64,000 nucleotides of DNA from Conyzicola lurida (GTDB lineage: Bacteria; Actinomycetota; Actinomycetes; Actinomycetales; Microbacteriaceae): the NCBI RefSeq assembly GCF_014204935.1, contig NZ_JACHMJ010000001.1, positions 3,286,001 through 3,350,000 on the forward strand. The letters run 5' to 3'. This document shows, in pieces, positions 1 to 64,000 of the stretch. Position 1 is the stretch's first letter; each line of letters begins with the position of its first letter. The position numbers were made by a program, and so were the translations under genes. Under the pieces are notes generated by a model. It was not told the origin of the DNA, did no database searches, and was given only the letters and a program-made list of their open reading frames with translations.

Positions 1-92
1 CACGGGTGCGCCCGGCGTATACGTCGTGGTGAAGGCTGCGGATTCCATCGCTCCGAGCCTACGTCGCACCACCCACGCTTGGCTTGGCTAAC

Positions 93-246
93 TGTCGTAC
101 CCCCCGAATCGGGAGACCCCCCGAACTGGGAGGGGGGAACGTTCGGTCTTATTTCAGCTTTCCGGTCGGCAACGGGCCTAGTATCGGGGGCTGAGGCCTC
201 CCGAAGTGCGAACCCGAACCGCGCTGGCCTTACCCGAGGAATTACT
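93..246 (+). promoter_or_regulatory. Possible structured 5' leader of the glycosyltransferase-GH18 operon
   Basis: This gene-free stretch is rich in complementary G and C runs. A CCCCCC run near 117 can pair with GGGGGG near 133, and TCGGGGG near 184 with CCTCCCGA near 199. Such stacked hairpins directly before a coding region suggest a folded untranslated leader, possibly an attenuator or riboswitch. I cannot assign it to a known class. Bases 1-92 show no gene I can support. Confidence 0.3.
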
Positions 247-2538
247 ATGCCCGCTAGCCCTAAGACCGCGCCTCAGCGCAAACGACAGTGGGGTGCAGAG
301 CGCTCGACCGAGCCGCTGCCCACCATTCACGTACGGCCCAGTGACCGCCAGATCGCCCTCGCGCGCCTGGCCATCGTCTTCACGGTCATCTTCTGGTTCC
401 TCTACGTACTGACCACGATCATCTACCAGTTCCTCGAGAACGGAACCGAGAGCTTCCGGTTCACCATCGAGGCGATCTCGTACCTGATCGTCGTCACCTT
501 CCTGAGCTTCTCCGCGCTGATGTACCTCGTCGCGCGGCAGGGTGCCCTCATCCGCTTCCGCGACCACGTGCGCGTGCCCCGCGCCGAGCTCGACCGCCAC
601 TTCGGGCAGAACCACTCGTCGATGACGGTCCTGGTGCCGTCGTACAGCGAAGAACCGCAGGTCATCCGCGGCACCCTCTGGTCTGCAGCGCTGCAGGAAT
701 ACCCCGAGATGCGCGTCGTGCTGCTGGTCGACGACCCGCCCTTCCCGACCGACCCCGAGACCGCCGCCCGACTCGAGCGCGCGCGTGGAATGGCCGACGA
801 GATCACGGACGCCCTCGCCGAACCCCGCGGCCGCTTCAGCACCGCCCGCATGAACTTCGAGTTCGACTCCGTCGCCGACTCGGTCCCCACCATCGAGACC
901 GTGCGCCAGCTCGCGTACCAGTACTTCTGGGCCGCCGACTGGCTCGAGACGATGGCCGAGAACGAGACGATCGACGACCACGTCGACGAGTTCTTCGCCG
1001 ACCAGGTGCTGCGCGGCCTCAGCAACGAGCTCGCGCTCGTCGGAACCGCGCTCACCGCGGCCGCCGACCAGGGCGAGACCCCCACGCACGAGCGCCTGGC
1101 CGAGCTGTACCGCCGCCTCGACTGGACCTTCGCCGCCGACCTGACGACCTTTGAGCGCAAGAAATACGCCTCGCTCTCGCACGAGACGAACAAGGCGATG
1201 AACCTCAACTCGTACATCGGCCTCATGGGGGGAACATACGACACCGAGGAGACCGCCGCCGGCCTCGTCCTGCGTCCCACGACCGGTCCCGGCGACTTCA
1301 CCGTGCCCGACTCGGAGTACCTGCTCACGCTCGACGCCGACTCGGTGCTGTTGCGCGACTACTGCCTGCGCCTCGTCTACTTCCTCGAGCAGCCCGAGAA
1401 CGAGCGCGTCGCCGTCACGCAGACGCCGTACTCGTCGTTCCGCGGCGCCGGAACGCGCATCGAGCGCCTCGCCGGCGGCTCGACCGACATCCAGCACCTC
1501 CTCCACCAGGGCATGTCGTACTACAACGCCGCCTTCTGGGTGGGGGCCAACGCTGTCATCCGCAAGCGCGCCCTCGAAGACATCGTCGAGGTCGAGACCG
1601 TCGGCGGGTTCGACGTCAAGCGCTACGTGCAGGACCGCACTGTCATCGAGGACACCGAGTCGAGCGTCGACCTCGGCACGCACCGCTGGTCGATCGTCAA
1701 CTACCCCGAGCGGCTCAGCTACAGCGCCACCCCGCCCGACTTCGGCTCCCTCGTGGTCCAGCGCCGCCGCTGGGCCAACGGCGGACTGCTGATCATGCCG
1801 AAGTTCCTGCGCCAGGTGCGCGACCGCCGCGCCCGCGGCGAGCGCGTCACCTTCACCGAGTTCGCACTGCGTGCCAACTACATGAGCTCGATCGCGTGGG
1901 CCAGCTTCGGCCTCGTCTTCCTGCTCGCGTACCCGTACGACAGCCGCCTGCTCAGCCCGCTCGTGCTGCTGACGGCCGCGCCGTACTTCCTGGCGATGGG
2001 CTTCGACCTGCGCAACGCCGGGTACAAATTCAGCGACATCGGCCGCATCTACGGCTTCAACCTGATCCTGTTGCCGGTCAACCTCGCCGGCGTCTTCAAG
2101 TCGCTGGAACAGGCCATCACGGTCAAGAAGATCCCGTTCTCCCGCACCCCGAAGGTGAAGAACCGCACCGCGGCCCCGTTCCTCTACGTGGTCTCGCCCT
2201 ACGTGATCGTCATCTTCTCGGTCGTCACCTTCGTGCGCGACATGTCGGTCGGCAACTGGGGCAACGCGGCCTTCGCCGCGTTCAACGCCCTGCTCGCCGG
2301 CGGCGCGATCGTGGCCTACATCGGTGTGAAGAACTCCATCGTCGACATCTGGCTCGCCCTCACAGGCTGGCTGTTCGTCGACGTCAAGTCGAAGTCCACG
2401 ACCGACGACGACACCCCCGACCGTGACACGCCGATCGACTGGCGTTCCGTCCTCTACCGTGGCGACTCGGACGGCAGGGGCTCGACCTCCATCTCCGGCA
2501 AGGTCACCCCCGCGTCAGACTCGAAGCAGGCAGCGTAA
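247..2538 (+). CDS. Cellulose-synthase-like glycosyltransferase family 2, membrane protein
   Basis: A 763-aa processive GT2 enzyme expected to polymerise a nucleotide-sugar at the inner face of the membrane and export the chain. Two N-terminal membrane segments (about 41-63 and 75-97) precede the catalytic domain, which begins near residue 126. The acidic motif DADSV lies near 362 and the product-binding motif QRRRW near 503-508; four or more membrane helices follow. I chose the ATG at 247 because GAGGA lies just upstream; an in-frame start at 79 would add 56 residues of unlikely composition. The stop overlaps the next ATG by one base (TAATG), so the pair is translationally coupled to a GH18 protein. 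The polymer is unknown; a beta-linked glucan or GlcNAc polymer is inference. Confidence 0.85.
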   Translation: MPASPKTAPQRKRQWGAERSTEPLPTIHVRPSDRQIALARLAIVFTVIFWFLYVLTTIIYQFLENGTESFRFTIEAISYLIVVTFLSFSALMYLVARQGALIRFRDHVRVPRAELDRHFGQNHSSMTVLVPSYSEEPQVIRGTLWSAALQEYPEMRVVLLVDDPPFPTDPETAARLERARGMADEITDALAEPRGRFSTARMNFEFDSVADSVPTIETVRQLAYQYFWAADWLETMAENETIDDHVDEFFADQVLRGLSNELALVGTALTAAADQGETPTHERLAELYRRLDWTFAADLTTFERKKYASLSHETNKAMNLNSYIGLMGGTYDTEETAAGLVLRPTTGPGDFTVPDSEYLLTLDADSVLLRDYCLRLVYFLEQPENERVAVTQTPYSSFRGAGTRIERLAGGSTDIQHLLHQGMSYYNAAFWVGANAVIRKRALEDIVEVETVGGFDVKRYVQDRTVIEDTESSVDLGTHRWSIVNYPERLSYSATPPDFGSLVVQRRRWANGGLLIMPKFLRQVRDRRARGERVTFTEFALRANYMSSIAWASFGLVFLLAYPYDSRLLSPLVLLTAAPYFLAMGFDLRNAGYKFSDIGRIYGFNLILLPVNLAGVFKSLEQAITVKKIPFSRTPKVKNRTAAPFLYVVSPYVIVIFSVVTFVRDMSVGNWGNAAFAAFNALLAGGAIVAYIGVKNSIVDIWLALTGWLFVDVKSKSTTDDDTPDRDTPIDWRSVLYRGDSDGRGSTSISGKVTPASDSKQAA

Positions 2539-4193
2539 TGAGCACCACCGAAAAAGCCCCCAAGCCCGCCAAGACCAAGCGTCTCTCCATCCCCCGGCTG
2601 CTCGTGGCCATCGTCGTCTCGGCCGCGCTCGTGACGGCCGGTGTCGGCGCAGCGCGCACCTGGTGGGTCTCCGCGACCACCCCCGCGGCGGCCGACCCGT
2701 GGTTCGCAGCGTACGTCGACGTCACGGCGACCCCGAGCTACGCGTTCGAGAGCCCCGTCTCCGACGCGGCGAAGAACGTCGTGCTGTCCTTCATCGTCAC
2801 GAAGGCCGGCGAGGACTGCACGCCCAGCTGGGGTTCGGTGTACACGATGGATGAAGCGGCGAGCTCCCTCGACCTCGACCGCCGTATCGCCCGCCTGCAG
2901 CAGCAGGGCGGCGAAGCTGTCGTCTCCTTCGGCGGTCTCGCCAACGACGAGCTCGCGTCCACCTGCACCGACGTCGACGAACTCGCCGACGCCTACCAGA
3001 GCGTGATCGACCGTTACGACGTCACCACGATCGACCTCGACATCGAAGCCGACAACCTCGCGAACACCGAGGCCAGCGTGCGTCGCGCCGAGGCCATCGC
3101 GATCGTGCAGCAGCGCCAGAAGGCGGCCGACGACGACCTCGCCGTCTGGCTCACGCTGCCGGTGGCCCCGACCGGCCTGACGGAGGTCGGCACCGACACC
3201 GTCGCCGACTTCCTCTCCGCCGAGGTCGACCTCGCGGGCGTCAACGTCATGACGATGGACTACGGCTCGAGCCGCGTCGACGGCCAGTCGATGCTCGACG
3301 CGTCGACGTCCGCCCTCGAAGAGACGCACCGTCAACTCGGCGTGCTCTACTCGCGCGCCGACATCGACCTGACCAGCGAGACGATCTGGAACAAGATCGG
3401 CGCGACGCCGATGATCGGCCAGAACGACGTGGAGGGCGAGATCTTCACCCTCGACGACGCGCGCAAGTTCAACACCTACGTCGTCGATCACGCCGCCGGA
3501 CGCATGTCGATGTGGTCGCTCAACCGCGACGCCACCTGCGGCTCGAACTACGACGTGCGACGCGTCGCCGACTCGTGCAGCGGCGTCGCGCAGGGCGACT
3601 TCTCGTTCGCGACACTCCTCGCCTCGAAGATCGTCGGCAGCCCCGAGGACTCGGCGAGCACCACGACCACGAGCGAGCCCGTCGCGGTCGAGGAAGAGGA
3701 CGACCCGGCGACTAGCCCGTACGCGATCTGGGACGAAGACGCCACCTACCTGATCGGTACCAAGGTCGTCTGGCACCGCAACGTGTACTCCGCCAAGTGG
3801 TGGACCCGCGGCGACCTGCCCGACAACCCCGTGCTCGACGCGTGGGAGACCCCGTGGGAGCTCGTGGGACCGGTTCTCGAGGGCGAGACGCCCGTCATCT
3901 CCCCCACGTTGCCGGCCGGCACCTACCCGACCTGGGTGGGCACCGACGTCTACGAGGAGGGCGACCGCGTGGTCGTCGACGACTACGTGTTCGAGTCCAA
4001 GTGGTGGAACCAGGGCGACAGCCCCGCGGCGTCCAACACCGAGCCCGACAACTCCCCGTGGGTGCGCCTGACCGACGCCCAGATCACCGAGGTGCTCGAC
4101 CAGCTCGCGGCCGGCGAGGCACCGACGGGCCAGTCGACGGTCACCCCGACCGACGATGCGGCAGTCGGCACCACGGAGACCCCCGCCCAGTAG
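2538..4193 (+). CDS. Exported GH18 chitinase-like protein with two carbohydrate-binding modules
   Basis: A 551-aa protein with an N-terminal signal or anchor helix (about 17-40) followed by a glycoside hydrolase family 18 domain. The strand carrying the catalytic signature reads TIDLDIEAD near residue 167, with the acid/base glutamate near 171. Two tryptophan-rich modules of the CBM5/12 chitin-binding type lie near 394-445 and 461-512, each with a KWW core. The start overlaps the stop of the glycosyltransferase. Established: GH18 enzymes cut beta-1,4 GlcNAc linkages and CBM5/12 binds chitin. Inference: it trims or releases the polymer made by the upstream synthase. Confidence 0.8.
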   Translation: MSTTEKAPKPAKTKRLSIPRLLVAIVVSAALVTAGVGAARTWWVSATTPAAADPWFAAYVDVTATPSYAFESPVSDAAKNVVLSFIVTKAGEDCTPSWGSVYTMDEAASSLDLDRRIARLQQQGGEAVVSFGGLANDELASTCTDVDELADAYQSVIDRYDVTTIDLDIEADNLANTEASVRRAEAIAIVQQRQKAADDDLAVWLTLPVAPTGLTEVGTDTVADFLSAEVDLAGVNVMTMDYGSSRVDGQSMLDASTSALEETHRQLGVLYSRADIDLTSETIWNKIGATPMIGQNDVEGEIFTLDDARKFNTYVVDHAAGRMSMWSLNRDATCGSNYDVRRVADSCSGVAQGDFSFATLLASKIVGSPEDSASTTTTSEPVAVEEEDDPATSPYAIWDEDATYLIGTKVVWHRNVYSAKWWTRGDLPDNPVLDAWETPWELVGPVLEGETPVISPTLPAGTYPTWVGTDVYEEGDRVVVDDYVFESKWWNQGDSPAASNTEPDNSPWVRLTDAQITEVLDQLAAGEAPTGQSTVTPTDDAAVGTTETPAQ

Positions 4194-4210
4194 GCGTCGT
4201 GCCGCGCGTC

Positions 4211-5764
4211 TCAGACGTGCGGCACGAAGTCCTGCCAGGCCACGCGCCTGCCCGCCCGCGGATCCCTCTCCAGCCTGTCTTCCCGGTCGAAGATCAGCGT
4301 CACGCGCTTCTGCTCGTCGTAGCGCGGCCAGTCGGCCGAGATCGTTCCGGTGCGGGCGAACTCGATCCAACGGTCGCGCATGCGCGACCCGGTGCGCTTG
4401 AACGCCCGGCGACCGCCCAGCGCGCCCATGGCCCGTCCGAACGTGCCGTCCATCCGGTCGAAGAGCGCGAACAGCTCGAGGCCGTGCGTCGCGTCGAAGC
4501 CGAGCGCGCGCACCAGCCGCGGCGCGATGTCGAAGCGGTAGAAGTACACCGGAGCGAAGCGCGAGTGCCGCTCGGCGACTTTGACCGTCGGGTACCAGAA
4601 GGCGTAGTCGCCGGCGAAGTCCGCGGCGGGACGCTTCTCGGGCAGGCCGGGGTACTCGGCCTTGATGGCCTTGCGCGCCTTCTTCTTCGTGCGGGAGAAG
4701 ATCGACCGGATGCGCGGCGGCGTCGTGGCGAGGATGTCGAGTCGCCCCGTGAACAGCGAGCCCTCGCGGTCGTTGGTGCCGATGATCAGGGGCACCGGCA
4801 TCGCCCTGCCGTGCTTGAACGCGTCGAGCGGGCGCTCGGGCAGGAAGTCGCCGTCGATCACCGGGCAGAGCGCGATCGTGCCGGGGTCGCGGTCGGGCGT
4901 CAACAGGGTGAGCGCGACCGCTGCCTCCACGAGGTCGCTCGCGTCGGCGAGCTGCAGCATCAACGCGGCATCCTCGAGGGTCGTCGACTCGACCCCCGCG
5001 GGCTCGAGCCGGGCGCTGAGGAACTCGAGGAACTCGTCGGCCCAGCGCCGGGTGAGTTCGGGGCCGTAGAGCGCGTTCGTCGGGGCGCTCTGCGCGATGG
5101 CACGGGCGAACAGCCCGTGCGCGGCGGGCGTCGCCATCAGGGTGGTGACCGCGTTGCCGCCGGCCGATTCGCCGAACACCGTCACGTTGCCGGGGTCTCC
5201 GCCGAATGCCGCGATGTTGTCGCGCACCCACTCGAGGGCGGCGACCTGGTCGCGCAGGCCCAGGTTCGATTCGATCGGGCGCTCCGGCGTCGAGTAACCC
5301 GAGAAGTCGATATAGCCCAGCGCACTCAGCCGGTAGTTGAGGCTGACGTAGACGATGCCGCCCTCCCGCACGAGCGTCTCGCCGTTGTGCGGGTGCTCGG
5401 CCGACGATCCGACCGCGTAGGCGCCGCCGTGGATGAAGACCATGACCGGCAGGTTGTCGCCCCCGCCGGTCGGGCGCAGCACGTTGAGGCTGAGGCAGTC
5501 CTCGCTCATCGCCTGGCCCTTCGCGGCGCCGATGAAATTGCCGCTGCGGGACTGCCAGGCCACGGGGCCGAACCGGCGCGCGTCGCGCACACCCGTCCAC
5601 GGCTCGGCGGGCCGCGGAGCACGCCAGCGCAGCGGGCCGACGGGTGCGGCGGCGTAGGGCAGGCCGCGCCACGCTTCGAGGCCGCGTTCCCGCACGCCCC
5701 GGGCCACCCCCTGTTCCACGGTCACGTCGAGGGAGTCGGTCGTTCCTGCAGGCCGGGTCAACAC
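4211..5764 (-). CDS. Type B carboxylesterase
   Basis: A 517-aa alpha/beta hydrolase of the carboxylesterase/para-nitrobenzyl esterase family. Visible marks are SEDCLSLNV near 87-94, the oxyanion-hole HGG at 112-114, and the nucleophile elbow GESAGG with Ser200. The acidic residue fits NDREGS in the later half and the histidine fits THGLEL. No signal peptide is seen, so it is likely cytoplasmic and hydrolyses unknown esters. The GTG start lies six bases after a TAGCAT -10 box at 5771-5776 (minus strand), predicting a leaderless transcript divergent from trhO. Confidence 0.88.
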   Translation of the reverse strand: MLTRPAGTTDSLDVTVEQGVARGVRERGLEAWRGLPYAAAPVGPLRWRAPRPAEPWTGVRDARRFGPVAWQSRSGNFIGAAKGQAMSEDCLSLNVLRPTGGGDNLPVMVFIHGGAYAVGSSAEHPHNGETLVREGGIVYVSLNYRLSALGYIDFSGYSTPERPIESNLGLRDQVAALEWVRDNIAAFGGDPGNVTVFGESAGGNAVTTLMATPAAHGLFARAIAQSAPTNALYGPELTRRWADEFLEFLSARLEPAGVESTTLEDAALMLQLADASDLVEAAVALTLLTPDRDPGTIALCPVIDGDFLPERPLDAFKHGRAMPVPLIIGTNDREGSLFTGRLDILATTPPRIRSIFSRTKKKARKAIKAEYPGLPEKRPAADFAGDYAFWYPTVKVAERHSRFAPVYFYRFDIAPRLVRALGFDATHGLELFALFDRMDGTFGRAMGALGGRRAFKRTGSRMRDRWIEFARTGTISADWPRYDEQKRVTLIFDREDRLERDPRAGRRVAWQDFVPHV

Positions 5765-5770
5765 CGCTCG

Positions 5771-5852
5771 ATGCTAACCCCGCGGGGTGAACGCGCGGTG
5801 CGGGGTGGCGGACGTCGGGTTCGACAGGCTCAACCCAGCTGGAAAGTAGAAT
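5771..5852. promoter_or_regulatory. Divergent leaderless promoters for the carboxylesterase and trhO
   Basis: On the minus strand TAGCAT (5771-5776) ends six bases before the carboxylesterase GTG. On the plus strand TAGAAT (5847-5852) ends six bases before the trhO GTG at 5859. No Shine-Dalgarno sequence is present at either start, consistent with leaderless mRNAs. A copy of the dispersed repeat half-site (5820-5833) lies where the trhO -35 region would be. Confidence 0.55.
5820..5833. repeat. Dispersed repeat half-site
   Basis: A single arm TTCGACAGGCTCAA of the palindromic repeat family found at many places between 5.8 and 34.8 kb. Here it lacks a partner arm and overlaps the predicted upstream promoter region of trhO. 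Confidence 0.7.
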
Positions 5853-5858
5853 TGGCCG

Positions 5859-6737
5859 GTGGCAGTTCCGAAGATCATCCTGTTTTACGGGTTCACCCCG
5901 CTCGCCGACCCCGAGGCCGTGCGCCTCTGGCAGCGTGACCTGTGCGAGTCGCTCGGACTCACCGGGCGCATCCTGATCTCGAAGGACGGCATCAACGGCA
6001 CCGTCGGCGGCGAGCTGAAGAACGTGAAGCGCTACGTGCGCAAAACCCGCGAGTACGCCCCGTTCAAGAACATCGACTTCAAGTGGAGCGAGGGCACCGG
6101 CCACGACTTCCCGCGCCTCAGCGTCAAGGTGCGCGACGAGATCGTGAGCTTCGGAGCCCCGGGCGAGCTCGTTGTCGATGAGGCCGGAGTCGTCGGAGGC
6201 GGCATCCGTCTCTCGCCCGAAGAACTGCACGAGCTCGTCGCCCGAAAAGAGGTCACCTTCTTCGACGGGCGCAACGCCTTCGAGGCCGAGATCGGCCGGT
6301 TCGAGGGCGCCGTCGTGCCGGACGTCGCCAACACGCGCGAGTTCGTGGCCGAACTGGACAGCGGCAAGTACGACCACCTCAAGGACCAGCCGATCGTCAC
6401 GTACTGCACAGGCGGAATCCGCTGCGAGGTACTGAGCTCGCTGATGGTCAGCCGCGGGTTCGCCGAGGTCTACCAGCTCGACGGCGGCATCGTGAAGTAC
6501 GGCGAGACCTACGGAGACGCCGGTCTCTGGCAGGGGTCGCTGTACGTTTTCGACAACCGCATGGCGATCGATTTCACCCCGGATGCCGCGGTGATCGGCC
6601 ACTGCTACCGGTGCGGCACCGCGACCAAGAACATGCAGAACTGCCGCGAACTCTCCTGCCGGGAACAGCTCGTCGTCTGCGAGGAGCACGCCGCGTCGAC
6701 CGCGTGCGCCGAGCACGCCGCGCAGCTGGCCTCTTAA
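5859..6737 (+). CDS. trhO: tRNA uridine(34) hydroxylase, rhodanese-like (TrhO/YceA)
   Basis: A 292-aa protein matching the TrhO family, which hydroxylates uridine 34 of certain tRNAs using molecular oxygen on the way to 5-alkoxyuridines. The N-terminal 90 residues form the acylphosphatase-like UPF0176 domain. The rhodanese domain carries the loop CTGGIRCE with the catalytic Cys near 183. A C-terminal cysteine set ([14 protein letters not shown]) probably binds zinc. The length is normal for the family. The GTG start is six bases after a TAGAAT box, so the message is probably leaderless. Confidence 0.92.
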
Positions 6738-6742
6738 CGAGC

Positions 6743-6774
6743 GCGACGCCCCGGCCCGAAGGCCGAGGCGTCGC
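6743..6774. terminator. Hairpin between convergent trhO and DUF4190 genes
   Basis: GCGACGCC and GGCGTCGC arms with an inner CGGCC/GGCCG stem form a long near-perfect hairpin between two converging genes. There is no T-tract, which is usual for actinobacterial terminators. It probably works in both directions. Confidence 0.6.
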
Positions 6775-6786
6775 GGAACGACGGAC

Positions 6787-7062
6787 CTAGTAGGTCGTCA
6801 TGGTGCAGGCCGCGGCGCCGCTCGAGCATGCCGCCGCCGTGATGACGGCGATGAGGATGCCGACCAGGATCGGCCAGACGATCGAGATGATGATGCCGGC
6901 GATGGCGAGACCGTTCTTCTGGCCCGCGCCGCGAGCCTGGACGAGGCCGACGATGCTCAGGATGAGACCGAGCAGGGGGAAGAGGAAGGCGAAGACGACG
7001 CCGGCGATGGTGATGCCACGTCCGACTCGGGGGACCTCGGTGGGTGCGACTGCTTCAGACAT
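6787..7062 (-). CDS. Small DUF4190-like membrane protein
   Basis: A 91-aa protein with two hydrophobic segments (about 17-42 and 52-76) separated by a short loop with QARGAGQKNG, the arrangement of DUF4190 proteins. The function of this family is not known. AGAGGAGCCC precedes the ATG as ribosome-binding site. It is divergent from pfkA and convergent with trhO. Confidence 0.75.
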   Translation of the reverse strand: MSEAVAPTEVPRVGRGITIAGVVFAFLFPLLGLILSIVGLVQARGAGQKNGLAIAGIIISIVWPILVGILIAVITAAACSSGAAACTMTTY

Positions 7063-7208
7063 TGGGCTCCTCTGTAGTGAAAACTGTGAAATAGCGACGA
7101 ATGTCGTGTGAAAACGTCGGCTAACACTATTGGCTATAGGGAGTCCGCGGATAGCTCGCGGCCTCCCCGTAAACGGGGGGCGAGCGCTGGATAGGCCATG
7201 ATGTACTC

Positions 7209-8237
7209 ATGAAAATCGGCATCCTCACGAGTGGCGGCGACGCACCAGGTCTCAACGCGGTCATCCGCGGCATTGTCTACACCGGCATCGCGACCGGCAA
7301 GTGCGAAGAGTTTGTCGGCTTCCGCAACGGCTGGAAGGGTGTCGTCGACGGCGACACCGTGCCGCTCGGCCGGCACGAGATCAAGGGCATCCACAAGCAG
7401 GGTGGGACGATCCTCGGCACCTCGCGCACCAACCCGTTCGACGGCATCGGCGGCGTCGACCGCATCAACGAGGTCATGCGCGAACAGGGCATCGACGCGA
7501 TCGTCGCCATCGGCGGCGAGGGGACGCTGGCCGCGGCCAAGCGCCTGACCGACGCGGGCATCAACATCGTCGGTGTCCCCAAGACCGTGGACAACGACCT
7601 CGACGCCACCGACTACACCTTCGGTTTCGACACCGCGGTGCAGATCGCGACCGACGCCATGGACCGCCTGCGCACCACGGGCGACTCGCACGGCCGCTGC
7701 ATGATCGCCGAGGTCATGGGCCGTCACGTCGGCTGGATCGCTCTGCACTCGGGCATGGCCGCCGGCGCCCACGCCATCCTGATCCCCGAGCAGAAAACCA
7801 GCGTCGACCAGATCCTCGAGTGGGTGACATCCGCCCACGACCGCGGGCGCGCGCCGCTCGTCGTCGTGGCCGAGGGCTTCTCGCTCGACACCATGGACGA
7901 CGCGCACAGCGAGCGCGGCCTCGACGCCTTCGGACGCCCGCGCCTCGGCGGCATCGGCGAGCTGCTCGCGCCGATCATCGAGGAACGCACGGGCATCGAG
8001 ACCCGCGCCACGACCCTCGGCCACATCCAGCGCGGCGGCACGCCGAGCGCCTACGACCGCGTGCTCGCGACGCGCCTCGGAATGGCGGCCCTCGACGCCG
8101 CCATCGCCGGTCGCTGGGGCCACATGGTCGGGCTGCGCGGCACGGACATCATCACGGTGCCGTTCGCCGACGCACTCGGCAAGCTCAAAACCGTTCCGCA
8201 GGAGCGGTACGACGAGGCGCGCATTCTCTTCGGGTAG
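7209..8237 (+). CDS. pfkA: 6-phosphofructokinase
   Basis: A 342-aa enzyme that phosphorylates fructose 6-phosphate to the 1,6-bisphosphate in glycolysis. The N-terminus GILTSGGDAPGLN is the nucleotide-binding motif; GGEGT near 101-105 and PKTVDND near 124-130 are the family signatures. Glycine in the fourth position of GGEGT agrees with ATP rather than pyrophosphate as donor, while the lysine of PKTVDND is typical of the mixed-substrate actinobacterial group; donor use is inference. HIQRGGTPS near the end of the catalytic domain is the sugar-phosphate site. A GC hairpin (about 7160-7184) lies upstream. Confidence 0.95.
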   Translation: MKIGILTSGGDAPGLNAVIRGIVYTGIATGKCEEFVGFRNGWKGVVDGDTVPLGRHEIKGIHKQGGTILGTSRTNPFDGIGGVDRINEVMREQGIDAIVAIGGEGTLAAAKRLTDAGINIVGVPKTVDNDLDATDYTFGFDTAVQIATDAMDRLRTTGDSHGRCMIAEVMGRHVGWIALHSGMAAGAHAILIPEQKTSVDQILEWVTSAHDRGRAPLVVVAEGFSLDTMDDAHSERGLDAFGRPRLGGIGELLAPIIEERTGIETRATTLGHIQRGGTPSAYDRVLATRLGMAALDAAIAGRWGHMVGLRGTDIITVPFADALGKLKTVPQERYDEARILFG

Positions 8238-8282
8238 CGCGCGGGTCCAGCCCGTCGAAATTCTGACCCACCCCGTAGCGGG

Positions 8283-8326
8283 TTGAGCCTGTCGAAACCC
8301 ACCCACCCGGATTTCGACAGGCTCAA
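8283..8326. repeat. Palindromic dispersed repeat, full inverted pair
   Basis: The 15-base arm TTGAGCCTGTCGAAA (8283-8297) is followed after 14 bases by its exact complement (8312-8326). It would form a strong hairpin after pfkA and may double as a transcription terminator. The same arms recur at 33206-33253 and in partial form elsewhere. Confidence 0.8.
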
Positions 8327-8354
8327 TCCCCCTGGGTCGTCATAGGCTGGCCGC

Positions 8355-9371
8355 ATGTTCCGTGCCATCGTCGTCAGCCGTCCGTCCGATTCCGCCGCCC
8401 ACGCCGATCTCGTCGACGCGACCGACGACGCGCTGGGCGAGGGCGACGTCGAGATCGACGTCGAGTACTCGAGCATCAACTACAAAGACGGCATCGCCCT
8501 GACCGGTGCGCCCGGCGTGATCAAGGCACAGAGCCTGATTGCGGGGATCGACCTGGTGGGGACCGTTTCGTCGGTCTCTGAGCCTGTCGAAGGGAGCCCT
8601 ACGACAGGCTCACCGACCGTAAAGGTCGGCGACCGCGTCATCGTCAACGGCCACGGCATCGGCGAGAACCACCCCGGCGGACTCTCCGAGCGCGCCCGGG
8701 TGAACAGCGACTGGCTGGTGCCGCTGCCCGCGGGCATCTCCGCGAGCCAGGCGGCGGCCATCGGCACCGCCGGCTTCACCGCGATGCTCTCGGTGCTCGC
8801 AATCGAGAAGCAGCTCTCCCCCGCCGACGGCGGAGAGGTTCTCGTCACGGGAGCCTCCGGCGGCGTCGGTTCGATCGCGATCGCGCTCCTGTCGAAGCTC
8901 GGCTACCGCGTCACGGCCTCGACCGGCCGCGCAGCAGAGCACGACTACCTGCGCTCCCTCGGCGCCAGCGACGTCGTCGACCGGGCGACGCTGAGCGAGC
9001 CGGGCAAACCGCTACAGACCCAGCGCTGGGCCGCGGCGGTCGACAGCGTCGGTAGCCACACCCTGGCCAACGTGCTCGCCCAGACGAACTACGGCGGCAT
9101 CGTCGCCACCTGCGGCCTCGCCCAGGGCGCCGACCTCCCCGCCACTGTGATGCCGTTCATCCTGCGCGCGGTCACGCTCACCGGGATCAACTCGGTCTAC
9201 TGCCCGCGGCCGCTGCGGCTGGAGGCGTGGGGCCGTCTCGCCCGCGATCTCGACCTCGGCCTGTTGGATTCCCTGACGACATCCATCGCCCTCGACGAAG
9301 CGATCGGGGTGGCCGGACGCATCATGCGCGGCGATGTGCGCGGACGCACGGTCGTCAGGGTGCAAGACTGA
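8355..9371 (+). CDS. Zinc-free MDR quinone/acryloyl-CoA reductase (YhdH/AcuI type)
   Basis: A 338-aa medium-chain reductase. The N-terminus with YSSINYKDGIALTG and the Rossmann motif VTGASGGVGSIA (about 160-171) match the YhdH/AcuI group, which reduces acryloyl-CoA or related enones with NADPH. No zinc-ligand cysteines are seen. Residues about 73-87 (SEPVEGSPTTGSPT) are encoded by an in-frame copy of the dispersed palindromic repeat and look like an insertion in a loop between conserved segments. The ATG follows TAGGCT (8343-8348) by six bases, so the transcript is likely leaderless. The true substrate is unknown. Confidence 0.85.
   Translation: MFRAIVVSRPSDSAAHADLVDATDDALGEGDVEIDVEYSSINYKDGIALTGAPGVIKAQSLIAGIDLVGTVSSVSEPVEGSPTTGSPTVKVGDRVIVNGHGIGENHPGGLSERARVNSDWLVPLPAGISASQAAAIGTAGFTAMLSVLAIEKQLSPADGGEVLVTGASGGVGSIAIALLSKLGYRVTASTGRAAEHDYLRSLGASDVVDRATLSEPGKPLQTQRWAAAVDSVGSHTLANVLAQTNYGGIVATCGLAQGADLPATVMPFILRAVTLTGINSVYCPRPLRLEAWGRLARDLDLGLLDSLTTSIALDEAIGVAGRIMRGDVRGRTVVRVQD
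8580..8611. repeat. Dispersed palindromic repeat inside a coding sequence
   Basis: GAGCCTGTCG (8580-8589) and its complement (8602-8611) lie within the reductase gene and are read in frame. The arms equal the core of the intergenic repeats, so this appears to be an insertion that preserved the reading frame. Confidence 0.7.
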
Positions 9372-9375
9372 ATTT

Positions 9376-9774
9376 ATGAACACGGTCCTGCTCGTCATCG
9401 GCGCGGTCTTCGCGGTACTCGCGGCCGTGCTGCACGTCGTGATCTTCCGGCTCGAGAGCATCAACTGGAGCAGACCCGCGGTGTGGAAGCGCTTCGGGGT
9501 CGCCTCGCAGTCCGACGCCGACGTCGTGCGCCCGATGGCCTACAACCAGGGCTTCTACAACCTGTTCCTCGGCATCGGCGCGCTGCTCGGCGCCGCCCTG
9601 CTGCTCACGCCCGTGGCCCTCGCGGGCTACGGCATCGCGCTCTTCGCCACGGGCAGCATGCTCGCGGCGGCGACCGTGCTGATCCTCTCGAACCGCAGGC
9701 TCGCGCGCGCCGCGATCACGCAGGGCACGTTCCCGCTGCTCGCGGTGCTGTTCCTGCTGCTCGCGCTGATCTAG
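9376..9774 (+). CDS. DUF1304-family membrane protein
   Basis: A 132-aa protein with four hydrophobic segments and the family features FRLESINW near the first loop and NQGFYNLFL before the second helix. DUF1304 proteins are small integral membrane proteins, sometimes labelled epimerases without good evidence; the function is unknown. It starts four bases after the reductase stop and its end overlaps the end of the convergent hemL gene by four bases (CTAG). Confidence 0.8.
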
Positions 9775-11081
9775 GCCGTGGCGGCCGCGGCGGCCCTCGC
9801 GGCACCGGGCAGGGCCTCGAGGATACGCCCCATCGCGGTGTCGTCGAGCGCCGACGACACGAACCACGCCTCGAACACGCTCGGCGGCAGCGAGACACCG
9901 GCGTCGAGCATCGCGTGGAAGAACGCGGGGTACCGGAACGCGTCCTGGTCTTTGACCTGCGCGTAGTCCTCGGGGACCGCCGAGCGGAACGCGAACGAGA
10001 ACAGGTTGCCGGCCCGCTGCACGGTGTGCTCCACACCTTCCGCGGTGAGGGCGGCGGATGCCGCGTCCGACACGGTCGCGGCGGCGAGGTCGAGCGCGCG
10101 GTATACGGAGGCGTCCGCGGCCCGCAGCGTCGCGATGCCTGCGGCGACCGCCACCGGGTTCCCGCTGAGCGTTCCGGCCTGGTAGACGGGGCCGAGCGGC
10201 GCGAGGTAGTCCATGATGTCGGCGCGGCCGCCGAGCGCGGCGAGCGGCATACCTCCGCCCACGACCTTGCCGAACGTGACGAGGTCGGGCGCGTAGCCCG
10301 GAGTCTCGGGCGTCTGCGCCTCGAGCCCGAGCCAGCCGCCGGCGCCCACGCGGAAGCCGGTGAGCACTTCGTCGACGATGAGCAGCGCGCCGTGCGCGTG
10401 GGCGGTCTCGGTGAGGAACGCGGTGAAACCGGGCAGGGGGGTTACTACGCCCATGTTCGCTGCAGCGGCCTCGGTGATCACCGCGGCGATGCGGTCGCCG
10501 TGCTCGGCGAACACCGCGGTGACCGCGTCGCGGTCGTTGTACGGCAGCACAAGGGTCTGCGCGGCGGTCGCGGCGGTGACGCCGGCCGAGCCGGGCATGG
10601 CCATTGTCGCGAGTCCCGACCCGGCCTCGGCGAGCAGGCCGTCGGAGTGGCCGTGGTAGTGACCCGCGAACTTCACCAGCAGGTCGCGCCCGGTGAACCC
10701 GCGCGCAAGACGGATCGCCGTCATCGTCGCCTCGGTGCCGGTCGACACGAGCCGCACCTTCTCGACGGCGGGGACCCGTTCGAGAATCAGCTCGGCGAGC
10801 TCGGTCTCCCCCGGCGTCGATGCACCGAACGAGAGGCCGCGCGCCGCGGCATCCTGTACCGCCTTGATCACCGACGGGTGGGCGTGGCCCAGAATCGCGG
10901 GGCCCCAGGAGTTGACGAGGTCGACGTAGCTGCGTCCCTCCACGTCGGTGATGTACGCGCCCGTGGCCTCGACGAAGAAGCGCGGGGTGCCGCCGACGGA
11001 GCCGAAGGCGCGCACGGGCGAGTTGACGCCGCCGGGGATGGCGGCGCGGGCGCGGTCGAAGGCCTGCTGGTTGGTGGTCAT
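9771..11081 (-). CDS. hemL: Glutamate-1-semialdehyde 2,1-aminomutase
   Basis: A 436-aa PLP enzyme converting glutamate 1-semialdehyde to 5-aminolevulinate, the second step of the C5 tetrapyrrole route begun by HemA. Lys272 in the segment TFGKVVGGG is the Schiff-base lysine, and Asp237 in IVDEVLTG contacts the PLP nitrogen. The length is typical. It is the last gene of the heme operon and its ATG overlaps the hemB stop (ATGA). Confidence 0.96.
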
Positions 11082-12058
11082 GAGCGACGGAGCCTTTCTG
11101 CGAGCTCGACGGCCCAGTAGGTGAGCACGACGTCGGCGCCGGCGCGCTTGATGGCGAGCACGGATTCGTCGATGGCGCGTTCGCGGTCGATCCAGCCGTT
11201 GGCGGCGGCGGCCTCGATCATCGCGTACTCGCCGGAGACCTGGTACGCCCAGACCGGCACGCTCGAGGTGGCGGCGACGTCCGCGAGCACGTCGAGGTAG
11301 CTGCCGGCCGGCTTCACCATCACGACGTCGGCGCCCTCGATGATGTCGAGCTCGACCTCGAGCTGGCCCTCGCGGCGGTTGGCGGGATCCATCTGGTACG
11401 CGCGGCGGTCGCCGACGAGCGACGAGTTGACCGCCTCACGGAACGGCCCGTAGAAGGCCGACGCGTACTTGGCCGCGTAGGCGAGGATGGCGGTATCGAC
11501 GAACCCGGAACCCTCGAGCGCCTCGCGCACGACGGCGGTCTGGCCGTCCATCATGCCGCTGAGCCCGAGCATCTGCGATCCCGACGCGGCCTGCACGAGC
11601 GCCATCTCCCGGTAGCGCTCGAGGGTCGCCTCGTTGTCGACCCGGCCGAGCGCGTCGAGGACGCCGCAGTGGCCGTGGTCGGTGAATTCGTCGAGGCAGA
11701 GGTCGGTCTGCACGACGAGCGCGCCGCCCGCCGCGTCGACCGCTGCACGGGTGCCGACGTTGAGGATGCCGTCGGGGTCGGTGGCGCCGGAGCCGATCGC
11801 GTCCTTCTCGAGCGGCACGCCGAAGAGCATCACACCGCCGATCCCGGCCTCGGCTGCGGCCTCGACCGCGCGCTGCAGGCTGTCGACGCTGTGGTGCACG
11901 ACGCCGGGCATGGAGCCGATTTCGACCGGCTCGTCGATTCCCTCGCGCACGAACATCGGCAGCACGAGGTCGGCGGGGTGCAGACGGGTCTCGGCGACGA
12001 GTCGGCGCATCGCGGGCGAGCTGCGCAGTCGGCGGGGGCGGATGCTGCGTTCGGTCAT
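11078..12058 (-). CDS. hemB: Delta-aminolevulinic acid dehydratase (porphobilinogen synthase)
   Basis: A 326-aa enzyme condensing two 5-aminolevulinates to porphobilinogen. The two active-site lysines fit Lys197 ([10 protein letters not shown]) and Lys249 ([11 protein letters not shown]). The metal segment reads [11 protein letters not shown] (121-131), with aspartate where the classic zinc enzymes have the middle cysteine, so metal use may be mixed or magnesium-based (inference). The 34-base gap to hemD is the widest between the enzyme genes of this part of the operon. Confidence 0.96.
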
Positions 12059-12092
12059 GTCAGTCCTTGGTGGGCGCGTCTGCGCCCGGTAA

Positions 12093-12878
12093 TCAGTCTT
12101 CTGGTGGTTCTTCTGCGCCCGCTGCGACGAACTCGACGAGCGCGTCGACGAGGGCGTCGGCGGAGCGGCTCTCCGCGATGACGTCGACCGTGAGGCCGGC
12201 GGCGCGGGCGTCGAACGCGGTGCGCGGGCCGATACAGGCGACGATGGTGCCTTCGGGCAACGGCGACAGCTGCTTGGCGACCTGGCGGGCCACGCTGCCG
12301 GAGGTGACGAGCACGGCGCCGATGCGGCCCGATGCGACGTCGGCGGCGACGTGTTCGGCGATGGGCACGCCGACAGTGCGGTAGGCGGAGACGAACTGCA
12401 CGTCGAGTCCGAGCTCGGCGAGACCGCTGACCAGGGTGGGTTCGGCGATGTCGGACTGCGGGATGAGGACGCGGCCGTTGATCTCGGCGGTCGGCCACTC
12501 CTTGAGCAGACCGCGCGCCGAGTTGTCGCCCTCGGGGATGAACGTGACCTGGTAGCCCGCGACCGCGAGCGCGGCGGCGGTGGTCTCGCCCACGGCGGCG
12601 ATGCGCGTGCCGGGGGGCACGCTCACGCTCTGCCCGGCGAGCACGTCGACCGTCGTCGCGCTGGTGACGACGAGCCAGTCGAACTGGCCGTCCTGCAGCT
12701 CGTAGAACGCATTGGCGAGGGTCTGCGCGTCGTCGGTCGAGGCGAAGTTGATGAGCGGCGCGATCACCGGAACCGCGCCGTAGCCGCGCAGCGTCGCCGC
12801 CACGGTGTCGCCCCAGCGTCCGCCGCGGGGAACGAGCACGCGCCAGCCCGAGAGGGGTTTCGCCGCTTTCACCGTCAC
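12093..12878 (-). CDS. hemD: Uroporphyrinogen-III synthase
   Basis: A 261-aa protein that closes and inverts ring D of hydroxymethylbilane to give uroporphyrinogen III. HemD sequences are poorly conserved; support comes from [13 protein letters not shown] at the N-terminus, [12 protein letters not shown], and [11 protein letters not shown] in the second half, together with its position right after hemC. The GTG start at 12878 overlaps the hemC stop (GTGA). Confidence 0.88.
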
Positions 12879-13858
12879 GGGGTGCCTCCGACCGGTGCGA
12901 AACGGGCGGCACCGTTCTCGAGCAGCTCGGCGGCGACGCGCTGCGCGACCTCGAGCGAGGGCTGAGGGGTGTCGGCGGCGTAGAGCGCGTGCGAGCTGGT
13001 GAGCTTCTCGGTGCCGTCGGGGCTGTAGACCCGGGCGTCGAGGAAGAGCAGGCCGTCGTCGATCTGGCCGTGGGCGCCGATCGGGGCCGCGCAGCCCGCT
13101 TCGAGCAGGGCGAGCACGTGGCGTTCGGCCTCCACGATCGTGCGGGTGGGGTTGTGGTTGAGCGCCGAGACGAGCTTCTCGTCGCCGGTGCGCACCTCGA
13201 GGGCGAGCGCTCCCTGGCCGGGCGCGGTGGGCCAGCCGTCGAGCGAGAGGAACTCGGTGACCGCGCCGAGACGGCCCAGACGGTCGAGTCCGGCGGCGGC
13301 GAGCACGACGGCGTCGAGACGACCCTCGGCCACGTGGGCCAGGCGGGTGTCGACGTTGCCGCGGATGTCGACGACCTCGATGTCGGGGCGGCGCGCGTGC
13401 AGCTGCGCGGCACGGCGCGGCGACCCGGTGCCGACGCGGGCGCCGGCGGGCAGGTCGTCCATGGTCAGGCCGTCGCGGGCGCAGAGCGCGTCGCGGGCGT
13501 CGACGCGCTTGGGGATCGCGCCGATCGAGAGGCCGGGGTACGCGGCGGTGGGCAGGTCTTTGAGCGAGTGCACGACGACGTCGACGCGGCCGGCGATGAG
13601 CGCCTCGCGCAGTGCGCCGGCGAACACGCCCGTGCCGCCGAGGCTCGCGAGCGATTCGGTCGAGGTGTCGCCTTCGGTGCGCACGGTGACGATCTCGATG
13701 ACGACGCCGGTCTTCGCGGCGAGAGCGCTGGCGATCGTCTGGGTCTGCGAGACGGCGAGCGCGCTGCCGCGCGTGCCGATGCGCACGACGGCGCCGGTGC
13801 CCGCGTGGGCCGAGCCGATGGTGGGGTGGTTCGGCGCCGTGTCCTTCGATTGCGTCAT
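12875..13858 (-). CDS. hemC: Hydroxymethylbilane synthase (porphobilinogen deaminase)
   Basis: A 327-aa enzyme assembling four porphobilinogens into hydroxymethylbilane. IGTRGSALA (27-35) opens the first domain; VHSLKDLP (97-103) carries the catalytic aspartate; Cys256 in LLEAGCAAPIG anchors the dipyrromethane cofactor. The ATG overlaps the cpfC stop and the end overlaps the hemD start. Confidence 0.95.
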   Translation of the reverse strand: MTQSKDTAPNHPTIGSAHAGTGAVVRIGTRGSALAVSQTQTIASALAAKTGVVIEIVTVRTEGDTSTESLASLGGTGVFAGALREALIAGRVDVVVHSLKDLPTAAYPGLSIGAIPKRVDARDALCARDGLTMDDLPAGARVGTGSPRRAAQLHARRPDIEVVDIRGNVDTRLAHVAEGRLDAVVLAAAGLDRLGRLGAVTEFLSLDGWPTAPGQGALALEVRTGDEKLVSALNHNPTRTIVEAERHVLALLEAGCAAPIGAHGQIDDGLLFLDARVYSPDGTEKLTSSHALYAADTPQPSLEVAQRVAAELLENGAARFAPVGGTP

Positions 13859-15063
13859 GGAAGAACTCCCGCGAGAGCCGGCTTGAAGCCGGCACGCACG
13901 TTCTCGCAGCATCCCGGGCGGCAGACGTCGTACCAGGGCCCGAGGTCGGTCATGGCCGGGCGGTCGGCGACGGGCACGCCGTCGCGGCGCTCGAGCACGA
14001 GGTCGACCAGGCCGGTCACGTAGGCGGCGTGCACACCGGGGGTGGGAACGCGCACCGCGAAGATGCCGTTCTCTTCGCTGGTCTCCATGGCCTCGGTGTC
14101 GAGGTCCCACTTCACCTCCATGTGGTCGCTGACGAAGCCGAGCGGCACGATGACGACGGCCTTGATACCCTGGCCGGCGAGTTCGACGATCGAGTCGTTG
14201 ATGTCGGGCTCGAGCCACGGCATGCTGGGCGGGCCGGAGCGCGACTGGTAGACGAGCGACCACTTCTCGACGCCCGCAGCCTCGGACATGACCACTTCGG
14301 CCACCGCGAGGTGCTGCGCCGCGTACGCGCCGTCGGGGCCGAAGCCGCGCGAGGCGGGACCGGAGCGTTCGGCGTCCGATGACGGGATGCTGTGCGTGGC
14401 GAACAGGATGTGGGTCTCTTCGGGGCTGATGCCCTGGGCCGCGACATCCAGAAGCCCCTGTTTGACACCGTCGATGAAGGGCTGCACGAAGCCGGGGTGG
14501 TCGAAGAACTGGCGCACCTTGTCGATCTTGATGGTGTCGCCGAGGCCGGTCTCCTCGAGGGCGATCGCGTAGTCCTCGCGGTACTGGCGGCAGCTCGAGA
14601 ACGAGCTGTACGCGCTCGTGCCGATGGCGATGAGCTTGGTGAAGCCGCGCTGGTTCGCCTCGGTGAGCGCGTCGCGCATGTACGGGGTCCAGTTGCGGTT
14701 GCCCCAGATGACGGGCAGGTCGACGCCGCGGCGCTCGAGTTCGGCCTCGAGGGCCGCCTTGAGCTCGCGGTTCTGGTCGTTGATGGGGCTGACGCCGCCG
14801 AATGCCCGGTAGTGGTGGGCGACCTCTTCGAGGCGCTCCTCGGGGATGCCGCGGCCGCGCGTGACGTTACGCAGGAACGGGATCACATCGTCCTGCCCCT
14901 CCGGCCCGCCGAAGCTGGCGAGCAGGATGGCGTCGTAGGCGACGGGGGTCGTCACGTGCTCGGCGCCCGATGCCGCTTCGTCGGATGCCGCGTTGAGCAC
15001 GATCACCGGCTCGGGGAGGTTGCTGGCGTCCAACTGGTCGAACGCGCCGTTACTGATGGTCAC
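13855..15063 (-). CDS. cpfC: Coproporphyrin III ferrochelatase
   Basis: A 402-aa ferrochelatase that inserts Fe2+ into coproporphyrin III in the actinobacterial heme route. ILLASFGGPEG starts the catalytic domain, FATHSIP carries the metal-site histidine, and YQSRSGPPSMPWLEPD is the family signature with its glutamate. The C-terminal tail has three cysteines (DVCRPGCCE) that resemble the [2Fe-2S] ligands known in some actinobacterial ferrochelatases; cluster binding here is inference. The GTG start overlaps the chdC stop. Confidence 0.94.
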   Translation of the reverse strand: MTISNGAFDQLDASNLPEPVIVLNAASDEAASGAEHVTTPVAYDAILLASFGGPEGQDDVIPFLRNVTRGRGIPEERLEEVAHHYRAFGGVSPINDQNRELKAALEAELERRGVDLPVIWGNRNWTPYMRDALTEANQRGFTKLIAIGTSAYSSFSSCRQYREDYAIALEETGLGDTIKIDKVRQFFDHPGFVQPFIDGVKQGLLDVAAQGISPEETHILFATHSIPSSDAERSGPASRGFGPDGAYAAQHLAVAEVVMSEAAGVEKWSLVYQSRSGPPSMPWLEPDINDSIVELAGQGIKAVVIVPLGFVSDHMEVKWDLDTEAMETSEENGIFAVRVPTPGVHAAYVTGLVDLVLERRDGVPVADRPAMTDLGPWYDVCRPGCCENVRAGFKPALAGVLP

Positions 15064-15749
15064 GCGAGTACCTCCGCGATCTCCGAGATCTCGATGCGAC
15101 GCCCGGTGTAGAAAGGAACTTCTTCGCGCACGTGCCGGCGCGCTTCGGTGTTGCGCAGGTGGCGCATGAGGTCGACCAGGTCGACGAGTTCGGGGGCCTC
15201 GAGACCGAGGATCCATTCGTAGTCGCCGAGCGCGAAGCTCGCGACGGTGTTGGCGAGCACCTGCGGGTACTGGCTTCCCTTGCGGCCGTGGTCGCCGAGC
15301 ATCTTGCGACGCTCCTCCTCGGGAAGCAGGTACCACTCGTAGCTGCGCACGAACGGGTAGACGGTCAGCCACGCGGCCGGCTCTTTGCCGCGCATGAACG
15401 CGGGGAGGTGGTTGTTGGTGAACTCGGCGTCACGGTGCACGCCCATGGCGTTCCACACCGGCAGCAGAGTGGAGAGCTGGCCGCTGCGGCGCAGTTCGCG
15501 CAGCGCCCACTGCAGGGTCTGGGGGTTCTCGCCGTGGATCCAGATCATGATGTCGGAATCGGCACGGATGGACGAGACGTCGTAGAAGCCGCGGATGGTG
15601 ACACCGGCGGCCTCTACGGCGGCGATCGCGTCCTCGAGTCCGCCGCTCCCCGCCGGGCGCGACGGATCGCGCTTCAGAACCGACCACAGGGTGTAACCCA
15701 GTGTTTCGGTGAGCGGAGGAGTGGCCTGAATATCGGAGCTATGACCCAT
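15060..15749 (-). CDS. chdC: Coproheme decarboxylase (HemQ/ChdC)
   Basis: A 229-aa chlorite-dismutase-fold protein that oxidatively decarboxylates coproheme to heme b with peroxide, the last step of the coproporphyrin pathway. Supporting segments are YTLWSVLKRD near the N-terminus, SDIMIWIHGENP, PFVRSYEWYLL, and MLGDHGRKG, which holds the probable heme-ligand histidine. I chose the ATG at 15749 because GGGGAGGA lies ahead at good spacing; an upstream start would add 24 residues encoded by that leader. A 44-base gap separates it from the DUF3618 gene. Confidence 0.93.
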   Translation of the reverse strand: MGHSSDIQATPPLTETLGYTLWSVLKRDPSRPAGSGGLEDAIAAVEAAGVTIRGFYDVSSIRADSDIMIWIHGENPQTLQWALRELRRSGQLSTLLPVWNAMGVHRDAEFTNNHLPAFMRGKEPAAWLTVYPFVRSYEWYLLPEEERRKMLGDHGRKGSQYPQVLANTVASFALGDYEWILGLEAPELVDLVDLMRHLRNTEARRHVREEVPFYTGRRIEISEIAEVLA

Positions 15750-15793
15750 AGGGTCTATCCTCCCCCTGTCCGAGGGGAGTTGCGAATCGAGAT

Positions 15794-16021
15794 CTAATCG
15801 TCTCCGCTGAGCAGCGCCCATGCTACGAGGCCGATGACGGATGCCGCGACCGCGGTAGCGCCCACGATGAACGGGATCGGGTTCTCGTCGTACGCGATCT
15901 TCGCCTTGTCGGCGTAGCGGCTCGCCTGCTTCTTGACGTTGAGCTTGTCTTCGATCGCGTCGAGCGTGCTCTCGAGCTCCGCGCGCTGCGCGGCGATCTT
16001 GCTGTCGATGGAGTCGGTCAT
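15794..16021 (-). CDS. DUF3618 small membrane protein
   Basis: A 75-aa protein: a charged helical N-terminal half (SKIAAQRAELESTLDAIEDK, the DUF3618 signature) followed by one membrane segment near 50-70. Function unknown. It is one base after the holin-like gene and forms an envelope-protein trio inside the heme operon. Confidence 0.78.
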   Translation of the reverse strand: MTDSIDSKIAAQRAELESTLDAIEDKLNVKKQASRYADKAKIAYDENPIPFIVGATAVAASVIGLVAWALLSGDD

Positions 16022-16022
16022 G

Positions 16023-16454
16023 TCAATCCCGCTTTCCTGTATCGGTTGCTGTGTCGTGGTGGCCGATGCCCTTGATGGCGTTGACGTCTTGCTTGACGCT
16101 CTCGATGGTCTCGGTGGGTACCGGGGGCGTGCCGCGCTTGAGCAGCGAGACGCCGATCAGCACGAGGATCGCCGTGATCAGCAGCAGCGCGCCGCCGACG
16201 ATGAGCGCCGCGAGCCACGCCGGCAGCGCGGTGGCTATTCCGAGAACGGCGGCCGCGAGCAGCACAGCGAAGGCGAAGAACGCGAAGAACGCGCCCGCCG
16301 CGATGAGGCCGACGCCGATGCCGATCTCCTTGACCTTGCCGATCAGCTCCGCCTTCAGGCGTTCGAGCTCGCTGCGCAGCAGAGCGACGAGGTAGCCGGG
16401 CAGGTCGCCGATCAGCTTGAACAGCGACCGCTTGGGTAGTTCTTGCCCGCTCAT
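16023..16454 (-). CDS. Holin-superfamily-III-like (DUF1469) membrane protein
   Basis: A 143-aa protein with an amphipathic N-terminal region (LFKLIGDLPGYLVALLRSEL) and two long hydrophobic segments around 50-75 and 82-108. Such proteins are annotated as phage holin family but are common chromosomal genes in Actinobacteria; no phage genes adjoin, so a lytic role is unlikely. It lies between the YtxH-like and DUF3618 genes. Confidence 0.75.
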   Translation of the reverse strand: MSGQELPKRSLFKLIGDLPGYLVALLRSELERLKAELIGKVKEIGIGVGLIAAGAFFAFFAFAVLLAAAVLGIATALPAWLAALIVGGALLLITAILVLIGVSLLKRGTPPVPTETIESVKQDVNAIKGIGHHDTATDTGKRD

Positions 16455-16459
16455 GGCGC

Positions 16460-16774
16460 CTACTTCGATGCGCTCTTCGACGCGGTCGACTTGGAGGCCG
16501 ACTTTGTCGGCGACTTACGCGCGGCGGGCTTGGCGGCGGGCTTGCCCGCGACCTGCGAGACGACCTTCTTGGCGCCGCTGGCGAGGAAGCCGGCGACCTC
16601 GGGGGCCTTGTCCTTCACGAAACCCTCGGCTTCGTCGAACTGGCGCTGCACTCGCGGGGAGTTCCAGACGTTGCCCACGGCACGCTTGATGTCTTCGTAT
16701 CGCTCACGTCCGGCGCGGGCACCGAGTACGTAACCGACTCCGATGCCGACGACCAAAAGGATCTTGCCTTTCAT
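16460..16774 (-). CDS. YtxH-like small membrane protein with Lys/Ala/Ser-rich tail
   Basis: A 104-aa protein. The N-terminus KILLVVGIGVGYVLGARAG is a single membrane segment of the YtxH type, followed by a charged helix and a low-complexity tail of alanine, lysine and serine repeats. Function unknown; an envelope or stress role is inference. It starts the three-gene insert between cgoX and chdC. Confidence 0.72.
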   Translation of the reverse strand: MKGKILLVVGIGVGYVLGARAGRERYEDIKRAVGNVWNSPRVQRQFDEAEGFVKDKAPEVAGFLASGAKKVVSQVAGKPAAKPAARKSPTKSASKSTASKSASK

Positions 16775-16822
16775 GGTTTACTCCGCTTTCGTTTCGTGAA
16801 TGATTCTTTCAGCGTAACCGGG

Positions 16823-18085
16823 TTACCCGGCGTGATTGCTGAGCAGAGCTTTCGCTTGTGCCTCTGAGTGCCCAATGATATTTGCCAGTCCCGTTCCGGC
16901 GATAGCCTCGCCGACGACGACGATGCCCTCGGGGACGACCTCGCTGACGGCGGCGCGTGACCACTGCACGCGGGCGAAGTCGAGCACCGCGGACGGCTCG
17001 AGCGGCACGCCGAGCAGAGCCGCGGCATCCTCCCTCGCGATCTCGGCGAGGCCCTGGTGGTCGGAGGCGTACGACAACCGCACAACGTGCTTGCCGCCGG
17101 CCCGCTCGGCCAGCCACTCCCACTTGGCGGTGGCGTGCGTGAGGGCCTTGGCCCGGATTCCGGCGGCACCCTCGGCGACGAGCACGCCGGTGCCGCGCGG
17201 GGCCGCGTCGAGCGCCGGCGAGTCGAGCACGAGAGTGGCGAGCGTCACGGTGCGGGGTGGCTGGCGGTCGCCGACGAGAAGGCCGGATGTCGCGACGACG
17301 ACGGCTCCGCGGAGGGTGTCGCCACCGACCCTGACCTCGCCCGGGGCGACGGCGGTCGCGCGGCTGTTCAGACGGATCTCGGCACCGAGGTGCGTGACGT
17401 CGGCCACGAGCTCGTCGACGATGCGCACGAGTCCGCCGCGGATACCGAGGACGGCCGAGCCCGCGGGGGCGGCGGCGCGGATGGTGCGCACCGCCCCGGC
17501 CAGGGTGCGTTCGCGGTGGAGGGCGGCGCGCAACTGCGGCGCCACGCGGTCGAGTGCGAGGTCGTCGGGCGACGCCGAGTGCACGCCCTGCACGACGGGT
17601 GCCACGAGCTTGTCGACCATGGCGTCGCCCATGCGGGCGCGCACCAGCTGGCCCAGCGTCTCGGACTTCGCACCGACCCTGGTCGGCAGGAGGGTATCGC
17701 CGAGGTAGGCGCGCAGGGCGGCGCGGGTACCGATGACCGTGATCACGTCGGCGGCCGCGGGAACCCCGGGTATGCCGAGCAGGCTCGTCGCGGGCAGCGG
17801 CACGGCCGGTCCGCTCGTCGGCTGCAGCCAGGCACCCGCGGGGTTCGGCGAGACGATCTCGCCGCCGAGCCCGATCTCGCCCAGCAGCGCCTGCACGGTG
17901 CCGCCGCGGGTCGCGAAGCTCTCGGCTCCGGCGTCGAGGGTGATCCCGCCGACGACGTGCCGGGAGATGTTGCCGCCGAGACGGTCGGACGCCTCGACCA
18001 CGGTCACCCGGAGGCCGCTCTTCAGCAGCCTCCGCGCGGTGACCAGGCCGGCGAGCCCGCCGCCGACGACGACGACGTCGGTCAT
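16823..18085 (-). CDS. cgoX: Coproporphyrinogen III oxidase (protoporphyrinogen-oxidase family, CgoX/HemY)
   Basis: A 420-aa FAD enzyme that oxidises coproporphyrinogen III to coproporphyrin III in this pathway. The N-terminal dinucleotide fold is VVVGGGLAGLVTARRL, followed by VEASDRLGGNI, and the C-terminal FAD motif includes VVGEAIAGTGLANIIG. Presence of cpfC and chdC rather than a protoporphyrin-specific route argues for the coproporphyrinogen substrate. Its ATG overlaps the hemE stop (ATGA). Confidence 0.93.
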   Translation of the reverse strand: MTDVVVVGGGLAGLVTARRLLKSGLRVTVVEASDRLGGNISRHVVGGITLDAGAESFATRGGTVQALLGEIGLGGEIVSPNPAGAWLQPTSGPAVPLPATSLLGIPGVPAAADVITVIGTRAALRAYLGDTLLPTRVGAKSETLGQLVRARMGDAMVDKLVAPVVQGVHSASPDDLALDRVAPQLRAALHRERTLAGAVRTIRAAAPAGSAVLGIRGGLVRIVDELVADVTHLGAEIRLNSRATAVAPGEVRVGGDTLRGAVVVATSGLLVGDRQPPRTVTLATLVLDSPALDAAPRGTGVLVAEGAAGIRAKALTHATAKWEWLAERAGGKHVVRLSYASDHQGLAEIAREDAAALLGVPLEPSAVLDFARVQWSRAAVSEVVPEGIVVVGEAIAGTGLANIIGHSEAQAKALLSNHAG

Positions 18086-19137
18086 CCGGCGTGGACCTGC
18101 TCGACGATCCGGGTCAGCACGTCGGGGTTGGTCTCGGGCGGCACGCCGTGGCCGAGGTTGAGCACGTGGGCGGGTGCCTCGCGGCCGCGGTCGATCACGT
18201 CGTTCACGTGTGCGGCGAGGATGTGCGCGGGGGCGCCGAGGAGTGCGGGGTCGAGGTTGCCCTGCAGCGGCACGGTCCCGCCGAGGCGGCGGTTGGCCTC
18301 GTCGAGCGGGATGCGCCAGTCGACGCCCATGACGTCGGCGCCGACGTCGTGCATGTGCGCGAGGACCTCGCCGCTGCCGACGCCGAAGTGCACCTTCGGC
18401 ACCTCGAGGCCGCGAAGGTGTGAGAGCGCCCGCTTGGAGTGCGGGGCGACGCGGCGCACGTACTGCTGCGCGCTGAGCGACCCGACCCAGGAGTCGAACA
18501 GCTGCACGGCGGACGCGCCGGCGAAGACCTGCGCCTTGAGGAATGCGCCGCTGACGTCGGCGCACCAGTTGAGCAGCTCCGCCCAGGCGTGCGGCTCGGT
18601 GTACATCATGGTGCGCGTGCGCAGTTGGTCCTTCGACGGGCCGCCCTCGATCAGGTACGACGCGAGCGTGAACGGGGCGCCGGCGAAACCGATGAGCGGT
18701 GTCGTGCCGAGCTCGGCGACGGTGCGCTGGACACCCTCGATGATCGGGGCGAGTGCTTCGGGTTCGATGGGTCGCAATGCCGCGACATCCGACACGCTTC
18801 TGATCGGATTGGCGAGAACCGGGCCGCGCCCGGGGACGATTTCGACCTCGACACCTGCGAGTTTGATGGGAATCACGATGTCACTGAAGAAGATCGCGGC
18901 GTCGACCTTGTGGCGTCGCACGGGCTGCAGCGTGATCTCGCTCGACAATTCGGGGGTCAGGCAGGCGTCGAGCATGGCGTTTCCGACCCGGAGTTCGCGG
19001 TATTCCGGGAGCGAACGGCCCGCCTGGCGCATGAACCACACGGGCGGCGTCGCCTGACGTTCGCCGCGGTAGGCGCGGATGAGGGGGGCGTCGGAGGTCC
19101 GGCCGTCGACGAGCGGATGGTTATCTGGCAGAGTCAC
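18082..19137 (-). CDS. hemE: Uroporphyrinogen decarboxylase
   Basis: A 351-aa enzyme removing four acetate carboxyls from uroporphyrinogen III to give coproporphyrinogen III. The signature PPVWFMRQAGRSLPEYR lies at 31-47, and GFAGAPFTLASYLIEGG is also typical. The only plausible start is a GTG at 19137 without Shine-Dalgarno sequence. TAATGT lies seven bases upstream, predicting a leaderless mRNA that begins the whole minus-strand heme operon. Confidence 0.96.
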   Translation of the reverse strand: MTLPDNHPLVDGRTSDAPLIRAYRGERQATPPVWFMRQAGRSLPEYRELRVGNAMLDACLTPELSSEITLQPVRRHKVDAAIFFSDIVIPIKLAGVEVEIVPGRGPVLANPIRSVSDVAALRPIEPEALAPIIEGVQRTVAELGTTPLIGFAGAPFTLASYLIEGGPSKDQLRTRTMMYTEPHAWAELLNWCADVSGAFLKAQVFAGASAVQLFDSWVGSLSAQQYVRRVAPHSKRALSHLRGLEVPKVHFGVGSGEVLAHMHDVGADVMGVDWRIPLDEANRRLGGTVPLQGNLDPALLGAPAHILAAHVNDVIDRGREAPAHVLNLGHGVPPETNPDVLTRIVEQVHAG

Positions 19138-19154
19138 GGAGTTAACATTAGGTT
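19138..19154. promoter_or_regulatory. Bidirectional leaderless promoter between hemE and hemA
   Basis: Only 17 bases separate the two divergent GTG start codons. The palindrome-like TAACATTA (19143-19150) reads as TAACAT on the plus strand, six bases before hemA, and TAATGT on the minus strand, seven bases before hemE. Both fit TANNNT -10 boxes on the same base pairs, so one element could start both arms of heme synthesis. The predicted start sites are 18 bp apart. Confidence 0.65.
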
Positions 19155-20423
19155 GTGCTCCTGTGTCTGACCGCTAACCACCAGAATGCCAGCTTCGACC
19201 TTCTCGAGAAGCTGTCCATCGGTGCACCTGCGGCGGCCTCCACTCTGGTCGCGGGCAGCGCCTTCGTCTCCGGCGCCGTGGTGCTCGCCACCTGCAACCG
19301 CTTCGAGGCGTACCTCGACATCGACGAGCCCCTCACGGGCGCGACCGCGGTCGCCGTGCAGTCCACCATCGACGCCATGAGCATCGCCAGCGGCGTGCAG
19401 CCCGAAGAGCTGCGTCGCTCGGTCACCGTCATTACCGGGGATGCCGTGGCCGGCCATCTCTTCTCCGTCACGTCCGGACTCGAATCCGTCGTCGTCGGCG
19501 AGGACGAGATCTCCGGCCAGGTCGGCCGCGCCCTCGACGCCGCCCGCCAGTCGGGAACGACCTCGTCGAACCTCGACCGCCTGTTCCAGACCGCCACCCA
19601 CACGTCGCGCGACGTGAAGAACCGCACCGCCCTCGGCGGCGCCGGCCGGTCGCTCGTGCGTCTCGCCCTCGAGATGGCGTCGAGCCGGGTCACCGACTGG
19701 TCGCAGACGCGCGTGCTGCTCGTCGGCACCGGCCAGTACGCCGCGACCACGCTCGCCGCGCTGCGCGACCGGGGTGCCGTCGACGTGCGCGTCTACTCCC
19801 CCTCCGGCCGCGCCCAGCGGTTCGCCGCCAAGTACGACACCGCGTTCGAGACGTCGCTGCCCGCGGCGATCGGCGCCTCCGACATCGTCGTCACCTGCAC
19901 CTCGACCATGGCGATCGCGCCGGCCGACGTGCCCGACGACAACCGCCGCCTGATCATCGACCTCGGGCTGCCCCGCAACGTGGACCCTGCAGTCGCCGGC
20001 ATGCCGGGCGTCGAGATGCTCGACCTCGAGCTGATCAGCAAGCACGCGCCGATCGAGGCCCTCACGGCCGCGACCGACGCCCGCGCGCTGGTCGGCAACG
20101 CCGCGGCGTCGTTCACCACAGCCGCCGTCATCGAGCCCGCGATCGTCGCGCTGCGCAGCCACATCTTCGACGTGCTCGACGCGGAGATCGAGCGGGCCGA
20201 GCGCAAGGCCGGATCCGCCGACAGCACCGACACCGTCGCCGCACTGCGCCACCTCGCCGGAGTCCTGCTGCACGCGCCGTCGGTGCGGGCGCGCGAACTG
20301 GCACGCGAGGGCCGCGCGGACGAGTTCGTGGCGGCGCTCGACGCGCTCTACGGCATCGGTCCCGCGGCCGCCGCGGTGGCGCTGCCCGTCGACGGCCGCG
20401 CGGACGAGTCGCTCGCCGGCTGA
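19155..20423 (+). CDS. hemA: Glutamyl-tRNA reductase
   Basis: A 422-aa enzyme reducing glutamyl-tRNA to glutamate 1-semialdehyde, the committed step of heme synthesis. Cys47 in [12 protein letters not shown] is the catalytic nucleophile; [16 protein letters not shown] is the conserved substrate-binding stretch; [10 protein letters not shown] opens the NADPH domain. The GTG start is leaderless by prediction (see the bidirectional promoter). Some family members sense heme at the N-terminus; nothing here proves it. Confidence 0.95.
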
Positions 20424-20482
20424 GCCCCGGATCGGCCGGGCTGACGGATGCGCGCGCTACCCGCGCCCTCGGCACGGCGCGG

Positions 20483-20674
20483 TCAGCAGCAGCGGCCCTC
20501 GGGAGCCGTATCCTGGCGATCGGTGCGGTCGCGCCAGAACTCGCGCTCGGTCATCACCGTCGCACCCTCGCCGTGCACGGTCGCGGCGTGGGCGAGGTAC
20601 TTCTCGTAGGCGTCCTCTCCCATAACACCGCGCACGTACCAGCGGATCCCGCGCACGACCTCGGCGGCGCGCAT
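20483..20674 (-). CDS. YbdD/YjiX-family small protein
   Basis: A 63-aa protein with VRGIRWYVRGVMGEDAYEKYL and MTEREFWRDR, the signature of the YbdD/YjiX family that almost always follows cstA. It is thought to assist the CstA transporter, mechanism unresolved. Its ATG overlaps the cstA stop by one base (TGATG). It ends in a Cys-Cys pair, common in the family. Confidence 0.9.
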   Translation of the reverse strand: MRAAEVVRGIRWYVRGVMGEDAYEKYLAHAATVHGEGATVMTEREFWRDRTDRQDTAPEGRCC

Positions 20675-22920
20675 CAGTGTGCGCTCCGTTTCGGCGCGGC
20701 GGGTAGCGCGTCCCACTGCTTCTGGATCTCGCGCTCGGCCGGGGTCGCGACGAGACCGGCCGGCGCGAAGATCTGCGATTCGACCGCGGCATCCTCGCTG
20801 CTTTCGGACGCTCCCCGCCGCGCCGCCCGCACGGTCGCGATGACCGCCGTGACGATCACGATGATCGCGAGGCTCACGAACAGGATCGACAACACGCCCT
20901 GCACCATGGTGTTGCGCACCACGGCGTTCATCGCCTCCACCGTCGGCGCCGTGCCGAAGCTCGTCTCGCCCTCGGCGAGCGCCTGCCGGAACGCCGCGTT
21001 CTGCGCGAAGTAGCCGACCGCGGGCACCGACGAGAATATCTTCAGGAACGAGGCGGAGATCGTCACCACGGCGGCGAACCCGAGCGGCAGCGCGACGATC
21101 CAGAGGAACCGGAAGTAGCCGCGCTTCGCGATGATCGCGAGGCACACAGCGAGCGCGATCGCCGCCAGCAGCTGGTTCGCGATGCCGAACAGCGGGAACA
21201 GCGTGTTGATGCCGCCGAGCGGGTCGGTGACTCCCATCAGCAGGATCGCTCCCCAGGCCGCCACCATGATGGCGGTGGCGATCCAGGCGCCGACCCGCCA
21301 CGACGTGTTCTTGAACTTCGGAAGGACGTTGCCGATCGAGTCCTGCAGCATAAAGCGCGCGACCCGCGTGCCCGCGTCGACCGCGGTCAGGATGAACAGC
21401 GCCTCGAACATAATCGCGAAGTGGTACCAGAACGACATCAGCCCGCTACCGCCGATCAGCTGCTGCATGATGTGCGCGAGGCCGACCGCGAGGGTGGGGG
21501 CGCCTCCGGTGCGGGAGACTATCGACTCCTCGCCCACGTCATTCGCCGTCTGTTCCAGCATCTCGGGCGTGAGGTTCACCCCCGAGAGGCCGAGGCCGTT
21601 CACGAATGCGACAGCGCCCTCGATGGTGCCGCCCGTGGCCGCCGCCGAGGCGTTCATGGCGAAGTAGATCCCCCGGTCGATCGACAACGCTGCGACGAGC
21701 GCCATGATCGCCACGAACGACTCCATCAACATGCCGCCGTAGCCGATGAAGCGGGTCTGCCGCTCCTTCTCCACGAGCTTGGGGGTCGTGCCGGAAGCGA
21801 TCAGCGCGTGGAATCCCGAGAGGGCACCGCAAGCAATGGTCACGAACAGGAACGGGAAGAGCGTGCCGCTCACTACCGGACCGGTGCCCGTCGTCGCGAA
21901 CTCGCTCACCGCCGGCGCAGTGATCTCGGGCCGCACGATGATGATGGCGAGCGCGAGCATAAGGATCGTGCCGATCTTCATAAACGTCGAGAGGTAGTCG
22001 CGCGGCGCGAGCAGCAGCCAGACCGGCAAAACGGCGGCGACGAAGCCATAGACGATGATGCCGATGGCGAGCGGCACCTTGTCGATGGTGAAGAGCGCCA
22101 CGCCCCAGTCGGTTTCGGCGACCGCGCCGCCGCCGATAATCGCGGCGAGCAGCAGCACGAAGCCGATGATCGACACCTCGGTCACCTTGCCGGGGCGGAG
22201 GAAGCGCAGATAGCAACCCATGAACAGTGCGATCGGTATGGTCATCGCGACGGAGAACACGCCCCACGGGCTCTCGGCGAGCGCGTTCACGACGACGAGC
22301 GCGAGGATCGCGACGATGATCACCATGATGGTCAACGTCGCCACGATCGCCGCCGTGCCGCCGACGCGACCGAGTTCGTCCCTCGCCATCTGGCCGAGCG
22401 AGCGGCCGCCGCGGCGCATCGAGAAGAACATCACGAGATAGTCCTGCACGGCGCCGGCGAGAACGACGCCCACGATGATCCAGATCGTGCCGGGCAGGTA
22501 GCCCATCTGCGCGGCAAGCACCGGGCCGACGAGGGGTCCGGCACCCGCTATCGCGGCGAAGTGGTGGCCGTAGAGCACCCGGCGGTCGGTGACCGCGAAG
22601 TCCTTGCCGTCGGCCTTGTACTCGGCCGGGGTCGCGCGGCGGTCGTCGGGCTTCACGAGGTGCTTCTCGATGTACTTCGAGTAGAAGCGGTACCCGATGA
22701 AGTAGGTGCAGACCGCGGCGAAGACGAACCAGATCGCGTTGACGGTCTCGCCGCGGATGACGGCGAGCATCACCCAGCTCAGACCTCCGAGCAGGGCGAC
22801 CGCCACCCAGATGACGACCTTCAGCGGAGTCCACCTCCGATCCTCGGCCTCGAGGATCTCTGGGTCTACGGCGACCGGCGGGCGGCCCGATGTGTTCGCG
22901 CGTGCAGACGTGTGTGCCAT
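20674..22920 (-). CDS. cstA: Carbon starvation protein A, peptide/pyruvate transporter
   Basis: A 748-aa polytopic membrane protein with about sixteen hydrophobic segments. GPLVGPVLAAQMGYLPG and VQDYLVMFFSMRRGGRSLG are conserved CstA segments. In other bacteria CstA imports pyruvate or peptides during carbon starvation. I chose the ATG at 22920 preceded by GGGGAGAAAC; an upstream in-frame start would add 14 residues. The 54 bases upstream must hold its promoter. Confidence 0.93.
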   Translation of the reverse strand: MAHTSARANTSGRPPVAVDPEILEAEDRRWTPLKVVIWVAVALLGGLSWVMLAVIRGETVNAIWFVFAAVCTYFIGYRFYSKYIEKHLVKPDDRRATPAEYKADGKDFAVTDRRVLYGHHFAAIAGAGPLVGPVLAAQMGYLPGTIWIIVGVVLAGAVQDYLVMFFSMRRGGRSLGQMARDELGRVGGTAAIVATLTIMVIIVAILALVVVNALAESPWGVFSVAMTIPIALFMGCYLRFLRPGKVTEVSIIGFVLLLAAIIGGGAVAETDWGVALFTIDKVPLAIGIIVYGFVAAVLPVWLLLAPRDYLSTFMKIGTILMLALAIIIVRPEITAPAVSEFATTGTGPVVSGTLFPFLFVTIACGALSGFHALIASGTTPKLVEKERQTRFIGYGGMLMESFVAIMALVAALSIDRGIYFAMNASAAATGGTIEGAVAFVNGLGLSGVNLTPEMLEQTANDVGEESIVSRTGGAPTLAVGLAHIMQQLIGGSGLMSFWYHFAIMFEALFILTAVDAGTRVARFMLQDSIGNVLPKFKNTSWRVGAWIATAIMVAAWGAILLMGVTDPLGGINTLFPLFGIANQLLAAIALAVCLAIIAKRGYFRFLWIVALPLGFAAVVTISASFLKIFSSVPAVGYFAQNAAFRQALAEGETSFGTAPTVEAMNAVVRNTMVQGVLSILFVSLAIIVIVTAVIATVRAARRGASESSEDAAVESQIFAPAGLVATPAEREIQKQWDALPAAPKRSAH

Positions 22921-22974
22921 GTTTCTCCCCATTGAGTAACGTGTGTGACCGGTCGGCACCACGGTAACACGGGG

Positions 22975-23883
22975 CTAGTGCACGTACTCGAGCAACTCCT
23001 GGCCCACGGTGCGCATCGCGTCCACCACGCTGAGCCGGCGCGCGAGCGAGTCGTCGTCGAACTGCACCGAGACCGCGTACGACACCGCCGTGCGACGCCC
23101 CCGCAGCGCGCCCGCTTCGGACCGCACGCCGGTGTCGGCGCCCGTCTTGTTGATCAGCAGCGTGCCGTGGTCGGCGCTGCGGTGCGACAGCGGGTCGAGA
23201 CCGAACGCGCTCGCGACCATCGACAGGTCGCTGTTGAGGGAGATCCAACCCATGACGCGCTGGCTCGTGACGGCGTCGACGACCTCCTCCCGGGCGAGCA
23301 TGCCGAAGAGTCTGGCGAGCTCGGCTGTCGATCCGACGGAGAGTTGTGGCGCGTCATCCGGCCCCCGCGTATTGCGGGCGAAGTCGAGCAGTGCCGTGCG
23401 GCTGAGGCCGAGCGACTCGGTGCGGGCCCGCACGGCGTCGAGGCCGACGCGGCTGAGCAGCAGATTCGTCGCGAGGTTGTCGCTCGTCGCGCCGACCAGG
23501 GTGGCGAGGTCGGCGACCGGGAGCGCCGGCGCCTGCATGTGCTGCCAGACCCCGCTCTCGCCCACGGTGTTGACGGGCGGCTTGTCGATGATGCCGAGGC
23601 CGATGTTCTCGCGCGCGGTCAGCCGCGCCGACACCTCGATGAGCAGCAGCACCTTGCCGATGTCGGCGGTGGGCAGCACGATGCGGTCGTCGATCGAGAC
23701 GAGCGGCGTGCCGGTGGAGAGATCGAGCACGTGCGCCGACACCTGCGCGCCCTCGTAGGCGAGGCGGCCGAGCGCGCGGAACGAGGCGGTGAACCTCGGC
23801 TCCCGCGCGGCGGCGACGTGGCGCCCCGGCGATGCCGCGCGCACTCGATCAGAGCGTTCTCGTACCTTGGCTACATCTGCCAC
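22975..23883 (-). CDS. Class A beta-lactamase-fold protein lacking the catalytic serine
   Basis: A 302-aa protein of the beta-lactamase/serine hydrolase fold. The expected SxxK motif reads PTADIGKVLLL (71-81), with Asp74 in place of the nucleophilic serine while Lys77 is kept. The SDN motif (134-136) and the KTG motif (246-248) are present. The codon is GAC, not one substitution from a TCN or AGY serine. No signal peptide is seen, so it would remain in the cytoplasm. It may be a non-hydrolytic relative; beta-lactam resistance should not be assumed. The GTG start has AGAGG upstream. Confidence 0.75.
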   Translation of the reverse strand: MADVAKVRERSDRVRAASPGRHVAAAREPRFTASFRALGRLAYEGAQVSAHVLDLSTGTPLVSIDDRIVLPTADIGKVLLLIEVSARLTARENIGLGIIDKPPVNTVGESGVWQHMQAPALPVADLATLVGATSDNLATNLLLSRVGLDAVRARTESLGLSRTALLDFARNTRGPDDAPQLSVGSTAELARLFGMLAREEVVDAVTSQRVMGWISLNSDLSMVASAFGLDPLSHRSADHGTLLINKTGADTGVRSEAGALRGRRTAVSYAVSVQFDDDSLARRLSVVDAMRTVGQELLEYVH

Positions 23884-23915
23884 TGCAGGCCTCTACCGTG
23901 CGCTCGATACAAGGA

Positions 23916-25901
23916 TCACCAAATGGTGACTCTTTCGGTCGGGTCAAGCCAGAGCGCGTCGGTGGGCGTGACTCCGAAAGTTTCGTAGAAGTCGTCAATA
24001 TTACGCACGATCTGGTTGCAGCGGAATTCGTTCGGAGAGTGTGGATCGATCGCGATCAATCGGATAACCTCCTCGTCGCGCGCCTTGATCTGCCAGGCCT
24101 GCGCCCACGACAGGAAGAAGCGCTCGGCGCCGGTCAAACCGTCGATGACCGGGGGTTCTTCGCCCTTCAGCGAGAGCAGGTAGGCCTTCCAGGCGATGCT
24201 CAACCCGCCGAGGTCGCCGATGTTCTCGCCGATCGTGAGGGCACCGTTGACGTGGTGGTCGGGGGTCTGGGCGGGGGCGAGCGCGTCGTACTGCGCGATG
24301 AGCGACGCGGTGAGCTTGTCGAACGCGGCCTTGTCGTCGGCGGTCCACCAGTCGGTGAGCTTGCCGTCGCCGTCGTACTTCGAGCCCTGGTCGTCGAAAC
24401 CGTGTCCGATCTCGTGCCCGATGACGGCACCGATGGCACCGTAGTTCGCCGCCGCGTCGCGCTTCTCGTCGAAGAAGGGGAACTGCAGGATGGCGGCCGG
24501 GAACACGATCTCGTTGAATCCAGGGTTGTAGTACGCGTTGATCGTCTGCGGGGTCATGAACCACTCGTCGCGGTCGAGCGGCTGGCCGATCTTGCCCAGT
24601 TCGCGCTGGAACTCGAACTCGTTCGTGGCCCGCACGTTGCCGAGCAGGTCGTCGGCCGCGATCGCGAGCGTCGAGTAGTCGCGCCACTTCACCGGGTATC
24701 CGATCTTGGGCGTGAACTTGTCCAGCTTGTCGAGCGCGCGCTCGCGGGTCTCCGCGCCCATCCAGGTCAGGGCGGTGATGCTCTGGCGGTAGGCCTCGAC
24801 GAGGTGGTCGACGAGCACGTCCATGCTCGCCTTCGCCTCCTCGGGGAAGTGGCGTTCGACGTAGATGCGGCCGACCGCCTCGCCGAGGGCGCCCTCGACC
24901 AACGAGACGCCGCGCTTCCAGCGGGCCCGCAGCTCGGGCGTACCGGTGAGGGTCTTGCCGTAGAAGTCGAAGTTGGCGGCGACGAACTCGTCGCTCAGGT
25001 AGGCGGCGTTCGAGCGCACGACCTGCCAGGCCAGCCAGTCCGTCCACGAGTCGAGGCGGTCCCCGGTCAGCAGGTCGGCGAGGCCGGCGAAGAAGCTCGG
25101 CTGGCGGACGACGACTTCGTCGAAGGATGCCGCGGGCACATCGAGCGCGGACTTCCAGACGTCGAAGTCCGCACCCTCCATCACGTCCTCGACGCTCGCG
25201 AGGGCACGGGCCTCGGTCCAGGCCATCGGGTTGTAGGTGGCCTCGCTGTCGCGGTTCTTCACCTTGTCCCAGTGGTGGCCGGCGATGTCGGTCTCGAGGG
25301 CGAAGATGCGGGCCGCGGCCTCGGCAGCGTTCTCGCGGCCGGCGAGCGTCAGCATGCGCTCGATGAAGGCGACATAGGCGGTACGGATGTCGGCGAACTT
25401 CTCTTCGCGGTAGTACGACTCGTCGGGCAGGCCGATGCCGCCCTGCTCGAGGAAGACGAGGTAGCGCTCGGGGTTGCCCGGGTCGTTGTCGACGAAGACG
25501 TGCACGAAGCCGCTCGAGCCGCGGCGCTCGAGGCGGCCGAGGGTCGCGAGCAGGTCGGGGATCGAGCCGACGGCGTCGACCTCGGCGAGCAGCGGCTGCA
25601 GCGGGGTGGCGCCGAGCTCCTGGATGCGGGCCTCGTCGAGGAAGCTGGCGTAGAGGTCGCCGAACTTGCGCTCCTCGGTGCCGGGCTCTGCCGACTGCGC
25701 CTCGACGATGATGTCGCGCACGGCCTTCTCGGCCTCTTCGGCCAGCACGTAGAACGAGCCGTAGCGCGCCTTGTCGCTCGGGATCTCGGTGCGGGCGATC
25801 CACTTACCGTTGACGTGGCGGAACAGGTCGTCCTGCGGACGCACCGCCGGGTCGAGTTCTTCGGTGAGGATTCCGGCGGGGAGCTGCGTTTCGGCGGTCA
25901 T
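23916..25901 (-). CDS. M13-family zinc metallopeptidase (neprilysin/PepO-like)
   Basis: A 661-aa peptidase of the M13 family that cleaves short peptides. The zinc motif HEIGH lies near 495-499 within AVIGHEIGHGFDDQG, and the third ligand is in ENIGDLGG near 557-564. NAYYNPGFNEIVFPA is the conserved substrate-cleft segment. There is no signal peptide, so it is cytoplasmic, as for actinobacterial homologues. The ATG follows TAGGCT (minus strand, 25909-25914) by seven bases, a leaderless arrangement. Confidence 0.93.
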   Translation of the reverse strand: MTAETQLPAGILTEELDPAVRPQDDLFRHVNGKWIARTEIPSDKARYGSFYVLAEEAEKAVRDIIVEAQSAEPGTEERKFGDLYASFLDEARIQELGATPLQPLLAEVDAVGSIPDLLATLGRLERRGSSGFVHVFVDNDPGNPERYLVFLEQGGIGLPDESYYREEKFADIRTAYVAFIERMLTLAGRENAAEAAARIFALETDIAGHHWDKVKNRDSEATYNPMAWTEARALASVEDVMEGADFDVWKSALDVPAASFDEVVVRQPSFFAGLADLLTGDRLDSWTDWLAWQVVRSNAAYLSDEFVAANFDFYGKTLTGTPELRARWKRGVSLVEGALGEAVGRIYVERHFPEEAKASMDVLVDHLVEAYRQSITALTWMGAETRERALDKLDKFTPKIGYPVKWRDYSTLAIAADDLLGNVRATNEFEFQRELGKIGQPLDRDEWFMTPQTINAYYNPGFNEIVFPAAILQFPFFDEKRDAAANYGAIGAVIGHEIGHGFDDQGSKYDGDGKLTDWWTADDKAAFDKLTASLIAQYDALAPAQTPDHHVNGALTIGENIGDLGGLSIAWKAYLLSLKGEEPPVIDGLTGAERFFLSWAQAWQIKARDEEVIRLIAIDPHSPNEFRCNQIVRNIDDFYETFGVTPTDALWLDPTERVTIW

Positions 25902-25939
25902 GGTGTCCAGCCTAGGACTCTGGGCTTGGCGGTGGTTGA

Positions 25940-26046
25940 GTAGCAGTCGCCGAGCTTGTCGAAGCGGGTTGAGCTCGTCGAAGCCGGTTGAGCTCGTCGA
26001 AACCCCTCAGCGGCCGACCACCGACGGTTTCGAGAGGCTCAACCCG
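25940..26046. repeat. Degenerate cluster of the dispersed palindromic repeat
   Basis: Three head-to-tail variants of the left arm (GAGCTTGTCGAAG, then two GTTGAGCTCGTCGAA) are followed by one right arm (TTTCGAGAGGCTCAA). It lies between the divergent M13 peptidase and MATE genes and looks like successive partial duplications of the repeat found at 8.3 and 33.2 kb. Confidence 0.6.
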
Positions 26047-26068
26047 CCCACCGGGCAGACTGGTCACG

Positions 26069-27382
26069 ATGAAAGACCTCGACCGCGACATCCGCCGCCT
26101 CGCCCTGCCTGCCCTCGGTGCCCTCGTGGCCGAGCCGCTCTTCCTGCTCACCGACACCGCGCTCGTCGGGCACCTCGGCGCGACGCCGCTCGCCGGACTC
26201 GGCATCGCGAGCGTCGTGCTGCAGACCGTCGTGGGGCTACTGGTGTTCCTCGCCTACGCGACGACGCCGATGGTCGCTCGTCGGCTCGGGTTCGGCGACA
26301 CCGCGGGCGCCGTGCGCGCGGGGATCGACGGCGTCTGGCTCGCGCTCGCGGTCGGTGCGCTGCTCGTGCTCGTCGGGGTGCCGTCGTCGGGCTGGCTCGT
26401 CTCCCTCTTCGGCGCGACCCCGGACGTGACCGAGGCCGCGACGGTCTACCTCTCGATCTCGCTCTGGGGGGTCCCGGCGCTGCTGCTCACGCTCGCCGCG
26501 AGCGGGCTGCTGCGCGGGCTGCAGAACACGCGTACCCCGCTCGTCGTCGCGGGGGCGGGCTTCGGCGCGAACGCCGTGCTCAACGCGGTGCTGATCTACG
26601 GCGCCGGCTGGGGAATCGCGGGCTCGGCGATCGGCACGGTCGTCGCGAGCTGGGGCATGGCGGCCGCGTACCTGGTGATCATCGTGCGGGCGGCGCGCTC
26701 CTCGGGGGCGACGCTGACCCCGCACGTCTCCGGGATCGCGAGCGCCCTGCGGTCGGGCGGCTGGCTGCTGTTGCGCACCGCCTCGCTGCGGGTGGCGCTG
26801 CTCGCGACGGTGTTCGTCGCGACCGGCTTCGGCACGGCCGAACTCGCCGCGACCCAGATCGCGCTCACCCTGTTCTCGACGCTCGCGTTCGTGCTGGACG
26901 CGCTCGCCATCGCGGGCCAGGCCATGATCGGGCACGGGCTCGGCGCGTCGGACGTGCCGCGCGTGCGGGCGATCACGCGTCGGCTGCTGCAGTTCGGCGT
27001 GGTGGGCGGGGCGGGGCTCGGCCTGCTGATCGCGGCCCTCTCGCCGGTGCTCCCGCTGATCTTCACGACGGATGACGCGGTCGTCGGCCCGCTCGTACTC
27101 GCGTTGCTCGTGATGGCCGTGGGTGTGCCGCTCGCCGGGTATGCGTTCGTGCTCGACGGTGTGCTCATCGGTGCGGGGGATGCGCGGTATCTCGCAGTCG
27201 CCGGCATCCTGAACCTGGTCGTGTATTTGCCGCTGCTGGGGGCGGTCGTGGCGAGCGGCGCGACCGGGGGCGCCGCCGTGGCGCTGCTCTGGGCGGCGTT
27301 CGGCCTCGGCTACATGGGGTCCCGCGCCCTGACTCTCGGCTTGCGCGCGCGCACCGACCGCTGGATGGTCGTCGGCGCGTAG
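26069..27382 (+). CDS. MATE/DinF-family efflux transporter
   Basis: A 437-aa polytopic protein with about twelve membrane helices. LPALGALVAEPLFLLTDTALVG at the N-terminus and the matching internal repeat after the midpoint fit the DinF branch of MATE cation-coupled exporters. Substrate unknown. I chose the ATG at 26069; a longer reading frame would start in repeat sequence. The upstream CAGACT, seven bases ahead, is only a weak -10. Confidence 0.9.
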   Translation: MKDLDRDIRRLALPALGALVAEPLFLLTDTALVGHLGATPLAGLGIASVVLQTVVGLLVFLAYATTPMVARRLGFGDTAGAVRAGIDGVWLALAVGALLVLVGVPSSGWLVSLFGATPDVTEAATVYLSISLWGVPALLLTLAASGLLRGLQNTRTPLVVAGAGFGANAVLNAVLIYGAGWGIAGSAIGTVVASWGMAAAYLVIIVRAARSSGATLTPHVSGIASALRSGGWLLLRTASLRVALLATVFVATGFGTAELAATQIALTLFSTLAFVLDALAIAGQAMIGHGLGASDVPRVRAITRRLLQFGVVGGAGLGLLIAALSPVLPLIFTTDDAVVGPLVLALLVMAVGVPLAGYAFVLDGVLIGAGDARYLAVAGILNLVVYLPLLGAVVASGATGGAAVALLWAAFGLGYMGSRALTLGLRARTDRWMVVGA

Positions 27383-27412
27383 TCGGGGGTGCGCGGCGCT
27401 ACGGCGCCCGAG

Positions 27413-27482
27413 GTTGCGCGGCGTATTCTCGCCGCCGCGCCCGAAATTTCGCGCGCGCTAGCGAAAATACGCAGCGCGACCG
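27413..27482. repeat. Imperfect long inverted repeat between convergent genes
   Basis: Arms of 21 bases (27413-27433 and 27462-27482) match at about 18 positions, sharing GCGTATT and TCGC blocks. It sits between the ends of the MATE gene and the LacI-type gene, and probably acts as a two-way terminator. Confidence 0.5.
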
Positions 27483-27489
27483 GTAGCGC

Positions 27490-28578
27490 TCAGCGGACGG
27501 GCGCGGGGCCCGTCGTCGCGCCGAGGCGTAGCTCGCTCGTCAGGCTCGCCGGCAGCGCGGGCTCCCCGGCGAGGCTCGCCAGGATCGCGCGTCCCGCGGC
27601 ACGGCCCTTGTCGACCGCGGGCTGCAGGAGGGTGGTGAGCACGAGGCCGTCGACGCGCACCCCGTCGAAGCCGAGCACGCTGAGGTCCTCGGGCACCCGG
27701 AGGCCGAGCGCCTTGGCGGCGCGGATCACGCCGACCGCGAGCAGGTCGCTCTGCGCGATGACCGCGGTCGGACGGTCGGGCGTCGACAGCAGGGCGCGCC
27801 CCGCGATCTCCCCCTCTTCGACGAAACTCCCGGCCGCGACGACGCCGCCCGCGTCGGGGAACACGGCGCGGGCACCGCGGATGCGCTCGGTCGCGGTGAA
27901 CGCGGAACTCTGCGCCTCCCACTCGGGAGTGAGCGGGCCGCGGTCGTGCGACGGACCCAGGGGAAGGGTTACGAGCGCGACTCTCTCGTGACCGAGATCG
28001 CGCAGGTGCCGTGCACCGAGCGCGGTGGCCTCGAAGTTGTCCAGATCGATCGGAACAACCCCGGGCATGTGCTCGGCCTCGATCGCGACGATCGGCATCC
28101 CGCGCTGGCGCAGCGTGACGACCGACTGGTCGAGGCGGGTGCTGCAGCCGATGAGCACGACCGCGTCCATCGGGGCGACCGCGATGTCGGCCGCTCCCCC
28201 GGTGTCGGTGAGCAGCAGAAGAGCGAGGCCGGCCGTGCCCGTGACGTCGGCGATGCCGTCGAGCATCGCGATGTTCATCGGGTCGCGGAAGGCGTCGGCG
28301 AGGCGGTCCTCGATGACGACACCCACGATGCCGGAGCGTCCACGCCGCAGCGACTGCGCCCGCGGGTCGGGTCCGGCGTAGTCGAGCTGCTCGGCGGCGG
28401 CGAGCACCTTGGCCTTCGTCGCGGCCGAGACCGGGCCGGCGCCGCTGAAGGCGAGTGACGCGGTCGAGGGCGAGACGCCGGCGAGGGCGGCGACCGCGGC
28501 GAGGTTCGGGCGGGGAACGTCGCTGCGCGCTGCGACGGCGGCCGCGTCATCCCGTCTCGTGCTTGCCGTGTCTCCCAT
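27490..28578 (-). CDS. LacI-family transcriptional regulator
   Basis: A 362-aa regulator. The helix-turn-helix is NLAAVAALAGVSPSTASLAF near 25-44, followed by the hinge and a periplasmic-binding-protein-like effector domain. An alanine/arginine-rich extension of about 24 residues precedes the HTH. The ATG at 28578 lies eight bases after TAAGCT (28587-28592, minus strand), which abuts twin operator palindromes. It faces an MFS transporter, so it probably represses both that gene and itself in response to a sugar-like ligand (inference). Confidence 0.9.
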   Translation of the reverse strand: MGDTASTRRDDAAAVAARSDVPRPNLAAVAALAGVSPSTASLAFSGAGPVSAATKAKVLAAAEQLDYAGPDPRAQSLRRGRSGIVGVVIEDRLADAFRDPMNIAMLDGIADVTGTAGLALLLLTDTGGAADIAVAPMDAVVLIGCSTRLDQSVVTLRQRGMPIVAIEAEHMPGVVPIDLDNFEATALGARHLRDLGHERVALVTLPLGPSHDRGPLTPEWEAQSSAFTATERIRGARAVFPDAGGVVAAGSFVEEGEIAGRALLSTPDRPTAVIAQSDLLAVGVIRAAKALGLRVPEDLSVLGFDGVRVDGLVLTTLLQPAVDKGRAAGRAILASLAGEPALPASLTSELRLGATTGPAPVR

Positions 28579-28593
28579 GGCTTGGTAGCTTAG

Positions 28594-28622
28594 TCGAATC
28601 GATTCGACTCGAATCGATTCGA
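28594..28622. promoter_or_regulatory. Twin LacI-type operators
   Basis: Two identical perfect 14-base palindromes TCGAATCGATTCGA at 28594-28607 and 28609-28622 lie between the LacI-type gene and the MFS gene, one base apart (15 bp centre to centre). Their symmetry and the central CG step match LacI-family sites. The first abuts the predicted -10 box of the regulator gene. Confidence 0.8.
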
Positions 28623-28650
28623 TAGCCAATCACCATCCATGGGATCACCA

Positions 28651-29931
28651 ATGTCACAGTCGCCAGCGCCGGCCCACCCCACCTCCTACCCGGGCGGGCT
28701 CGACCGCAGGCAGGTCGTCGCCTGGCGCAACGCGATGTTCGTCATCTTCTCGCTGTGCGGCCTCGGCCTCGCGAGCTGGGTCGCCCGACTCCCGGCCGTG
28801 CGCGACTCGCTCGGCGCCTCCACGCTCGACATGGGCGCGCTGATCTTCGGGCTCTCGCTCGGGTCGATCCTGGGGCTGCTCGTCTCGAGCCACGTGATCG
28901 CGCGCCTCGGCGCCCGCACCACGATGCGCTGGGCGTTCACGGTCGCCCCGGTCGGCCTCGCCTTCGCGGGCATCTCGGCCAGCCTCGGCACCGGATTCGC
29001 CGCGATCTTTGTCGGCCTCGCCGTCTTCGGCGCGTTCTTCAGCGTCAACGACGTGGCGATGAACGTCTCCGGCGCCGCCAACGAGCGTGCCCTCGGCCGC
29101 ACGATCATGCCGATCTACCACGCGTTCTTCAGCTTCGGCACGATCATCGGGGCAGGCGCGGGCGCCCTCGCCGAGGCCTGGGCCGTGCCGATCGCCGTGC
29201 ACATGGGGATCGTCGCGGTCGTCATCTTCGGCGCGGGGCAGCTGTCGCTGCGGTTCCTGCAGAGCGAGCACGGAGTCGCCGAGGGCGAGGAGCCCGTCGC
29301 CGACGACGACCACTCGAAGAGCTGGCGCGGACGCCTCAGCATCTGGCGCGACCCGCGCACGCTGCTCATCGGCGTGATCGTGCTCGGCATGGCGTTCGCC
29401 GAGGGGTCGGCGAACGACTGGCTCACCCTCGCGATGGTCGACGGTCACGGCCTCAGCCGCGCGGGCGGCGCCCTGATGTTCGGCATCTTCGTGACTGCGA
29501 TGACCGTCGGACGGCTGTGCGGCGTGTTCCTGCTCGACCGGTTCGGGCGGGTGCCGGTCCTGCGCGGCTCGGCGGCGCTCGCCATGGTCGGCCTGCTCAT
29601 CGTCATCTTCGTGCCCAGCGCCGAGGTCGCGATCGTCGGCATCGTGCTCTGGGGACTCGGTTCGGCGCTCGGCTTCCCGGTCGGCATGTCCGCCGCTGCC
29701 GACGATCCGAAGACCGCCGCCGCGCGCGTCAGCGCCGTCGCGACGATCGGCTACGTCGCCTTCCTCGTCGGCCCGCCGATCATCGGCGTGCTGGGCGAGC
29801 ACTTCGGCATCCTCCGCGCGCTGCTCGTCGTGCTCGTGCTCGTCGTCGCCGCCGGGCTCGCGAGCGGCGCGGCCCGCGAGCCGAAGGGCGCAACCCGCGA
29901 GCCGAAGAAAGTCGCGGCTCCCGAGGCCTGA
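28651..29931 (+). CDS. MFS transporter under LacI-type control
   Basis: A 426-aa major facilitator with twelve predicted helices and a charged central loop (about 205-225). LGLASWVARLPAVRDSLG near the N-terminus resembles the YbjJ-like MFS group. The start may be the ATG at 28651 (GGGA six bases upstream) or 28639. Its location across the twin operators suggests induction by the LacI-type ligand. Substrate unknown. Confidence 0.86.
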   Translation: MSQSPAPAHPTSYPGGLDRRQVVAWRNAMFVIFSLCGLGLASWVARLPAVRDSLGASTLDMGALIFGLSLGSILGLLVSSHVIARLGARTTMRWAFTVAPVGLAFAGISASLGTGFAAIFVGLAVFGAFFSVNDVAMNVSGAANERALGRTIMPIYHAFFSFGTIIGAGAGALAEAWAVPIAVHMGIVAVVIFGAGQLSLRFLQSEHGVAEGEEPVADDDHSKSWRGRLSIWRDPRTLLIGVIVLGMAFAEGSANDWLTLAMVDGHGLSRAGGALMFGIFVTAMTVGRLCGVFLLDRFGRVPVLRGSAALAMVGLLIVIFVPSAEVAIVGIVLWGLGSALGFPVGMSAAADDPKTAAARVSAVATIGYVAFLVGPPIIGVLGEHFGILRALLVVLVLVVAAGLASGAAREPKGATREPKKVAAPEA

Positions 29932-29961
29932 GCCGCGTCATCCGGCCCTCTGCCATTTCGT

Positions 29962-30045
29962 AACTCAGGCAGGATCCGCCCCGCGCCGCGAGAAACCCCG
30001 AAGTCCCGGGATGCCACGGGCCGGCCGGCGAAAACTGCCTGAGTT
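29962..30045. repeat. Inverted repeat downstream of the MFS gene
   Basis: AACTCAGGCAG (29962-29972) and its exact complement (30035-30045) flank a GC-rich 62-base centre that itself contains GGCCGGCC. It lies between two plus-strand genes and may be a terminator or a small non-coding repeat unit. Confidence 0.5.
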
Positions 30046-30092
30046 GCGAGAGTGGGCCCGAAACTGCCACCGCCCTCCGCTAGGGTCGCGCC

Positions 30093-30866
30093 ATGGACCT
30101 CGTGGACAACATCCCCCTGCGCGCCAAGCTGGTCGCCTTCGCCGCGTCGCCCGACCAGACCACCTTCACCGACGTGATGCGCATGACCCTGCAGGGCGAC
30201 CTGCTGCTCGACATGACCGGGTCCGATCTGCGGATGTCCGACGACGGCTCGGCGATCGGCGTCGGCAGCACCCTCGGGTTCGCCCAGGGCACGGGCCCCG
30301 ATGGCGGCCGCGCCCTGTTCGCGTACACGAACCAGGCCGAGGTCATCCGGGCACACCCCGACGCTCCCGACGACGTGCGCACCCTCGCCCAGCCCGCCGT
30401 CGCGACGCTCGAATTCGCGATCGCCCAGGGCTACCAGTGGCTCTACCTCGACAACCTCGGCGCTACGTGCGGCCTCACCCTCAGCGACATGGAGCTGGTG
30501 CTGGCCGGCGGCCGCAACGACGAGGTCCGACAGGCCCTGGGGCGTGAGGATGCCGCGGCAGTCCACACCGGAGTCGTCGACGCCCTCGCCCTCGGCGGCG
30601 ACCTCTACCTGTCGGTCGACGACGAGACCCAGGCCGTGCGCACCTCCCCCTCGGCCGACGGCACCGCGGTCGTGCTCACGTTCACCTCCGCGGTCGAGGG
30701 CGCCGCGTTCGACCCGAAGGACTCGTTCCGGGCGCTGCCGGTCGCCGCTCTGATCGACCTCGTGCTCGAGTCGTCGCTCGGCGGCATCGTGATCAACCCG
30801 GCCGGCCCGTGGGCGGAGCTCGACCTCGACGACCTGCGTGGGATCCGGTCGGCGCTGCCCCAGTAA
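30093..30866 (+). CDS. SseB-family protein
   Basis: A 257-aa protein with an SseB-like N-terminal domain (for example VIRAHPDAPDDVRTLAQPAV and GYQWLYLDNLGATCGL). Established family knowledge is thin; actinobacterial members have no confirmed role. No signal peptide or membrane segment. The ATG follows TAGGGT (30081-30086) by six bases. It is nine bases ahead of nucS, whose -10 box overlaps this gene's stop codon. Confidence 0.75.
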   Translation: MDLVDNIPLRAKLVAFAASPDQTTFTDVMRMTLQGDLLLDMTGSDLRMSDDGSAIGVGSTLGFAQGTGPDGGRALFAYTNQAEVIRAHPDAPDDVRTLAQPAVATLEFAIAQGYQWLYLDNLGATCGLTLSDMELVLAGGRNDEVRQALGREDAAAVHTGVVDALALGGDLYLSVDDETQAVRTSPSADGTAVVLTFTSAVEGAAFDPKDSFRALPVAALIDLVLESSLGGIVINPAGPWAELDLDDLRGIRSALPQ

Positions 30867-30875
30867 GCTCGTCGG

Positions 30876-31571
30876 GTGCGCCTCGTTATAGCCAAATGCT
30901 CCGTCGATTACGCAGGGCGACTGTCGGCGCATCTGCCGATCGCGACCCGCCTCCTGCTCGTCAAAGCGGACGGCAGCGTGCTCGTGCACTCCGACTCGCT
31001 CAGCTACAAGCCGCTCAACTGGATGAGCCCGCCGTGCGCGCTCTCCACCGTCGAACCCGACCAGGACCACCTCGACGCCGGGATCACCGAGATCTGGAAG
31101 GTCGTGCAGGCGAAGACCGCCGACCAGCTGGTCATCTCGATCCACGAGATCCTGCTCGACACCACGCACGACCTCGGCATCGACCCGGGCCTGCAGAAGG
31201 ACGGCGTCGAGAGCGACCTGCAGAAGCTGCTCGCCGAACAGATCGAACTGCTCGGCGAGGGCTTCCACCTCGTGCGCCGCGAACACATGACGGCCATCGG
31301 TCCCGTCGACATACTGGCGAAGGATGCCGCGGGGGCCAGTGTCGCCGTGGAGATCAAGCGCCGCGGCGACATCGACGGCGTCGAACAGCTGACCCGCTAC
31401 CTCGAACTGATGAACCGCGACCCGCACCTCGCGCCGGTCGTCGGCGTCTTCGCGGCCCAGGAGATCAAGCCGCAGGCGCGCATGCTCGCCCAAGACCGCG
31501 GCATCCGCTGCGTGCTGCTCGACTACGACGCGATGCGCGGCATGGACGACAGCCACTCGCGCCTGTTCTAA
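30876..31571 (+). CDS. nucS: Endonuclease NucS, non-canonical mismatch repair
   Basis: A 231-aa mismatch-specific endonuclease that replaces MutS/MutL in most Actinobacteria. The N-terminal [15 protein letters not shown] and the catalytic PD-(D/E)XK core GPVDILAKD...AVEIKRRG (Asp near 144, Glu near 158, Lys near 160) are clear. The C-terminus ends in SRLF, the type of tail used to bind the sliding clamp. GTG start, six bases after TAAGCT (30864-30869), so an independent leaderless transcript is likely in addition to read-through from SseB. Confidence 0.95.
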
Positions 31572-31620
31572 GAGCGTCTGTTCTAGAAGCGCCCGCTCTC
31601 GAGGCGCCCGACCTCGCCGG

Positions 31621-31986
31621 CTAGACCCAGAGCAGCCGGCCGAGGAAGACGAACAGCGGCAGGATGACGAGCAGCACGTTCATCGGAAGGCTCTTGTAGA
31701 CCTTCTCGCCGAGGTGGATTCCGATCGCGACGAGCTGCACGAGCACGAGGCCGCCCGCGGCGAGGATCGTCAGCAGCGGGGCGCCGATGCCGGTCGCCTG
31801 CGGCAGGATGAGGCCGATGGCCCCGAGCAGTTCGAGCACACCGACGACCCGCACGACGTTCGGGCTGGTCTTGGTCGTCCACGCGGCCATGGCGCTGTAC
31901 TTCTCGGTCGCGAAGACCTTCTGCCAGCCCGCGGCGAGGTACAAGAGGGCGACGATCGCGGCGACGATCCAGAGGGCGATTTCCAT
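31621..31986 (-). CDS. DoxX-like membrane protein
   Basis: A 121-aa protein with four hydrophobic segments and AAGWQKVFATEKY near the N-terminus, as in DoxX-like proteins linked to redox stress. GGAAGGA precedes the ATG. It is divergent from an HxlR regulator and a palindrome lies between, so it is a likely target of that regulator. Confidence 0.82.
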   Translation of the reverse strand: MEIALWIVAAIVALLYLAAGWQKVFATEKYSAMAAWTTKTSPNVVRVVGVLELLGAIGLILPQATGIGAPLLTILAAGGLVLVQLVAIGIHLGEKVYKSLPMNVLLVILPLFVFLGRLLWV

Positions 31987-32031
31987 GGTGATTCCTTCCG
32001 AGGCCTCAGGGGCTCCGTTATAGTTACTTTG

Positions 32032-32046
32032 CGTGCGTAACGCACG
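32032..32046. promoter_or_regulatory. Candidate HxlR operator
   Basis: CGTGCGT (32032-32038), one spacer base, then ACGCACG (32040-32046) is a perfect 15-base palindrome midway between the divergent doxX-like and hxlR-type genes, where a shared repressor site would be expected. Confidence 0.55.
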
Positions 32047-32110
32047 AGAAGTATTTATAACCGCACGGAGTCACGTACTTCCATGCCCGTCACGCACCCC
32101 GGAGTAAGTA

Positions 32111-32506
32111 ATGGCAATCGCGCCGCAGACAGCCGACCTCACCGCCGTGTGCCGCAGCGACGAACGTGGCGCGGCGCACGTCCGCGACATCCTCGACCGA
32201 ATCGGTGACAAGTGGAGCATGTTCGTGGTCAGCCTGCTGGAGCGCGGCCCCCAACGGTACGGAACCCTGGCCCGCGACATCCCGGGCATCTCACAGCGCA
32301 TGCTCACCGTCACCCTGCAGCGGCTCGAGCGCGACGGACTCGTCACGCGCACGAGCTACCCCGAGATCCCGCCGCGGGTCGAGTACGCGCTGTCGCCGCT
32401 CGGAGAGAGCCTGCAAGAACCGATCAGCGCCCTCGCCACCTGGGCGTACGCGCACCAGGCCGAGTTCGCCGAGAGCCGCGAGCGGTACGACGCGAAACAG
32501 AACTGA
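32111..32506 (+). CDS. HxlR-family transcriptional regulator
   Basis: A 131-aa winged-helix regulator. HVRDILDRIGDKWSMFVVSLL and SQRMLTVTLQRLERDGLVTR are the family signature. A lone cysteine near residue 17 (AVCRSDERG) sits where redox-sensing HxlR proteins carry their reactive cysteine. GGAG lies six bases upstream of the ATG. It likely controls the divergent DoxX-like gene in response to electrophile or oxidative stress (inference). Confidence 0.88.
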   Translation: MAIAPQTADLTAVCRSDERGAAHVRDILDRIGDKWSMFVVSLLERGPQRYGTLARDIPGISQRMLTVTLQRLERDGLVTRTSYPEIPPRVEYALSPLGESLQEPISALATWAYAHQAEFAESRERYDAKQN

Positions 32507-32534
32507 CACCCGGCCCACCTAAACTGGGCGCAAC

Positions 32535-33191
32535 ATGAGCACCCCATACAGCTGCATCCTGTTCGACCTTGACGGAACGATCGTCGACTCGGCGCCCGGA
32601 ATCACCTCGACCCTCGCCTACATGTTCGAGCGGCTGGGGCTGCCGATCCCCACCCCGAGCGAGCTGCTCACGTACGTCGGCCCGCCGCTGCTCGACTCGT
32701 TCCGCGACTACGCGGGGTTCGATGCGGCGCAGTCGGCCGTCGCGCTCGAGATCTACCGCGAGAAGTACCTCAACGTGGGCGCGTACGACGCCACTCAGTA
32801 CCCCGGCGTCGGACTCGTGCTCAAGGCGGTGCACGAGAGCCCGATCCCGATGTCGCTCGCGACCTCGAAGCCCGAGACACCGGCGACGCTGATCCTCGAG
32901 CACTTCAATCTCGCGCGGTACTTCGACATCATCACCGGCGCCTCCGACGACGAAGTACGCAGTGCCAAGAAGGATGTCGTTGCCGAGGCCCTGATCAGGC
33001 TGGCAGCCATGGGCGCGGATGTCTCACGGCCCGTCCTCGTCGGCGACCGTGAGCACGACGTGCACGGCGCGGCCGCGAACAACGTGCCGACGATCTTCGT
33101 CGAGTGGGGTTACGGCTCGGTCGCCGAGCAGGCCGGGGCGATCGCCACGGTGTCGACCCCCGAGGAGCTGCAGCGCCTGCTGCTCGGCTGA
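32535..33191 (+). CDS. HAD-family hydrolase, phosphoglycolate-phosphatase-like
   Basis: A 218-aa haloacid dehalogenase-type phosphatase. Motif I FDLDGTIVDS holds Asp11 and Asp13; motif II is ATSKPET; motif III/IV is KKDVV...LVGDREHDVHGA. The cap is helical, as in the Gph/PGPase subgroup. The substrate is unknown. TAAACT lies nine bases before the ATG, so the leader would be very short. Confidence 0.87.
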   Translation: MSTPYSCILFDLDGTIVDSAPGITSTLAYMFERLGLPIPTPSELLTYVGPPLLDSFRDYAGFDAAQSAVALEIYREKYLNVGAYDATQYPGVGLVLKAVHESPIPMSLATSKPETPATLILEHFNLARYFDIITGASDDEVRSAKKDVVAEALIRLAAMGADVSRPVLVGDREHDVHGAAANNVPTIFVEWGYGSVAEQAGAIATVSTPEELQRLLLG

Positions 33192-33205
33192 CCCGCTCTC
33201 GCGGG

Positions 33206-33253
33206 TTGAGCCTGTCGAAACCCCTACGCGTCCCCGGATTTCGACAGGCTCAA
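33206..33253. repeat. Palindromic dispersed repeat, full inverted pair
   Basis: TTGAGCCTGTCGAAA (33206-33220) and its complement (33239-33253) separated by 18 bases, with the same arms as at 8283-8326. The outer edge of the right arm contains the stop codon of the minus-strand gene at 33250. Confidence 0.8.
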
Positions 33254-33459
33254 TCCGCGCTCGGGCAGTACATCCGCGTCGACGTGTGATCGGTGCTGCG
33301 GTCGAACGTGTGCAGCGCCATCGCCTGACCGCACAGCGGGCACGCCTTCTCGGCGGCCGGCGGCAGCGGGTCCTCGTTGTACGGGCCGAGCGGCGGCGGA
33401 CCGATGTACGGGATCAGCGCGCCGTTAAGGCGGTCCCACCACGGCAGTCTGACCTTCAT
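33250..33459 (-). CDS. Small zinc-ribbon-like protein
   Basis: A 69-aa protein with CPLCGQAM near 39-46 and a later cysteine (RMYCPSAD) at the end, a possible half or complete zinc ribbon. CGAGGAGAGC is a good ribosome-binding site before the ATG. It is divergent from the MarR/OhrR-type gene across two palindromes and may be part of its regulon. The stop codon is supplied by the dispersed repeat, so the C-terminus may be shortened relative to ancestors. Unknown function. Confidence 0.65.
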   Translation of the reverse strand: MKVRLPWWDRLNGALIPYIGPPPLGPYNEDPLPPAAEKACPLCGQAMALHTFDRSTDHTSTRMYCPSAD

Positions 33460-33478
33460 CGCGCTCTCCTCGTAAATA

Positions 33479-33506
33479 GTTAGTGCACTAACAATGAGTA
33501 TACTCA
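33479..33506. promoter_or_regulatory. MarR/OhrR operator palindromes with overlapping leaderless promoter
   Basis: GTTAGTGCACTAAC (33479-33492) and TGAGTATACTCA (33495-33506) are two perfect palindromes between divergent genes. The second contains TATACT (33499-33504) six bases before the regulator's ATG, so binding would block its own promoter. The first is of the kind bound by MarR-family dimers. Confidence 0.7.
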
Positions 33507-33510
33507 CTAG

Positions 33511-33954
33511 ATGACGACAGCCGACCCTCTCGCCCTCGACCGCCAGGTCTGTTTCGCCCTGGCCACGGCCAATCGCAGCGTCATCGCCGTGTACCGTCCG
33601 GTGCTCGAAGCGATCGGGTTGACACATCCGCAGTACCTCGTGATGCTCGCCCTCTGGGAGAGCAGCCCGCGCACCGTGCGCGACCTCGGCGACGCGCTGC
33701 TGCTCGAACCCGCGACCCTGTCGCCGCTGCTCAAGCGCCTCGAGGCGGCAGGCCTGCTCACGCGCACGCGCAGCGCGAAAGACGACCGCGCCCTCGACAT
33801 CGAACTCACGGCCGAGGGACGCGCGCTCCGGTCGCAGGCCGAACGGGTGCCCGGGACCATCGTCGACCGGCTGGGACTCTCGGTCGCCGAACTCGAGGAG
33901 ATGCGGGACGCGCTGACGCGGCTGGTGGCCGCGGCGACCACGCCCGTGGGCTGA
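33511..33954 (+). CDS. MarR-family regulator, OhrR-like
   Basis: A 147-aa winged-helix regulator. VCFALATANRSVIAVYRP with Cys14 and GLTHPQYLVMLALWE match OhrR-type organic-peroxide sensors, in which that N-terminal cysteine is oxidised. No ohr gene is adjacent, so the regulon here is unknown. Start at ATG 33511, six bases after TATACT: leaderless. Confidence 0.88.
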   Translation: MTTADPLALDRQVCFALATANRSVIAVYRPVLEAIGLTHPQYLVMLALWESSPRTVRDLGDALLLEPATLSPLLKRLEAAGLLTRTRSAKDDRALDIELTAEGRALRSQAERVPGTIVDRLGLSVAELEEMRDALTRLVAAATTPVG

Positions 33955-33963
33955 ACGTCAGGA

Positions 33964-33978
33964 TTTCGACAGGCTCAA
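33964..33978. repeat. Dispersed repeat single arm
   Basis: TTTCGACAGGCTCAA immediately after the MarR-type gene. The stop codon of the convergent methyltransferase gene (33975-33977) is inside this arm. Confidence 0.75.
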
Positions 33979-34724
33979 TCCGCTCGGGCGGCGCGGGCGA
34001 TCGTCACCCGCGTCAGGTACGGCATGCGGTACTCGGTGAGCCCCGCGGTCTCGGGGTGGGTGTCGAGCAGTTCCCCGAGTCTCGCGAGCAGCGCCTCCCG
34101 GTCGGCCACCTCCATCGTGATCACATAGCTGCGTGACGCCACCATCGCGAACAGTTCCTCGCGGCTGAGCGGGTTCTCCCAGCGGAACTCCGCGAACTCG
34201 GCGAGCGCGAGCGGCTCCGCGACCGACGGTTCGTGGCTGTTGTACTGCTCCGCTTTCGACTCCCCCATCACCTCGCCGAGCTGCCGCACCCAGTCGACCT
34301 CGGGGTCGCGGATGTTCCAGACGAGAGCGAGCGCGCCGCCCGGACGCAGCACCCGCGCCACCTCGGCGGACGCGGCCGGAACGTCCACCCAGTGCCACGA
34401 CTGGGCGAAGGTGACGAGGTCCGCGCTCGTGTCGTCGAGCGGGAGTTGTTCGGCACTGCCGGCCAGCGAGACGACCGAGGGGTGGTTGCTCGCGAGCCGG
34501 GCGAGCATCGCCGGGTCGGGTTCGACGGCGCTGACCGCGAGACCGCGGGCGACGAGCGAGGCGGTGAACTTGCCGGTGCCGGCCCCGACGTCGACCGCGT
34601 CGTGCGGTTCGTCGGTCTGGGCGACGATCCAGTCGACCGCTTCGCGCGGGTAACTCGGGCGGCCCTTCTCGTAGTCGCCGACGGCGTTTCCGAAGGACAG
34701 GGCATGTTCCGCGTCACGGGTCAT
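33975..34724 (-). CDS. Class I SAM-dependent methyltransferase
   Basis: A 249-aa methyltransferase. DAVDVGAGTGKFTASL is the SAM-binding motif I near 38-53, VSAVEPDPAML follows as motif II, and DLVTFAQSWHWVD is the post-II region. The substrate is unknown. The ATG lies seven bases after TAGGCT (34732-34737, minus strand). The stop codon comes from the dispersed repeat. Confidence 0.85.
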   Translation of the reverse strand: MTRDAEHALSFGNAVGDYEKGRPSYPREAVDWIVAQTDEPHDAVDVGAGTGKFTASLVARGLAVSAVEPDPAMLARLASNHPSVVSLAGSAEQLPLDDTSADLVTFAQSWHWVDVPAASAEVARVLRPGGALALVWNIRDPEVDWVRQLGEVMGESKAEQYNSHEPSVAEPLALAEFAEFRWENPLSREELFAMVASRSYVITMEVADREALLARLGELLDTHPETAGLTEYRMPYLTRVTIARAARAD

Positions 34725-34751
34725 GCGTCCCAGCCTACGGAGGCTCGGTGG

Positions 34752-34799
34752 TTGAGCCTGTCGAAACCCGGACGGGGTCAGGATTTCGACGGGCTCGAT
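34752..34799. repeat. Dispersed palindromic repeat, one arm degenerate
   Basis: Left arm TTGAGCCTGTCGAAA (34752-34766) is intact; the right arm (34783-34799) carries substitutions (GGGCTCGAT). It lies between two minus-strand transcription units. Confidence 0.7.
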
Positions 34800-34811
34800 C
34801 CGCTGAACCGT

Positions 34812-35831
34812 CTAGCGGGCCAGCCGCTCCACCACCGCGCCGTACACCCGCGGCAACCCCTGCGCCAGCGGCACGATCGCACCCCGCGCCGGCGAACTGG
34901 CGGCCGCGACCAGTCCGCTCGTGAGCGCACGGAAGTCCCGCGTGATCCCCCGCCACGCGCGCTCGTAGTCCCCTCCCCCGGTGATCGTGGCGACCGCGGC
35001 CTCCGCTTGCGCGAATCCCAGCCGCAGGCCCTCGCCGGTGATGGCGTCGACGTATCCCGACGCGTCCCCCACGAGCAGCACACGTCCGACCCGGCGACGG
35101 GACGCGCGCTGCCGCAGCGCGCCTGCCCCGCGCAGCGAACTCGCGGGTTCGCTCTCCAGAAGGTGGGCGAGTGCCGGGATCGCAGCGAGCTCCGCGGCGA
35201 AGTCGATGCCCTGCCGTCCGAGCAGCGCGATACCGACCGTGTCGGGGGCGACGGGCGTGACATACGCCTCGACTCCCGGGCTCCAGTGCACCTCGATCAG
35301 ATCGGTCCACGGAGCGACCCGGAAGTGCTGGCGCAGCCCGAAGCGCCTGCCGCGGCGCGGAGTCTGCAGTTCGACGCCGATCTCCCGGCGCACGGCCGAG
35401 TGCAGACCATCGCAGCCGAGCAGCCAGCCGGCGCGCAGTCCGCCCGCGGTGACACCGGCGCCGTCCTGCGTGATCGCGTCGACGCGTCCGGAGACGAACT
35501 CCACGCCCGCCGACGCCGCGCGTTCGGCGAGCGCGGCGTGCAACACGGTGCGGCGCACCCCGCGGCCCTCCCCCGACGCGAACCGGTGCTCGGCCCGGCG
35601 GTCACCCGAGACGTAGCGGACCCCGCGCAGCGGCATCCCCTCGGGGTCGACACCGAGCCTCGCCAACCGCGGAAGAGCGCCCGGCATCAGCCCCTCGCCG
35701 CACGCCTTGTCGATGCCGGCGGACCGCGGTTCCACGACGGCGACCGCGAGCCCGGCCAGCCGCGCCTCGATGGCGGCGGCGAGCCCGACCGGCCCGCCTC
35801 CCGCGACGATCACGTCGACGTCGTGGGTCAT
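34812..35831 (-). CDS. FAD-dependent oxidoreductase, last gene of the type III PKS operon
   Basis: A 339-aa flavoprotein of the geranylgeranyl-reductase/PHBH-like group. VDVIVAGGGPVGLAAA at the N-terminus and VLLVGDASGYVDAITGEGL in the second half are the FAD motifs; KACGEGLMPGALP is typical of this branch. It overlaps the ICMT-like gene (ATGA) and so belongs with the type III PKS. In Streptomyces griseus srsABC the third gene is a flavin hydroxylase for phenolic lipids; a similar role is inference. A reductase is the alternative. Confidence 0.82.
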   Translation of the reverse strand: MTHDVDVIVAGGGPVGLAAAIEARLAGLAVAVVEPRSAGIDKACGEGLMPGALPRLARLGVDPEGMPLRGVRYVSGDRRAEHRFASGEGRGVRRTVLHAALAERAASAGVEFVSGRVDAITQDGAGVTAGGLRAGWLLGCDGLHSAVRREIGVELQTPRRGRRFGLRQHFRVAPWTDLIEVHWSPGVEAYVTPVAPDTVGIALLGRQGIDFAAELAAIPALAHLLESEPASSLRGAGALRQRASRRRVGRVLLVGDASGYVDAITGEGLRLGFAQAEAAVATITGGGDYERAWRGITRDFRALTSGLVAAASSPARGAIVPLAQGLPRVYGAVVERLAR

Positions 35832-36346
35832 AGCGACCGCAGCGCCTCGTTCTCGGTGGGTATGCGGAACCGCAGCAGCAGCACGGCGTTGAGCACGGTG
35901 AAAACGATCGCCGTGATCCACGCGGTGTGCACGAGCGGCAGCGCGATGCCCTCGACGGCGACGATCAGGTAGTTGGGGTGCGGCAGCCAGGCGAACCGGT
36001 ACGGGCCCTTGGCCTTCACCGCGCCGGCGCCCGGCACCACGATGACCCGGGTGTTCCACTGCGCACCGAGCGAGGCGATGCACCAGTAGCGCCCGGCCTG
36101 ACAGGCGAGCGCCACCACGAGCATGGGCCAGCCGAGCCACGGCAGGAACGGCCGGTCGAGCAGGAACACCTCCGCGATGCAGGCGAGCAGGAAGCCCGTG
36201 TGCAGCGCGACCATCCACGGGAAGTGGCGCTGGCCGTACTCCACGCCGCCGCGGGCGAAGGCCGCCGCGGCGTTGCGTTTCGAGACCACGAGCTCGACGA
36301 TGCGCTCGGCCCCGGTCAGCAGTACGAGGGCCAGGTACCAGATCAT
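35828..36346 (-). CDS. Isoprenylcysteine-carboxyl-methyltransferase-family membrane protein
   Basis: A 172-aa integral membrane protein with about four helices. The C-terminal PYRFAWLPHPNYLIVAVEG is the SAM-binding signature of the ICMT/SrsB family. In the srs system SrsB methylates the resorcinol hydroxyl. It overlaps both neighbours by four bases, giving a tight three-gene operon. Confidence 0.85.
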   Translation of the reverse strand: MIWYLALVLLTGAERIVELVVSKRNAAAAFARGGVEYGQRHFPWMVALHTGFLLACIAEVFLLDRPFLPWLGWPMLVVALACQAGRYWCIASLGAQWNTRVIVVPGAGAVKAKGPYRFAWLPHPNYLIVAVEGIALPLVHTAWITAIVFTVLNAVLLLRFRIPTENEALRSL

Positions 36347-37404
36347 GCGTCCCACTCCAGTAGTACGAACTCGGCGCTGACGCCGGGGCCGAGCGCGAAC
36401 AGCAGCCCGGGATCGCCCGCCTCGAACGACCCGAGCGCGAGGGTGTCGGCGAGCACGTGCAGCACGGCCGCCGACGACAGGTTGCCGACACGGTCGAGGC
36501 ACGCCCAGCTGCGGGCGAACGCCTCCCGGGGCACGCCGAGCGAGGTCTCGAACGCCTCGAGCACCTTGGGGCCGCCCGGGTGCGCGGCCCACCACCCGAT
36601 GTCCGCGATGCCGAGCTCGTTGCGTGACAGGAAGGCCGCGACATCCGCCGGGAAGTTCTGTTCGATCACCTCGGCCACGCCGGGCGTGAGCACGATCTCG
36701 AACCCGGTGCCGCCGACCAGGAAGCCGATGACGTCGGTCGTGTCGGGGTAGATCGCGCTGAGCGTGTCGACCACGCGGGGTCCGGCGGCCAGCGGATGCT
36801 CGTCGCCGAGCATCACGACCGCGGCCGCCCCGTCGCCGAACAGGCCGGTCGCGACGAAGTTCGCCATCGTCTCGTCGTCGCGCTGCAGCGTGAGCGAGCA
36901 GAGTTCGACGCTGAGCAGCACGCCGACGCCGGTCGGGTGGCCGACGAGGTAGTCGTGCACGCGCGCGATTCCCGCGGCACCGCCCATGCAGCCGAGCCCG
37001 TACGACGGCAGCCGCTTGACGTCGTGCCGCAGTCCGAGACGCGGCACGAGAAGGGCGTCGATCGACGGCGCCGAGATGCCGGTGACCGAGGTGAAAAGGA
37101 CGAAGTCGACGTCGGATGCCGCGAGCCCGGCCTCCGCGAGGGCCACGGTCAAGGCGCGCTCGGCCAGGTCGGTCGCGACCTCGATGAAGAGGTCGTTGGT
37201 CTCACGGAAGGAGCCGAGCGAGCGGTAGCGCTCGAGCGGCAGGGCGGTGTGCCGCGTTCCGATGCCGCTCGCCGCGTGCATGCGTTCGATCACCGCCTGC
37301 CGGGCGGGCACCGACGTGATGAGCGGAGCGAGCTCGGCCGTGATCTCGCTCTGGGTGTACACATATGGCGGAAGCACGGGAGCGACCGCGGCGATGCGCG
37401 TCAT
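36343..37404 (-). CDS. Type III polyketide synthase (chalcone/stilbene synthase family)
   Basis: A 353-aa ketosynthase-fold enzyme that extends acyl-CoA starters with malonyl-CoA units. Cys139 in YGLGCMGGAAGIA is the catalytic nucleophile; the histidine fits WWAAHPGGPKVLEAF and the asparagine fits RVGNLSSAAV. Order PKS, ICMT-like methyltransferase, flavoprotein matches srsABC for methylated alkylresorcinols, so a phenolic lipid is the likely product (inference). The ATG lies six bases after TAGGTT (37411-37416, minus strand). Confidence 0.92.
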   Translation of the reverse strand: MTRIAAVAPVLPPYVYTQSEITAELAPLITSVPARQAVIERMHAASGIGTRHTALPLERYRSLGSFRETNDLFIEVATDLAERALTVALAEAGLAASDVDFVLFTSVTGISAPSIDALLVPRLGLRHDVKRLPSYGLGCMGGAAGIARVHDYLVGHPTGVGVLLSVELCSLTLQRDDETMANFVATGLFGDGAAAVVMLGDEHPLAAGPRVVDTLSAIYPDTTDVIGFLVGGTGFEIVLTPGVAEVIEQNFPADVAAFLSRNELGIADIGWWAAHPGGPKVLEAFETSLGVPREAFARSWACLDRVGNLSSAAVLHVLADTLALGSFEAGDPGLLFALGPGVSAEFVLLEWDA

Positions 37405-37482
37405 GGTGCGAACCTAGCACGCGGTGGCGGCGCCCCCGTCGACGCCGGGAGGCCTCGTCACGCGGCCCCTCCCGGGTTAGGA

Positions 37483-38637
37483 TCACCAGCCGACGGCGAG
37501 CGCCAGGGTCGCGAGAGCGACCGTGACGGGCGCCGCCACCAGACCCAGCAGCACGTACCGGGACCACGACAGCTCGACGCCGTTCTGCACGAGCCGCTGA
37601 TGCCAGAGCAGGGTTGCCAGCGAGGCCCACGGGGTGACCAGCGGGCCCAGATTGGCGCCGATCAGCACCGCGATCAGACGTTCCGGCGAACCCGCAACCG
37701 GCTCCAGCGCCAGATAGGCGGGCAGGTTGTTCACGAGATTGGAGGCCGTGGCGCTCACTCCCGCGAGCCGCAGCAGCGAGAGCGGGTCGTCCCCGGTGCC
37801 GGATGCCGCGGCGAGCACGGCGCCGAGCCCTGCCGAGTGTGCCGCCTCCATCACGAGGAACAACCCGCCGGCGAAGAGCACGAGCTGCCACGGCACGAGG
37901 GAGAACCGCACGACGGACCGCCGACGCACGACGAAGAACGCGCCGAGCACCAGCGCCGCGACCGACGCGGGCACCCAGACGGGGAGGCCGGAGACGAGCG
38001 AGGGGATGAGCACCGCGATCGTGACGCCGCTCGCCACCAGCAGCACGCGGTCGTCGATCGGCTCGGACGTCTCTACCCGGTACCGCACGGCGAGATCGCG
38101 ACGGAAGACCAGGAACAGCACGACCGACGGCACGATGACGCCGACCGCCGCCGCCGGTGCGGTGAGTGCGGCGAACGCGGCCGGTCCGGGGGTGCCGAGC
38201 TCGTGCTCGGCGAGCAGGTTGGTGAGGTTGGAGACCGGGAGCAGCAGGCTCGCGGTGTTCGCGAGCCAGACGGTGGTGAGCGCGAAGGGCAGCGGATTGA
38301 GGCCGACATGGCGCGCGAGGATGATCACGACCGGCGTCAGCAGCACGGCCGTGGTGTCGAGAGAGAGGAAGACCGTGCTCGCCGTGGCGAGCGCCACCAC
38401 GAAGAGCCAGAGCAACCAGGCCCGGCCGTGACCCCAGGCCGCAGTGCGTTCGGCCACCCACTGGAAGAGCCCCGCTTCGGAGGCGAGTTCCGTGACCACG
38501 GTGATCGCGATCACGAACAGCAGGATCGGCCCGACCCGCTCGCCGAGATCGCCGAGGACGTCGAGGGGGAGGATTCCGAGGGCGACCGCGATCGCACCGA
38601 CGATCAGCAGCACGCCGCCGACTATCGCGGTGCGCAC
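37483..38637 (-). CDS. SLC13/ArsB-NhaD superfamily permease
   Basis: A 384-aa polytopic membrane protein with eleven or so helices. LSLDTTAVLLTPVV and LLLPVSNLTNLLAEHELG are the paired hairpin signatures of the ion transporter superfamily. The ArsB-like architecture does not prove arsenite transport and no ars genes adjoin. The GTG start lies six bases after TAGAGT (38644-38649, minus strand). Confidence 0.85.
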   Translation of the reverse strand: MRTAIVGGVLLIVGAIAVALGILPLDVLGDLGERVGPILLFVIAITVVTELASEAGLFQWVAERTAAWGHGRAWLLWLFVVALATASTVFLSLDTTAVLLTPVVIILARHVGLNPLPFALTTVWLANTASLLLPVSNLTNLLAEHELGTPGPAAFAALTAPAAAVGVIVPSVVLFLVFRRDLAVRYRVETSEPIDDRVLLVASGVTIAVLIPSLVSGLPVWVPASVAALVLGAFFVVRRRSVVRFSLVPWQLVLFAGGLFLVMEAAHSAGLGAVLAAASGTGDDPLSLLRLAGVSATASNLVNNLPAYLALEPVAGSPERLIAVLIGANLGPLVTPWASLATLLWHQRLVQNGVELSWSRYVLLGLVAAPVTVALATLALAVGW

Positions 38638-38654
38638 TGCATCACTCTAGGTGG

Positions 38655-38918
38655 CTACCGCCCGTTCTCGGCGAGGATCTGGTCGAGGTCGATGCTCGCG
38701 AGCAGCGCGTCCCAGTCGAGAGCGCGGGCCTCGTCGGCCACCGCCTCGTCGGCGAACGCCGCGCCGTTGCGGTGCACGACCACTCCGGCCGGCAGCTTGA
38801 GATTGAGCTGCGCGAGCACCGCGTCGTCGACGGCCTCCGTGTCGAAGTCCGCGCCCACCTCCGCGAAGTAGTCGGCCGAGACGGTGTACGAGACCGTGGC
38901 GATGTGCACCTGTGCCAT
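38655..38918 (-). CDS. Hypothetical small acidic protein
   Basis: An 87-aa protein, acidic, without membrane segment or cysteine. I do not recognise it. A strong GGGAGGAC ribosome-binding site precedes the ATG and wobble positions are GC-rich, supporting a real gene. It ends 17 bases before the start of the SLC13-type permease gene, so they may be co-transcribed. Confidence 0.6.
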   Translation of the reverse strand: MAQVHIATVSYTVSADYFAEVGADFDTEAVDDAVLAQLNLKLPAGVVVHRNGAAFADEAVADEARALDWDALLASIDLDQILAENGR

Positions 38919-38994
38919 TTCTGTCCTCCCGGAGTCGAGGCATCCACTATCCCGCCACCCGGCGCTCCTGGCTAGAGACGATCGTCGAGAAGTC

Positions 38995-39639
38995 CTAAAA
39001 ACGACGACGAGGGGCGGATGCCGCGACCGCCGGATGCTCCGCGGGCAGACCGTGGCGCTGGCCGTCGGCCGCGAGCGCGACGTTCTTCGCCTCCCACTCG
39101 CGGATCGACCGCCTCTCGGGCTCGATCGCGCGGAATTCCTCGCAGCTGATCACGGGTTTTCCACAGGCGCATGCACCGTTTTTCTTGTCATTCTCGTGGT
39201 GCAGGCGTTCGAGCCGCCAGAGCACCGCCATCGTGCGGTCGTTCCGCCGGTTCGCGAGCTCGGTGCCGCGGTCGGCCCGGCGGACGACGTCGTTCTCGAG
39301 CAGTTCGCGCACGCCGCCCGCTGCGAATTCCCCGGCGACCACGGCGCTGAGCCCGGCCGACTGTTCGCGCAGTTCGGCGATCGTCGCGCTTTCCGCGGCG
39401 AGTGCCGCGTCCAATCGCTCGACCTCAGCTTGATGGTTAACCTGCTGGTCAGCGAGCAGATCCGCCCACATCCGCACGTGTTCCCGATCTCGGCGCTCCG
39501 ACTTGTCGGTTCCCAGATGGTTCACGCAGAGCGCGCAGACCACCTGGTCGCTGGGCGACGAGAATCGGAACGAGCGCGTGGCCAGACAGCAGAGGCACTG
39601 TGCCGCGACATCCACGTGGAGTTCGTAGGCGTGGGGCAT
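38995..39639 (-). CDS. Hypothetical cysteine-rich protein with coiled coil
   Basis: A 214-aa protein. CLCC (15-18) and CALC (35-38) in the first 40 residues look like a four-cysteine zinc site; a helical region around 70-105 (AEVERLDAALAAESATIAEL) suggests a coiled coil; a further pair CACGKP lies near 161. I do not recognise the family. AGGAGA is the ribosome-binding site. Its upstream region holds two DnaA-box-like 9-mers. Confidence 0.6.
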   Translation of the reverse strand: MPHAYELHVDVAAQCLCCLATRSFRFSSPSDQVVCALCVNHLGTDKSERRDREHVRMWADLLADQQVNHQAEVERLDAALAAESATIAELREQSAGLSAVVAGEFAAGGVRELLENDVVRRADRGTELANRRNDRTMAVLWRLERLHHENDKKNGACACGKPVISCEEFRAIEPERRSIREWEAKNVALAADGQRHGLPAEHPAVAASAPRRRF

Positions 39640-39718
39640 GGCCGGTTTCTCCTATTCACACACACGTTCGAATGAAAATATGCAGGTGAGTGCTTAACTT
39701 CGAATTACATCCCTGTAG

Positions 39719-39760
39719 TTATCCACAGGGTTTTTAACAGGTACGAAAGATCTATCCACA
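39719..39760. promoter_or_regulatory. Pair of DnaA-box-like sites in an AT-rich gap
   Basis: TTATCCACA (39719-39727, perfect) and CTATCCACA (39752-39760) lie in the same orientation in the 161-base gap between two minus-strand genes. Flanking CCCTGT/ACAGGG and TTTTTAACAG/CTGTTAA arms could also fold. It is not an obvious replication origin, because no dnaA or dnaN gene is near. Confidence 0.5.
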
Positions 39761-39800
39761 CCCTGTCAGAAAAACTGTTAATAACCCTCGAACGACACTT

Positions 39801-40553
39801 TCAGCGTTCGATCCGGCCCACGGCGAAGCGGTAGCGGTTGACCAACCGGTAGCCCCCGCCGGAGCGGAATCGTTGGGCCGCGGTCAGCACGACGGACGCG
39901 AGGTCGCGCACCACGGAGGCGTCCTCGCCGAGCAGCACGCCGCGCAGCAGGGTCGCGTCGTCGGCGGCGAGCCACGGCACCTCGACCACCCCCGCGGTCA
40001 CGACGCGGAATCCGGCGTCGGCGAGTGCCTGTTCCAGCCCGCCCGCGAGACGCAGGTCGCCGTCGGGCTGTGGCTCCTCGCCGTCGGCCTCGGCGACCGC
40101 CGCCTCGATCAGGTCGAGATCGTTGAGCGCGCCCTCCGCCCAGTTCGCGACCGCGACGAACCCGCCGTCGACGGTCACCCGCGCGAACTCCTCGAGCGCG
40201 CCGACGGTGTCCTCGGCGAACTGCAGCGCGTTGACCGCGGTCACCACGTCGAACGAGCCGTCGGCCCATGGGAGGGTCTCGGCGTCGCCGACCCGCACGT
40301 CGGCCAGGGGTGCCGCGGCCCGCGCCGCCGCCACCATGCCGGGCGCCGGGTCGATGCCGGACGCCACGGCGCCGAGACCGGTCAGCAGCCGGAGGAACTC
40401 GCCGCTGCCGCAGCCCACGTCGAGAACCCGGGACCCTGCCCCGACACCGGATGCCGCGACCAGAGCCCGTTGCGCCGGCTCGGCCGCCGCGCCCCAGAGT
40501 TCGCTCCACTCCCCGGCGAGCGCGCTCCAGCCGTCCTGCCCGTCATCGCCCAT
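39801..40553 (-). CDS. Class I SAM-dependent methyltransferase
   Basis: A 250-aa methyltransferase. SRVLDVGCGSGEFLRLL is the SAM motif near 41-57, followed by ASGIDPAPGM and FDVVTAVNALQF. The closest type is the UbiE/Methyltransf_11 group; substrate unknown. The ATG lies seven bases after TACTCT (40561-40566, minus strand) and is divergent from the MFS gene. Confidence 0.86.
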   Translation of the reverse strand: MGDDGQDGWSALAGEWSELWGAAAEPAQRALVAASGVGAGSRVLDVGCGSGEFLRLLTGLGAVASGIDPAPGMVAAARAAAPLADVRVGDAETLPWADGSFDVVTAVNALQFAEDTVGALEEFARVTVDGGFVAVANWAEGALNDLDLIEAAVAEADGEEPQPDGDLRLAGGLEQALADAGFRVVTAGVVEVPWLAADDATLLRGVLLGEDASVVRDLASVVLTAAQRFRSGGGYRLVNRYRFAVGRIER

Positions 40554-40677
40554 GCCGACCAGAGTACCCAGCCGTGCACGGTGTCCACGGGGGAATGCCC
40601 GGACCCGTTCTACGGTTGCCCACGGGGATGGCAACGTCGCCGCGACAGCACACCTCGAGCGGAAACGGACCCCACAC

Positions 40678-41886
40678 ATGCGCACACTGAGTCGTCGCTC
40701 GAGCTTCTGGGTCGCGGCATCCGTGGCCGCCATCGCGCTCTGGACCAGCGCCGCACCCACCGTGACCTATCCGCTGTACGCCGCGGAGTGGGACCTCGCC
40801 ACCGCCACGACCACGGCGATCTTCGCGGTCTACCCGATCACCCTCGTGGTGGCCCTCGCGGTCTTCGGCAATCTCAGCGACTACGTCGGCCGCCGCGTCG
40901 CGATCCTGACCGGGCTGGCCGCGTCGTTGCTCGGCGTGATCCTATTCGCCGTCGCCCCGAGCGTCGAGTGGCTCTTCGCCGGGCGCGCCCTGATGGGGCT
41001 CGGTGTGGCGCTGTCCCTCAGCCCGGCGACCGCCGCGGTGGTCGAGTTCAGCGCGCCCGGCCAGGCCAAGCGCGCCGGCTCGGTCACCACGGCAGCGACC
41101 GCGGTCGGGCTGGTGCTCAGCATGCTCGTCGGCGGGGCGCTCATCGAGTACGCGCCGCTGCCGACCCACCTCAACTTCGTCGTGCTCTCGGCTTTCATCG
41201 CCGTGGTGGGGGTGTTCGCGTGGTTCCTCCCGCGCCACAGCCCCGACGTGGCCGCGGGACGCTGGCGTCCCCGCGGAATCGTCGTCCCCCGCGGCATCCG
41301 CCATTTCTTCGCCATCGGCGCACTGTCTCTCGTCTCGGCCTTCGCGCTCGGCGTGATCTTCCTCTCCCTCGGCGCCGACATCGCGCAGACCCTCATCGGG
41401 TCCGACAACGCCCTCGTCAACGGCTCGCTGCTCGCGGTCAATGCGGCGATGATCGCGGTCGCCGCCATCCTGCTGCGCAACGTCGCCCCCGTCACCCTCG
41501 TGATGCTCGGCGCGGTCACGACGGTCGTCGGCATCGGCGTGCTGCTCGCTTCGTCGCTGCAACACTCGCTCGCGCTCTTCCTCGTCGCGGCCGTCATCAC
41601 CGGGTTCGGCTACAGCATGCTGTTCTCCGGGGGTCTCGGAACCGTGAGCGCCGCGGCGCCCGCCCACCACCGTGCCGGCACGCTCTCGGCCGTCTATCTC
41701 GTCGCCTACTTCTTCCAAGGGGCGACCGCGCTGTTCCTCGGTTCCCTCGCCACCGGCTACGACCTCCAGTTCGCGCTCGAGATCGGCGCGGTCGTCGTCA
41801 CCGTGTTCAGCGTCACCGCGCTCGTGCTCGGGCTGACCCTCGGCCGCGGCACGGCCACGGCGACGGAGCCCGCGCCGGCCGCATGA
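40678..41886 (+). CDS. MFS drug-type transporter
   Basis: A 402-aa transporter with twelve predicted helices. GNLSDYVGRRVAILTG after the second helix is the MFS motif A. Homologues are annotated as multidrug exporters; substrate unknown. I chose the ATG at 40678, where the hydrophobic N-terminus starts; a longer open frame upstream is antisense to the methyltransferase. The end overlaps the GNAT gene by four bases (ATGA). Confidence 0.88.
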   Translation: MRTLSRRSSFWVAASVAAIALWTSAAPTVTYPLYAAEWDLATATTTAIFAVYPITLVVALAVFGNLSDYVGRRVAILTGLAASLLGVILFAVAPSVEWLFAGRALMGLGVALSLSPATAAVVEFSAPGQAKRAGSVTTAATAVGLVLSMLVGGALIEYAPLPTHLNFVVLSAFIAVVGVFAWFLPRHSPDVAAGRWRPRGIVVPRGIRHFFAIGALSLVSAFALGVIFLSLGADIAQTLIGSDNALVNGSLLAVNAAMIAVAAILLRNVAPVTLVMLGAVTTVVGIGVLLASSLQHSLALFLVAAVITGFGYSMLFSGGLGTVSAAAPAHHRAGTLSAVYLVAYFFQGATALFLGSLATGYDLQFALEIGAVVVTVFSVTALVLGLTLGRGTATATEPAPAA

Positions 41887-42647
41887 CCGACAATGGCGGT
41901 ATGACTACCGAGCCGCGCATCCGCCCGATCACGGGCGCAGACATCGACGACATCGTGGCCCTCTCGGCCGACGAGTTCGGTGCGGCCGGCGCCGCCCGCG
42001 ACACCCTCGAGCTCGCGGTCACCGGCTGGCAGCAGCTGAAGGCGCCCGTCGTCGTGGCACGCTCGGCCGACGGCGCCTTCCTCGGCTACGCCCGCTCGGT
42101 ACCGAACGAGGTCGATCCGAGCCCGCGTCCCGAGGGGCAGGTCGCCGAGATCGCCGAGATCGCGGTCGTCCCCGCCTCCCGGCGCGAGGGTGTCGGACGC
42201 GCCCTGCTCGCGCGCTCGCTCAAGACCCTCCGCTTGCTCGGCTACGCCCGCGTCGTCGCCCGGGTTACCGACGCATTCGCCGTCGACGGCTGGACCGTGC
42301 TGCCCGCCGGCCGCGGCCGCACCTGGATCGAACCGTTCATCGCCCGCGACGACCTCTGGTTCCCGAGCGCGCGCTCCGGCAGCTACTCGCCCCTGCTCGT
42401 CGTGCCCTTCGACGCCGCCCGCCCGCGGCAGGCCTGGGCGACCCTGCGCGACGAGCCGCCGATCGTCGAGGCCGAGTACGAGCTCGGTCCCGATTCCCGG
42501 CGTTCGGATGCCGCGGCGACCACCGCGATCACCGACGCACTCGCGGAGCTGCCGGCCGCGGTCGCCGCGCTGCCGCCGTCACTGCTCCGGTCGCTGATCG
42601 AATCGCCGGCGGCATCCACAAAATTCCGATCGAGAGTAGACTCGTAA
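41883..42647 (+). CDS. GNAT-family N-acetyltransferase
   Basis: A 254-aa protein with an N-terminal GNAT domain. EIAEIAVVPASRREGVGRAL (near 88-107) is the acetyl-CoA-binding motif A. A C-terminal extension of about 110 residues has no match I recognise. It starts within the MFS stop, so the two are coupled; a second in-frame ATG at 41901 is possible. Resistance by acetylation plus efflux is one reading, not proven. Confidence 0.8.
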   Translation: MTDNGGMTTEPRIRPITGADIDDIVALSADEFGAAGAARDTLELAVTGWQQLKAPVVVARSADGAFLGYARSVPNEVDPSPRPEGQVAEIAEIAVVPASRREGVGRALLARSLKTLRLLGYARVVARVTDAFAVDGWTVLPAGRGRTWIEPFIARDDLWFPSARSGSYSPLLVVPFDAARPRQAWATLRDEPPIVEAEYELGPDSRRSDAAATTAITDALAELPAAVAALPPSLLRSLIESPAASTKFRSRVDS

Positions 42648-42728
42648 TCAATTATTCGTAGCGGGCCTTGATTTGGGCTCGAGGGCACTCGCCCGTTCCA
42701 CCCGACTCGCTCGTTACGAAGGCCTGCC

Positions 42729-45092
42729 ATGACCGCACCGTCTCTCTCGGAGATCCGCGACACCCTCACCCGGCTCGAGTCGTCGACCGACGTCTCCGAA
42801 CGCGACGCCGAGATCCTCTTCTCCGCCCGCGGCGACGAGCTCGACCGACTGCTCGCCGTCTCGTCGACGCTGCGCGACGGCGGCCTCGAGGCGAGCGGCC
42901 GCACCGGCGTGATCACCTACTCGAAGAAGGTGTTCATCCCGATCACCTTCCTCTGCCAGGACCGCTGCCACTACTGCACGTTCGTCGAGAACCCCGGCGC
43001 GCTCGCGCGCATGGGCAAGCCGAGCTACATGTCGCCCGACGATATCCTCGAGGTCGCACGCGCCGGGGCGGCGATGGGCTGCAAGGAGGCGCTGTTCACC
43101 CTCGGCGACCGCCCCGAGAACCGCTGGCCGAGCGCCCGCGACTGGCTGACCGAGCACGGCTACGCGTCGACGATCGACTACATCCGCGCGATGGCGAAGC
43201 TCGTGCTCGAGGAGACCGGCCTGCTGCCACACCTCAACCCCGGCATCATGTCGTTCGGCGAGCTGCAGGCGCTGCGACCGGTCGCCCCGTCGATGGGCAT
43301 GATGCTCGAGACGACCGCGACCCGGCTGTGGAGCGAAAAGGGAGCCGTGCACTACGGCTCGCCCGACAAGGATCCGGCGCTGCGCCTGCGCGTGCTCGAG
43401 GACGCCGGACGCTCGAAGGTGCCGTTCACCACGGGCGTGCTGCTCGGCATCGGCGAGAACAACGCCGAGCGGGCCGAGGCCCTGTTCGCGATCCGCGCCT
43501 CGCACGAGCGCCACGGGCACATCCAGGAGACGATCGTGCAGAACTTCCGCGCGAAAGAGAAGACCGCGATGCAGAACGAGGACGACCTCGCGCTGCAGGA
43601 ATACGTGGCGGCCGTCGCCGTGGCCCGGGTAGTGATGGGGCCGGATGCCACGATCCAGGCGCCCCCGAACCTGACAGACGCCACCGAGCTGGGGTTGTTG
43701 ATCCGCGCCGGGATCGACGACTGGGGAGGAGTGAGCCCGCTCACAGCCGACCACGTCAATCCGGAACGCCCCTGGCCCGAGCTCGACGATCTGGCCGCGC
43801 TCACCGCCGCCGCTGGGTTCGAGCTGCGCGAGCGGCTCACCGCGCATCCCCCCTACATGGACGACGCCTGGCTCGACCCGCGCCTGCGCGCACACGTCGA
43901 CGCCCTTGTGGCACCGTCCGGCCTCGCCGACAAGGACGCGCCCGTGCTCGGCCGCCCGTGGGCCGCGGCCTCCGTCGCCTCGACTCTCTCGCCCGTGTTG
44001 CGCCGCGCCGCCGTGGACCCGGCCGGGCTCTCCGACGACGACTACGTGGCGCTGCTCGGGTCGGACGGCGCCGAGCTCGAGGCCCTCGCCGCCCTCGCCG
44101 ACGAGGTGCGCGTCGCCGCGGTCGGCGACCGCGTGAGCTTCGTGATCAACCGCAACCTCGACTCGTCGCTCGTCTCCGATCCCGCCCTCATCGGCGACCT
44201 CGCCGACGAAGCGGCCGCTCTCGGCGCGACCGAGATCTGCGTGCAGGGTCTGGTGCCCGTCGGCGGTTCCTACTTCGACGTCGTCGCGGCCATCAGGTCG
44301 CGCCAACCGTCACTGCACCTGCACGCTTTCCGCCCGACCGAGGTCGTCGACGGCGCCGAACGCCTGGGCATCACCGTCGCCGAGTTCTACGCCCGGCTGC
44401 GGGACGCGGGGGTCGGCACTGTGCCCGGTACGGGCGCCCGCATCCTCGACGACCGCATCCGCGCCGCGCTCAGCGAGAACACCGACCCGCCCGCCGCCGA
44501 GTGGATCGCCACGATCGAGGCCGCGCACCACGCCGGGTTCCGCTCCACAGCGACCATGGTCTACGGGCACATCGAGACCGCGGCCGACCAGGTCGCGCAC
44601 CTGCGCGCGCTGTCGCACATCCAGGACCGCACCGGCGGTTTCACCGAGTTCATCGCGATGCCGTTCGTGCCGGTCGACTCCCCGCCCGTGGCCGGAGCCC
44701 GTCCGGGCCCCACCGTGCGCGAGTCCCGCGCGTTGCACGCCGTCGCGCGGCTCATGCTGCACGGGCGAATCGACCACATCCAGGCCGCGTGGACCAAGCT
44801 CGGTCTCGCCACCAGCCAGGCCGTGCTGCGCGGCGGAGCCGACGACCTCGGCGGGCTGTTGCTCGACGGCACGATCGCGCCCGAGGCCGGTGCCGAGGCG
44901 CACCGGTCGCTGACCATCGCCGACGTCGAGCGCGTCGCCGCCGAGATCGGGCGCGAGGCCCGGCAGCGCACCACCGACTACGGATCGCCGACGCCCGAGC
45001 AGCTCGCGTTCGCCCGGCGCGCCGACGCCCCGCCCGCATCGCGCCTCCACCTGCCGCTGCGCGAACGCCGCGCCGCGCTGGCCGCGTCGTGA
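42729..45092 (+). CDS. fbiC: FbiC-type FO synthase with CofH half lacking its radical-SAM cysteines
   Basis: A 787-aa fusion of CofG and CofH, which together make the deazaflavin FO, precursor of coenzyme F420. The CofG half is intact, with the cluster motif CQDRCHYC (Cys76, 80, 83). In the CofH half, conserved segments such as VSFVINRNLDSS, EICVQG, LHLHAFRPTE and ILDDRIRAAL are kept, but the expected CxxxCxxC after the NRN segment is absent: INRNLDSSLVSDPALIGDLA (near 471-490) bridges the gap, about 20 residues shorter than usual. The reading frame is continuous. Usual FbiC length is about 850 residues. The second reaction may therefore be lost or done by another protein. AAGG precedes the ATG. 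Confidence 0.85.
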   Translation: MTAPSLSEIRDTLTRLESSTDVSERDAEILFSARGDELDRLLAVSSTLRDGGLEASGRTGVITYSKKVFIPITFLCQDRCHYCTFVENPGALARMGKPSYMSPDDILEVARAGAAMGCKEALFTLGDRPENRWPSARDWLTEHGYASTIDYIRAMAKLVLEETGLLPHLNPGIMSFGELQALRPVAPSMGMMLETTATRLWSEKGAVHYGSPDKDPALRLRVLEDAGRSKVPFTTGVLLGIGENNAERAEALFAIRASHERHGHIQETIVQNFRAKEKTAMQNEDDLALQEYVAAVAVARVVMGPDATIQAPPNLTDATELGLLIRAGIDDWGGVSPLTADHVNPERPWPELDDLAALTAAAGFELRERLTAHPPYMDDAWLDPRLRAHVDALVAPSGLADKDAPVLGRPWAAASVASTLSPVLRRAAVDPAGLSDDDYVALLGSDGAELEALAALADEVRVAAVGDRVSFVINRNLDSSLVSDPALIGDLADEAAALGATEICVQGLVPVGGSYFDVVAAIRSRQPSLHLHAFRPTEVVDGAERLGITVAEFYARLRDAGVGTVPGTGARILDDRIRAALSENTDPPAAEWIATIEAAHHAGFRSTATMVYGHIETAADQVAHLRALSHIQDRTGGFTEFIAMPFVPVDSPPVAGARPGPTVRESRALHAVARLMLHGRIDHIQAAWTKLGLATSQAVLRGGADDLGGLLLDGTIAPEAGAEAHRSLTIADVERVAAEIGREARQRTTDYGSPTPEQLAFARRADAPPASRLHLPLRERRAALAAS

Positions 45093-45730
45093 CCCTGCCG
45101 CTCGTCCTCCTCCCAGGGCTATCCGGATCGGCGGCGGTCGACTTCGCGTTCCTCGCCCCGGTGCTCGCGCGGCAGCGCGAGGTGATCGCACTCGATCTCG
45201 ACGACCGTACGCCGTCGCGTCTGCCCGACGGCCCGTTCGACCTCGTCGGATACTCGGTCGGCGCGGTCGCCGCCGCCGAGCTCGCCCTCACCGCCGACGT
45301 GCGCCACCTCGTCCTCGTCGCCGGGGTGCTCGAGAGCGGCGAGCGCCAGCGCCGCTTCGCCCGCGTCTGGCACGGGCTCTCCCCCGCCGACCGGGAGACC
45401 TTCGCCCGCTTCGCCGCGCTCGACGGCGACGACGACCCCGTGCTGGCGTTCCGCGACGACCTCGTCGACCGGTTCGCCGCGGCGAACGTCGACGCCGCCG
45501 CGATCACCGCGCCCACCCTCGTCATCGGCTGCGCGGCCGACGCGGTCGCCACGGCCGACCAGTCGCGCGCGCTCTTCGCCGCGATCCCCGACTCGCGCTA
45601 CGCCGAGGTCGACGCCGGACACGCCGTGCTCGCCGAGCGCCCCGCCGAAGTGCTCGGCCACATCGAGGGTTTCCTGAGTTTCCCCGCGCGCTACCCCGCC
45701 GCGGCCGTCATCCCGGCGGCGCGGCCGTGA
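45089..45730 (+). CDS. Alpha/beta hydrolase
   Basis: A 213-aa hydrolase. LVLLPGLSGSAAV carries the oxyanion region, VGYSVGAVAA is the nucleophile elbow with its serine, DADAV-type acidic residues lie in GCAADAVATADQ, and GHAVLAE holds the histidine. It overlaps both neighbours through GTGA, which places it in an operon with the FO synthase and a Baeyer-Villiger monooxygenase. Hydrolysis of an ester made by the latter is inference. Confidence 0.85.
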   Translation: MTLPLVLLPGLSGSAAVDFAFLAPVLARQREVIALDLDDRTPSRLPDGPFDLVGYSVGAVAAAELALTADVRHLVLVAGVLESGERQRRFARVWHGLSPADRETFARFAALDGDDDPVLAFRDDLVDRFAAANVDAAAITAPTLVIGCAADAVATADQSRALFAAIPDSRYAEVDAGHAVLAERPAEVLGHIEGFLSFPARYPAAAVIPAARP

Positions 45731-47208
45731 ACGAGCGCGAGGATGCCGCCGCCGTCGAGGTCGACACCGTCATCGTCGGCGCGGGCTTCGGCGGCCTGGC
45801 CATGGGTATCCGCCTCTCCCGACGCGGTGACGACTTCGTCGTGCTCGAACGCGGCGACGACGTCGGCGGAACCTGGCGCGACAACGTCTACCCGGGCGTC
45901 GCCTGCGACATCCCCTCGCACCTCTACTCCTTCTCCTTCGCCCCCAAACACGACTGGTCGCGCTTCTTCGCCCCCGGATCGGAAATTCAGGACTACCTGC
46001 GCGACACGGCGAGCGAGATCGCCGACCGCATCCGCCTCGGCACCGACGTGCTCGACATGCGCTGGGACGCCGACGACGACCGCTGGCTGGTAACCACGTC
46101 GACCGGTTACTACTCCTGCCGCACACTGGTCGTGGCCGCGGGACGCCTGTCAGAACCCCGGATGCCGCGGCTGTCCGGCCTCGATACCTTCACCGGCGCG
46201 GCCTTCCACTCCGCCCGCTGGGACGACAGCGTCGACCTGGCCGGCAAGCGCGTGGGCGTCGTGGGGACCGGCGCCTCCGCGGTGCAGCTCGTGCCGCGGC
46301 TCGCCGACACGGCGGCGAGCGTCGTCGTCTTCCAACGGTCCGCGGCGTACGTCGTGCCGCGTCCCGACCGCGAATACTCGGCCGCCGAGATCGCGCGCTT
46401 CGAGCGCGACCCCGCCGAGCTGCGCCGCACCCGGGAGCGGCTCTTCTGGAAGGCGGAAGAGGGCTTCGCGCAGCGCATCGGCGTGCCGGCGGCCATCGAC
46501 GGCCTGCGCGACAGCGCGCTCGCCCACCGCACGGCGCAGGTCGCCGACCCGAAGCTGCGCGCTGCCCTCACCCCCGACTACGAGATCGGCTGCAAACGCG
46601 TGCTGCTCTCCGACGACTTCTACCCCGCGTTGGAGCGCGACTCCGTCACCCTCGAAGCCTCCGCGCTCGAAGCCGTCGACGGCGGCCGCGTCACCGCCGC
46701 GAGCGGCGCGGAGTACGACCTGGACGTGCTGGTGTTCGCCACCGGGTTCGTCTCCACCCGGCCCCCGTTCGCCGAGCGGGTCGTCGGTCGGGGCGGCATC
46801 CGGCTCTCTGATGCCTGGAGCGACGGCATGGTCGCCTTCGCCTCGACCACCGTGCACGGTTTCCCCAACCTGTTCGTGATCGACGGGCCCAACGCGAGCC
46901 TCGGCCACAACTCGGCCATCGTGATGATCGAGGCGCAGGTCGAGTACATCCTCGGGGCGCTCGACGCCTCCGCCGGTGCCACGCTCGAGGTGACCGCCGA
47001 GGCCCAGGCCGGGTACGTGGACGGCCTCGACGCGCGCAGCGCCAACACCGTCTGGCTCGAGGGCGGCTGCGACAGCTGGTACGTCGACGCCGAGAGCCGG
47101 CGGCTCACCCTGCTCTGGCCCGACTTCGCGTTCGCTTTCCGGGATTCCCTGGCCGAGTTCGATCCCGCGCCCTACCGGATTACTTCTCTCAATACAGTCT
47201 CGATTTAG
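45727..47208 (+). CDS. Flavin-containing Baeyer-Villiger-type monooxygenase
   Basis: A 493-aa class B flavoprotein monooxygenase. VIVGAGFGGLAMG is the FAD motif, GGTWRDNVYPGVACDIPSHL follows, VGVVGTGASAVQ is the NADPH motif, and FTGAAFHSARWDD (near 155-167) is the BVMO fingerprint FxGxxxHxxxWD. It converts ketones to esters in known members; here it precedes no tailoring gene but follows a hydrolase. GTG start overlapping the hydrolase stop. Confidence 0.9.
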   Translation: MNEREDAAAVEVDTVIVGAGFGGLAMGIRLSRRGDDFVVLERGDDVGGTWRDNVYPGVACDIPSHLYSFSFAPKHDWSRFFAPGSEIQDYLRDTASEIADRIRLGTDVLDMRWDADDDRWLVTTSTGYYSCRTLVVAAGRLSEPRMPRLSGLDTFTGAAFHSARWDDSVDLAGKRVGVVGTGASAVQLVPRLADTAASVVVFQRSAAYVVPRPDREYSAAEIARFERDPAELRRTRERLFWKAEEGFAQRIGVPAAIDGLRDSALAHRTAQVADPKLRAALTPDYEIGCKRVLLSDDFYPALERDSVTLEASALEAVDGGRVTAASGAEYDLDVLVFATGFVSTRPPFAERVVGRGGIRLSDAWSDGMVAFASTTVHGFPNLFVIDGPNASLGHNSAIVMIEAQVEYILGALDASAGATLEVTAEAQAGYVDGLDARSANTVWLEGGCDSWYVDAESRRLTLLWPDFAFAFRDSLAEFDPAPYRITSLNTVSI

Positions 47209-47284
47209 ACCGCGCACTTTTTTCGTTCAGGAACGTAACGTACGGTCGTTCTACCGGGATTAGGAATTCGAGAGGCACCACTGC

Positions 47285-47323
47285 ATGTCAACGTCACAAG
47301 CGCGCGATCGCAGGGCCGCCTAA
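47285..47323 (+). CDS. Possible 12-residue leader peptide ahead of the penicillin-binding protein
   Basis: ATG at 47285 opens a reading frame MSTSQARDRRAA that ends in TAA directly before the GTG of the PBP gene, with no base between. GAGAGG lies upstream at usable spacing, while the PBP start itself has only a weak site. This suggests translational coupling through the leader peptide. It is short enough to be chance. Confidence 0.35.
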   Translation: MSTSQARDRRAA

Positions 47324-49378
47324 GTGTCGCAGAACCCTCCTCACGAACCCGTTTTCGTGTCCCTCGACGAGGTCGCGACCGACGTCATCGTCGACCACCA
47401 TCCCCTCGCCGCCACCCGGGTCAAAGCCGGGCTGATCGTGCTCGCCGCGTCGGTGCTCGTCGGCGCCCTCGTGGCCGCCGCGACGATGCCCTTCGCGGCC
47501 GTCGCCGAGACCGCGACCACCGAGGCGGGCGACTACTGGGCGAGCTTTCCCTCCGACCTGACCGTCGAGGCCGCCCTCCCGCAGCACACGGTGCTTCTCG
47601 ACAAGGACGGCGTCGAGTTCGCCCGCTTCTACAGCGAGAACCGCATCGATGTCACGTTCGACCAGATCTCGCCCAACTTCTCCAACGCGCTCGTCGCCAC
47701 CGAGGACGCGCGCTTCTACGAGCACACCGGCGTCGACTTCATCGGCATCGCCCGCGCCGCGATCAAGAACTTCGTCAACAACAACACGGCGGAGGGTGGC
47801 TCGACCATCACCCAGCAGCTCGTGCAGAACATCCTCGTCAGCAACGCGACGACCGAGGAAGAAAAAGAAGTCGCCCAGGGCACGAGCTACGAGTCCAAGG
47901 TGCGCGAGGTCAAGTACGCGGTCAACCTCGAGAAGACGATGACCAAGCAGGAGATCCTCGCGGCGTATTCGAACGCCGTCTTCCTCGGCAACCAGGCCTA
48001 CGGCGTGCAGGCTGCCGCCCGGGTCTATTTCGACACGGATGCCGCGTCCCTGACGATCCCGCAGGCGGCGATGCTCGTCGCCCTGCTCAAGAGCCCCGTC
48101 TACTACGACCCCTACGTCTACCCCGAAGAGGCGCAGGCCCGTCGCGACATCGTGATCGACCGCATGTACGCGCAGAGCTACATCACCGAGGCCGAGGCGA
48201 CCGAGGCGAAGGCGACCCCGATCACCCTCGTGCGCGGCTCCATCGCCACGGGTTGCGCGGCGTCGGCCTACCCGTACTACTGCTCCCTCGTCAGCGACGA
48301 GCTGCAGAACGACGAGGCCTTCGGTGCCACTGCCGAGCAGCGCCAGGAGACCTTCCGCCGCGGCGGCATCACCATCACCACGGCCCTCGACCGCACGGTC
48401 GCCGACGCCTCCCAGCGCGCGGTCGAAGAGGCCCTCGGCAACGACAACCGGGTCAAGTCCGGCACAGCGGTCGTGGTCCCCGGCAGCGGGCACATCGCGG
48501 CCGTCGCCGAGAACACGACCTGGGACACGAACCAGATCGTCTACGCCACGAGCGCGTTCCAGACCGGCTCGGTGTTCAAGCCGATCACGCTGGCCGCCGG
48601 CCTCGAGTCCGGGCTCACCCTCGACACCCGGTACACCGCCAACGGGCCGTACTTCCCCGACGACATGACGGCACCGCCGAAGGGGTTCACCAACTTCGGC
48701 AACAGCAACTACGGGTCGATCAACGCCAGCACCGCCATCCGGCAGTCGGTCAATGTCTACTTCGTGAAGATGATCGAAGAGGTCGGGGTCGTCCCCGTCG
48801 TGGAGATGGCCAACCGCCTCGGTATCCACAGCATCGACGTCGACGAGCCGGGGCTCGACGTGCAGGCCTCGGTCGCGCTCGGCACCAAAGAGGTCAGCCC
48901 GCTCGAGATGGCCACCGCCTACGCGACCTTCGCGGCCGGCGGCTACATGTGCGACCCGATCGCCATCGTCTCCGCCGTGCGCACGAGCACCGGCGTCCCC
49001 GTCGAGACCCCCTCGGCGAACTGCCACCAGGAGATCTCGCCCGAGGTAGCCGCCGAGATGGACGACGTGCTGCAGGGCACCTTCCGCGGCGGCACGCTCT
49101 CGAGCGTCGGCTCTCTGCCCGGCCGCGAGACCGGCGGCAAGACCGGCACCACCGACGACAGCACCGCCAACTGGACCGTCGGCATGACGCCCCAGTTCGC
49201 CACGGCCGTCTGGGTCGGCGACCCGCGCGGCGGCACCGAGTACCCGCTCACCCGCGTCGAGGCGTACGGACGCACCTACTACCGCACCACGGGCTCCGCC
49301 ATCGCCGGCCCGATCTGGAAGTCGATCATGAGCGACATCCACGTCGACGTTCCGATCGTCGACTTCCCGAACGGCTAG
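47324..49378 (+). CDS. Class A penicillin-binding protein (transglycosylase/transpeptidase)
   Basis: A 684-aa bifunctional peptidoglycan synthase. One membrane segment near 40-58 anchors it. The GT51 domain carries ATEDARFYEHTGVDFIG with its glutamate near 127 and GGSTITQQLVQNIL. The transpeptidase has TGSVFKPI (Ser near 415), the SVN motif near 472 and KTGTTDD near 605. It polymerises lipid II and cross-links stem peptides outside the membrane. An imperfect inverted repeat and a terminator hairpin follow. Confidence 0.94.
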   Translation: MSQNPPHEPVFVSLDEVATDVIVDHHPLAATRVKAGLIVLAASVLVGALVAAATMPFAAVAETATTEAGDYWASFPSDLTVEAALPQHTVLLDKDGVEFARFYSENRIDVTFDQISPNFSNALVATEDARFYEHTGVDFIGIARAAIKNFVNNNTAEGGSTITQQLVQNILVSNATTEEEKEVAQGTSYESKVREVKYAVNLEKTMTKQEILAAYSNAVFLGNQAYGVQAAARVYFDTDAASLTIPQAAMLVALLKSPVYYDPYVYPEEAQARRDIVIDRMYAQSYITEAEATEAKATPITLVRGSIATGCAASAYPYYCSLVSDELQNDEAFGATAEQRQETFRRGGITITTALDRTVADASQRAVEEALGNDNRVKSGTAVVVPGSGHIAAVAENTTWDTNQIVYATSAFQTGSVFKPITLAAGLESGLTLDTRYTANGPYFPDDMTAPPKGFTNFGNSNYGSINASTAIRQSVNVYFVKMIEEVGVVPVVEMANRLGIHSIDVDEPGLDVQASVALGTKEVSPLEMATAYATFAAGGYMCDPIAIVSAVRTSTGVPVETPSANCHQEISPEVAAEMDDVLQGTFRGGTLSSVGSLPGRETGGKTGTTDDSTANWTVGMTPQFATAVWVGDPRGGTEYPLTRVEAYGRTYYRTTGSAIAGPIWKSIMSDIHVDVPIVDFPNG

Positions 49379-49449
49379 CGCCGGCCGTCAGCAGGGCGAC
49401 CCTGCGCGGCAGCGCCCTGCCCACGCGGCGGCGCCCTGCCTGCGCGCGT

Positions 49450-49496
49450 TGCCGCAAATCGACCCGTTCCGACCCCGGATGGGTCGATCTGCGGCA
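49450..49496. repeat. Imperfect inverted repeat after the PBP gene
   Basis: TGCCGCAAATCGACCC (49450-49465) pairs with GGGTCGATCTGCGGCA (49481-49496), one mismatch in 16. It resembles in design the inverted repeats at 27413 and 29962 but not in sequence, and may help termination. Confidence 0.5.
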
Positions 49497-49528
49497 TTCC
49501 GACGCGCCGCGAGGAACCGCGCACAAAA

Positions 49529-49554
49529 AAGGCCCCCGGTTTCCCGGGGGCCTT
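49529..49554. terminator. Strong hairpin terminator bordering the accessory region
   Basis: AAGGCCCCCGG and CCGGGGGCCTT form an 11-bp stem with a 4-base loop, preceded by a run of A. On the minus strand the A-run becomes a T-tract, so the T-rich side faces minus-strand transcription; on the plus strand only TT follows. It separates the core genes from the AT-richer island. Confidence 0.75.
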
Positions 49555-49839
49555 CTCCATGTCGACTGTCTTGGTAAGAGACCTGTGGGTCGTTTACATA
49601 ACTCTTTTTCACGCCACGCCCTCGCCCAAACACAGGGAACTTTTGCACTCGAAGGGGTCGACTGGAACCAGGATCCTCCGCACACTTTGAGAAAATCCTC
49701 CGTGAAGAACTCAGTAAAAATCTAGGTTTTGCGGCGCATCTTCCGCCGCAATCCAACAGAATTCAGGACAATGGCGGGCCGGGCCGGTGTCACTGATCTG
49801 TTCAGTAGGTTTTGGCGACGCTTCGCGGTTGTATTAGCT

Positions 49840-52800
49840 ATGGGCCGGGACAAACTCAAGAAGCCGAAGAAGCAGCCGAAGGCAGGCGCGGTGGATTTGT
49901 CCGCCATTGTCGGCGAATACGACCGCGAGGGTCTCTGGACACTGCTGCTCGCGGCGGGCGCTTCGCCTACAGTGCGACGGCGTTGGTCGTCGATCGGATT
50001 CCTCGTGCATGCGTTTGCGAGAGCGCATTTGTCCGGCTCGAAGCCCACGGCCCCTGAAACGACGTTTGGAAAGTTGCTCGCAGCGGTCGATGCGGCGAAT
50101 CCGGGGTATTCCGCCTATGAGGACTACCTCGCCCCCGACCCCAGGCTGGCCGTCCGTGTCCGCATCGGCGATTCGACGATCCGTCTGTTTCCCGGTTCCA
50201 GCGAGCGGCCGGTTGCCGATGTGGACAGAGCCCTTCTGCTCTCGTCTGCACTAGACGCCAAACTCGTCGGGATACACGGGTTCGGTATCGCTGACCTGCT
50301 GGACGTCGTACTTGGATACGTGGACTTGGTCACAGAACGTTTCGCCGTTGTGTGGCCGGGCGGCGAGCTACCTGATGGATCCACGTCACTCACAGCGGCC
50401 GAACTGGATGTGGCTCGGAAAATCTTCGAGCTAGGGACACCGAAACAGCTCGTCTCGAACGACCGTCAGAAGCTCGCATTGGAGTGGATGACGTCTGAGG
50501 TCAGTGATTTCGATTTCGAGCCGGGACACGCGCAGAGCCCTTTCGGACGGTTCCTCCGGTTCCGCGCAGCACCGGACGAGTCGCCTCGGTGGCTACCTCT
50601 CGCTTTCCTGCCCGAGATCCTCAGCTCCGCCGTCGGAGAACTCGCGAAAACAATCTCCAAAGACTCTGCGTCCAACTTCGCGTTCGCACAGGCGTCGGCT
50701 TCCGCGACGCGGGAGTACCTGTGGAGGTTCGCGCACATGTTGTATGGGCCGCCCGATCTATCCAAGGGCCCGGCCGTTTCGCCGGAGAACGTGGTTCAGT
50801 GGGTCATTCCCTTGGGCGAGCAGCTCACGTTGGCCGTGCAGGTGCTCTCGGGAATGGATGCGGACCGAATCGGATTCCGCGAGGACTTTGCCGTATCGAT
50901 GGTCGCCCGAAAAGCTGCAACGGGTTCGGGCGTCACCGTGAAGTTCCCCAGAGGTGAGGTGCACCTCGACCGGGGCGTAGAAGTGGTGCCGCTTCTCGTC
51001 GTTTCGACACCGGACCACATCATCGTCCCCCAGAGAGGGGGCTTGGCGAGCGTGTCGTTGGACGACCTGCGGTGGATGTCGACCTCCGCTGACAGCGAGT
51101 TCGATCTCCTCAACTTCTGCCGCGACGTTTCCTCTCCAGCGATGACGGGCTCAATCGGGTATGAAGCAATCGACTACTGGGAGACCTGGCGGGACAACGG
51201 AAAAGCATTCTTCACTGGCGCGCACACCGGCGCGATCATGGTCATCGAGCCGCACGCGAGCGGGGAGGAGTGGAAGAGGACGGCGGAATGGACCTCTGCC
51301 GAGCAGGCTCTCGCGGTCTTGGGCCTGCCTGCTTTGAGAGAAACGATTGGCGTCAGCCACGCCCGTGAGGCCCCAGTAGCTGTCTACCGGTGGGTGGACG
51401 CCGAACCCGACCTTGACGCCGACGATATACCGCGAGATGTGTCCGGACGCCATTTCAGGCCGGCTCCGGCCGGGTGGTCGGTGCACACCGGTCCAATTCC
51501 CGTTGCCATATCCGCCGGAGACGCCACGCGGAACGAACGCGAGCACCGTCAGCTCCTCCACGACATGGCTGGGTCGATCGGTTTCGCCGTCGAAGCTGTT
51601 TTGGACGAGTGGACGGCCGCCCATGACGACTCGGGTATTGCCGGATACGTCTTGGATCAGGTGATCCGGGAAGAGAGTGCAGCCGAGACTGGCGCACAGT
51701 GGGTGTCAGACGTAACCATTGACGACCGAGGAATCGTCCACGCGACAGTGAACGTCCACTTCGAACGATTCGCCGAATTGGGCGACGGCGACTCTCCCGC
51801 GATCCGCTCCGAGTTCGCGACTTGGATGAAGGAACTTTTGGTCGAATCCGGCATCAGCCAGGCCAAGACCGAAAGGGTGTTTGCTGCAGTGCTGGCCGCC
51901 CCGCCAACCATGACCCTGAATGTGGCAGAGACTCAGACGAGGCGCAACAATCTTGGCGCTGCTGTCGAAATCGACGACGCCTTCGTCTCCACTGCCAACC
52001 GCATGATCGCCGAACGGGTGAAGGCCGCGGGGGTCGTACCGAAATTGTACGAAGGCGACGAGGCGAAAACTCTCGACCGAGATGTGCTTGCGGCGATCGC
52101 CCTAGAACTTCTCGAAGAGCGCCTCAGTGAATACAGCAGCGACAAGTTGGTTGCCTTCGGGATGGAACAACTTCAGCGGACGGTAGACAACAGCGCCCGG
52201 AAGCTCGAGAACGTCCGACGATCCGCTAGGGAGCTCTCGCTCAGCTGGGATCCAGTCGACCGCGCAGCCCAGACCCACGCGCAAGGACACGTGCTGCGCC
52301 GGTATAACGAAATTGTCGTCGAGGCGGCCCTTCGCTCAGCACCATCCGGCGACAAGATCATGGACGAGCCCGCATGGGGCGGAATCCTTGCAGCCGCCAA
52401 GGCCTACTTGGAAGCGACCGCACGCAGCGAGAGCATCCACTACCAAGTCACCCCAACGGCGATCAAAATCAGCGATCTTTTCGAGATCACCATCCAAGAC
52501 GTCACTCTTATGGGTCCTGCCAAGGGCGGGAGAAATCCCTACCAGTTGAACGGCGCCGAGTACTCCGAAGCAATAATCCGGGAAGGCTTCGAAGACGACT
52601 GGCCGGAAAGCGCGGTGCCCGCTTCGCTTCATGAGGCCGTCGACGTGGAGATGCTCGCCGCCTTCGGGGCGACTTCGCTCGACATCTATGCGACTCTGTT
52701 GTCTCTCGCCGGAATCGAGTACGCGCCTGGCGACACTGAGGTGAAGTCGATGTCGGTCGATCAGATGCTCGCATGGGTGCTCAGTAATACGACCTTGGGC

Positions 52801-53565
52801 GAGGAGGAGAGCGGCGAAGCCCGTGTCACCGCTGCCCTTGCCTTGCTCACCAGCACCGGCGAGGGCTTGCGGAAGGACGATTGGCGGCCGTGGCTCGCCC
52901 GGACCCGTCTGAGGCGCCTGCTCGTTCAACCGCTGCCGACGTTGAGCACTGGTGAGGTTCTCGTCGCTCCGCACTTCCTACTCTCGTCACTGAAAGTGTT
53001 TGGCGGCTACCTCAACCAGGGGCAGCTCCCGTGGAGCCAACCCGCGCCTCCTGTTCCTCTCGAACGTGCTCTGGAGCGGTTCCGCGACGCGAAGAACACA
53101 GCGCTCGAGAAAGACGTCGTCGCGCTGTTGGTAACGGACGGATGGTCAGTCGTCAGCAACATCAAGGAGACGAAGCCGAAACGGCTCGGGCTCACATCGT
53201 TGTCGACCGAGATTGACGCCGTCGCCGGCCGAGCTGGGGATTCGGTCATCCATCTCTTGGAGGCGAAAGATCCCGCAAACGTCTTCGCAATCCCTCAGAT
53301 CAGCCGCCAGCTTGACGACTTCTACCTCGACGGGAAGAAGAACGCCTATGCCACCCAGCTGCAGCGCAAGTACGACGACCTCGCCCCGCATGCCGACAAA
53401 GTGGCCGCTGCGCTCGGACTCCCGCCCAGAGACGCGACAGCCCCGTACCGGGTCGAGGCGACTTTCGTCACCCGTGTTCCCGTGCCGGCGGCGTTCGTCG
53501 GCGGGCCGTTTCCGTTCTTGACGGCCGCGACCCTGCTCGACGGCCTGAAAGCGAAGGAGCACTGA
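49840..53565 (+). CDS. Large protein with C-terminal PD-(D/E)XK-like nuclease domain
   Basis: A 1241-aa protein I do not recognise as a whole. Near the C-terminus LEKDVVALLVTDGWSVV, then STEIDAVAG (Asp near 1124) and HLLEAKD (Glu and Lys near 1139-1141) match the E...D...ExK pattern of PD-(D/E)XK nucleases. The rest is soluble, alpha-rich and without Walker motifs I can see. I chose the ATG at 49840, after which a basic, hydrophilic N-terminus follows; in-frame starts at 49729 and 49771 are possible and all have poor ribosome sites. A second small ORF starts two bases after its stop. Location suggests antiphage function (inference). Confidence 0.7.
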   Translation: MGRDKLKKPKKQPKAGAVDLSAIVGEYDREGLWTLLLAAGASPTVRRRWSSIGFLVHAFARAHLSGSKPTAPETTFGKLLAAVDAANPGYSAYEDYLAPDPRLAVRVRIGDSTIRLFPGSSERPVADVDRALLLSSALDAKLVGIHGFGIADLLDVVLGYVDLVTERFAVVWPGGELPDGSTSLTAAELDVARKIFELGTPKQLVSNDRQKLALEWMTSEVSDFDFEPGHAQSPFGRFLRFRAAPDESPRWLPLAFLPEILSSAVGELAKTISKDSASNFAFAQASASATREYLWRFAHMLYGPPDLSKGPAVSPENVVQWVIPLGEQLTLAVQVLSGMDADRIGFREDFAVSMVARKAATGSGVTVKFPRGEVHLDRGVEVVPLLVVSTPDHIIVPQRGGLASVSLDDLRWMSTSADSEFDLLNFCRDVSSPAMTGSIGYEAIDYWETWRDNGKAFFTGAHTGAIMVIEPHASGEEWKRTAEWTSAEQALAVLGLPALRETIGVSHAREAPVAVYRWVDAEPDLDADDIPRDVSGRHFRPAPAGWSVHTGPIPVAISAGDATRNEREHRQLLHDMAGSIGFAVEAVLDEWTAAHDDSGIAGYVLDQVIREESAAETGAQWVSDVTIDDRGIVHATVNVHFERFAELGDGDSPAIRSEFATWMKELLVESGISQAKTERVFAAVLAAPPTMTLNVAETQTRRNNLGAAVEIDDAFVSTANRMIAERVKAAGVVPKLYEGDEAKTLDRDVLAAIALELLEERLSEYSSDKLVAFGMEQLQRTVDNSARKLENVRRSARELSLSWDPVDRAAQTHAQGHVLRRYNEIVVEAALRSAPSGDKIMDEPAWGGILAAAKAYLEATARSESIHYQVTPTAIKISDLFEITIQDVTLMGPAKGGRNPYQLNGAEYSEAIIREGFEDDWPESAVPASLHEAVDVEMLAAFGATSLDIYATLLSLAGIEYAPGDTEVKSMSVDQMLAWVLSNTTLGEEESGEARVTAALALLTSTGEGLRKDDWRPWLARTRLRRLLVQPLPTLSTGEVLVAPHFLLSSLKVFGGYLNQGQLPWSQPAPPVPLERALERFRDAKNTALEKDVVALLVTDGWSVVSNIKETKPKRLGLTSLSTEIDAVAGRAGDSVIHLLEAKDPANVFAIPQISRQLDDFYLDGKKNAYATQLQRKYDDLAPHADKVAAALGLPPRDATAPYRVEATFVTRVPVPAAFVGGPFPFLTAATLLDGLKAKEH

Positions 53566-53567
53566 AC

Positions 53568-54053
53568 ATGTCCGATGACTATCCCGAGATCGCTCCCGGA
53601 GAGTACCGTCGCTTCGCCGAGCTGATCCGCGAAGGCGGCGACATCGGTCCCGCCATCGACGAACTCTACGCAACTGTGACCCTAGGTCTGGGGGTCTGTA
53701 AACGAACGGCAGTCTGTGTGGATGGGCGAGGGTTGAGGGATGTACTGCGGAGCCCGAACTCAAGACGGATCGGCCTGTCGCAACCCCAAGAACCGCTGTC
53801 AGCACCACGGCAACTATTCGCCCACCAACCAGTCAAGCTCCCGTCCGAGGCAGTCGCTCCCGGAGGTGAAGCTCTCCTTGTCGGTCGTTCCTCCGACCCA
53901 CAGTTCGGTGCCGGTGCCGTCCCGCACCGTCCAAGCCCCAGCCCCAGCCCCAGCGGACAGGGTGGTCAACCATTTCGGCTTGTGGGTGTTCTTCGGCCTT
54001 CTGATTGCTTCACTCGCCGGGATCGCGGATCGGCTGCCCGCCGGCAGCGGTGA
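53568..54053 (+). CDS. Hypothetical protein, coupled to the large nuclease-like gene; C-terminus doubtful
   Basis: The frame opens two bases after the upstream stop with MSDDYPEIAPGEYRRF, and the first 40 or so residues (to YATVTLG) look like real coding sequence. Beyond about 53690 the composition changes and the frame overlaps the well-supported zinc-motif gene at 53740. It is likely a remnant whose original 3' end was lost, leaving a chance extension. Confidence 0.35.
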   Translation: MSDDYPEIAPGEYRRFAELIREGGDIGPAIDELYATVTLGLGVCKRTAVCVDGRGLRDVLRSPNSRRIGLSQPQEPLSAPRQLFAHQPVKLPSEAVAPGGEALLVGRSSDPQFGAGAVPHRPSPSPSPSGQGGQPFRLVGVLRPSDCFTRRDRGSAARRQR

Positions 54054-54282
54054 CTTCGGGGTCGCCCTGGTCGCCGTCTCGATCTTCGTGCCGTTCATCG
54101 TCACCGTCATGTGCTGGAGCCGCTGTCACAGCATCAACCGCTCGGTTCCGGGGCGTTGCGGGAATCCGAAGAGGTGGTTCGGCGCTAGGTGCCATCACCA
54201 CAACGGGCTGAACGCGTCCGACTGGGCCGGCCTGCTGTCCCTCGTGATCGGGATCGCAATGATCTCGTGGTGGGCCTTGTAG
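53740..54282 (+). CDS. Membrane protein with two cysteine/histidine zinc-like motifs
   Basis: A 180-aa protein. The N-terminus MYCGARTQDGSACRNPKNRC followed by QHHG is a Cys/His metal-site pattern; a proline-rich linker leads to hydrophobic segments near 77-100, 105-127 and 160-180. A second similar motif RCGNPKRWFGARCHHHNG sits between the last two. GAGGGTTGAGGG is a good ribosome-binding site. Unknown family; two copies of the motif around membrane helices suggest an internally duplicated or sensor-like protein. Confidence 0.6.
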   Translation: MYCGARTQDGSACRNPKNRCQHHGNYSPTNQSSSRPRQSLPEVKLSLSVVPPTHSSVPVPSRTVQAPAPAPADRVVNHFGLWVFFGLLIASLAGIADRLPAGSGDFGVALVAVSIFVPFIVTVMCWSRCHSINRSVPGRCGNPKRWFGARCHHHNGLNASDWAGLLSLVIGIAMISWWAL

Positions 54283-54342
54283 ATCTGATCGGTCGTCGGT
54301 GCGGATGTGGCTTGCCGCATGTCTCTGCGATGGAGAGGAGAC

Positions 54343-55092
54343 ATGATGCACCGAACAGAGTCTGAGGTCCCCGCCTGCCGCCTCGGGTTGCGCGATACGA
54401 TCGCTGACGCGCTCACCGCTTCGCCAGTGTCGTACGCCGAGACCGCCCGCGTCACCTTCATCGCAGTGCCCGGTATCACCCACGAGCAGTGGTGGCCGCA
54501 ACTGGCTGTTTACCTCGACGCGGTGCGGGACGCTGGCGGGAGAGTCGTCGCAGAAGGTCACCTGCTCCACGAACCGGTAGCCGGGCGACGGGCGAGAGCA
54601 CGCCAGGCGCGACTGGCGAAGCATGCAAGTGACGTCGCTGGCGCCTTGTCGCCGCATGGTTGGGTAGACAGCTCCGGCGTCCTGCCTTACTCCACCGAGG
54701 ACGACATCGTCGTTCACAACGAGCGTGACCGCTTGATGGCGTGGCGGTGGTGGCATCTCCTCCTCGAGCTGCCGATCCATCTCTTCCTCCTTCGCAGGCG
54801 GCCGCCCCGTACCTTCGCGCTCGAATGGGAGTGGTTCGACAGTGCAGAGAACCAAGCGTGGACCCGTGTCGCCCGCGCGGAGGCACTGCTGGAAGCCGCT
54901 AGAGCCGTTGACGGAGACACCGTCGTGCTCGTCTCACCGATGATGGCCGCCTATCTCGGCGTAACGGAGCCAGACGGGTGGCAAGAACCATCTGCGACGA
55001 GCGAATCCGTGCGATTTCCTAGATCGCGACCGGTCCGCTCCGCTCCGCTCCCGAAGATTCATCCTCAACACCGAGAACGCTTCGTCCTCTGA
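54343..55092 (+). CDS. Hypothetical protein, unrecognised
   Basis: A 249-aa protein with GGAGAGGAGAC directly ahead of the ATG pair. Marks are VTFIAVPGITHEQWW, GGRVVAEGHLLHEPVAG and a short hydrophobic stretch WWHLLLELPIHLFLL near 130-145. The alternation of VAEGH and VSPMMAAYLGV weakly recalls TraB/GumN-type proteins, but I would not assign it. Its last 74 bases overlap the 3' end of the convergent HTH-ImmA/IrrE gene. Confidence 0.6.
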   Translation: MMHRTESEVPACRLGLRDTIADALTASPVSYAETARVTFIAVPGITHEQWWPQLAVYLDAVRDAGGRVVAEGHLLHEPVAGRRARARQARLAKHASDVAGALSPHGWVDSSGVLPYSTEDDIVVHNERDRLMAWRWWHLLLELPIHLFLLRRRPPRTFALEWEWFDSAENQAWTRVARAEALLEAARAVDGDTVVLVSPMMAAYLGVTEPDGWQEPSATSESVRFPRSRPVRSAPLPKIHPQHRERFVL

Positions 55093-56188
55093 TCGGGGTG
55101 CGGGAAGTGATGATCTCGAAGACGGGGCGCGGGAGACCCGGACCTCTGAGCAATTGATCGGAAGGGATGCCCGCGTTTTCGAGGATCTGCACGGCTTGAG
55201 GCAGCAGTGACGGCATCTCGAGGACACCGACGTTCCCGGGTTCTGCACGTCGCCACCCTCGCTGGGATATGGCGATCATCGCGTTGCGGTAGCTGACATC
55301 GCCCATGATCCCGAGAGCGCGGGCACGGAAGAGAAGTGACTGCATGCTGACTCCCCAGTGTTCTTTCAGCGCTCGCAACTGCGTCCACCCGCTGCCGGTT
55401 GTTGATTTGGGAAGATGCGGGCCTATCTCGTCGGCGGGCATGAGGAACTCGGATGCGAATCTGTGCGCTTGGTCTTCGACGATTCGGCCGCCTGGTTCTG
55501 CGTCCGAGTGCATGATCAGGTGCCCCAATTCGTGTGCGACGTCAAAGCGCTGCCGGTAGTAGTCGTCCTTTTCAGGATTGAGGACGATGACAGGGCGAGT
55601 CGAGCTCTCGAACGAGTAGGCGTCAATCGAAGCTGTCTGTGACGGGCTGAAAACGACCAGCACTCCGGCGTTCTCAACGAGACGGATAAGGTGCGGGACT
55701 GGGCCCGTGGCGAGTTTGAGATGACGGCGGGTTTCCCTTGCCGCCTCTTCCGGAAGTCCGGATACCGTCTGAGTCCCGTCCACAGGTACTGATGGAAGGT
55801 CAGGGGCTGGGAACTCCACCGACTTTTCGAGCAGCGACGCAACATCGGAAGCTAGCCGTCCATACGCATAGGCCTGGTCTTGCAGCTTCTGGCTGGTGGC
55901 CCGGAGGGATCGGAAGTGCGGCATCGCGGGGATGAACGCGTTGAGGCCGGCCGGATGGAAGAAGTGCGGTTCGACCTGCAGCACCAGACTCAGCTTCGCG
56001 ACAGCGGCTTCGTTGGGCTTCTGCGCGCCGGATTCCCACCCGGACACGGACGCCGGGGCCATGCCGATCCGATCCGCCAGCTCGATCTTCCTCAATCCTG
56101 CCAATTGGCGGGCGAGGGTGAGTTTTTGCGGGTCGAAGATGACGGACGCGTTGGAAGACCGTCCCGTCGGACGATTCGTTGAAGACAT
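55019..56188 (-). CDS. HTH domain plus ImmA/IrrE metalloprotease
   Basis: A 389-aa protein. An XRE helix-turn-helix (LARQLAGLRKIELADRIGMA, about 25-44, extending to about 72) is followed by an ImmA/IrrE peptidase domain with zinc motif HELGH at 219-223 and a further ligand in EDQAHRFASEFLMP (238-251). Known relatives cleave repressors (ImmA, IrrE) or form toxin-antitoxin pairs. It follows a 265-aa gene by 17 bases, the two being one transcription unit. Convergent overlap of 74 bases with the gene at 54343. Confidence 0.85.
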   Translation of the reverse strand: MSSTNRPTGRSSNASVIFDPQKLTLARQLAGLRKIELADRIGMAPASVSGWESGAQKPNEAAVAKLSLVLQVEPHFFHPAGLNAFIPAMPHFRSLRATSQKLQDQAYAYGRLASDVASLLEKSVEFPAPDLPSVPVDGTQTVSGLPEEAARETRRHLKLATGPVPHLIRLVENAGVLVVFSPSQTASIDAYSFESSTRPVIVLNPEKDDYYRQRFDVAHELGHLIMHSDAEPGGRIVEDQAHRFASEFLMPADEIGPHLPKSTTGSGWTQLRALKEHWGVSMQSLLFRARALGIMGDVSYRNAMIAISQRGWRRAEPGNVGVLEMPSLLPQAVQILENAGIPSDQLLRGPGLPRPVFEIITSRTPIRGRSVLGVEDESSGAERSGPVAI

Positions 56189-56205
56189 TGTTGCGAAGGT
56201 GCTTT

Positions 56206-57003
56206 CTATTCCTGTGCCGCGGAGCGCTCGGTGGTTGCCTGTGATCGCAACCGGACGGAAGCGTCGGGGGCAATCGGAACAGGCGGGGTGCCGGGGAGGA
56301 GATCCGTGAGTTCGTCAGCCGGGCGGTCGGGAGATCCGAATCCGCCCTGTGCGACCAGCTTCCGCCAGTGCCACGAGCCGTCTCCCGGCTGATCGGAGGC
56401 TCGGCTCCGTCCGAAGTAAATCTCGTAGTCGCCGCGCTCTCCATCGAAGCCGTGGGCGAGCACGAAAGTCGTGCCGTCGAATGGCACCCCGAAGTCATGG
56501 GCCAGTTCGAACTCGTCGTCGCCTGCTTCCCACAGCGTTGCGTGGCCGTAGTCGAAATGCTGCCGGCCGACGGTCTGCTTGGTTTCGCTCTTGTCGTTCC
56601 AGTTGATCCTGTCGACTTCGCCGTATGGCATCGACTGCAGCACCCAACGAACGTTGCCCACCGACCACGCCGGCGAACCTGCGTAGTCGTTGCGCTGGAT
56701 CTGCGAGCGGTCCAGGACGAGGAACTCGTTGAACGCGTCCGGGTTGAGTCCGGTCGCGAGCAGGTCAAATCCTCTCTCTACGGTTTCGCCCTGCGGCAAC
56801 TTGTACTTGCCGGCAGCTGCCAGTCGGTCGAACAGGTCGCAGGAGTACTTGTAGGCAAGGAGGCCGATCACCGCCTGATCGTGACCTGCGTCTGGGTCGA
56901 AATCCTTGTTAACGCGCCAGAAGACCCATCGACCGACCCAGCGAATAAGCTCAAGCGAGCGGCTGGCCTCGAGCTGTTGCAGCGTTTCAGTTTCTTCCGA
57001 CAT
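56206..57003 (-). CDS. Hypothetical partner of the HTH-ImmA/IrrE protein
   Basis: A 265-aa soluble protein, unrecognised. It begins MSEETETLQQLEASRSLELI and contains aromatic-rich segments such as WVGRWVFWRVNKDF and GSWHWRKLVAQGGF. The ATG at 57003 was preferred over a longer frame starting 90 bases earlier. Being directly upstream of the peptidase gene, it may be the toxin, target or sensor in a two-gene module (inference). Confidence 0.6.
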   Translation of the reverse strand: MSEETETLQQLEASRSLELIRWVGRWVFWRVNKDFDPDAGHDQAVIGLLAYKYSCDLFDRLAAAGKYKLPQGETVERGFDLLATGLNPDAFNEFLVLDRSQIQRNDYAGSPAWSVGNVRWVLQSMPYGEVDRINWNDKSETKQTVGRQHFDYGHATLWEAGDDEFELAHDFGVPFDGTTFVLAHGFDGERGDYEIYFGRSRASDQPGDGSWHWRKLVAQGGFGSPDRPADELTDLLPGTPPVPIAPDASVRLRSQATTERSAAQE

Positions 57004-57080
57004 GCGTCGATGATGCCACATTTTCAGTATCCAGTGTACGAAAACGCCGCTTTTCGCGAATTTTCTGTTCTTCCGCGTGA

Positions 57081-57320
57081 CTACAGTGAGCAAGCAACGC
57101 GTTCACAGACAGTTGCCGCGGCCAACAACGTGCCCCTCCATCCGGCGGAGCAATTGGCACCCGGCGGAGCATGCGATTCCGACGACCAACCCGTAAGCCG
57201 CCGTCGGCGCGCGACGACCACGGGCGACCAGGTGCGCGGAACGTCATCTATCCGTTCGGCAGAAATGAATTCGTCGAAGGATCCACTGCACGCCCTGCCG
57301 CATTCGGAACAGATCATCAT
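57081..57320 (-). CDS. Possible small cysteine-rich protein
   Basis: A 79-aa frame starting MMICSECGRACSGSFDEFIS, with seven cysteines overall and an early CxxCxxxC cluster that could bind zinc. It lies 77 bases upstream of the 265-aa gene in the same orientation. Wobble bias is weak, so chance coding cannot be excluded. Confidence 0.3.
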   Translation of the reverse strand: MMICSECGRACSGSFDEFISAERIDDVPRTWSPVVVARRRRLTGWSSESHAPPGANCSAGWRGTLLAAATVCERVACSL

Positions 57321-57395
57321 CGTCTCGCCGTCCCCCGACACGCCCACAAGACCCGCGCCGTCGCAGAAAAGGGCGAATAGAGCGCTTGGCGGAAC

Positions 57396-57447
57396 TGTGG
57401 ATAACTTGTGCACAGATCGGCGTGGCGAATCCACAGCCTGTGAATAA
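57396..57447. promoter_or_regulatory. Second pair of DnaA-box-like sites
   Basis: TGTGGATAA (57396-57404, the exact complement of TTATCCACA) and TGTGAATAA (57439-57447, one change). As at 39.7 kb the pair precedes a minus-strand cysteine-rich reading frame. Confidence 0.45.
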
Positions 57448-57602
57448 CATCGCTGTAATTCGCACTTAGTGGGGATAAGTCCGCAGAAATACCCCTAAAA
57501 GGGGCCTGCATGCCCTCTAGGCACGATAAAACCGTAAGTTTGGCATCTTGTGCACGTTGGTCAAGATCGGCCGTTAGAGGGGCGTGTGTCGCCGCAGTCG
57601 TC

Positions 57603-57789
57603 TAGGATGAGAGGCGTAACAAAAAGAACCCCGATCGGCCATGGTCGAGGGGGCTCGAACGACAGATCGGGGTTGCAGTGTCTTTAGCGGGACTCTTCGA
57701 CCTTAGGCCCTCGATAGGGCCTACACCAGTTGGCGCTACGCCTGCCGGTCGTGTATCTGTCCGATCACCAAAAGAATCGGAACACGAAA
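57603..57789 (+). ncRNA. Candidate structured leader or small RNA upstream of a tiny Ser/Lys-rich protein
   Basis: A TAGGAT box (57603-57608) is followed by a run of complementary segments: AACCCCGATC/GATCGGGGTT (57627-57674), and further CCCTCGATAGGG near 57708. There is no other gene in the 350 bases between 57440 and 57790. The folded region ends just before the start of the 42-aa protein. Class unknown; a phage-type leader or regulatory RNA is possible. Confidence 0.35.
57627..57674 (-). terminator. Minus-strand hairpin with T-tract
   Basis: AACCCCGATC (57627-57636) pairs with GATCGGGGTT (57665-57674). Reading on the minus strand the hairpin is followed by TTCTTTTT, the form of an intrinsic terminator. 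It may stop antisense transcription or form the core of the structured leader. Confidence 0.5.
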
Positions 57790-57918
57790 ATGGGAAAATC
57801 ATCCAGTTCAGGAAAGCCCTCCAAGGCATCGCTGTCGAAGGCGGGTAGGACGCTTGCGTCCAACTCGTCGTCGAAGACGTCCAAGTCGAGCGCGGGCTCG
57901 ACGCTCGGCAAAGGTTAG
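57790..57918 (+). CDS. Tiny Ser/Lys-rich protein
   Basis: A 42-aa protein, MGKSSSSGKPSKASLSKAGR at the start, then SSSKTSKSSAGSTLGKG. The repeated SK/SSK pattern with a conserved-looking KAGRTLAS segment resembles small conserved actinobacterial proteins near mobile loci, but I cannot name it. GGAA lies seven bases before the ATG. A strong hairpin follows. Confidence 0.55.
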   Translation: MGKSSSSGKPSKASLSKAGRTLASNSSSKTSKSSAGSTLGKG

Positions 57919-57930
57919 CCCGTAGGGAGC

Positions 57931-57962
57931 GCCGGGGCGGTCGGGCTTACGTCCGCCCCGGC
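57931..57962. terminator. Perfect 10-bp stem after the Ser/Lys-rich gene
   Basis: GCCGGGGCGG (57931-57940) and its exact complement (57953-57962) with a 12-base loop. No T-tract. It lies between two small plus-strand genes and may be a partial terminator or processing site. Confidence 0.6.
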
Positions 57963-57990
57963 ACTTCCGCCCGTCGAAGAGGAAAACCAG

Positions 57991-58164
57991 ATGTACACCC
58001 AGGAATGCGCTCAATGCGACGGAACCATGGTCCTCGCGGTCGCACCGGTCGAGCGGCGAAAAGCAGGTTCCCAGTTCAGCCACCCCCAGAACATCGACGA
58101 GTGGCGGTGCCCGAATGGTCACTTCAGGCCCGTCACCGATTCGGAATGGCGGACCTACCAATAG
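57991..58164 (+). CDS. Small zinc-ribbon-like protein
   Basis: A 57-aa protein. CAQC (6-9) at the N-terminus and CPNGH (40-44) after a 30-residue spacer form a plausible CxxC...CxxxH zinc site; it ends TDSEWRTYQ. AGAGGA is seven bases before the ATG. It follows the Ser/Lys-rich protein and precedes the PLD-like gene, so the three may form one locus. Unknown function. Confidence 0.65.
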   Translation: MYTQECAQCDGTMVLAVAPVERRKAGSQFSHPQNIDEWRCPNGHFRPVTDSEWRTYQ

Positions 58165-58200
58165 CTGCGGCTGGCGGCCCGGATAACGGACGGCCACGGA

Positions 58201-58206
58201 TAGTCT
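58201..58206 (+). promoter_or_regulatory. Leaderless -10 box of the PLD-like gene
   Basis: TAGTCT ends exactly six bases before the ATG at 58213, and no ribosome-binding site is present, matching the leaderless pattern of the core genes. Confidence 0.5.
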
Positions 58207-58212
58207 TCGGCT

Positions 58213-59055
58213 ATGGAAATCGCATCGTCCGAGGCACGCCAAGCGCTCCATTACTTGAGCTCGGTACAACGACACGGATACGCTCCGACAGCTGCCGAGC
58301 TTGATGCCTACGCAGGCGGACCGACCCCTCGGTTTTTTCCTGCGCCTGGCAGCGGGATGATCCGTTGGACCAGCGACTTCGAGGAGTTCCAGCGATCGGA
58401 AGACCTGCGCGCGGGAAGAGCGTCATTCGAAAGCTTCGCCACGTATCTTGTCCGCCTAGGTTGGGCGGCGCTCGTCCCGGAAAAGCGGTTGTCGATCACC
58501 GCGCTGGGCATTGCGGTGCTCGGCGCGATGAACGACGAAGCCGCATTGGACATCCAGATGGTAGTCGCCAAGGCGATCGACCCCGACGATCCTTTCGCCT
58601 ACGCGAAGATCATTGGCGAGATCGCGGGAACCGACGACGCGATGGTCGTCGACCCCTATTTGAAAAGCGACGGTCTACAGGACCTTCTCCGTCTGGCCAG
58701 CGTCAGCCGGGTCCTCACATCGGACGAGTCCCGTCCGGGGAGGTCCAAACCGAGCCCGAAGATTGCTGTGTTCGAGCACATGGTCGAGGCCTCCGTCGCT
58801 TCCGGATTCGAATTGCGGATACTGCCACTGGCGCAGATGCACGACCGGTATGTGATCCCGAAGTCCGGATCTGTACTGAACCTGACCACGAGTTTCAACT
58901 CGATCGGGCAACGAATCGGCGTCGCCGTGTGGCTCCCGGAACTGCCGAGTGCCGCGATCAGGGATGCACATGCCGCGCTATGGGCTGCCGGCACGGCAGT
59001 CGCACGGCAGTCGCCGCCCGGGCCGGAGAGCGACCCGGGCGCGACGACACTCTGA
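58213..59055 (+). CDS. Winged-helix plus PLD-like domain protein
   Basis: A 280-aa protein. The middle (about 68-105, FATYLVRLGWAALVPEKRLS and following) looks like a winged helix. The second part, DDAMVVDPYLKSDGL near 136-150, and MHDRYVIPKSG near 209-219 followed by TTSFNSIGQRIG, matches phospholipase-D-like folds with a HxR-type motif in place of full HKD. Enzymatic activity is uncertain. It converges end to end with the small minus-strand gene at 59056. Confidence 0.6.
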   Translation: MEIASSEARQALHYLSSVQRHGYAPTAAELDAYAGGPTPRFFPAPGSGMIRWTSDFEEFQRSEDLRAGRASFESFATYLVRLGWAALVPEKRLSITALGIAVLGAMNDEAALDIQMVVAKAIDPDDPFAYAKIIGEIAGTDDAMVVDPYLKSDGLQDLLRLASVSRVLTSDESRPGRSKPSPKIAVFEHMVEASVASGFELRILPLAQMHDRYVIPKSGSVLNLTTSFNSIGQRIGVAVWLPELPSAAIRDAHAALWAAGTAVARQSPPGPESDPGATTL

Positions 59056-59247
59056 CTATCCGACGTCCTTGAGCAGGTCCGCCGCAGCGAGAGCCTCTGC
59101 TTCGCCGATGTAGCGGGCGCGAGTGCTCTCCGGGGCGTTCGGCCACACGGACGGCAGTTCGCCGGTGCGGGTGACGAACAGCAGCCTCGCTACAGTTCCG
59201 ATCAGTTCCGTGCGTTCCGTCGCGGGTGCTTCGTTGGTCTTGTCCAT
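59056..59247 (-). CDS. Small hypothetical protein downstream of the glycohydrolase gene
   Basis: A 63-aa protein beginning MDKTNEAPATERTELIG, unrecognised. GAGGA precedes the ATG. It lies 75 bases after the glycohydrolase gene on the same strand and may be the fourth gene of that operon. Confidence 0.5.
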   Translation of the reverse strand: MDKTNEAPATERTELIGTVARLLFVTRTGELPSVWPNAPESTRARYIGEAEALAAADLLKDVG

Positions 59248-59322
59248 GATGATGTCCTCGATTCCGACCGGGACGATTTCCTGGTCGGATGGAACATGCG
59301 CGGCACCCGCCGGCCGAAAGAA

Positions 59323-61062
59323 CTAGCGGCGAGTCTGGAGCGACGAACGGACCGCGCCCGCGAAGGTCGCCATCTGCTCGAGCGTCCCGTCCCGTGCGAT
59401 CCGTCCGAGCGCCTGTCCGACTGCGCTGTCCGAGAAGCCGTTTCTCTGAAGCCAGACGAGGATCAGGTCGATGTCGATCGACGAGCCGAACGGCCAGTCG
59501 CGCGATGCGTTCGATTTCACGGTCCGTGACGATGCTTCCGGCTTCGATTTGACTGCGATCTCGTCGAATAGTGCCGGCTGAGGCTCCGAGGGACGGGACG
59601 CCGCCTGCTTGGTCGGGACAGCAGCTGAGCGGGCTTCCACAGGCTGGGGGCGCCGTACACGAGGCCCGTTGCCGGCGGGAAGTTCGGTCAGCGTGGTGCG
59701 GTGTTTGATGAGCACGCTGGGGCCGAAGGACGTATTCGCCCAAGCCCACGCGGACTCGCGGACAGTCGACTGCTCGGTGGTGAAGGTCAGCCATCCGAGT
59801 CCCGCCAGAGCGGGCCTTCCGTCAACCAGACCGACGACGTCCAGCTGGGAGTGTGGCGGGGTCCAGCGCAGTATGTCGGGGTAGGAGAACTTCGGCGCAG
59901 CACGCCCGACACCTACCCGAGTGAGCCGGTCCGCTTCGTCGTGAAGGTATTTGCGGTCCTGAATCCCGTCCGGGGCAGGAGTTGCTGTTGCCGCGCCGAC
60001 GACAGCGGCGACCATGGTGGCGATCGTGTCGGTGTCGGTGCCGAGTATCGAGGAGGCGAGGACCGCTGCGTGGCGCGGGTTGTCGGGCAGGGCTGCCGCG
60101 AGAACCATCGACGCGACGACGGTCGCCGTGCCGCTCCCGCGGGTGTCTTTGTCGGATAGGCCGAGGATACGGCCCGCTTCGATATAGGCGTCGGCTGCGG
60201 ATTGGGCGCGGTCAGGGTCCGCGAACGCTCCGATCGCCTCGACCAGCGGCGCGCAGGCAGCCAAGGCGCTGCGGCATTCGTCGACCGTCGCCGACCATGC
60301 GACGTCAAGCGACTCATAGGTTTCCGATTCCCATCGCGGCCGCCAGTAGGAGATGAGCTCGTCGTCGCGGTCGAAAGCCAAGATCGCTCGGGCCGCCCGT
60401 TCGAGGAGTCCGTGCCAGTCGCGTTGCGACGGTGCGGCGCCGTGTGCGAGAGCATGCGCGAGCGATAGCGCGTGGAGCACCGCTCCGACGAGCGCCCTGG
60501 GGTGCCCGTGGGTGACGATCGAGTTGCGGATGACGTCCGTCAGGTACTCGTCGCCTTGTAGGTCCCGTGCAGCCCAGACGTGCGGCTGGATCCGCATCGC
60601 GGCGCCGTTGCCGCCCGCCTTGGTCCATCCGGGGAAGAAGTTCGTCGACCAGGTCGCGCCGGACTTGGTCATGTTCGCTGCAGCTGCTCGCGAGGCGCGG
60701 CCTCCGCCGAGAGCGTAGGCGGGCCAGACGGTCAGTTCGATGCGGGCGAACGCCTCGACGTCGAAGCCGTCGCCGGAGACCGCCCGCGAGGTCGCGAGAC
60801 GGAGCTGTGTGTCGTCCGAGTAGGTGCCAGCGGGCAGCTCGATAGCGACGCCGAATTTTCCGCCGACCCGTCGCGTCCAGGCGAAGGTATCGGTCAGGGG
60901 CCGGCCTTTGGTCCGCGTGTGGAACAAACGTTCGTCGACGAGTTCGGAGACGAACCCGAGAGCATCAGCCCAGGCGGACCACAAAATCGACGCGCTGGCC
61001 CTCTCGAGCCGGACGAGTTCCCGCCCTGAGGGACCGACGGAGGCTGGTTCTGATCCGGACAT
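59323..61062 (-). CDS. ADP-ribosylglycohydrolase (DraG/ARH family), candidate antitoxin
   Basis: A 579-aa protein whose first 360 residues form an ADP-ribosylglycohydrolase. WADALGF (31-37), YSDDTQ (81-86), NGAAMR (152-157), THGHPRA (184-190) and GTDTDTIATM (341-350) are the motifs that bind two Mg2+ ions and ADP-ribose. The remaining 220 residues are less conserved, including a low-complexity linker near 460-510. AAAGGAGC is a strong ribosome-binding site before the ATG at 61062. It follows the DarT-like gene by 74 bases. Removal of ADP-ribose put on by that protein is the obvious hypothesis, which would make it the antitoxin. Confidence 0.85.
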   Translation of the reverse strand: MSGSEPASVGPSGRELVRLERASASILWSAWADALGFVSELVDERLFHTRTKGRPLTDTFAWTRRVGGKFGVAIELPAGTYSDDTQLRLATSRAVSGDGFDVEAFARIELTVWPAYALGGGRASRAAAANMTKSGATWSTNFFPGWTKAGGNGAAMRIQPHVWAARDLQGDEYLTDVIRNSIVTHGHPRALVGAVLHALSLAHALAHGAAPSQRDWHGLLERAARAILAFDRDDELISYWRPRWESETYESLDVAWSATVDECRSALAACAPLVEAIGAFADPDRAQSAADAYIEAGRILGLSDKDTRGSGTATVVASMVLAAALPDNPRHAAVLASSILGTDTDTIATMVAAVVGAATATPAPDGIQDRKYLHDEADRLTRVGVGRAAPKFSYPDILRWTPPHSQLDVVGLVDGRPALAGLGWLTFTTEQSTVRESAWAWANTSFGPSVLIKHRTTLTELPAGNGPRVRRPQPVEARSAAVPTKQAASRPSEPQPALFDEIAVKSKPEASSRTVKSNASRDWPFGSSIDIDLILVWLQRNGFSDSAVGQALGRIARDGTLEQMATFAGAVRSSLQTRR

Positions 61063-61136
61063 CGCGCTCCTTTCGTCGTCTGTGTAGCTGAACTGCTGGC
61101 GCGACCGACTGCTTTGCGATGAGCGAGCTGCCGGGG

Positions 61137-61808
61137 TCACGCTGTTTTGAATACGTCTGGATTGCACGCTACAGCAACACCGGAGAGGTCGACTTTCGAG
61201 GCAGCGGCGAACACGGCGAGAAACCCGGCGACTTCGTCAACCTGCCCCGGCTCGGCCACGTAGAGGGCGCGTAGGTGCTCGAGGCCTATGGACACGGGGT
61301 AAAGGACTTCGGCCTGCGGGTCCGTAGGAAGCGATGAGGGCATTCCCTGGTACCTGCGCGAGATGGACCCGTAGTGTCCCCATTCGACGGAAGGAGCGAA
61401 CAGCGCGTCGAACGCGTCGACGCCGCTGCCGCGGAGTGCACATCCGTAGGTGTTGTTCGTCGTCGCGAATTCGACGTCGTCGTGCCCGACGATCTCTACG
61501 TCGAATGCGAGGACCACCCACCAGATGTCGTCTTCGGGATGCCACTTCTTCGAGGACTTCAACATCCGGCCGTTCACGCGCGAGATCGACAGATTCACCC
61601 AGTCAGTCCAGTCGGCGTCGCCGGCACGGCTGGGCGAGTTCATGAGACGTATGTTCTCGAGGTACTCGTCCTCTTCGAGCCGGTCGTGACTGAGGAGCTT
61701 CTCGGAAGCGAGGATGCCAACCAAGCCGCGGTTCGTGGTGAAGTGCAGGATCTCGGTGATGCCGCGTTGCTGAGCGCTGGCGAGGACGGCGGCGCCGGCG
61801 GCGTTCAC
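61137..61808 (-). CDS. DarT-like ADP-ribosyltransferase, candidate toxin
   Basis: A 223-aa protein with the DarT (DUF4433) layout. EILHFTTNRGLVGILASEKL (19-38) aligns with the NAD-binding start of DarT, with His22; WVNLSIS (70-76) fits the following strand; QAEVLYPVSIGLEHLRALYV (165-184) aligns with the C-terminal strand that bears the catalytic glutamate, here Glu167. Known DarT enzymes ADP-ribosylate thymidine or guanosine in single-stranded DNA and block replication. The GTG start overlaps the helicase stop (GTGA), so it is translationally coupled. Its target is not known. Confidence 0.78.
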   Translation of the reverse strand: MNAAGAAVLASAQQRGITEILHFTTNRGLVGILASEKLLSHDRLEEDEYLENIRLMNSPSRAGDADWTDWVNLSISRVNGRMLKSSKKWHPEDDIWWVVLAFDVEIVGHDDVEFATTNNTYGCALRGSGVDAFDALFAPSVEWGHYGSISRRYQGMPSSLPTDPQAEVLYPVSIGLEHLRALYVAEPGQVDEVAGFLAVFAAASKVDLSGVAVACNPDVFKTA

Positions 61809-63199
61809 ACGCTGACTTTCGTGTAGGTTCCGTCGTTCATCAGTGTGACGACCGAGGACGCCTCCGACTTCTTGTATCCGATGGTGACGGACGTCCTCGC
61901 ACGGCCCAGACCCATCGCGACGAGGCGGCGCAGCGACTCGAACTGCGAATCGCCGGCCTCTTCGCCGTGCGGGGTGACCTGCTGATTCAGACCGAGCAAG
62001 ATGACATGGTCGAATTCGAGTCCCTTCGCGGAGTGCAAGGTACTGACCGCCACGTTCTCGTCGCCGCCCGGCCAGGTGGACTTCTGCGTGAGCTCCACCC
62101 ACGCGATCAGTTCCGTGTCGAGGCGTGTGCGCACGGTGTCGAACCAACGCCCGCCTCGCGGCTTCAGGAAGGCAACAGATTCGTTCGCGGCCACCGCCGG
62201 CTTCACGACGTTTTCGATCGCCCAGTCCAGCTGGCCGTTGTACAGACCGGTGAGCACGGTCGGCAGGGGCCCGGTCCGCGTAGCTGCAGAGAAGTCGGGA
62301 AGCTCGCCGTCGTCTCCGATTTCCAGCCCTTCGACGAACGGTCGCGCGAACGCGGCGATCTCGCGAGTGTTCCTGTAGTTCGTTTTCAGCGTGCGAGTTG
62401 TGCCGGGGGCTGCGTTCGCCTCCCGCCATGTGAAGCCGCGGGGGTAGATCTGCTGGGCCGCATCCATGACGAAAGTCACCTGGTGGTCGTCGGCTACGTG
62501 CGCCATGACGGTCCTGAGCTGGTTGGCGGAAAAGTCCTGTGTCTCGTCGATAACGACGACGTCCCACGGGTCCGCGGAGATCTTGCCGGCCGCGATGGCG
62601 AGGTCGTTCCAGTCAGACCATCCGAATTCGGCTTTGCGGTCCCGGTACGGGTAGATGACCTCGTCGAGCAGGCGGCGTCGGGTGGCCGCCTCCATCCTCG
62701 GCGACTGGCCTCGGCCGATACGGCGGAGACCGATGTAGTCCTCGAGCTTCTCGGGCTCGAGACGGCTGAGGACGTATTCGACTTCGTCCTTGACGAAGTC
62801 GAGGTCGCCGCCGAATTTGCGGCAGAGCCCGCGCAGCAGCGCTTCGCAGTAGTCCGGTTCGAGCGCGACGGTTTCCGATGCGAGATCACGGGCGAATTTG
62901 GCGAAGGTGACCACGCGCAGTTCGAGCCCTTCGAGTTCCTTGATCTGCTCCTGCGCGAGCGCTTCGATGTAGCCCTTGAGCGTCGTGTTGAACGTCAGCA
63001 CCAGAACGCGCACTGGACCGGGCAGGTCGAGCCGCGCCTTCCGGTTCACCCAGAACGCACACAGTTGGCGGAGTCGGAGCAGCGCTGTCGTAGTCTTGCC
63101 GCTACCCGCGGCCCCTTTGATGAGGAGCACGCCCGGTTTGTTCTCGGTGAGCAGCGCTAGCTGTTCGGCGGTCGGCGGGACTTGAGGGAGTAGTCGCAT
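61805..63199 (-). CDS. UvrD/Rep-like SF1 helicase, first gene of the DarT operon
   Basis: A 464-aa helicase. GAAGSGKTT (29-37) is Walker A, VVVIDETQDF (214-223) is Walker B, MDAAQQIYPRGFTW (245-258) is motif III, VSTLHSAKGLEFDHVIL near 395 is motif V, and GLGRARTSVTIGY motif VI. It is much shorter than UvrD (about 720 aa) and lacks most of the accessory 1B/2B insertions. ATG 63199 with GGAG upstream is preferred over a GTG at 63211. It probably senses or unwinds damaged or phage DNA for the DarT-like protein (inference). Confidence 0.88.
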   Translation of the reverse strand: MRLLPQVPPTAEQLALLTENKPGVLLIKGAAGSGKTTTALLRLRQLCAFWVNRKARLDLPGPVRVLVLTFNTTLKGYIEALAQEQIKELEGLELRVVTFAKFARDLASETVALEPDYCEALLRGLCRKFGGDLDFVKDEVEYVLSRLEPEKLEDYIGLRRIGRGQSPRMEAATRRRLLDEVIYPYRDRKAEFGWSDWNDLAIAAGKISADPWDVVVIDETQDFSANQLRTVMAHVADDHQVTFVMDAAQQIYPRGFTWREANAAPGTTRTLKTNYRNTREIAAFARPFVEGLEIGDDGELPDFSAATRTGPLPTVLTGLYNGQLDWAIENVVKPAVAANESVAFLKPRGGRWFDTVRTRLDTELIAWVELTQKSTWPGGDENVAVSTLHSAKGLEFDHVILLGLNQQVTPHGEEAGDSQFESLRRLVAMGLGRARTSVTIGYKKSEASSVVTLMNDGTYTKVSV

Positions 63200-63289
63200 G
63201 TCGTTCTCCACGTTCGATGTCGGCGATGGACCCTGCGGGCGTCAGGGTCCGGTCGTGGCGGCTGCGCTGCCGCCACTTAGTGCGTTGAA

Positions 63290-63769
63290 TCAGGTCGTGC
63301 AGGAGAGATTGGTGAGAGCGGTCGAGTTCACGCCGACGCCCTTGTTGGCGGTGAGGGTGTGCACGATGGTTGTGCCGTTCATTGCTCTCACCGTTCCGGA
63401 TGTGCGCGCGTTCGCTATAGAGCGGGCGGACCCGCCGAGCTGCGCGAGGCTGTTCGCTGTACCTTCCGCGGAACATCCTGTGAAGGCGAGCTTCGTGCCC
63501 GAGTAGTTGGTGGAGCTGAATGCGCAGTAGCTGCCGGTCGCGCACGTTCCGATTGCACGGGAACCCGGGGAAGGGAACGTGAGGAGGATCGCGCCGCCGT
63601 CCCACGAGACCGTCGTCGCCGAAATCTGAACCCCGCCCGGGAAGTCGGCGAGCACGCCGTCTATCTGAGCTTGCAGGCCTTGGTCTTCTTCCGGCAATGC
63701 GGAAGCGGGCGCTGCGCCCAACCCCATAAGAAGGAGTGCGGCGGCTATAGCTACTGCGAGTTTTCTCAT
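63290..63769 (-). CDS. Secreted peptidase-inhibitor-I36-like protein
   Basis: A 159-aa protein with a clear signal peptide: MRKLAVAIAAALLLMGLG followed by APASA, cleavage near residue 24. GTCATGSYCAFSSTNYSG and the later GGSARSIANARTSGTV match the peptidase inhibitor family I36, related to beta/gamma crystallins; paired cysteines probably form disulfides. It starts directly after the stop of the partial upstream gene (TAGATG), so the two are coupled. Found at a defence island but not obviously part of it. Confidence 0.75.
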   Translation of the reverse strand: MRKLAVAIAAALLLMGLGAAPASALPEEDQGLQAQIDGVLADFPGGVQISATTVSWDGGAILLTFPSPGSRAIGTCATGSYCAFSSTNYSGTKLAFTGCSAEGTANSLAQLGGSARSIANARTSGTVRAMNGTTIVHTLTANKGVGVNSTALTNLSCTT

Positions 63770-64000
63770 CTATTCGGATTCTTTCCATGCGGTGTAACTG
63801 AGGACGGTCATTGCGGGCAAGTTGGTGTCCTCAAGTCCGCCTAGGTAGACGTCTTCAGCGGAAAGGAGAAGACCGGTGGCTAGGTCGAAAACGAGGATGT
63901 CCTTGAAGTTCCCGTCAGCGCGGGTCTCGGTTTCGAGCGCGATGCCTTCCCGCCCGAGCCGGTCGGTGACCGTCCCCGCCAGGACGACGTCAGGAAGCGT
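63770..64000 (-). CDS. C-terminal part of an unidentified protein, cut by the window edge
   Basis: Seventy-six residues are visible before the stop. They read like a beta-rich domain: DVVLAGTVTDRLGREGIALE, then FKDILVFDLATGLLLSAEDV and ending LSYTAWKESE. The pattern of a value stored with a type-like tail resembles the C-terminal domain of CU044_5270-type actinobacterial proteins, but this is only suggestive. It is coupled to the I36-like gene. Confidence 0.55.
   Translation of the reverse strand, partial: TLPDVVLAGTVTDRLGREGIALETETRADGNFKDILVFDLATGLLLSAEDVYLGGLEDTNLPAMTVLSYTAWKESE

Follow-up and report, generated by a model that had tools for sequence, protein, structure and literature searches.

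A conserved gene trio of a DarT1-like ADP-ribosyltransferase, an ARH-family glycohydrolase and an SF1 helicase in Conyzicola lurida

Can a DarT-type toxin be paired with an eraser of the DraG/ARH family, or is the juxtaposition of such genes in Conyzicola lurida fortuitous? The question was addressed for a window of 64,000 nucleotides (contig NZ_JACHMJ010000001.1, positions 3,286,001 to 3,350,000), in which a sequence-only reading had proposed a toxin-antitoxin or abortive-infection system of three genes, with the helicase supplying or monitoring single-stranded DNA. The DarT antitoxins named in the relevant passages of PMC11833690, PMC10789625 and PMC11543638 are macrodomain and NADAR erasers only. 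The ARH family was not found described as a DarT partner, and, judged from sequence, the trio looks like one more type of DarT system, serving as a toxin-antitoxin pair or in phage defence.

Anatomy of the locus and its three proteins

The trio spans 63199–59323 on the minus strand (Table 1). The GTG start of the DarT gene and the stop of the helicase gene share four bases, GTGA, as the sequence-only reading had described for these three same-strand genes. The ARH gene has an alternative, longer open GTG start at 61167. No promoter was detected when 58900-63800 was scanned, an outcome of little weight in a genome so rich in GC.

Table 1. Features of the trio in the window.
Feature	Position	Strand	Basis or remark
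SF1 UvrD-like compact helicase, 464 aa, gene 1 of the trio	61805..63199	-	Pfam, PADLOC, conserved Walker residues
DarT1-like ADP-ribosyltransferase, 223 aa, predicted toxin	61137..61808	-	GTG start
ARH/DraG-family ADP-ribosylglycohydrolase, 579 aa, C-terminal extension, predicted eraser/antitoxin	59323..61062	-	
ARH first metal motif, SDDTQ codons (residues 82-86)	60805..60819	-	translation, conservation
ARH second metal motif, TDTDT codons (residues 342-346)	60025..60039	-	translation, sequence, conservation

The putative toxin matches the Pfam family DarT (PF14487) with an E value of 7e-13, above the curated cut-off. By profile, fold and tree it belongs to the DarT1 (guanine) branch, adjoining the NADAR-partnered DarT1 enzymes, and is thus an ART toxin of the type found in DarTG1; the earlier description of this protein as DarT-like was correct. 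In the trees it does not fall on the macrodomain-linked side, which is that of DarTG2. A thymidine-type DarT is ruled out by profile, fold and tree, despite the database name 'ssDNA thymidine' DarT. The trees contained 26 hand-picked trio A rows, and the careful tree omitted two long-branched proteins, the Nostoc DarT and the second own DarT. The proposed catalytic glutamate, E167 in QAEVLYP, is kept among relatives, as is N118 (each in 58 of 58 alignment rows); these residues align with E152 and N104 of DarT1, the columns of the catalytic Glu and the base-coordinating Asn. The Asn column is no proof of a guanine target, because several macrodomain-linked DarTs also have Asn at or near the base-reading position. 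Two further columns speak against the mechanism proposed below: at that of DarT1 M71 this family has M, F, Y or L, and at that of R35 the window protein has His where 55 of 58 relatives have Arg. The alignment covered neither the plasmid loci nor L063 and L065, whose DarT is broken, nor the cut loci L067 and L068.

The glycohydrolase matches ADP_ribosyl_GH (PF03747; E 1.5e-23, above the curated cut-off), the sole Pfam family found at an E value of 0.1, and has the ARH fold, the two metal motifs and the flap Glu of the superfamily. E40, D83, D84, D343 and D345 are invariant in 57 rows. The Pfam library that detected NADAR at 7 other loci found no NADAR antitoxin beside this DarT, nor did Pfam find a macrodomain, as in DarG, in the partner of the trio. 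Left out of the ARH alignment were the plasmid loci, the cut loci L042 and L044, and L070 with its split ARH; L062 was omitted too, unnecessarily since its ARH looked intact. At L070 an intact DarT stands beside the split ARH, which counts against the proposed mechanism, although the split is possibly a sequencing error.

The helicase matches UvrD_C (E 4.6e-13) and UvrD-helicase (E 9.7e-10) in Pfam, both above the curated cut-offs, and has the Walker A/B motifs (GAAGSGKT, 29-36; IDETQD, 217-222) and the UvrD N- and C-terminal domains of SF1 UvrD-like enzymes. K35, T36, D218 and E219 are invariant in 57 rows, from which the plasmid loci were omitted together with two loci whose helicase is split (L057 and L062) and one that is cut (L021); L036 and L068 are without helicase. 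All catalytic motifs that had been called intact from the sequence were located in the translations of the three proteins and are conserved in relatives (57-58 rows). The closest PADLOC models of the helicase are the defence helicases NERD+UvrD C3a187 and GajB of Gabija. The trio differs from these systems in its DarT and ARH partners: Pfam found no NERD domain in the helicase and no GajA OLD-family nuclease beside it, its neighbours being PF14487 and PF03747.

Conservation of the trio and a proposed exchange of the eraser

Of the 59 genome loci returned by a query with DarT only, 56, spread over six phyla, hold the full trio with gene order and strand preserved; the co-conservation on which the sequence-only reading depended was found, and the arrangement is not due to chance. 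Two of the three exceptions are cut by contig ends and one is without helicase. Searches of plasmids from the other genes agreed, with DarT adjoining ARH in 8 of 8 records and the helicase (E limit 1e-20) in 7 of 8. The distance matrices of the three proteins were closely correlated (Mantel r 0.87-0.91 for 51 loci, against no more than 0.14 in any of 999 permutations), and by this sequence measure ART and ARH co-evolve. The helicase may be dispensable, because L036 has DarT and ARH without it.

Within the phylum of the window (396 genomes), 3 of the 22 DarT matches, the window itself included, belong to the window DarT family, and all 3 are accompanied by ARH and helicase. Around the other 19 DarT loci, the ORFs within about 1.5 kb gave 13 Macro matches and none to the ARH profile of the trio. 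The trio resembles DarTG1 (DarT1-NADAR) in the type and fold of the toxin, the catalytic Glu, the base-reading Asn column and an eraser directly downstream, but has ARH in place of NADAR and an SF1 helicase ahead of the toxin. DarTG2 (DarT2-macrodomain DarG) is likewise a writer-eraser pair for DNA ADP-ribose with a toxin of the same Pfam family, but in the DarT tree the two sets of toxins fall on opposite sides, and the trio partner is no macrodomain. A NADAR partner was present at 7 of 9 opened loci with NADAR-side DarT1, and none was seen among the table entries and ORFs inspected for the NADAR-like-side DarTs of L107 and L108; in trio A, trio B and Nostoc the partner is ARH. This distribution suggests an eraser swap inside DarT1, with ARH standing where NADAR otherwise does.

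Pairing of an ART with an ARH is also known elsewhere; Tre1 is an effector directed at other cells. Tre1-Tri1, the Listeria pair 8za7 and Bxa-BAH are ART-ARH toxin-immunity pairs (8za7, 6dre; Bxa-BAH, PMC11699363), but the Listeria (by the title of 8za7) and Bxa toxins are effectors against other cells, the Bxa target being protein arginine (PMC11699363). No DarT or helicase is mentioned in the consulted parts of the descriptions of these three pairs.

Proposed mechanism and alternatives

Overall, the anatomy, the intact motifs, the conservation of the trio and the clade of the toxin are established, and we consider it probable that the three genes form a mobile, self-contained module through which DNA is ADP-ribosylated reversibly. 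Its toxicity, its substrate, the reversal and a role against phages are what we infer. Judged by its fold, its clade and the conservation of its active-site residues, the DarT1-like enzyme would transfer ADP-ribose from NAD+ to a base of single-stranded DNA, guanine being the likeliest, and thereby block replication. To judge from where it lies, from its co-inheritance and from the integrity of its metal and Glu residues, the metal-dependent ARH would strip the ADP-ribose and act as antitoxin in the slot of NADAR (DarTG1) or macrodomain DarG (DarTG2). In the weakest step, the UvrD-like helicase, encoded just ahead of the toxin and probably coupled to it in translation, would direct the toxin to DNA that has been unwound, or license it there, for instance at phage replication or repair intermediates. 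The whole trio would most likely serve in phage or plasmid defence. The interpretation first given to the locus is supported in part.

The helicase, which is almost always present, could instead be the effector of a regulatory cycle like that of DraT-DraG, in which the DarT-like enzyme modifies a protein, perhaps the helicase itself, ARH reverses the modification and ADP-ribose is the switch. According to the available excerpts, the main substrates of ARH1, ARH3, DraG and Bxa-BAH are linkages to protein (Arg, Ser); however, the ART groups with DNA-modifying DarT1 enzymes in both fold and tree, and L036 retains DarT and ARH without helicase, and we regard such a cycle as unlikely. The trio also differs from the nitrogenase switch in having a writer that is a DarT by fold and a hydrolase with a C-terminal extension. 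Some SF1 helicases work on RNA, and the ART might be a CmdT-like toxin that marks mRNA or tRNA once the helicase has made it accessible, with ARH removing the mark. RNA is indeed modified by other ART toxins (passages in PMC11543638 and PMC11833690), but single-stranded DNA is given as the target of DarT1 and DarT2 (passages in PMC11125620 and PMC11543638) and the helicase profile, compared with solved sequences, matched HelD, PcrA, UvrD and Rep, leaving an RNA toxin quite improbable. Section 3.8 of PMC9503650 predicts that hosts use ARG systems to counter viral ARTs, and ARH could similarly guard against foreign ADP-ribosyltransferases, DarT being a separate, helicase-triggered effector free of ARH control. 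That prediction, as worded in the section, is based on ARGs to which no ART is coupled; ARH, by contrast, has an adjoining ART that co-evolves with it, and we hold such a guard to be very improbable.

A more specific form of the DNA-directed module, a third DarT class ('DarT1-ARH with helicase') in which ARH erases ADP-ribose from a DNA base and the toxin is licensed by the SF1 helicase on single-stranded DNA of phages or of replication, is put forward tentatively, its chances being somewhat below even. Evidence against an eraser of base marks comes from the passages of PMC11833690 and PMC13036486 on ARH-like enzymes: phosphate ends are where these are reported to act on nucleic acids, ADP-ribose on guanine in RNA was left in place by all enzymes assayed to date, and removal from a DNA base is unreported; nearest to it is the low activity on the uracil adduct (U-ADPr) of human ARH3, alone among these enzymes. 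If ARH reverses a DNA-base mark, a third eraser superfamily would be active on DNA bases too, and one toxin family would have recruited three unrelated eraser folds. The near-constant helicase suggests a way of aiming the DarT toxin.

Genomic setting of the trio

A fourth conserved partner was not found when 430 flank ORFs of L010-L070, called heuristically, were clustered: no family occurred in more than five loci, the widest comprising four Streptomyces loci and one 'Actinobacteria bacterium' locus. A PADLOC scan of 95 of 179 flank ORFs gave mostly single defence matches (among the first 25 of 95 families), and no defence-island enrichment is claimed because the scan had no random control. 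At 49526-49560 lies a repeat, roughly 30 bases long and common to relatives, that resembles a terminator-like hairpin; an attachment site at this position was rejected in favour of the hairpin, the 80 kb examined containing no further complete copy. Neither P0001 nor the Salmonella relative matched any of 50,697 phage records, and a phage origin is unsupported, although both of two IMG/VR viral contigs hold the trio, one with ARH in two frames.

The trio occurs in 21 of 5426 complete E. coli genomes and on Cereibacter and Streptomyces plasmids, and is easy to test because it is natural in these hosts. Non-pathogen sources of its genes include plasmid p.D of Cereibacter and pST1 of Streptomyces tsukubensis. 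In the one E. coli region opened of the 21 it lies inside an island with Tmn and RADAR. At L101 the neighbouring P-loop NTPase is Tmn. The Nostoc DarT-ARH pair is located inside BREX.

The trio and its conservation

The window spans 3286001-3350000 of a 3.64 Mb chromosome, probably actinobacterial to judge by the hosts of its nearest relatives. The sequence-only reading had described a helicase, a DarT and an ADP-ribosylglycohydrolase (ARH) on one strand, the first two genes overlapping, and the ORFs and Pfam matches agree. The DarT start overlaps the helicase stop by 4 bases, 74 bases lie between DarT and the ARH start codon, and all three proteins were matched by Pfam above the curated cut-offs. 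In PADLOC 2.0.0 the helicase matched the NERD-UvrD and GajB models and DarT was matched weakly (E 0.003); the ARH had no match there, and DarT matched no NCBIfam model at E 0.1.

Features of the window and of related loci (L numbers are regions outside the window)
Feature	Position	Strand	Remarks
Three consecutive ORFs	63199-59323	minus	helicase, then DarT, then ARH
SF1 UvrD-like helicase	first of trio	minus	464 aa
DarT-family protein	second of trio	minus	223 aa; GTG start
ARH/DraG-type hydrolase	third of trio	minus	579 aa; ATG start
RmrA-like gene	55019-56188	minus	HTH and M78 peptidase; PADLOC RmrA, E 3e-112
Large ORF	49729-53565	plus	1278 aa
Second DarT of own genome	L001:1489-2355 (chromosome about 1457527-1458150)		288 aa, diverged
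Same-genus helicase remnant	L109:2263-2733
DarT-domain protein in Deinococcus BREX	L007:3060-6280		NADAR partner
DarT-domain protein in Nostoc BREX	L071:1-6320		ARH partner
Streptomyces pST1 trio	L006:1-4338
Rhodococcus WAY2 trio B	L072:2521-10246
Locus with public labels	L101:15001-18759

Conservation of the gene trio, for which a survey had been proposed, was assessed by running an alignment of four DarTs against one genome per species (84,980 species), a scan that selects by DarT peptides alone. It yielded 59 loci, many of them in metagenome bins, and 56 carry helicase, DarT and ARH on a common strand and in that order. Two exceptions (L067 and L068) are truncated by contig ends; at L036 DarT and ARH are present with no helicase match, the upstream gene being, by eye, a short-chain dehydrogenase. 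By record title the 59 loci belong to Actinomycetota (26), Pseudomonadota (24), Acidobacteriota (3), Thermodesulfobacteriota (3), Chloroflexota (2) and Bacteroidota (1). Under the start-codon rule applied, helicase and DarT overlap by 4 bases in 30 of the 56 trio loci, DarT and ARH in 15. The reading frame of the helicase is broken at L057 and L062, that of DarT at L063 and L065, and the ARH extends past the contig end at L042 and L044.

A tblastn search of plasmids with DarT gave seven records, six of which were examined; among the four best (two Cereibacter, Salmonella, Streptomyces) the trio was present at 3/3 examined, the Cereibacter plasmid helicase being an unlisted ORF. Viral contigs gave two loci, both with the trio, the ARH lying in two frames at one. 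In the reverse direction, the ARH query found an adjoining DarT in 8/8 plasmid records (the Cereibacter azotoformans record assigned from match positions). The helicase query (E limit 1e-20) found trio loci in 7/8 records, with no trio on the remaining Geobacillus plasmid. These searches also recovered a more diverged form, trio B, in Shinella, Rhodococcus and Streptomyces NBC_01220; the Rhodococcus WAY2 copy has a HigA-RelE pair and a multiubiquitin-ThiF cluster nearby. The distances of the three proteins correlate across 51 loci (r 0.87-0.91; at most 0.14 in 999 permutations), which indicates, as judged from protein divergence, that the genes have long travelled together. No fourth gene was seen to travel with them.

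Predicted erasers beside DarT and the proposed mechanism

Among 396 genomes of the phylum, 22 DarT matches occurred in 21 genomes. Three of these matches, the window's own included, are trio-family DarTs, each with ARH and helicase. Around the other 19, within about 1.5 kb on either side, at least 13 ORFs match Macro among the matches listed (best 25 of 35 families) and none matches the trio-ARH profile. On the NADAR-like side of the DarT family, a NADAR partner was confirmed at 7 of 9 examined plasmid loci, one of the seven within a Deinococcus BREX locus. The reverse plasmid searches led to a Nostoc plasmid BREX locus enclosing an AAA_11/AAA_12 protein (domains of the SF1 helicase type), a DarT-domain protein and an ARH. 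From the NADAR partners at these loci and the ARH partners in the trio loci it follows that one slot within DarT1 is filled by NADAR in some lineages and by ARH in others, BREX settings included. The two erasers are unrelated and occupy the same slot beside BREX DarTs, NADAR in Deinococcus and ARH in Nostoc. Both BREX-embedded DarT-domain proteins have long N-terminal parts.

In the likeliest mechanism, the DarT1-type protein would be the toxin, the ARH would be an eraser and hence its antitoxin, and the helicase would aim or license the toxin; of these steps, the role given to the helicase has the least support. Removal of ADP-ribose by the ARH is chemically plausible: ARH1-type enzymes cut N-linked ADP-ribose, and an ART toxin is neutralised by one of them via its catalytic Glu, according to the available part of PMC11699363. 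Against an ARH eraser, the ARH-like proteins assayed left guanine ADP-ribose in RNA in place and were active on phosphate ends (available part of PMC11833690), U-ADPr was resistant to most ARH-like proteins, with low activity of human ARH3 (available part of PMC13036486), and the antitoxins named in the available part of PMC10789625 are macrodomain and NADAR alone. In searches of the open-licence literature, the papers listed revealed no DarT-ARH system in their titles or opening abstract lines; an earlier description elsewhere is possible.

Genomic settings

The ARH has one match in its own genome, that of the trio, and DarT has two. The second DarT has a Cys-containing N-terminal stretch, and no eraser gene was recognised within the 3.6 kb read around it; DarT-matching frames of 300 and 321 aa occur in two same-family genomes (L099 and L100). 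The own genome alone has a DarT ortholog among the 99 genomes searched (itself and relatives), and it alone among 398 family genomes gave a strong match to the helicase (E 2e-201); four other family genomes gave far weaker helicase matches (E 5e-41 to 2e-46) inside frames of 710-752 aa. Between 32 and 49.4 kb the window is largely collinear with same-genus genomes; in the last 14 kb only short pieces align. Of the other five genomes in the genus, one is 86% identical in DNA from past the window end into the helicase gene, followed by unlike sequence. The trio seems to have been gained and lost within the genus, since a helicase remnant lies at the same site in that genome with no DarT or ARH match within the 14 kb read. 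The large ORF where the genus-variable stretch begins was matched neither by Pfam at E 0.01 nor by PADLOC at E 1e-5; by eye, its C-terminal part resembles a restriction-endonuclease-type domain.

Full-length copies of the trio are present in 21 of 5426 complete E. coli genomes, all chromosomal, within a band of 90-95% identity to the Superficieibacter copy (94.0% in 15, among the matches listed). In the one of the 21 that was examined, the trio island holds tyrosine integrases, an AlpA-type regulator, Tmn (PADLOC E 8e-222) and the RADAR gene rdrB. At L101 the three trio genes carry the public labels '3'-5' exonuclease', 'ssDNA thymidine' DarT and ADP-ribosylglycohydrolase, of which the exonuclease and thymidine labels look misleading for the trio family. 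On Streptomyces pST1 the trio adjoins Tn7-like transposition genes, and its neighbours, TniQ, an ATP-binding protein, a DDE transposase and a TnsA-like gene, suggest carriage by a Tn7-like element. In the window, the RmrA-like gene lies about 3 kb from the trio. Overall, the E. coli, pST1 and window settings fit a defence role. Among the matches listed for 95 flank ORFs scanned in relatives, at least two are RmrA-like genes.
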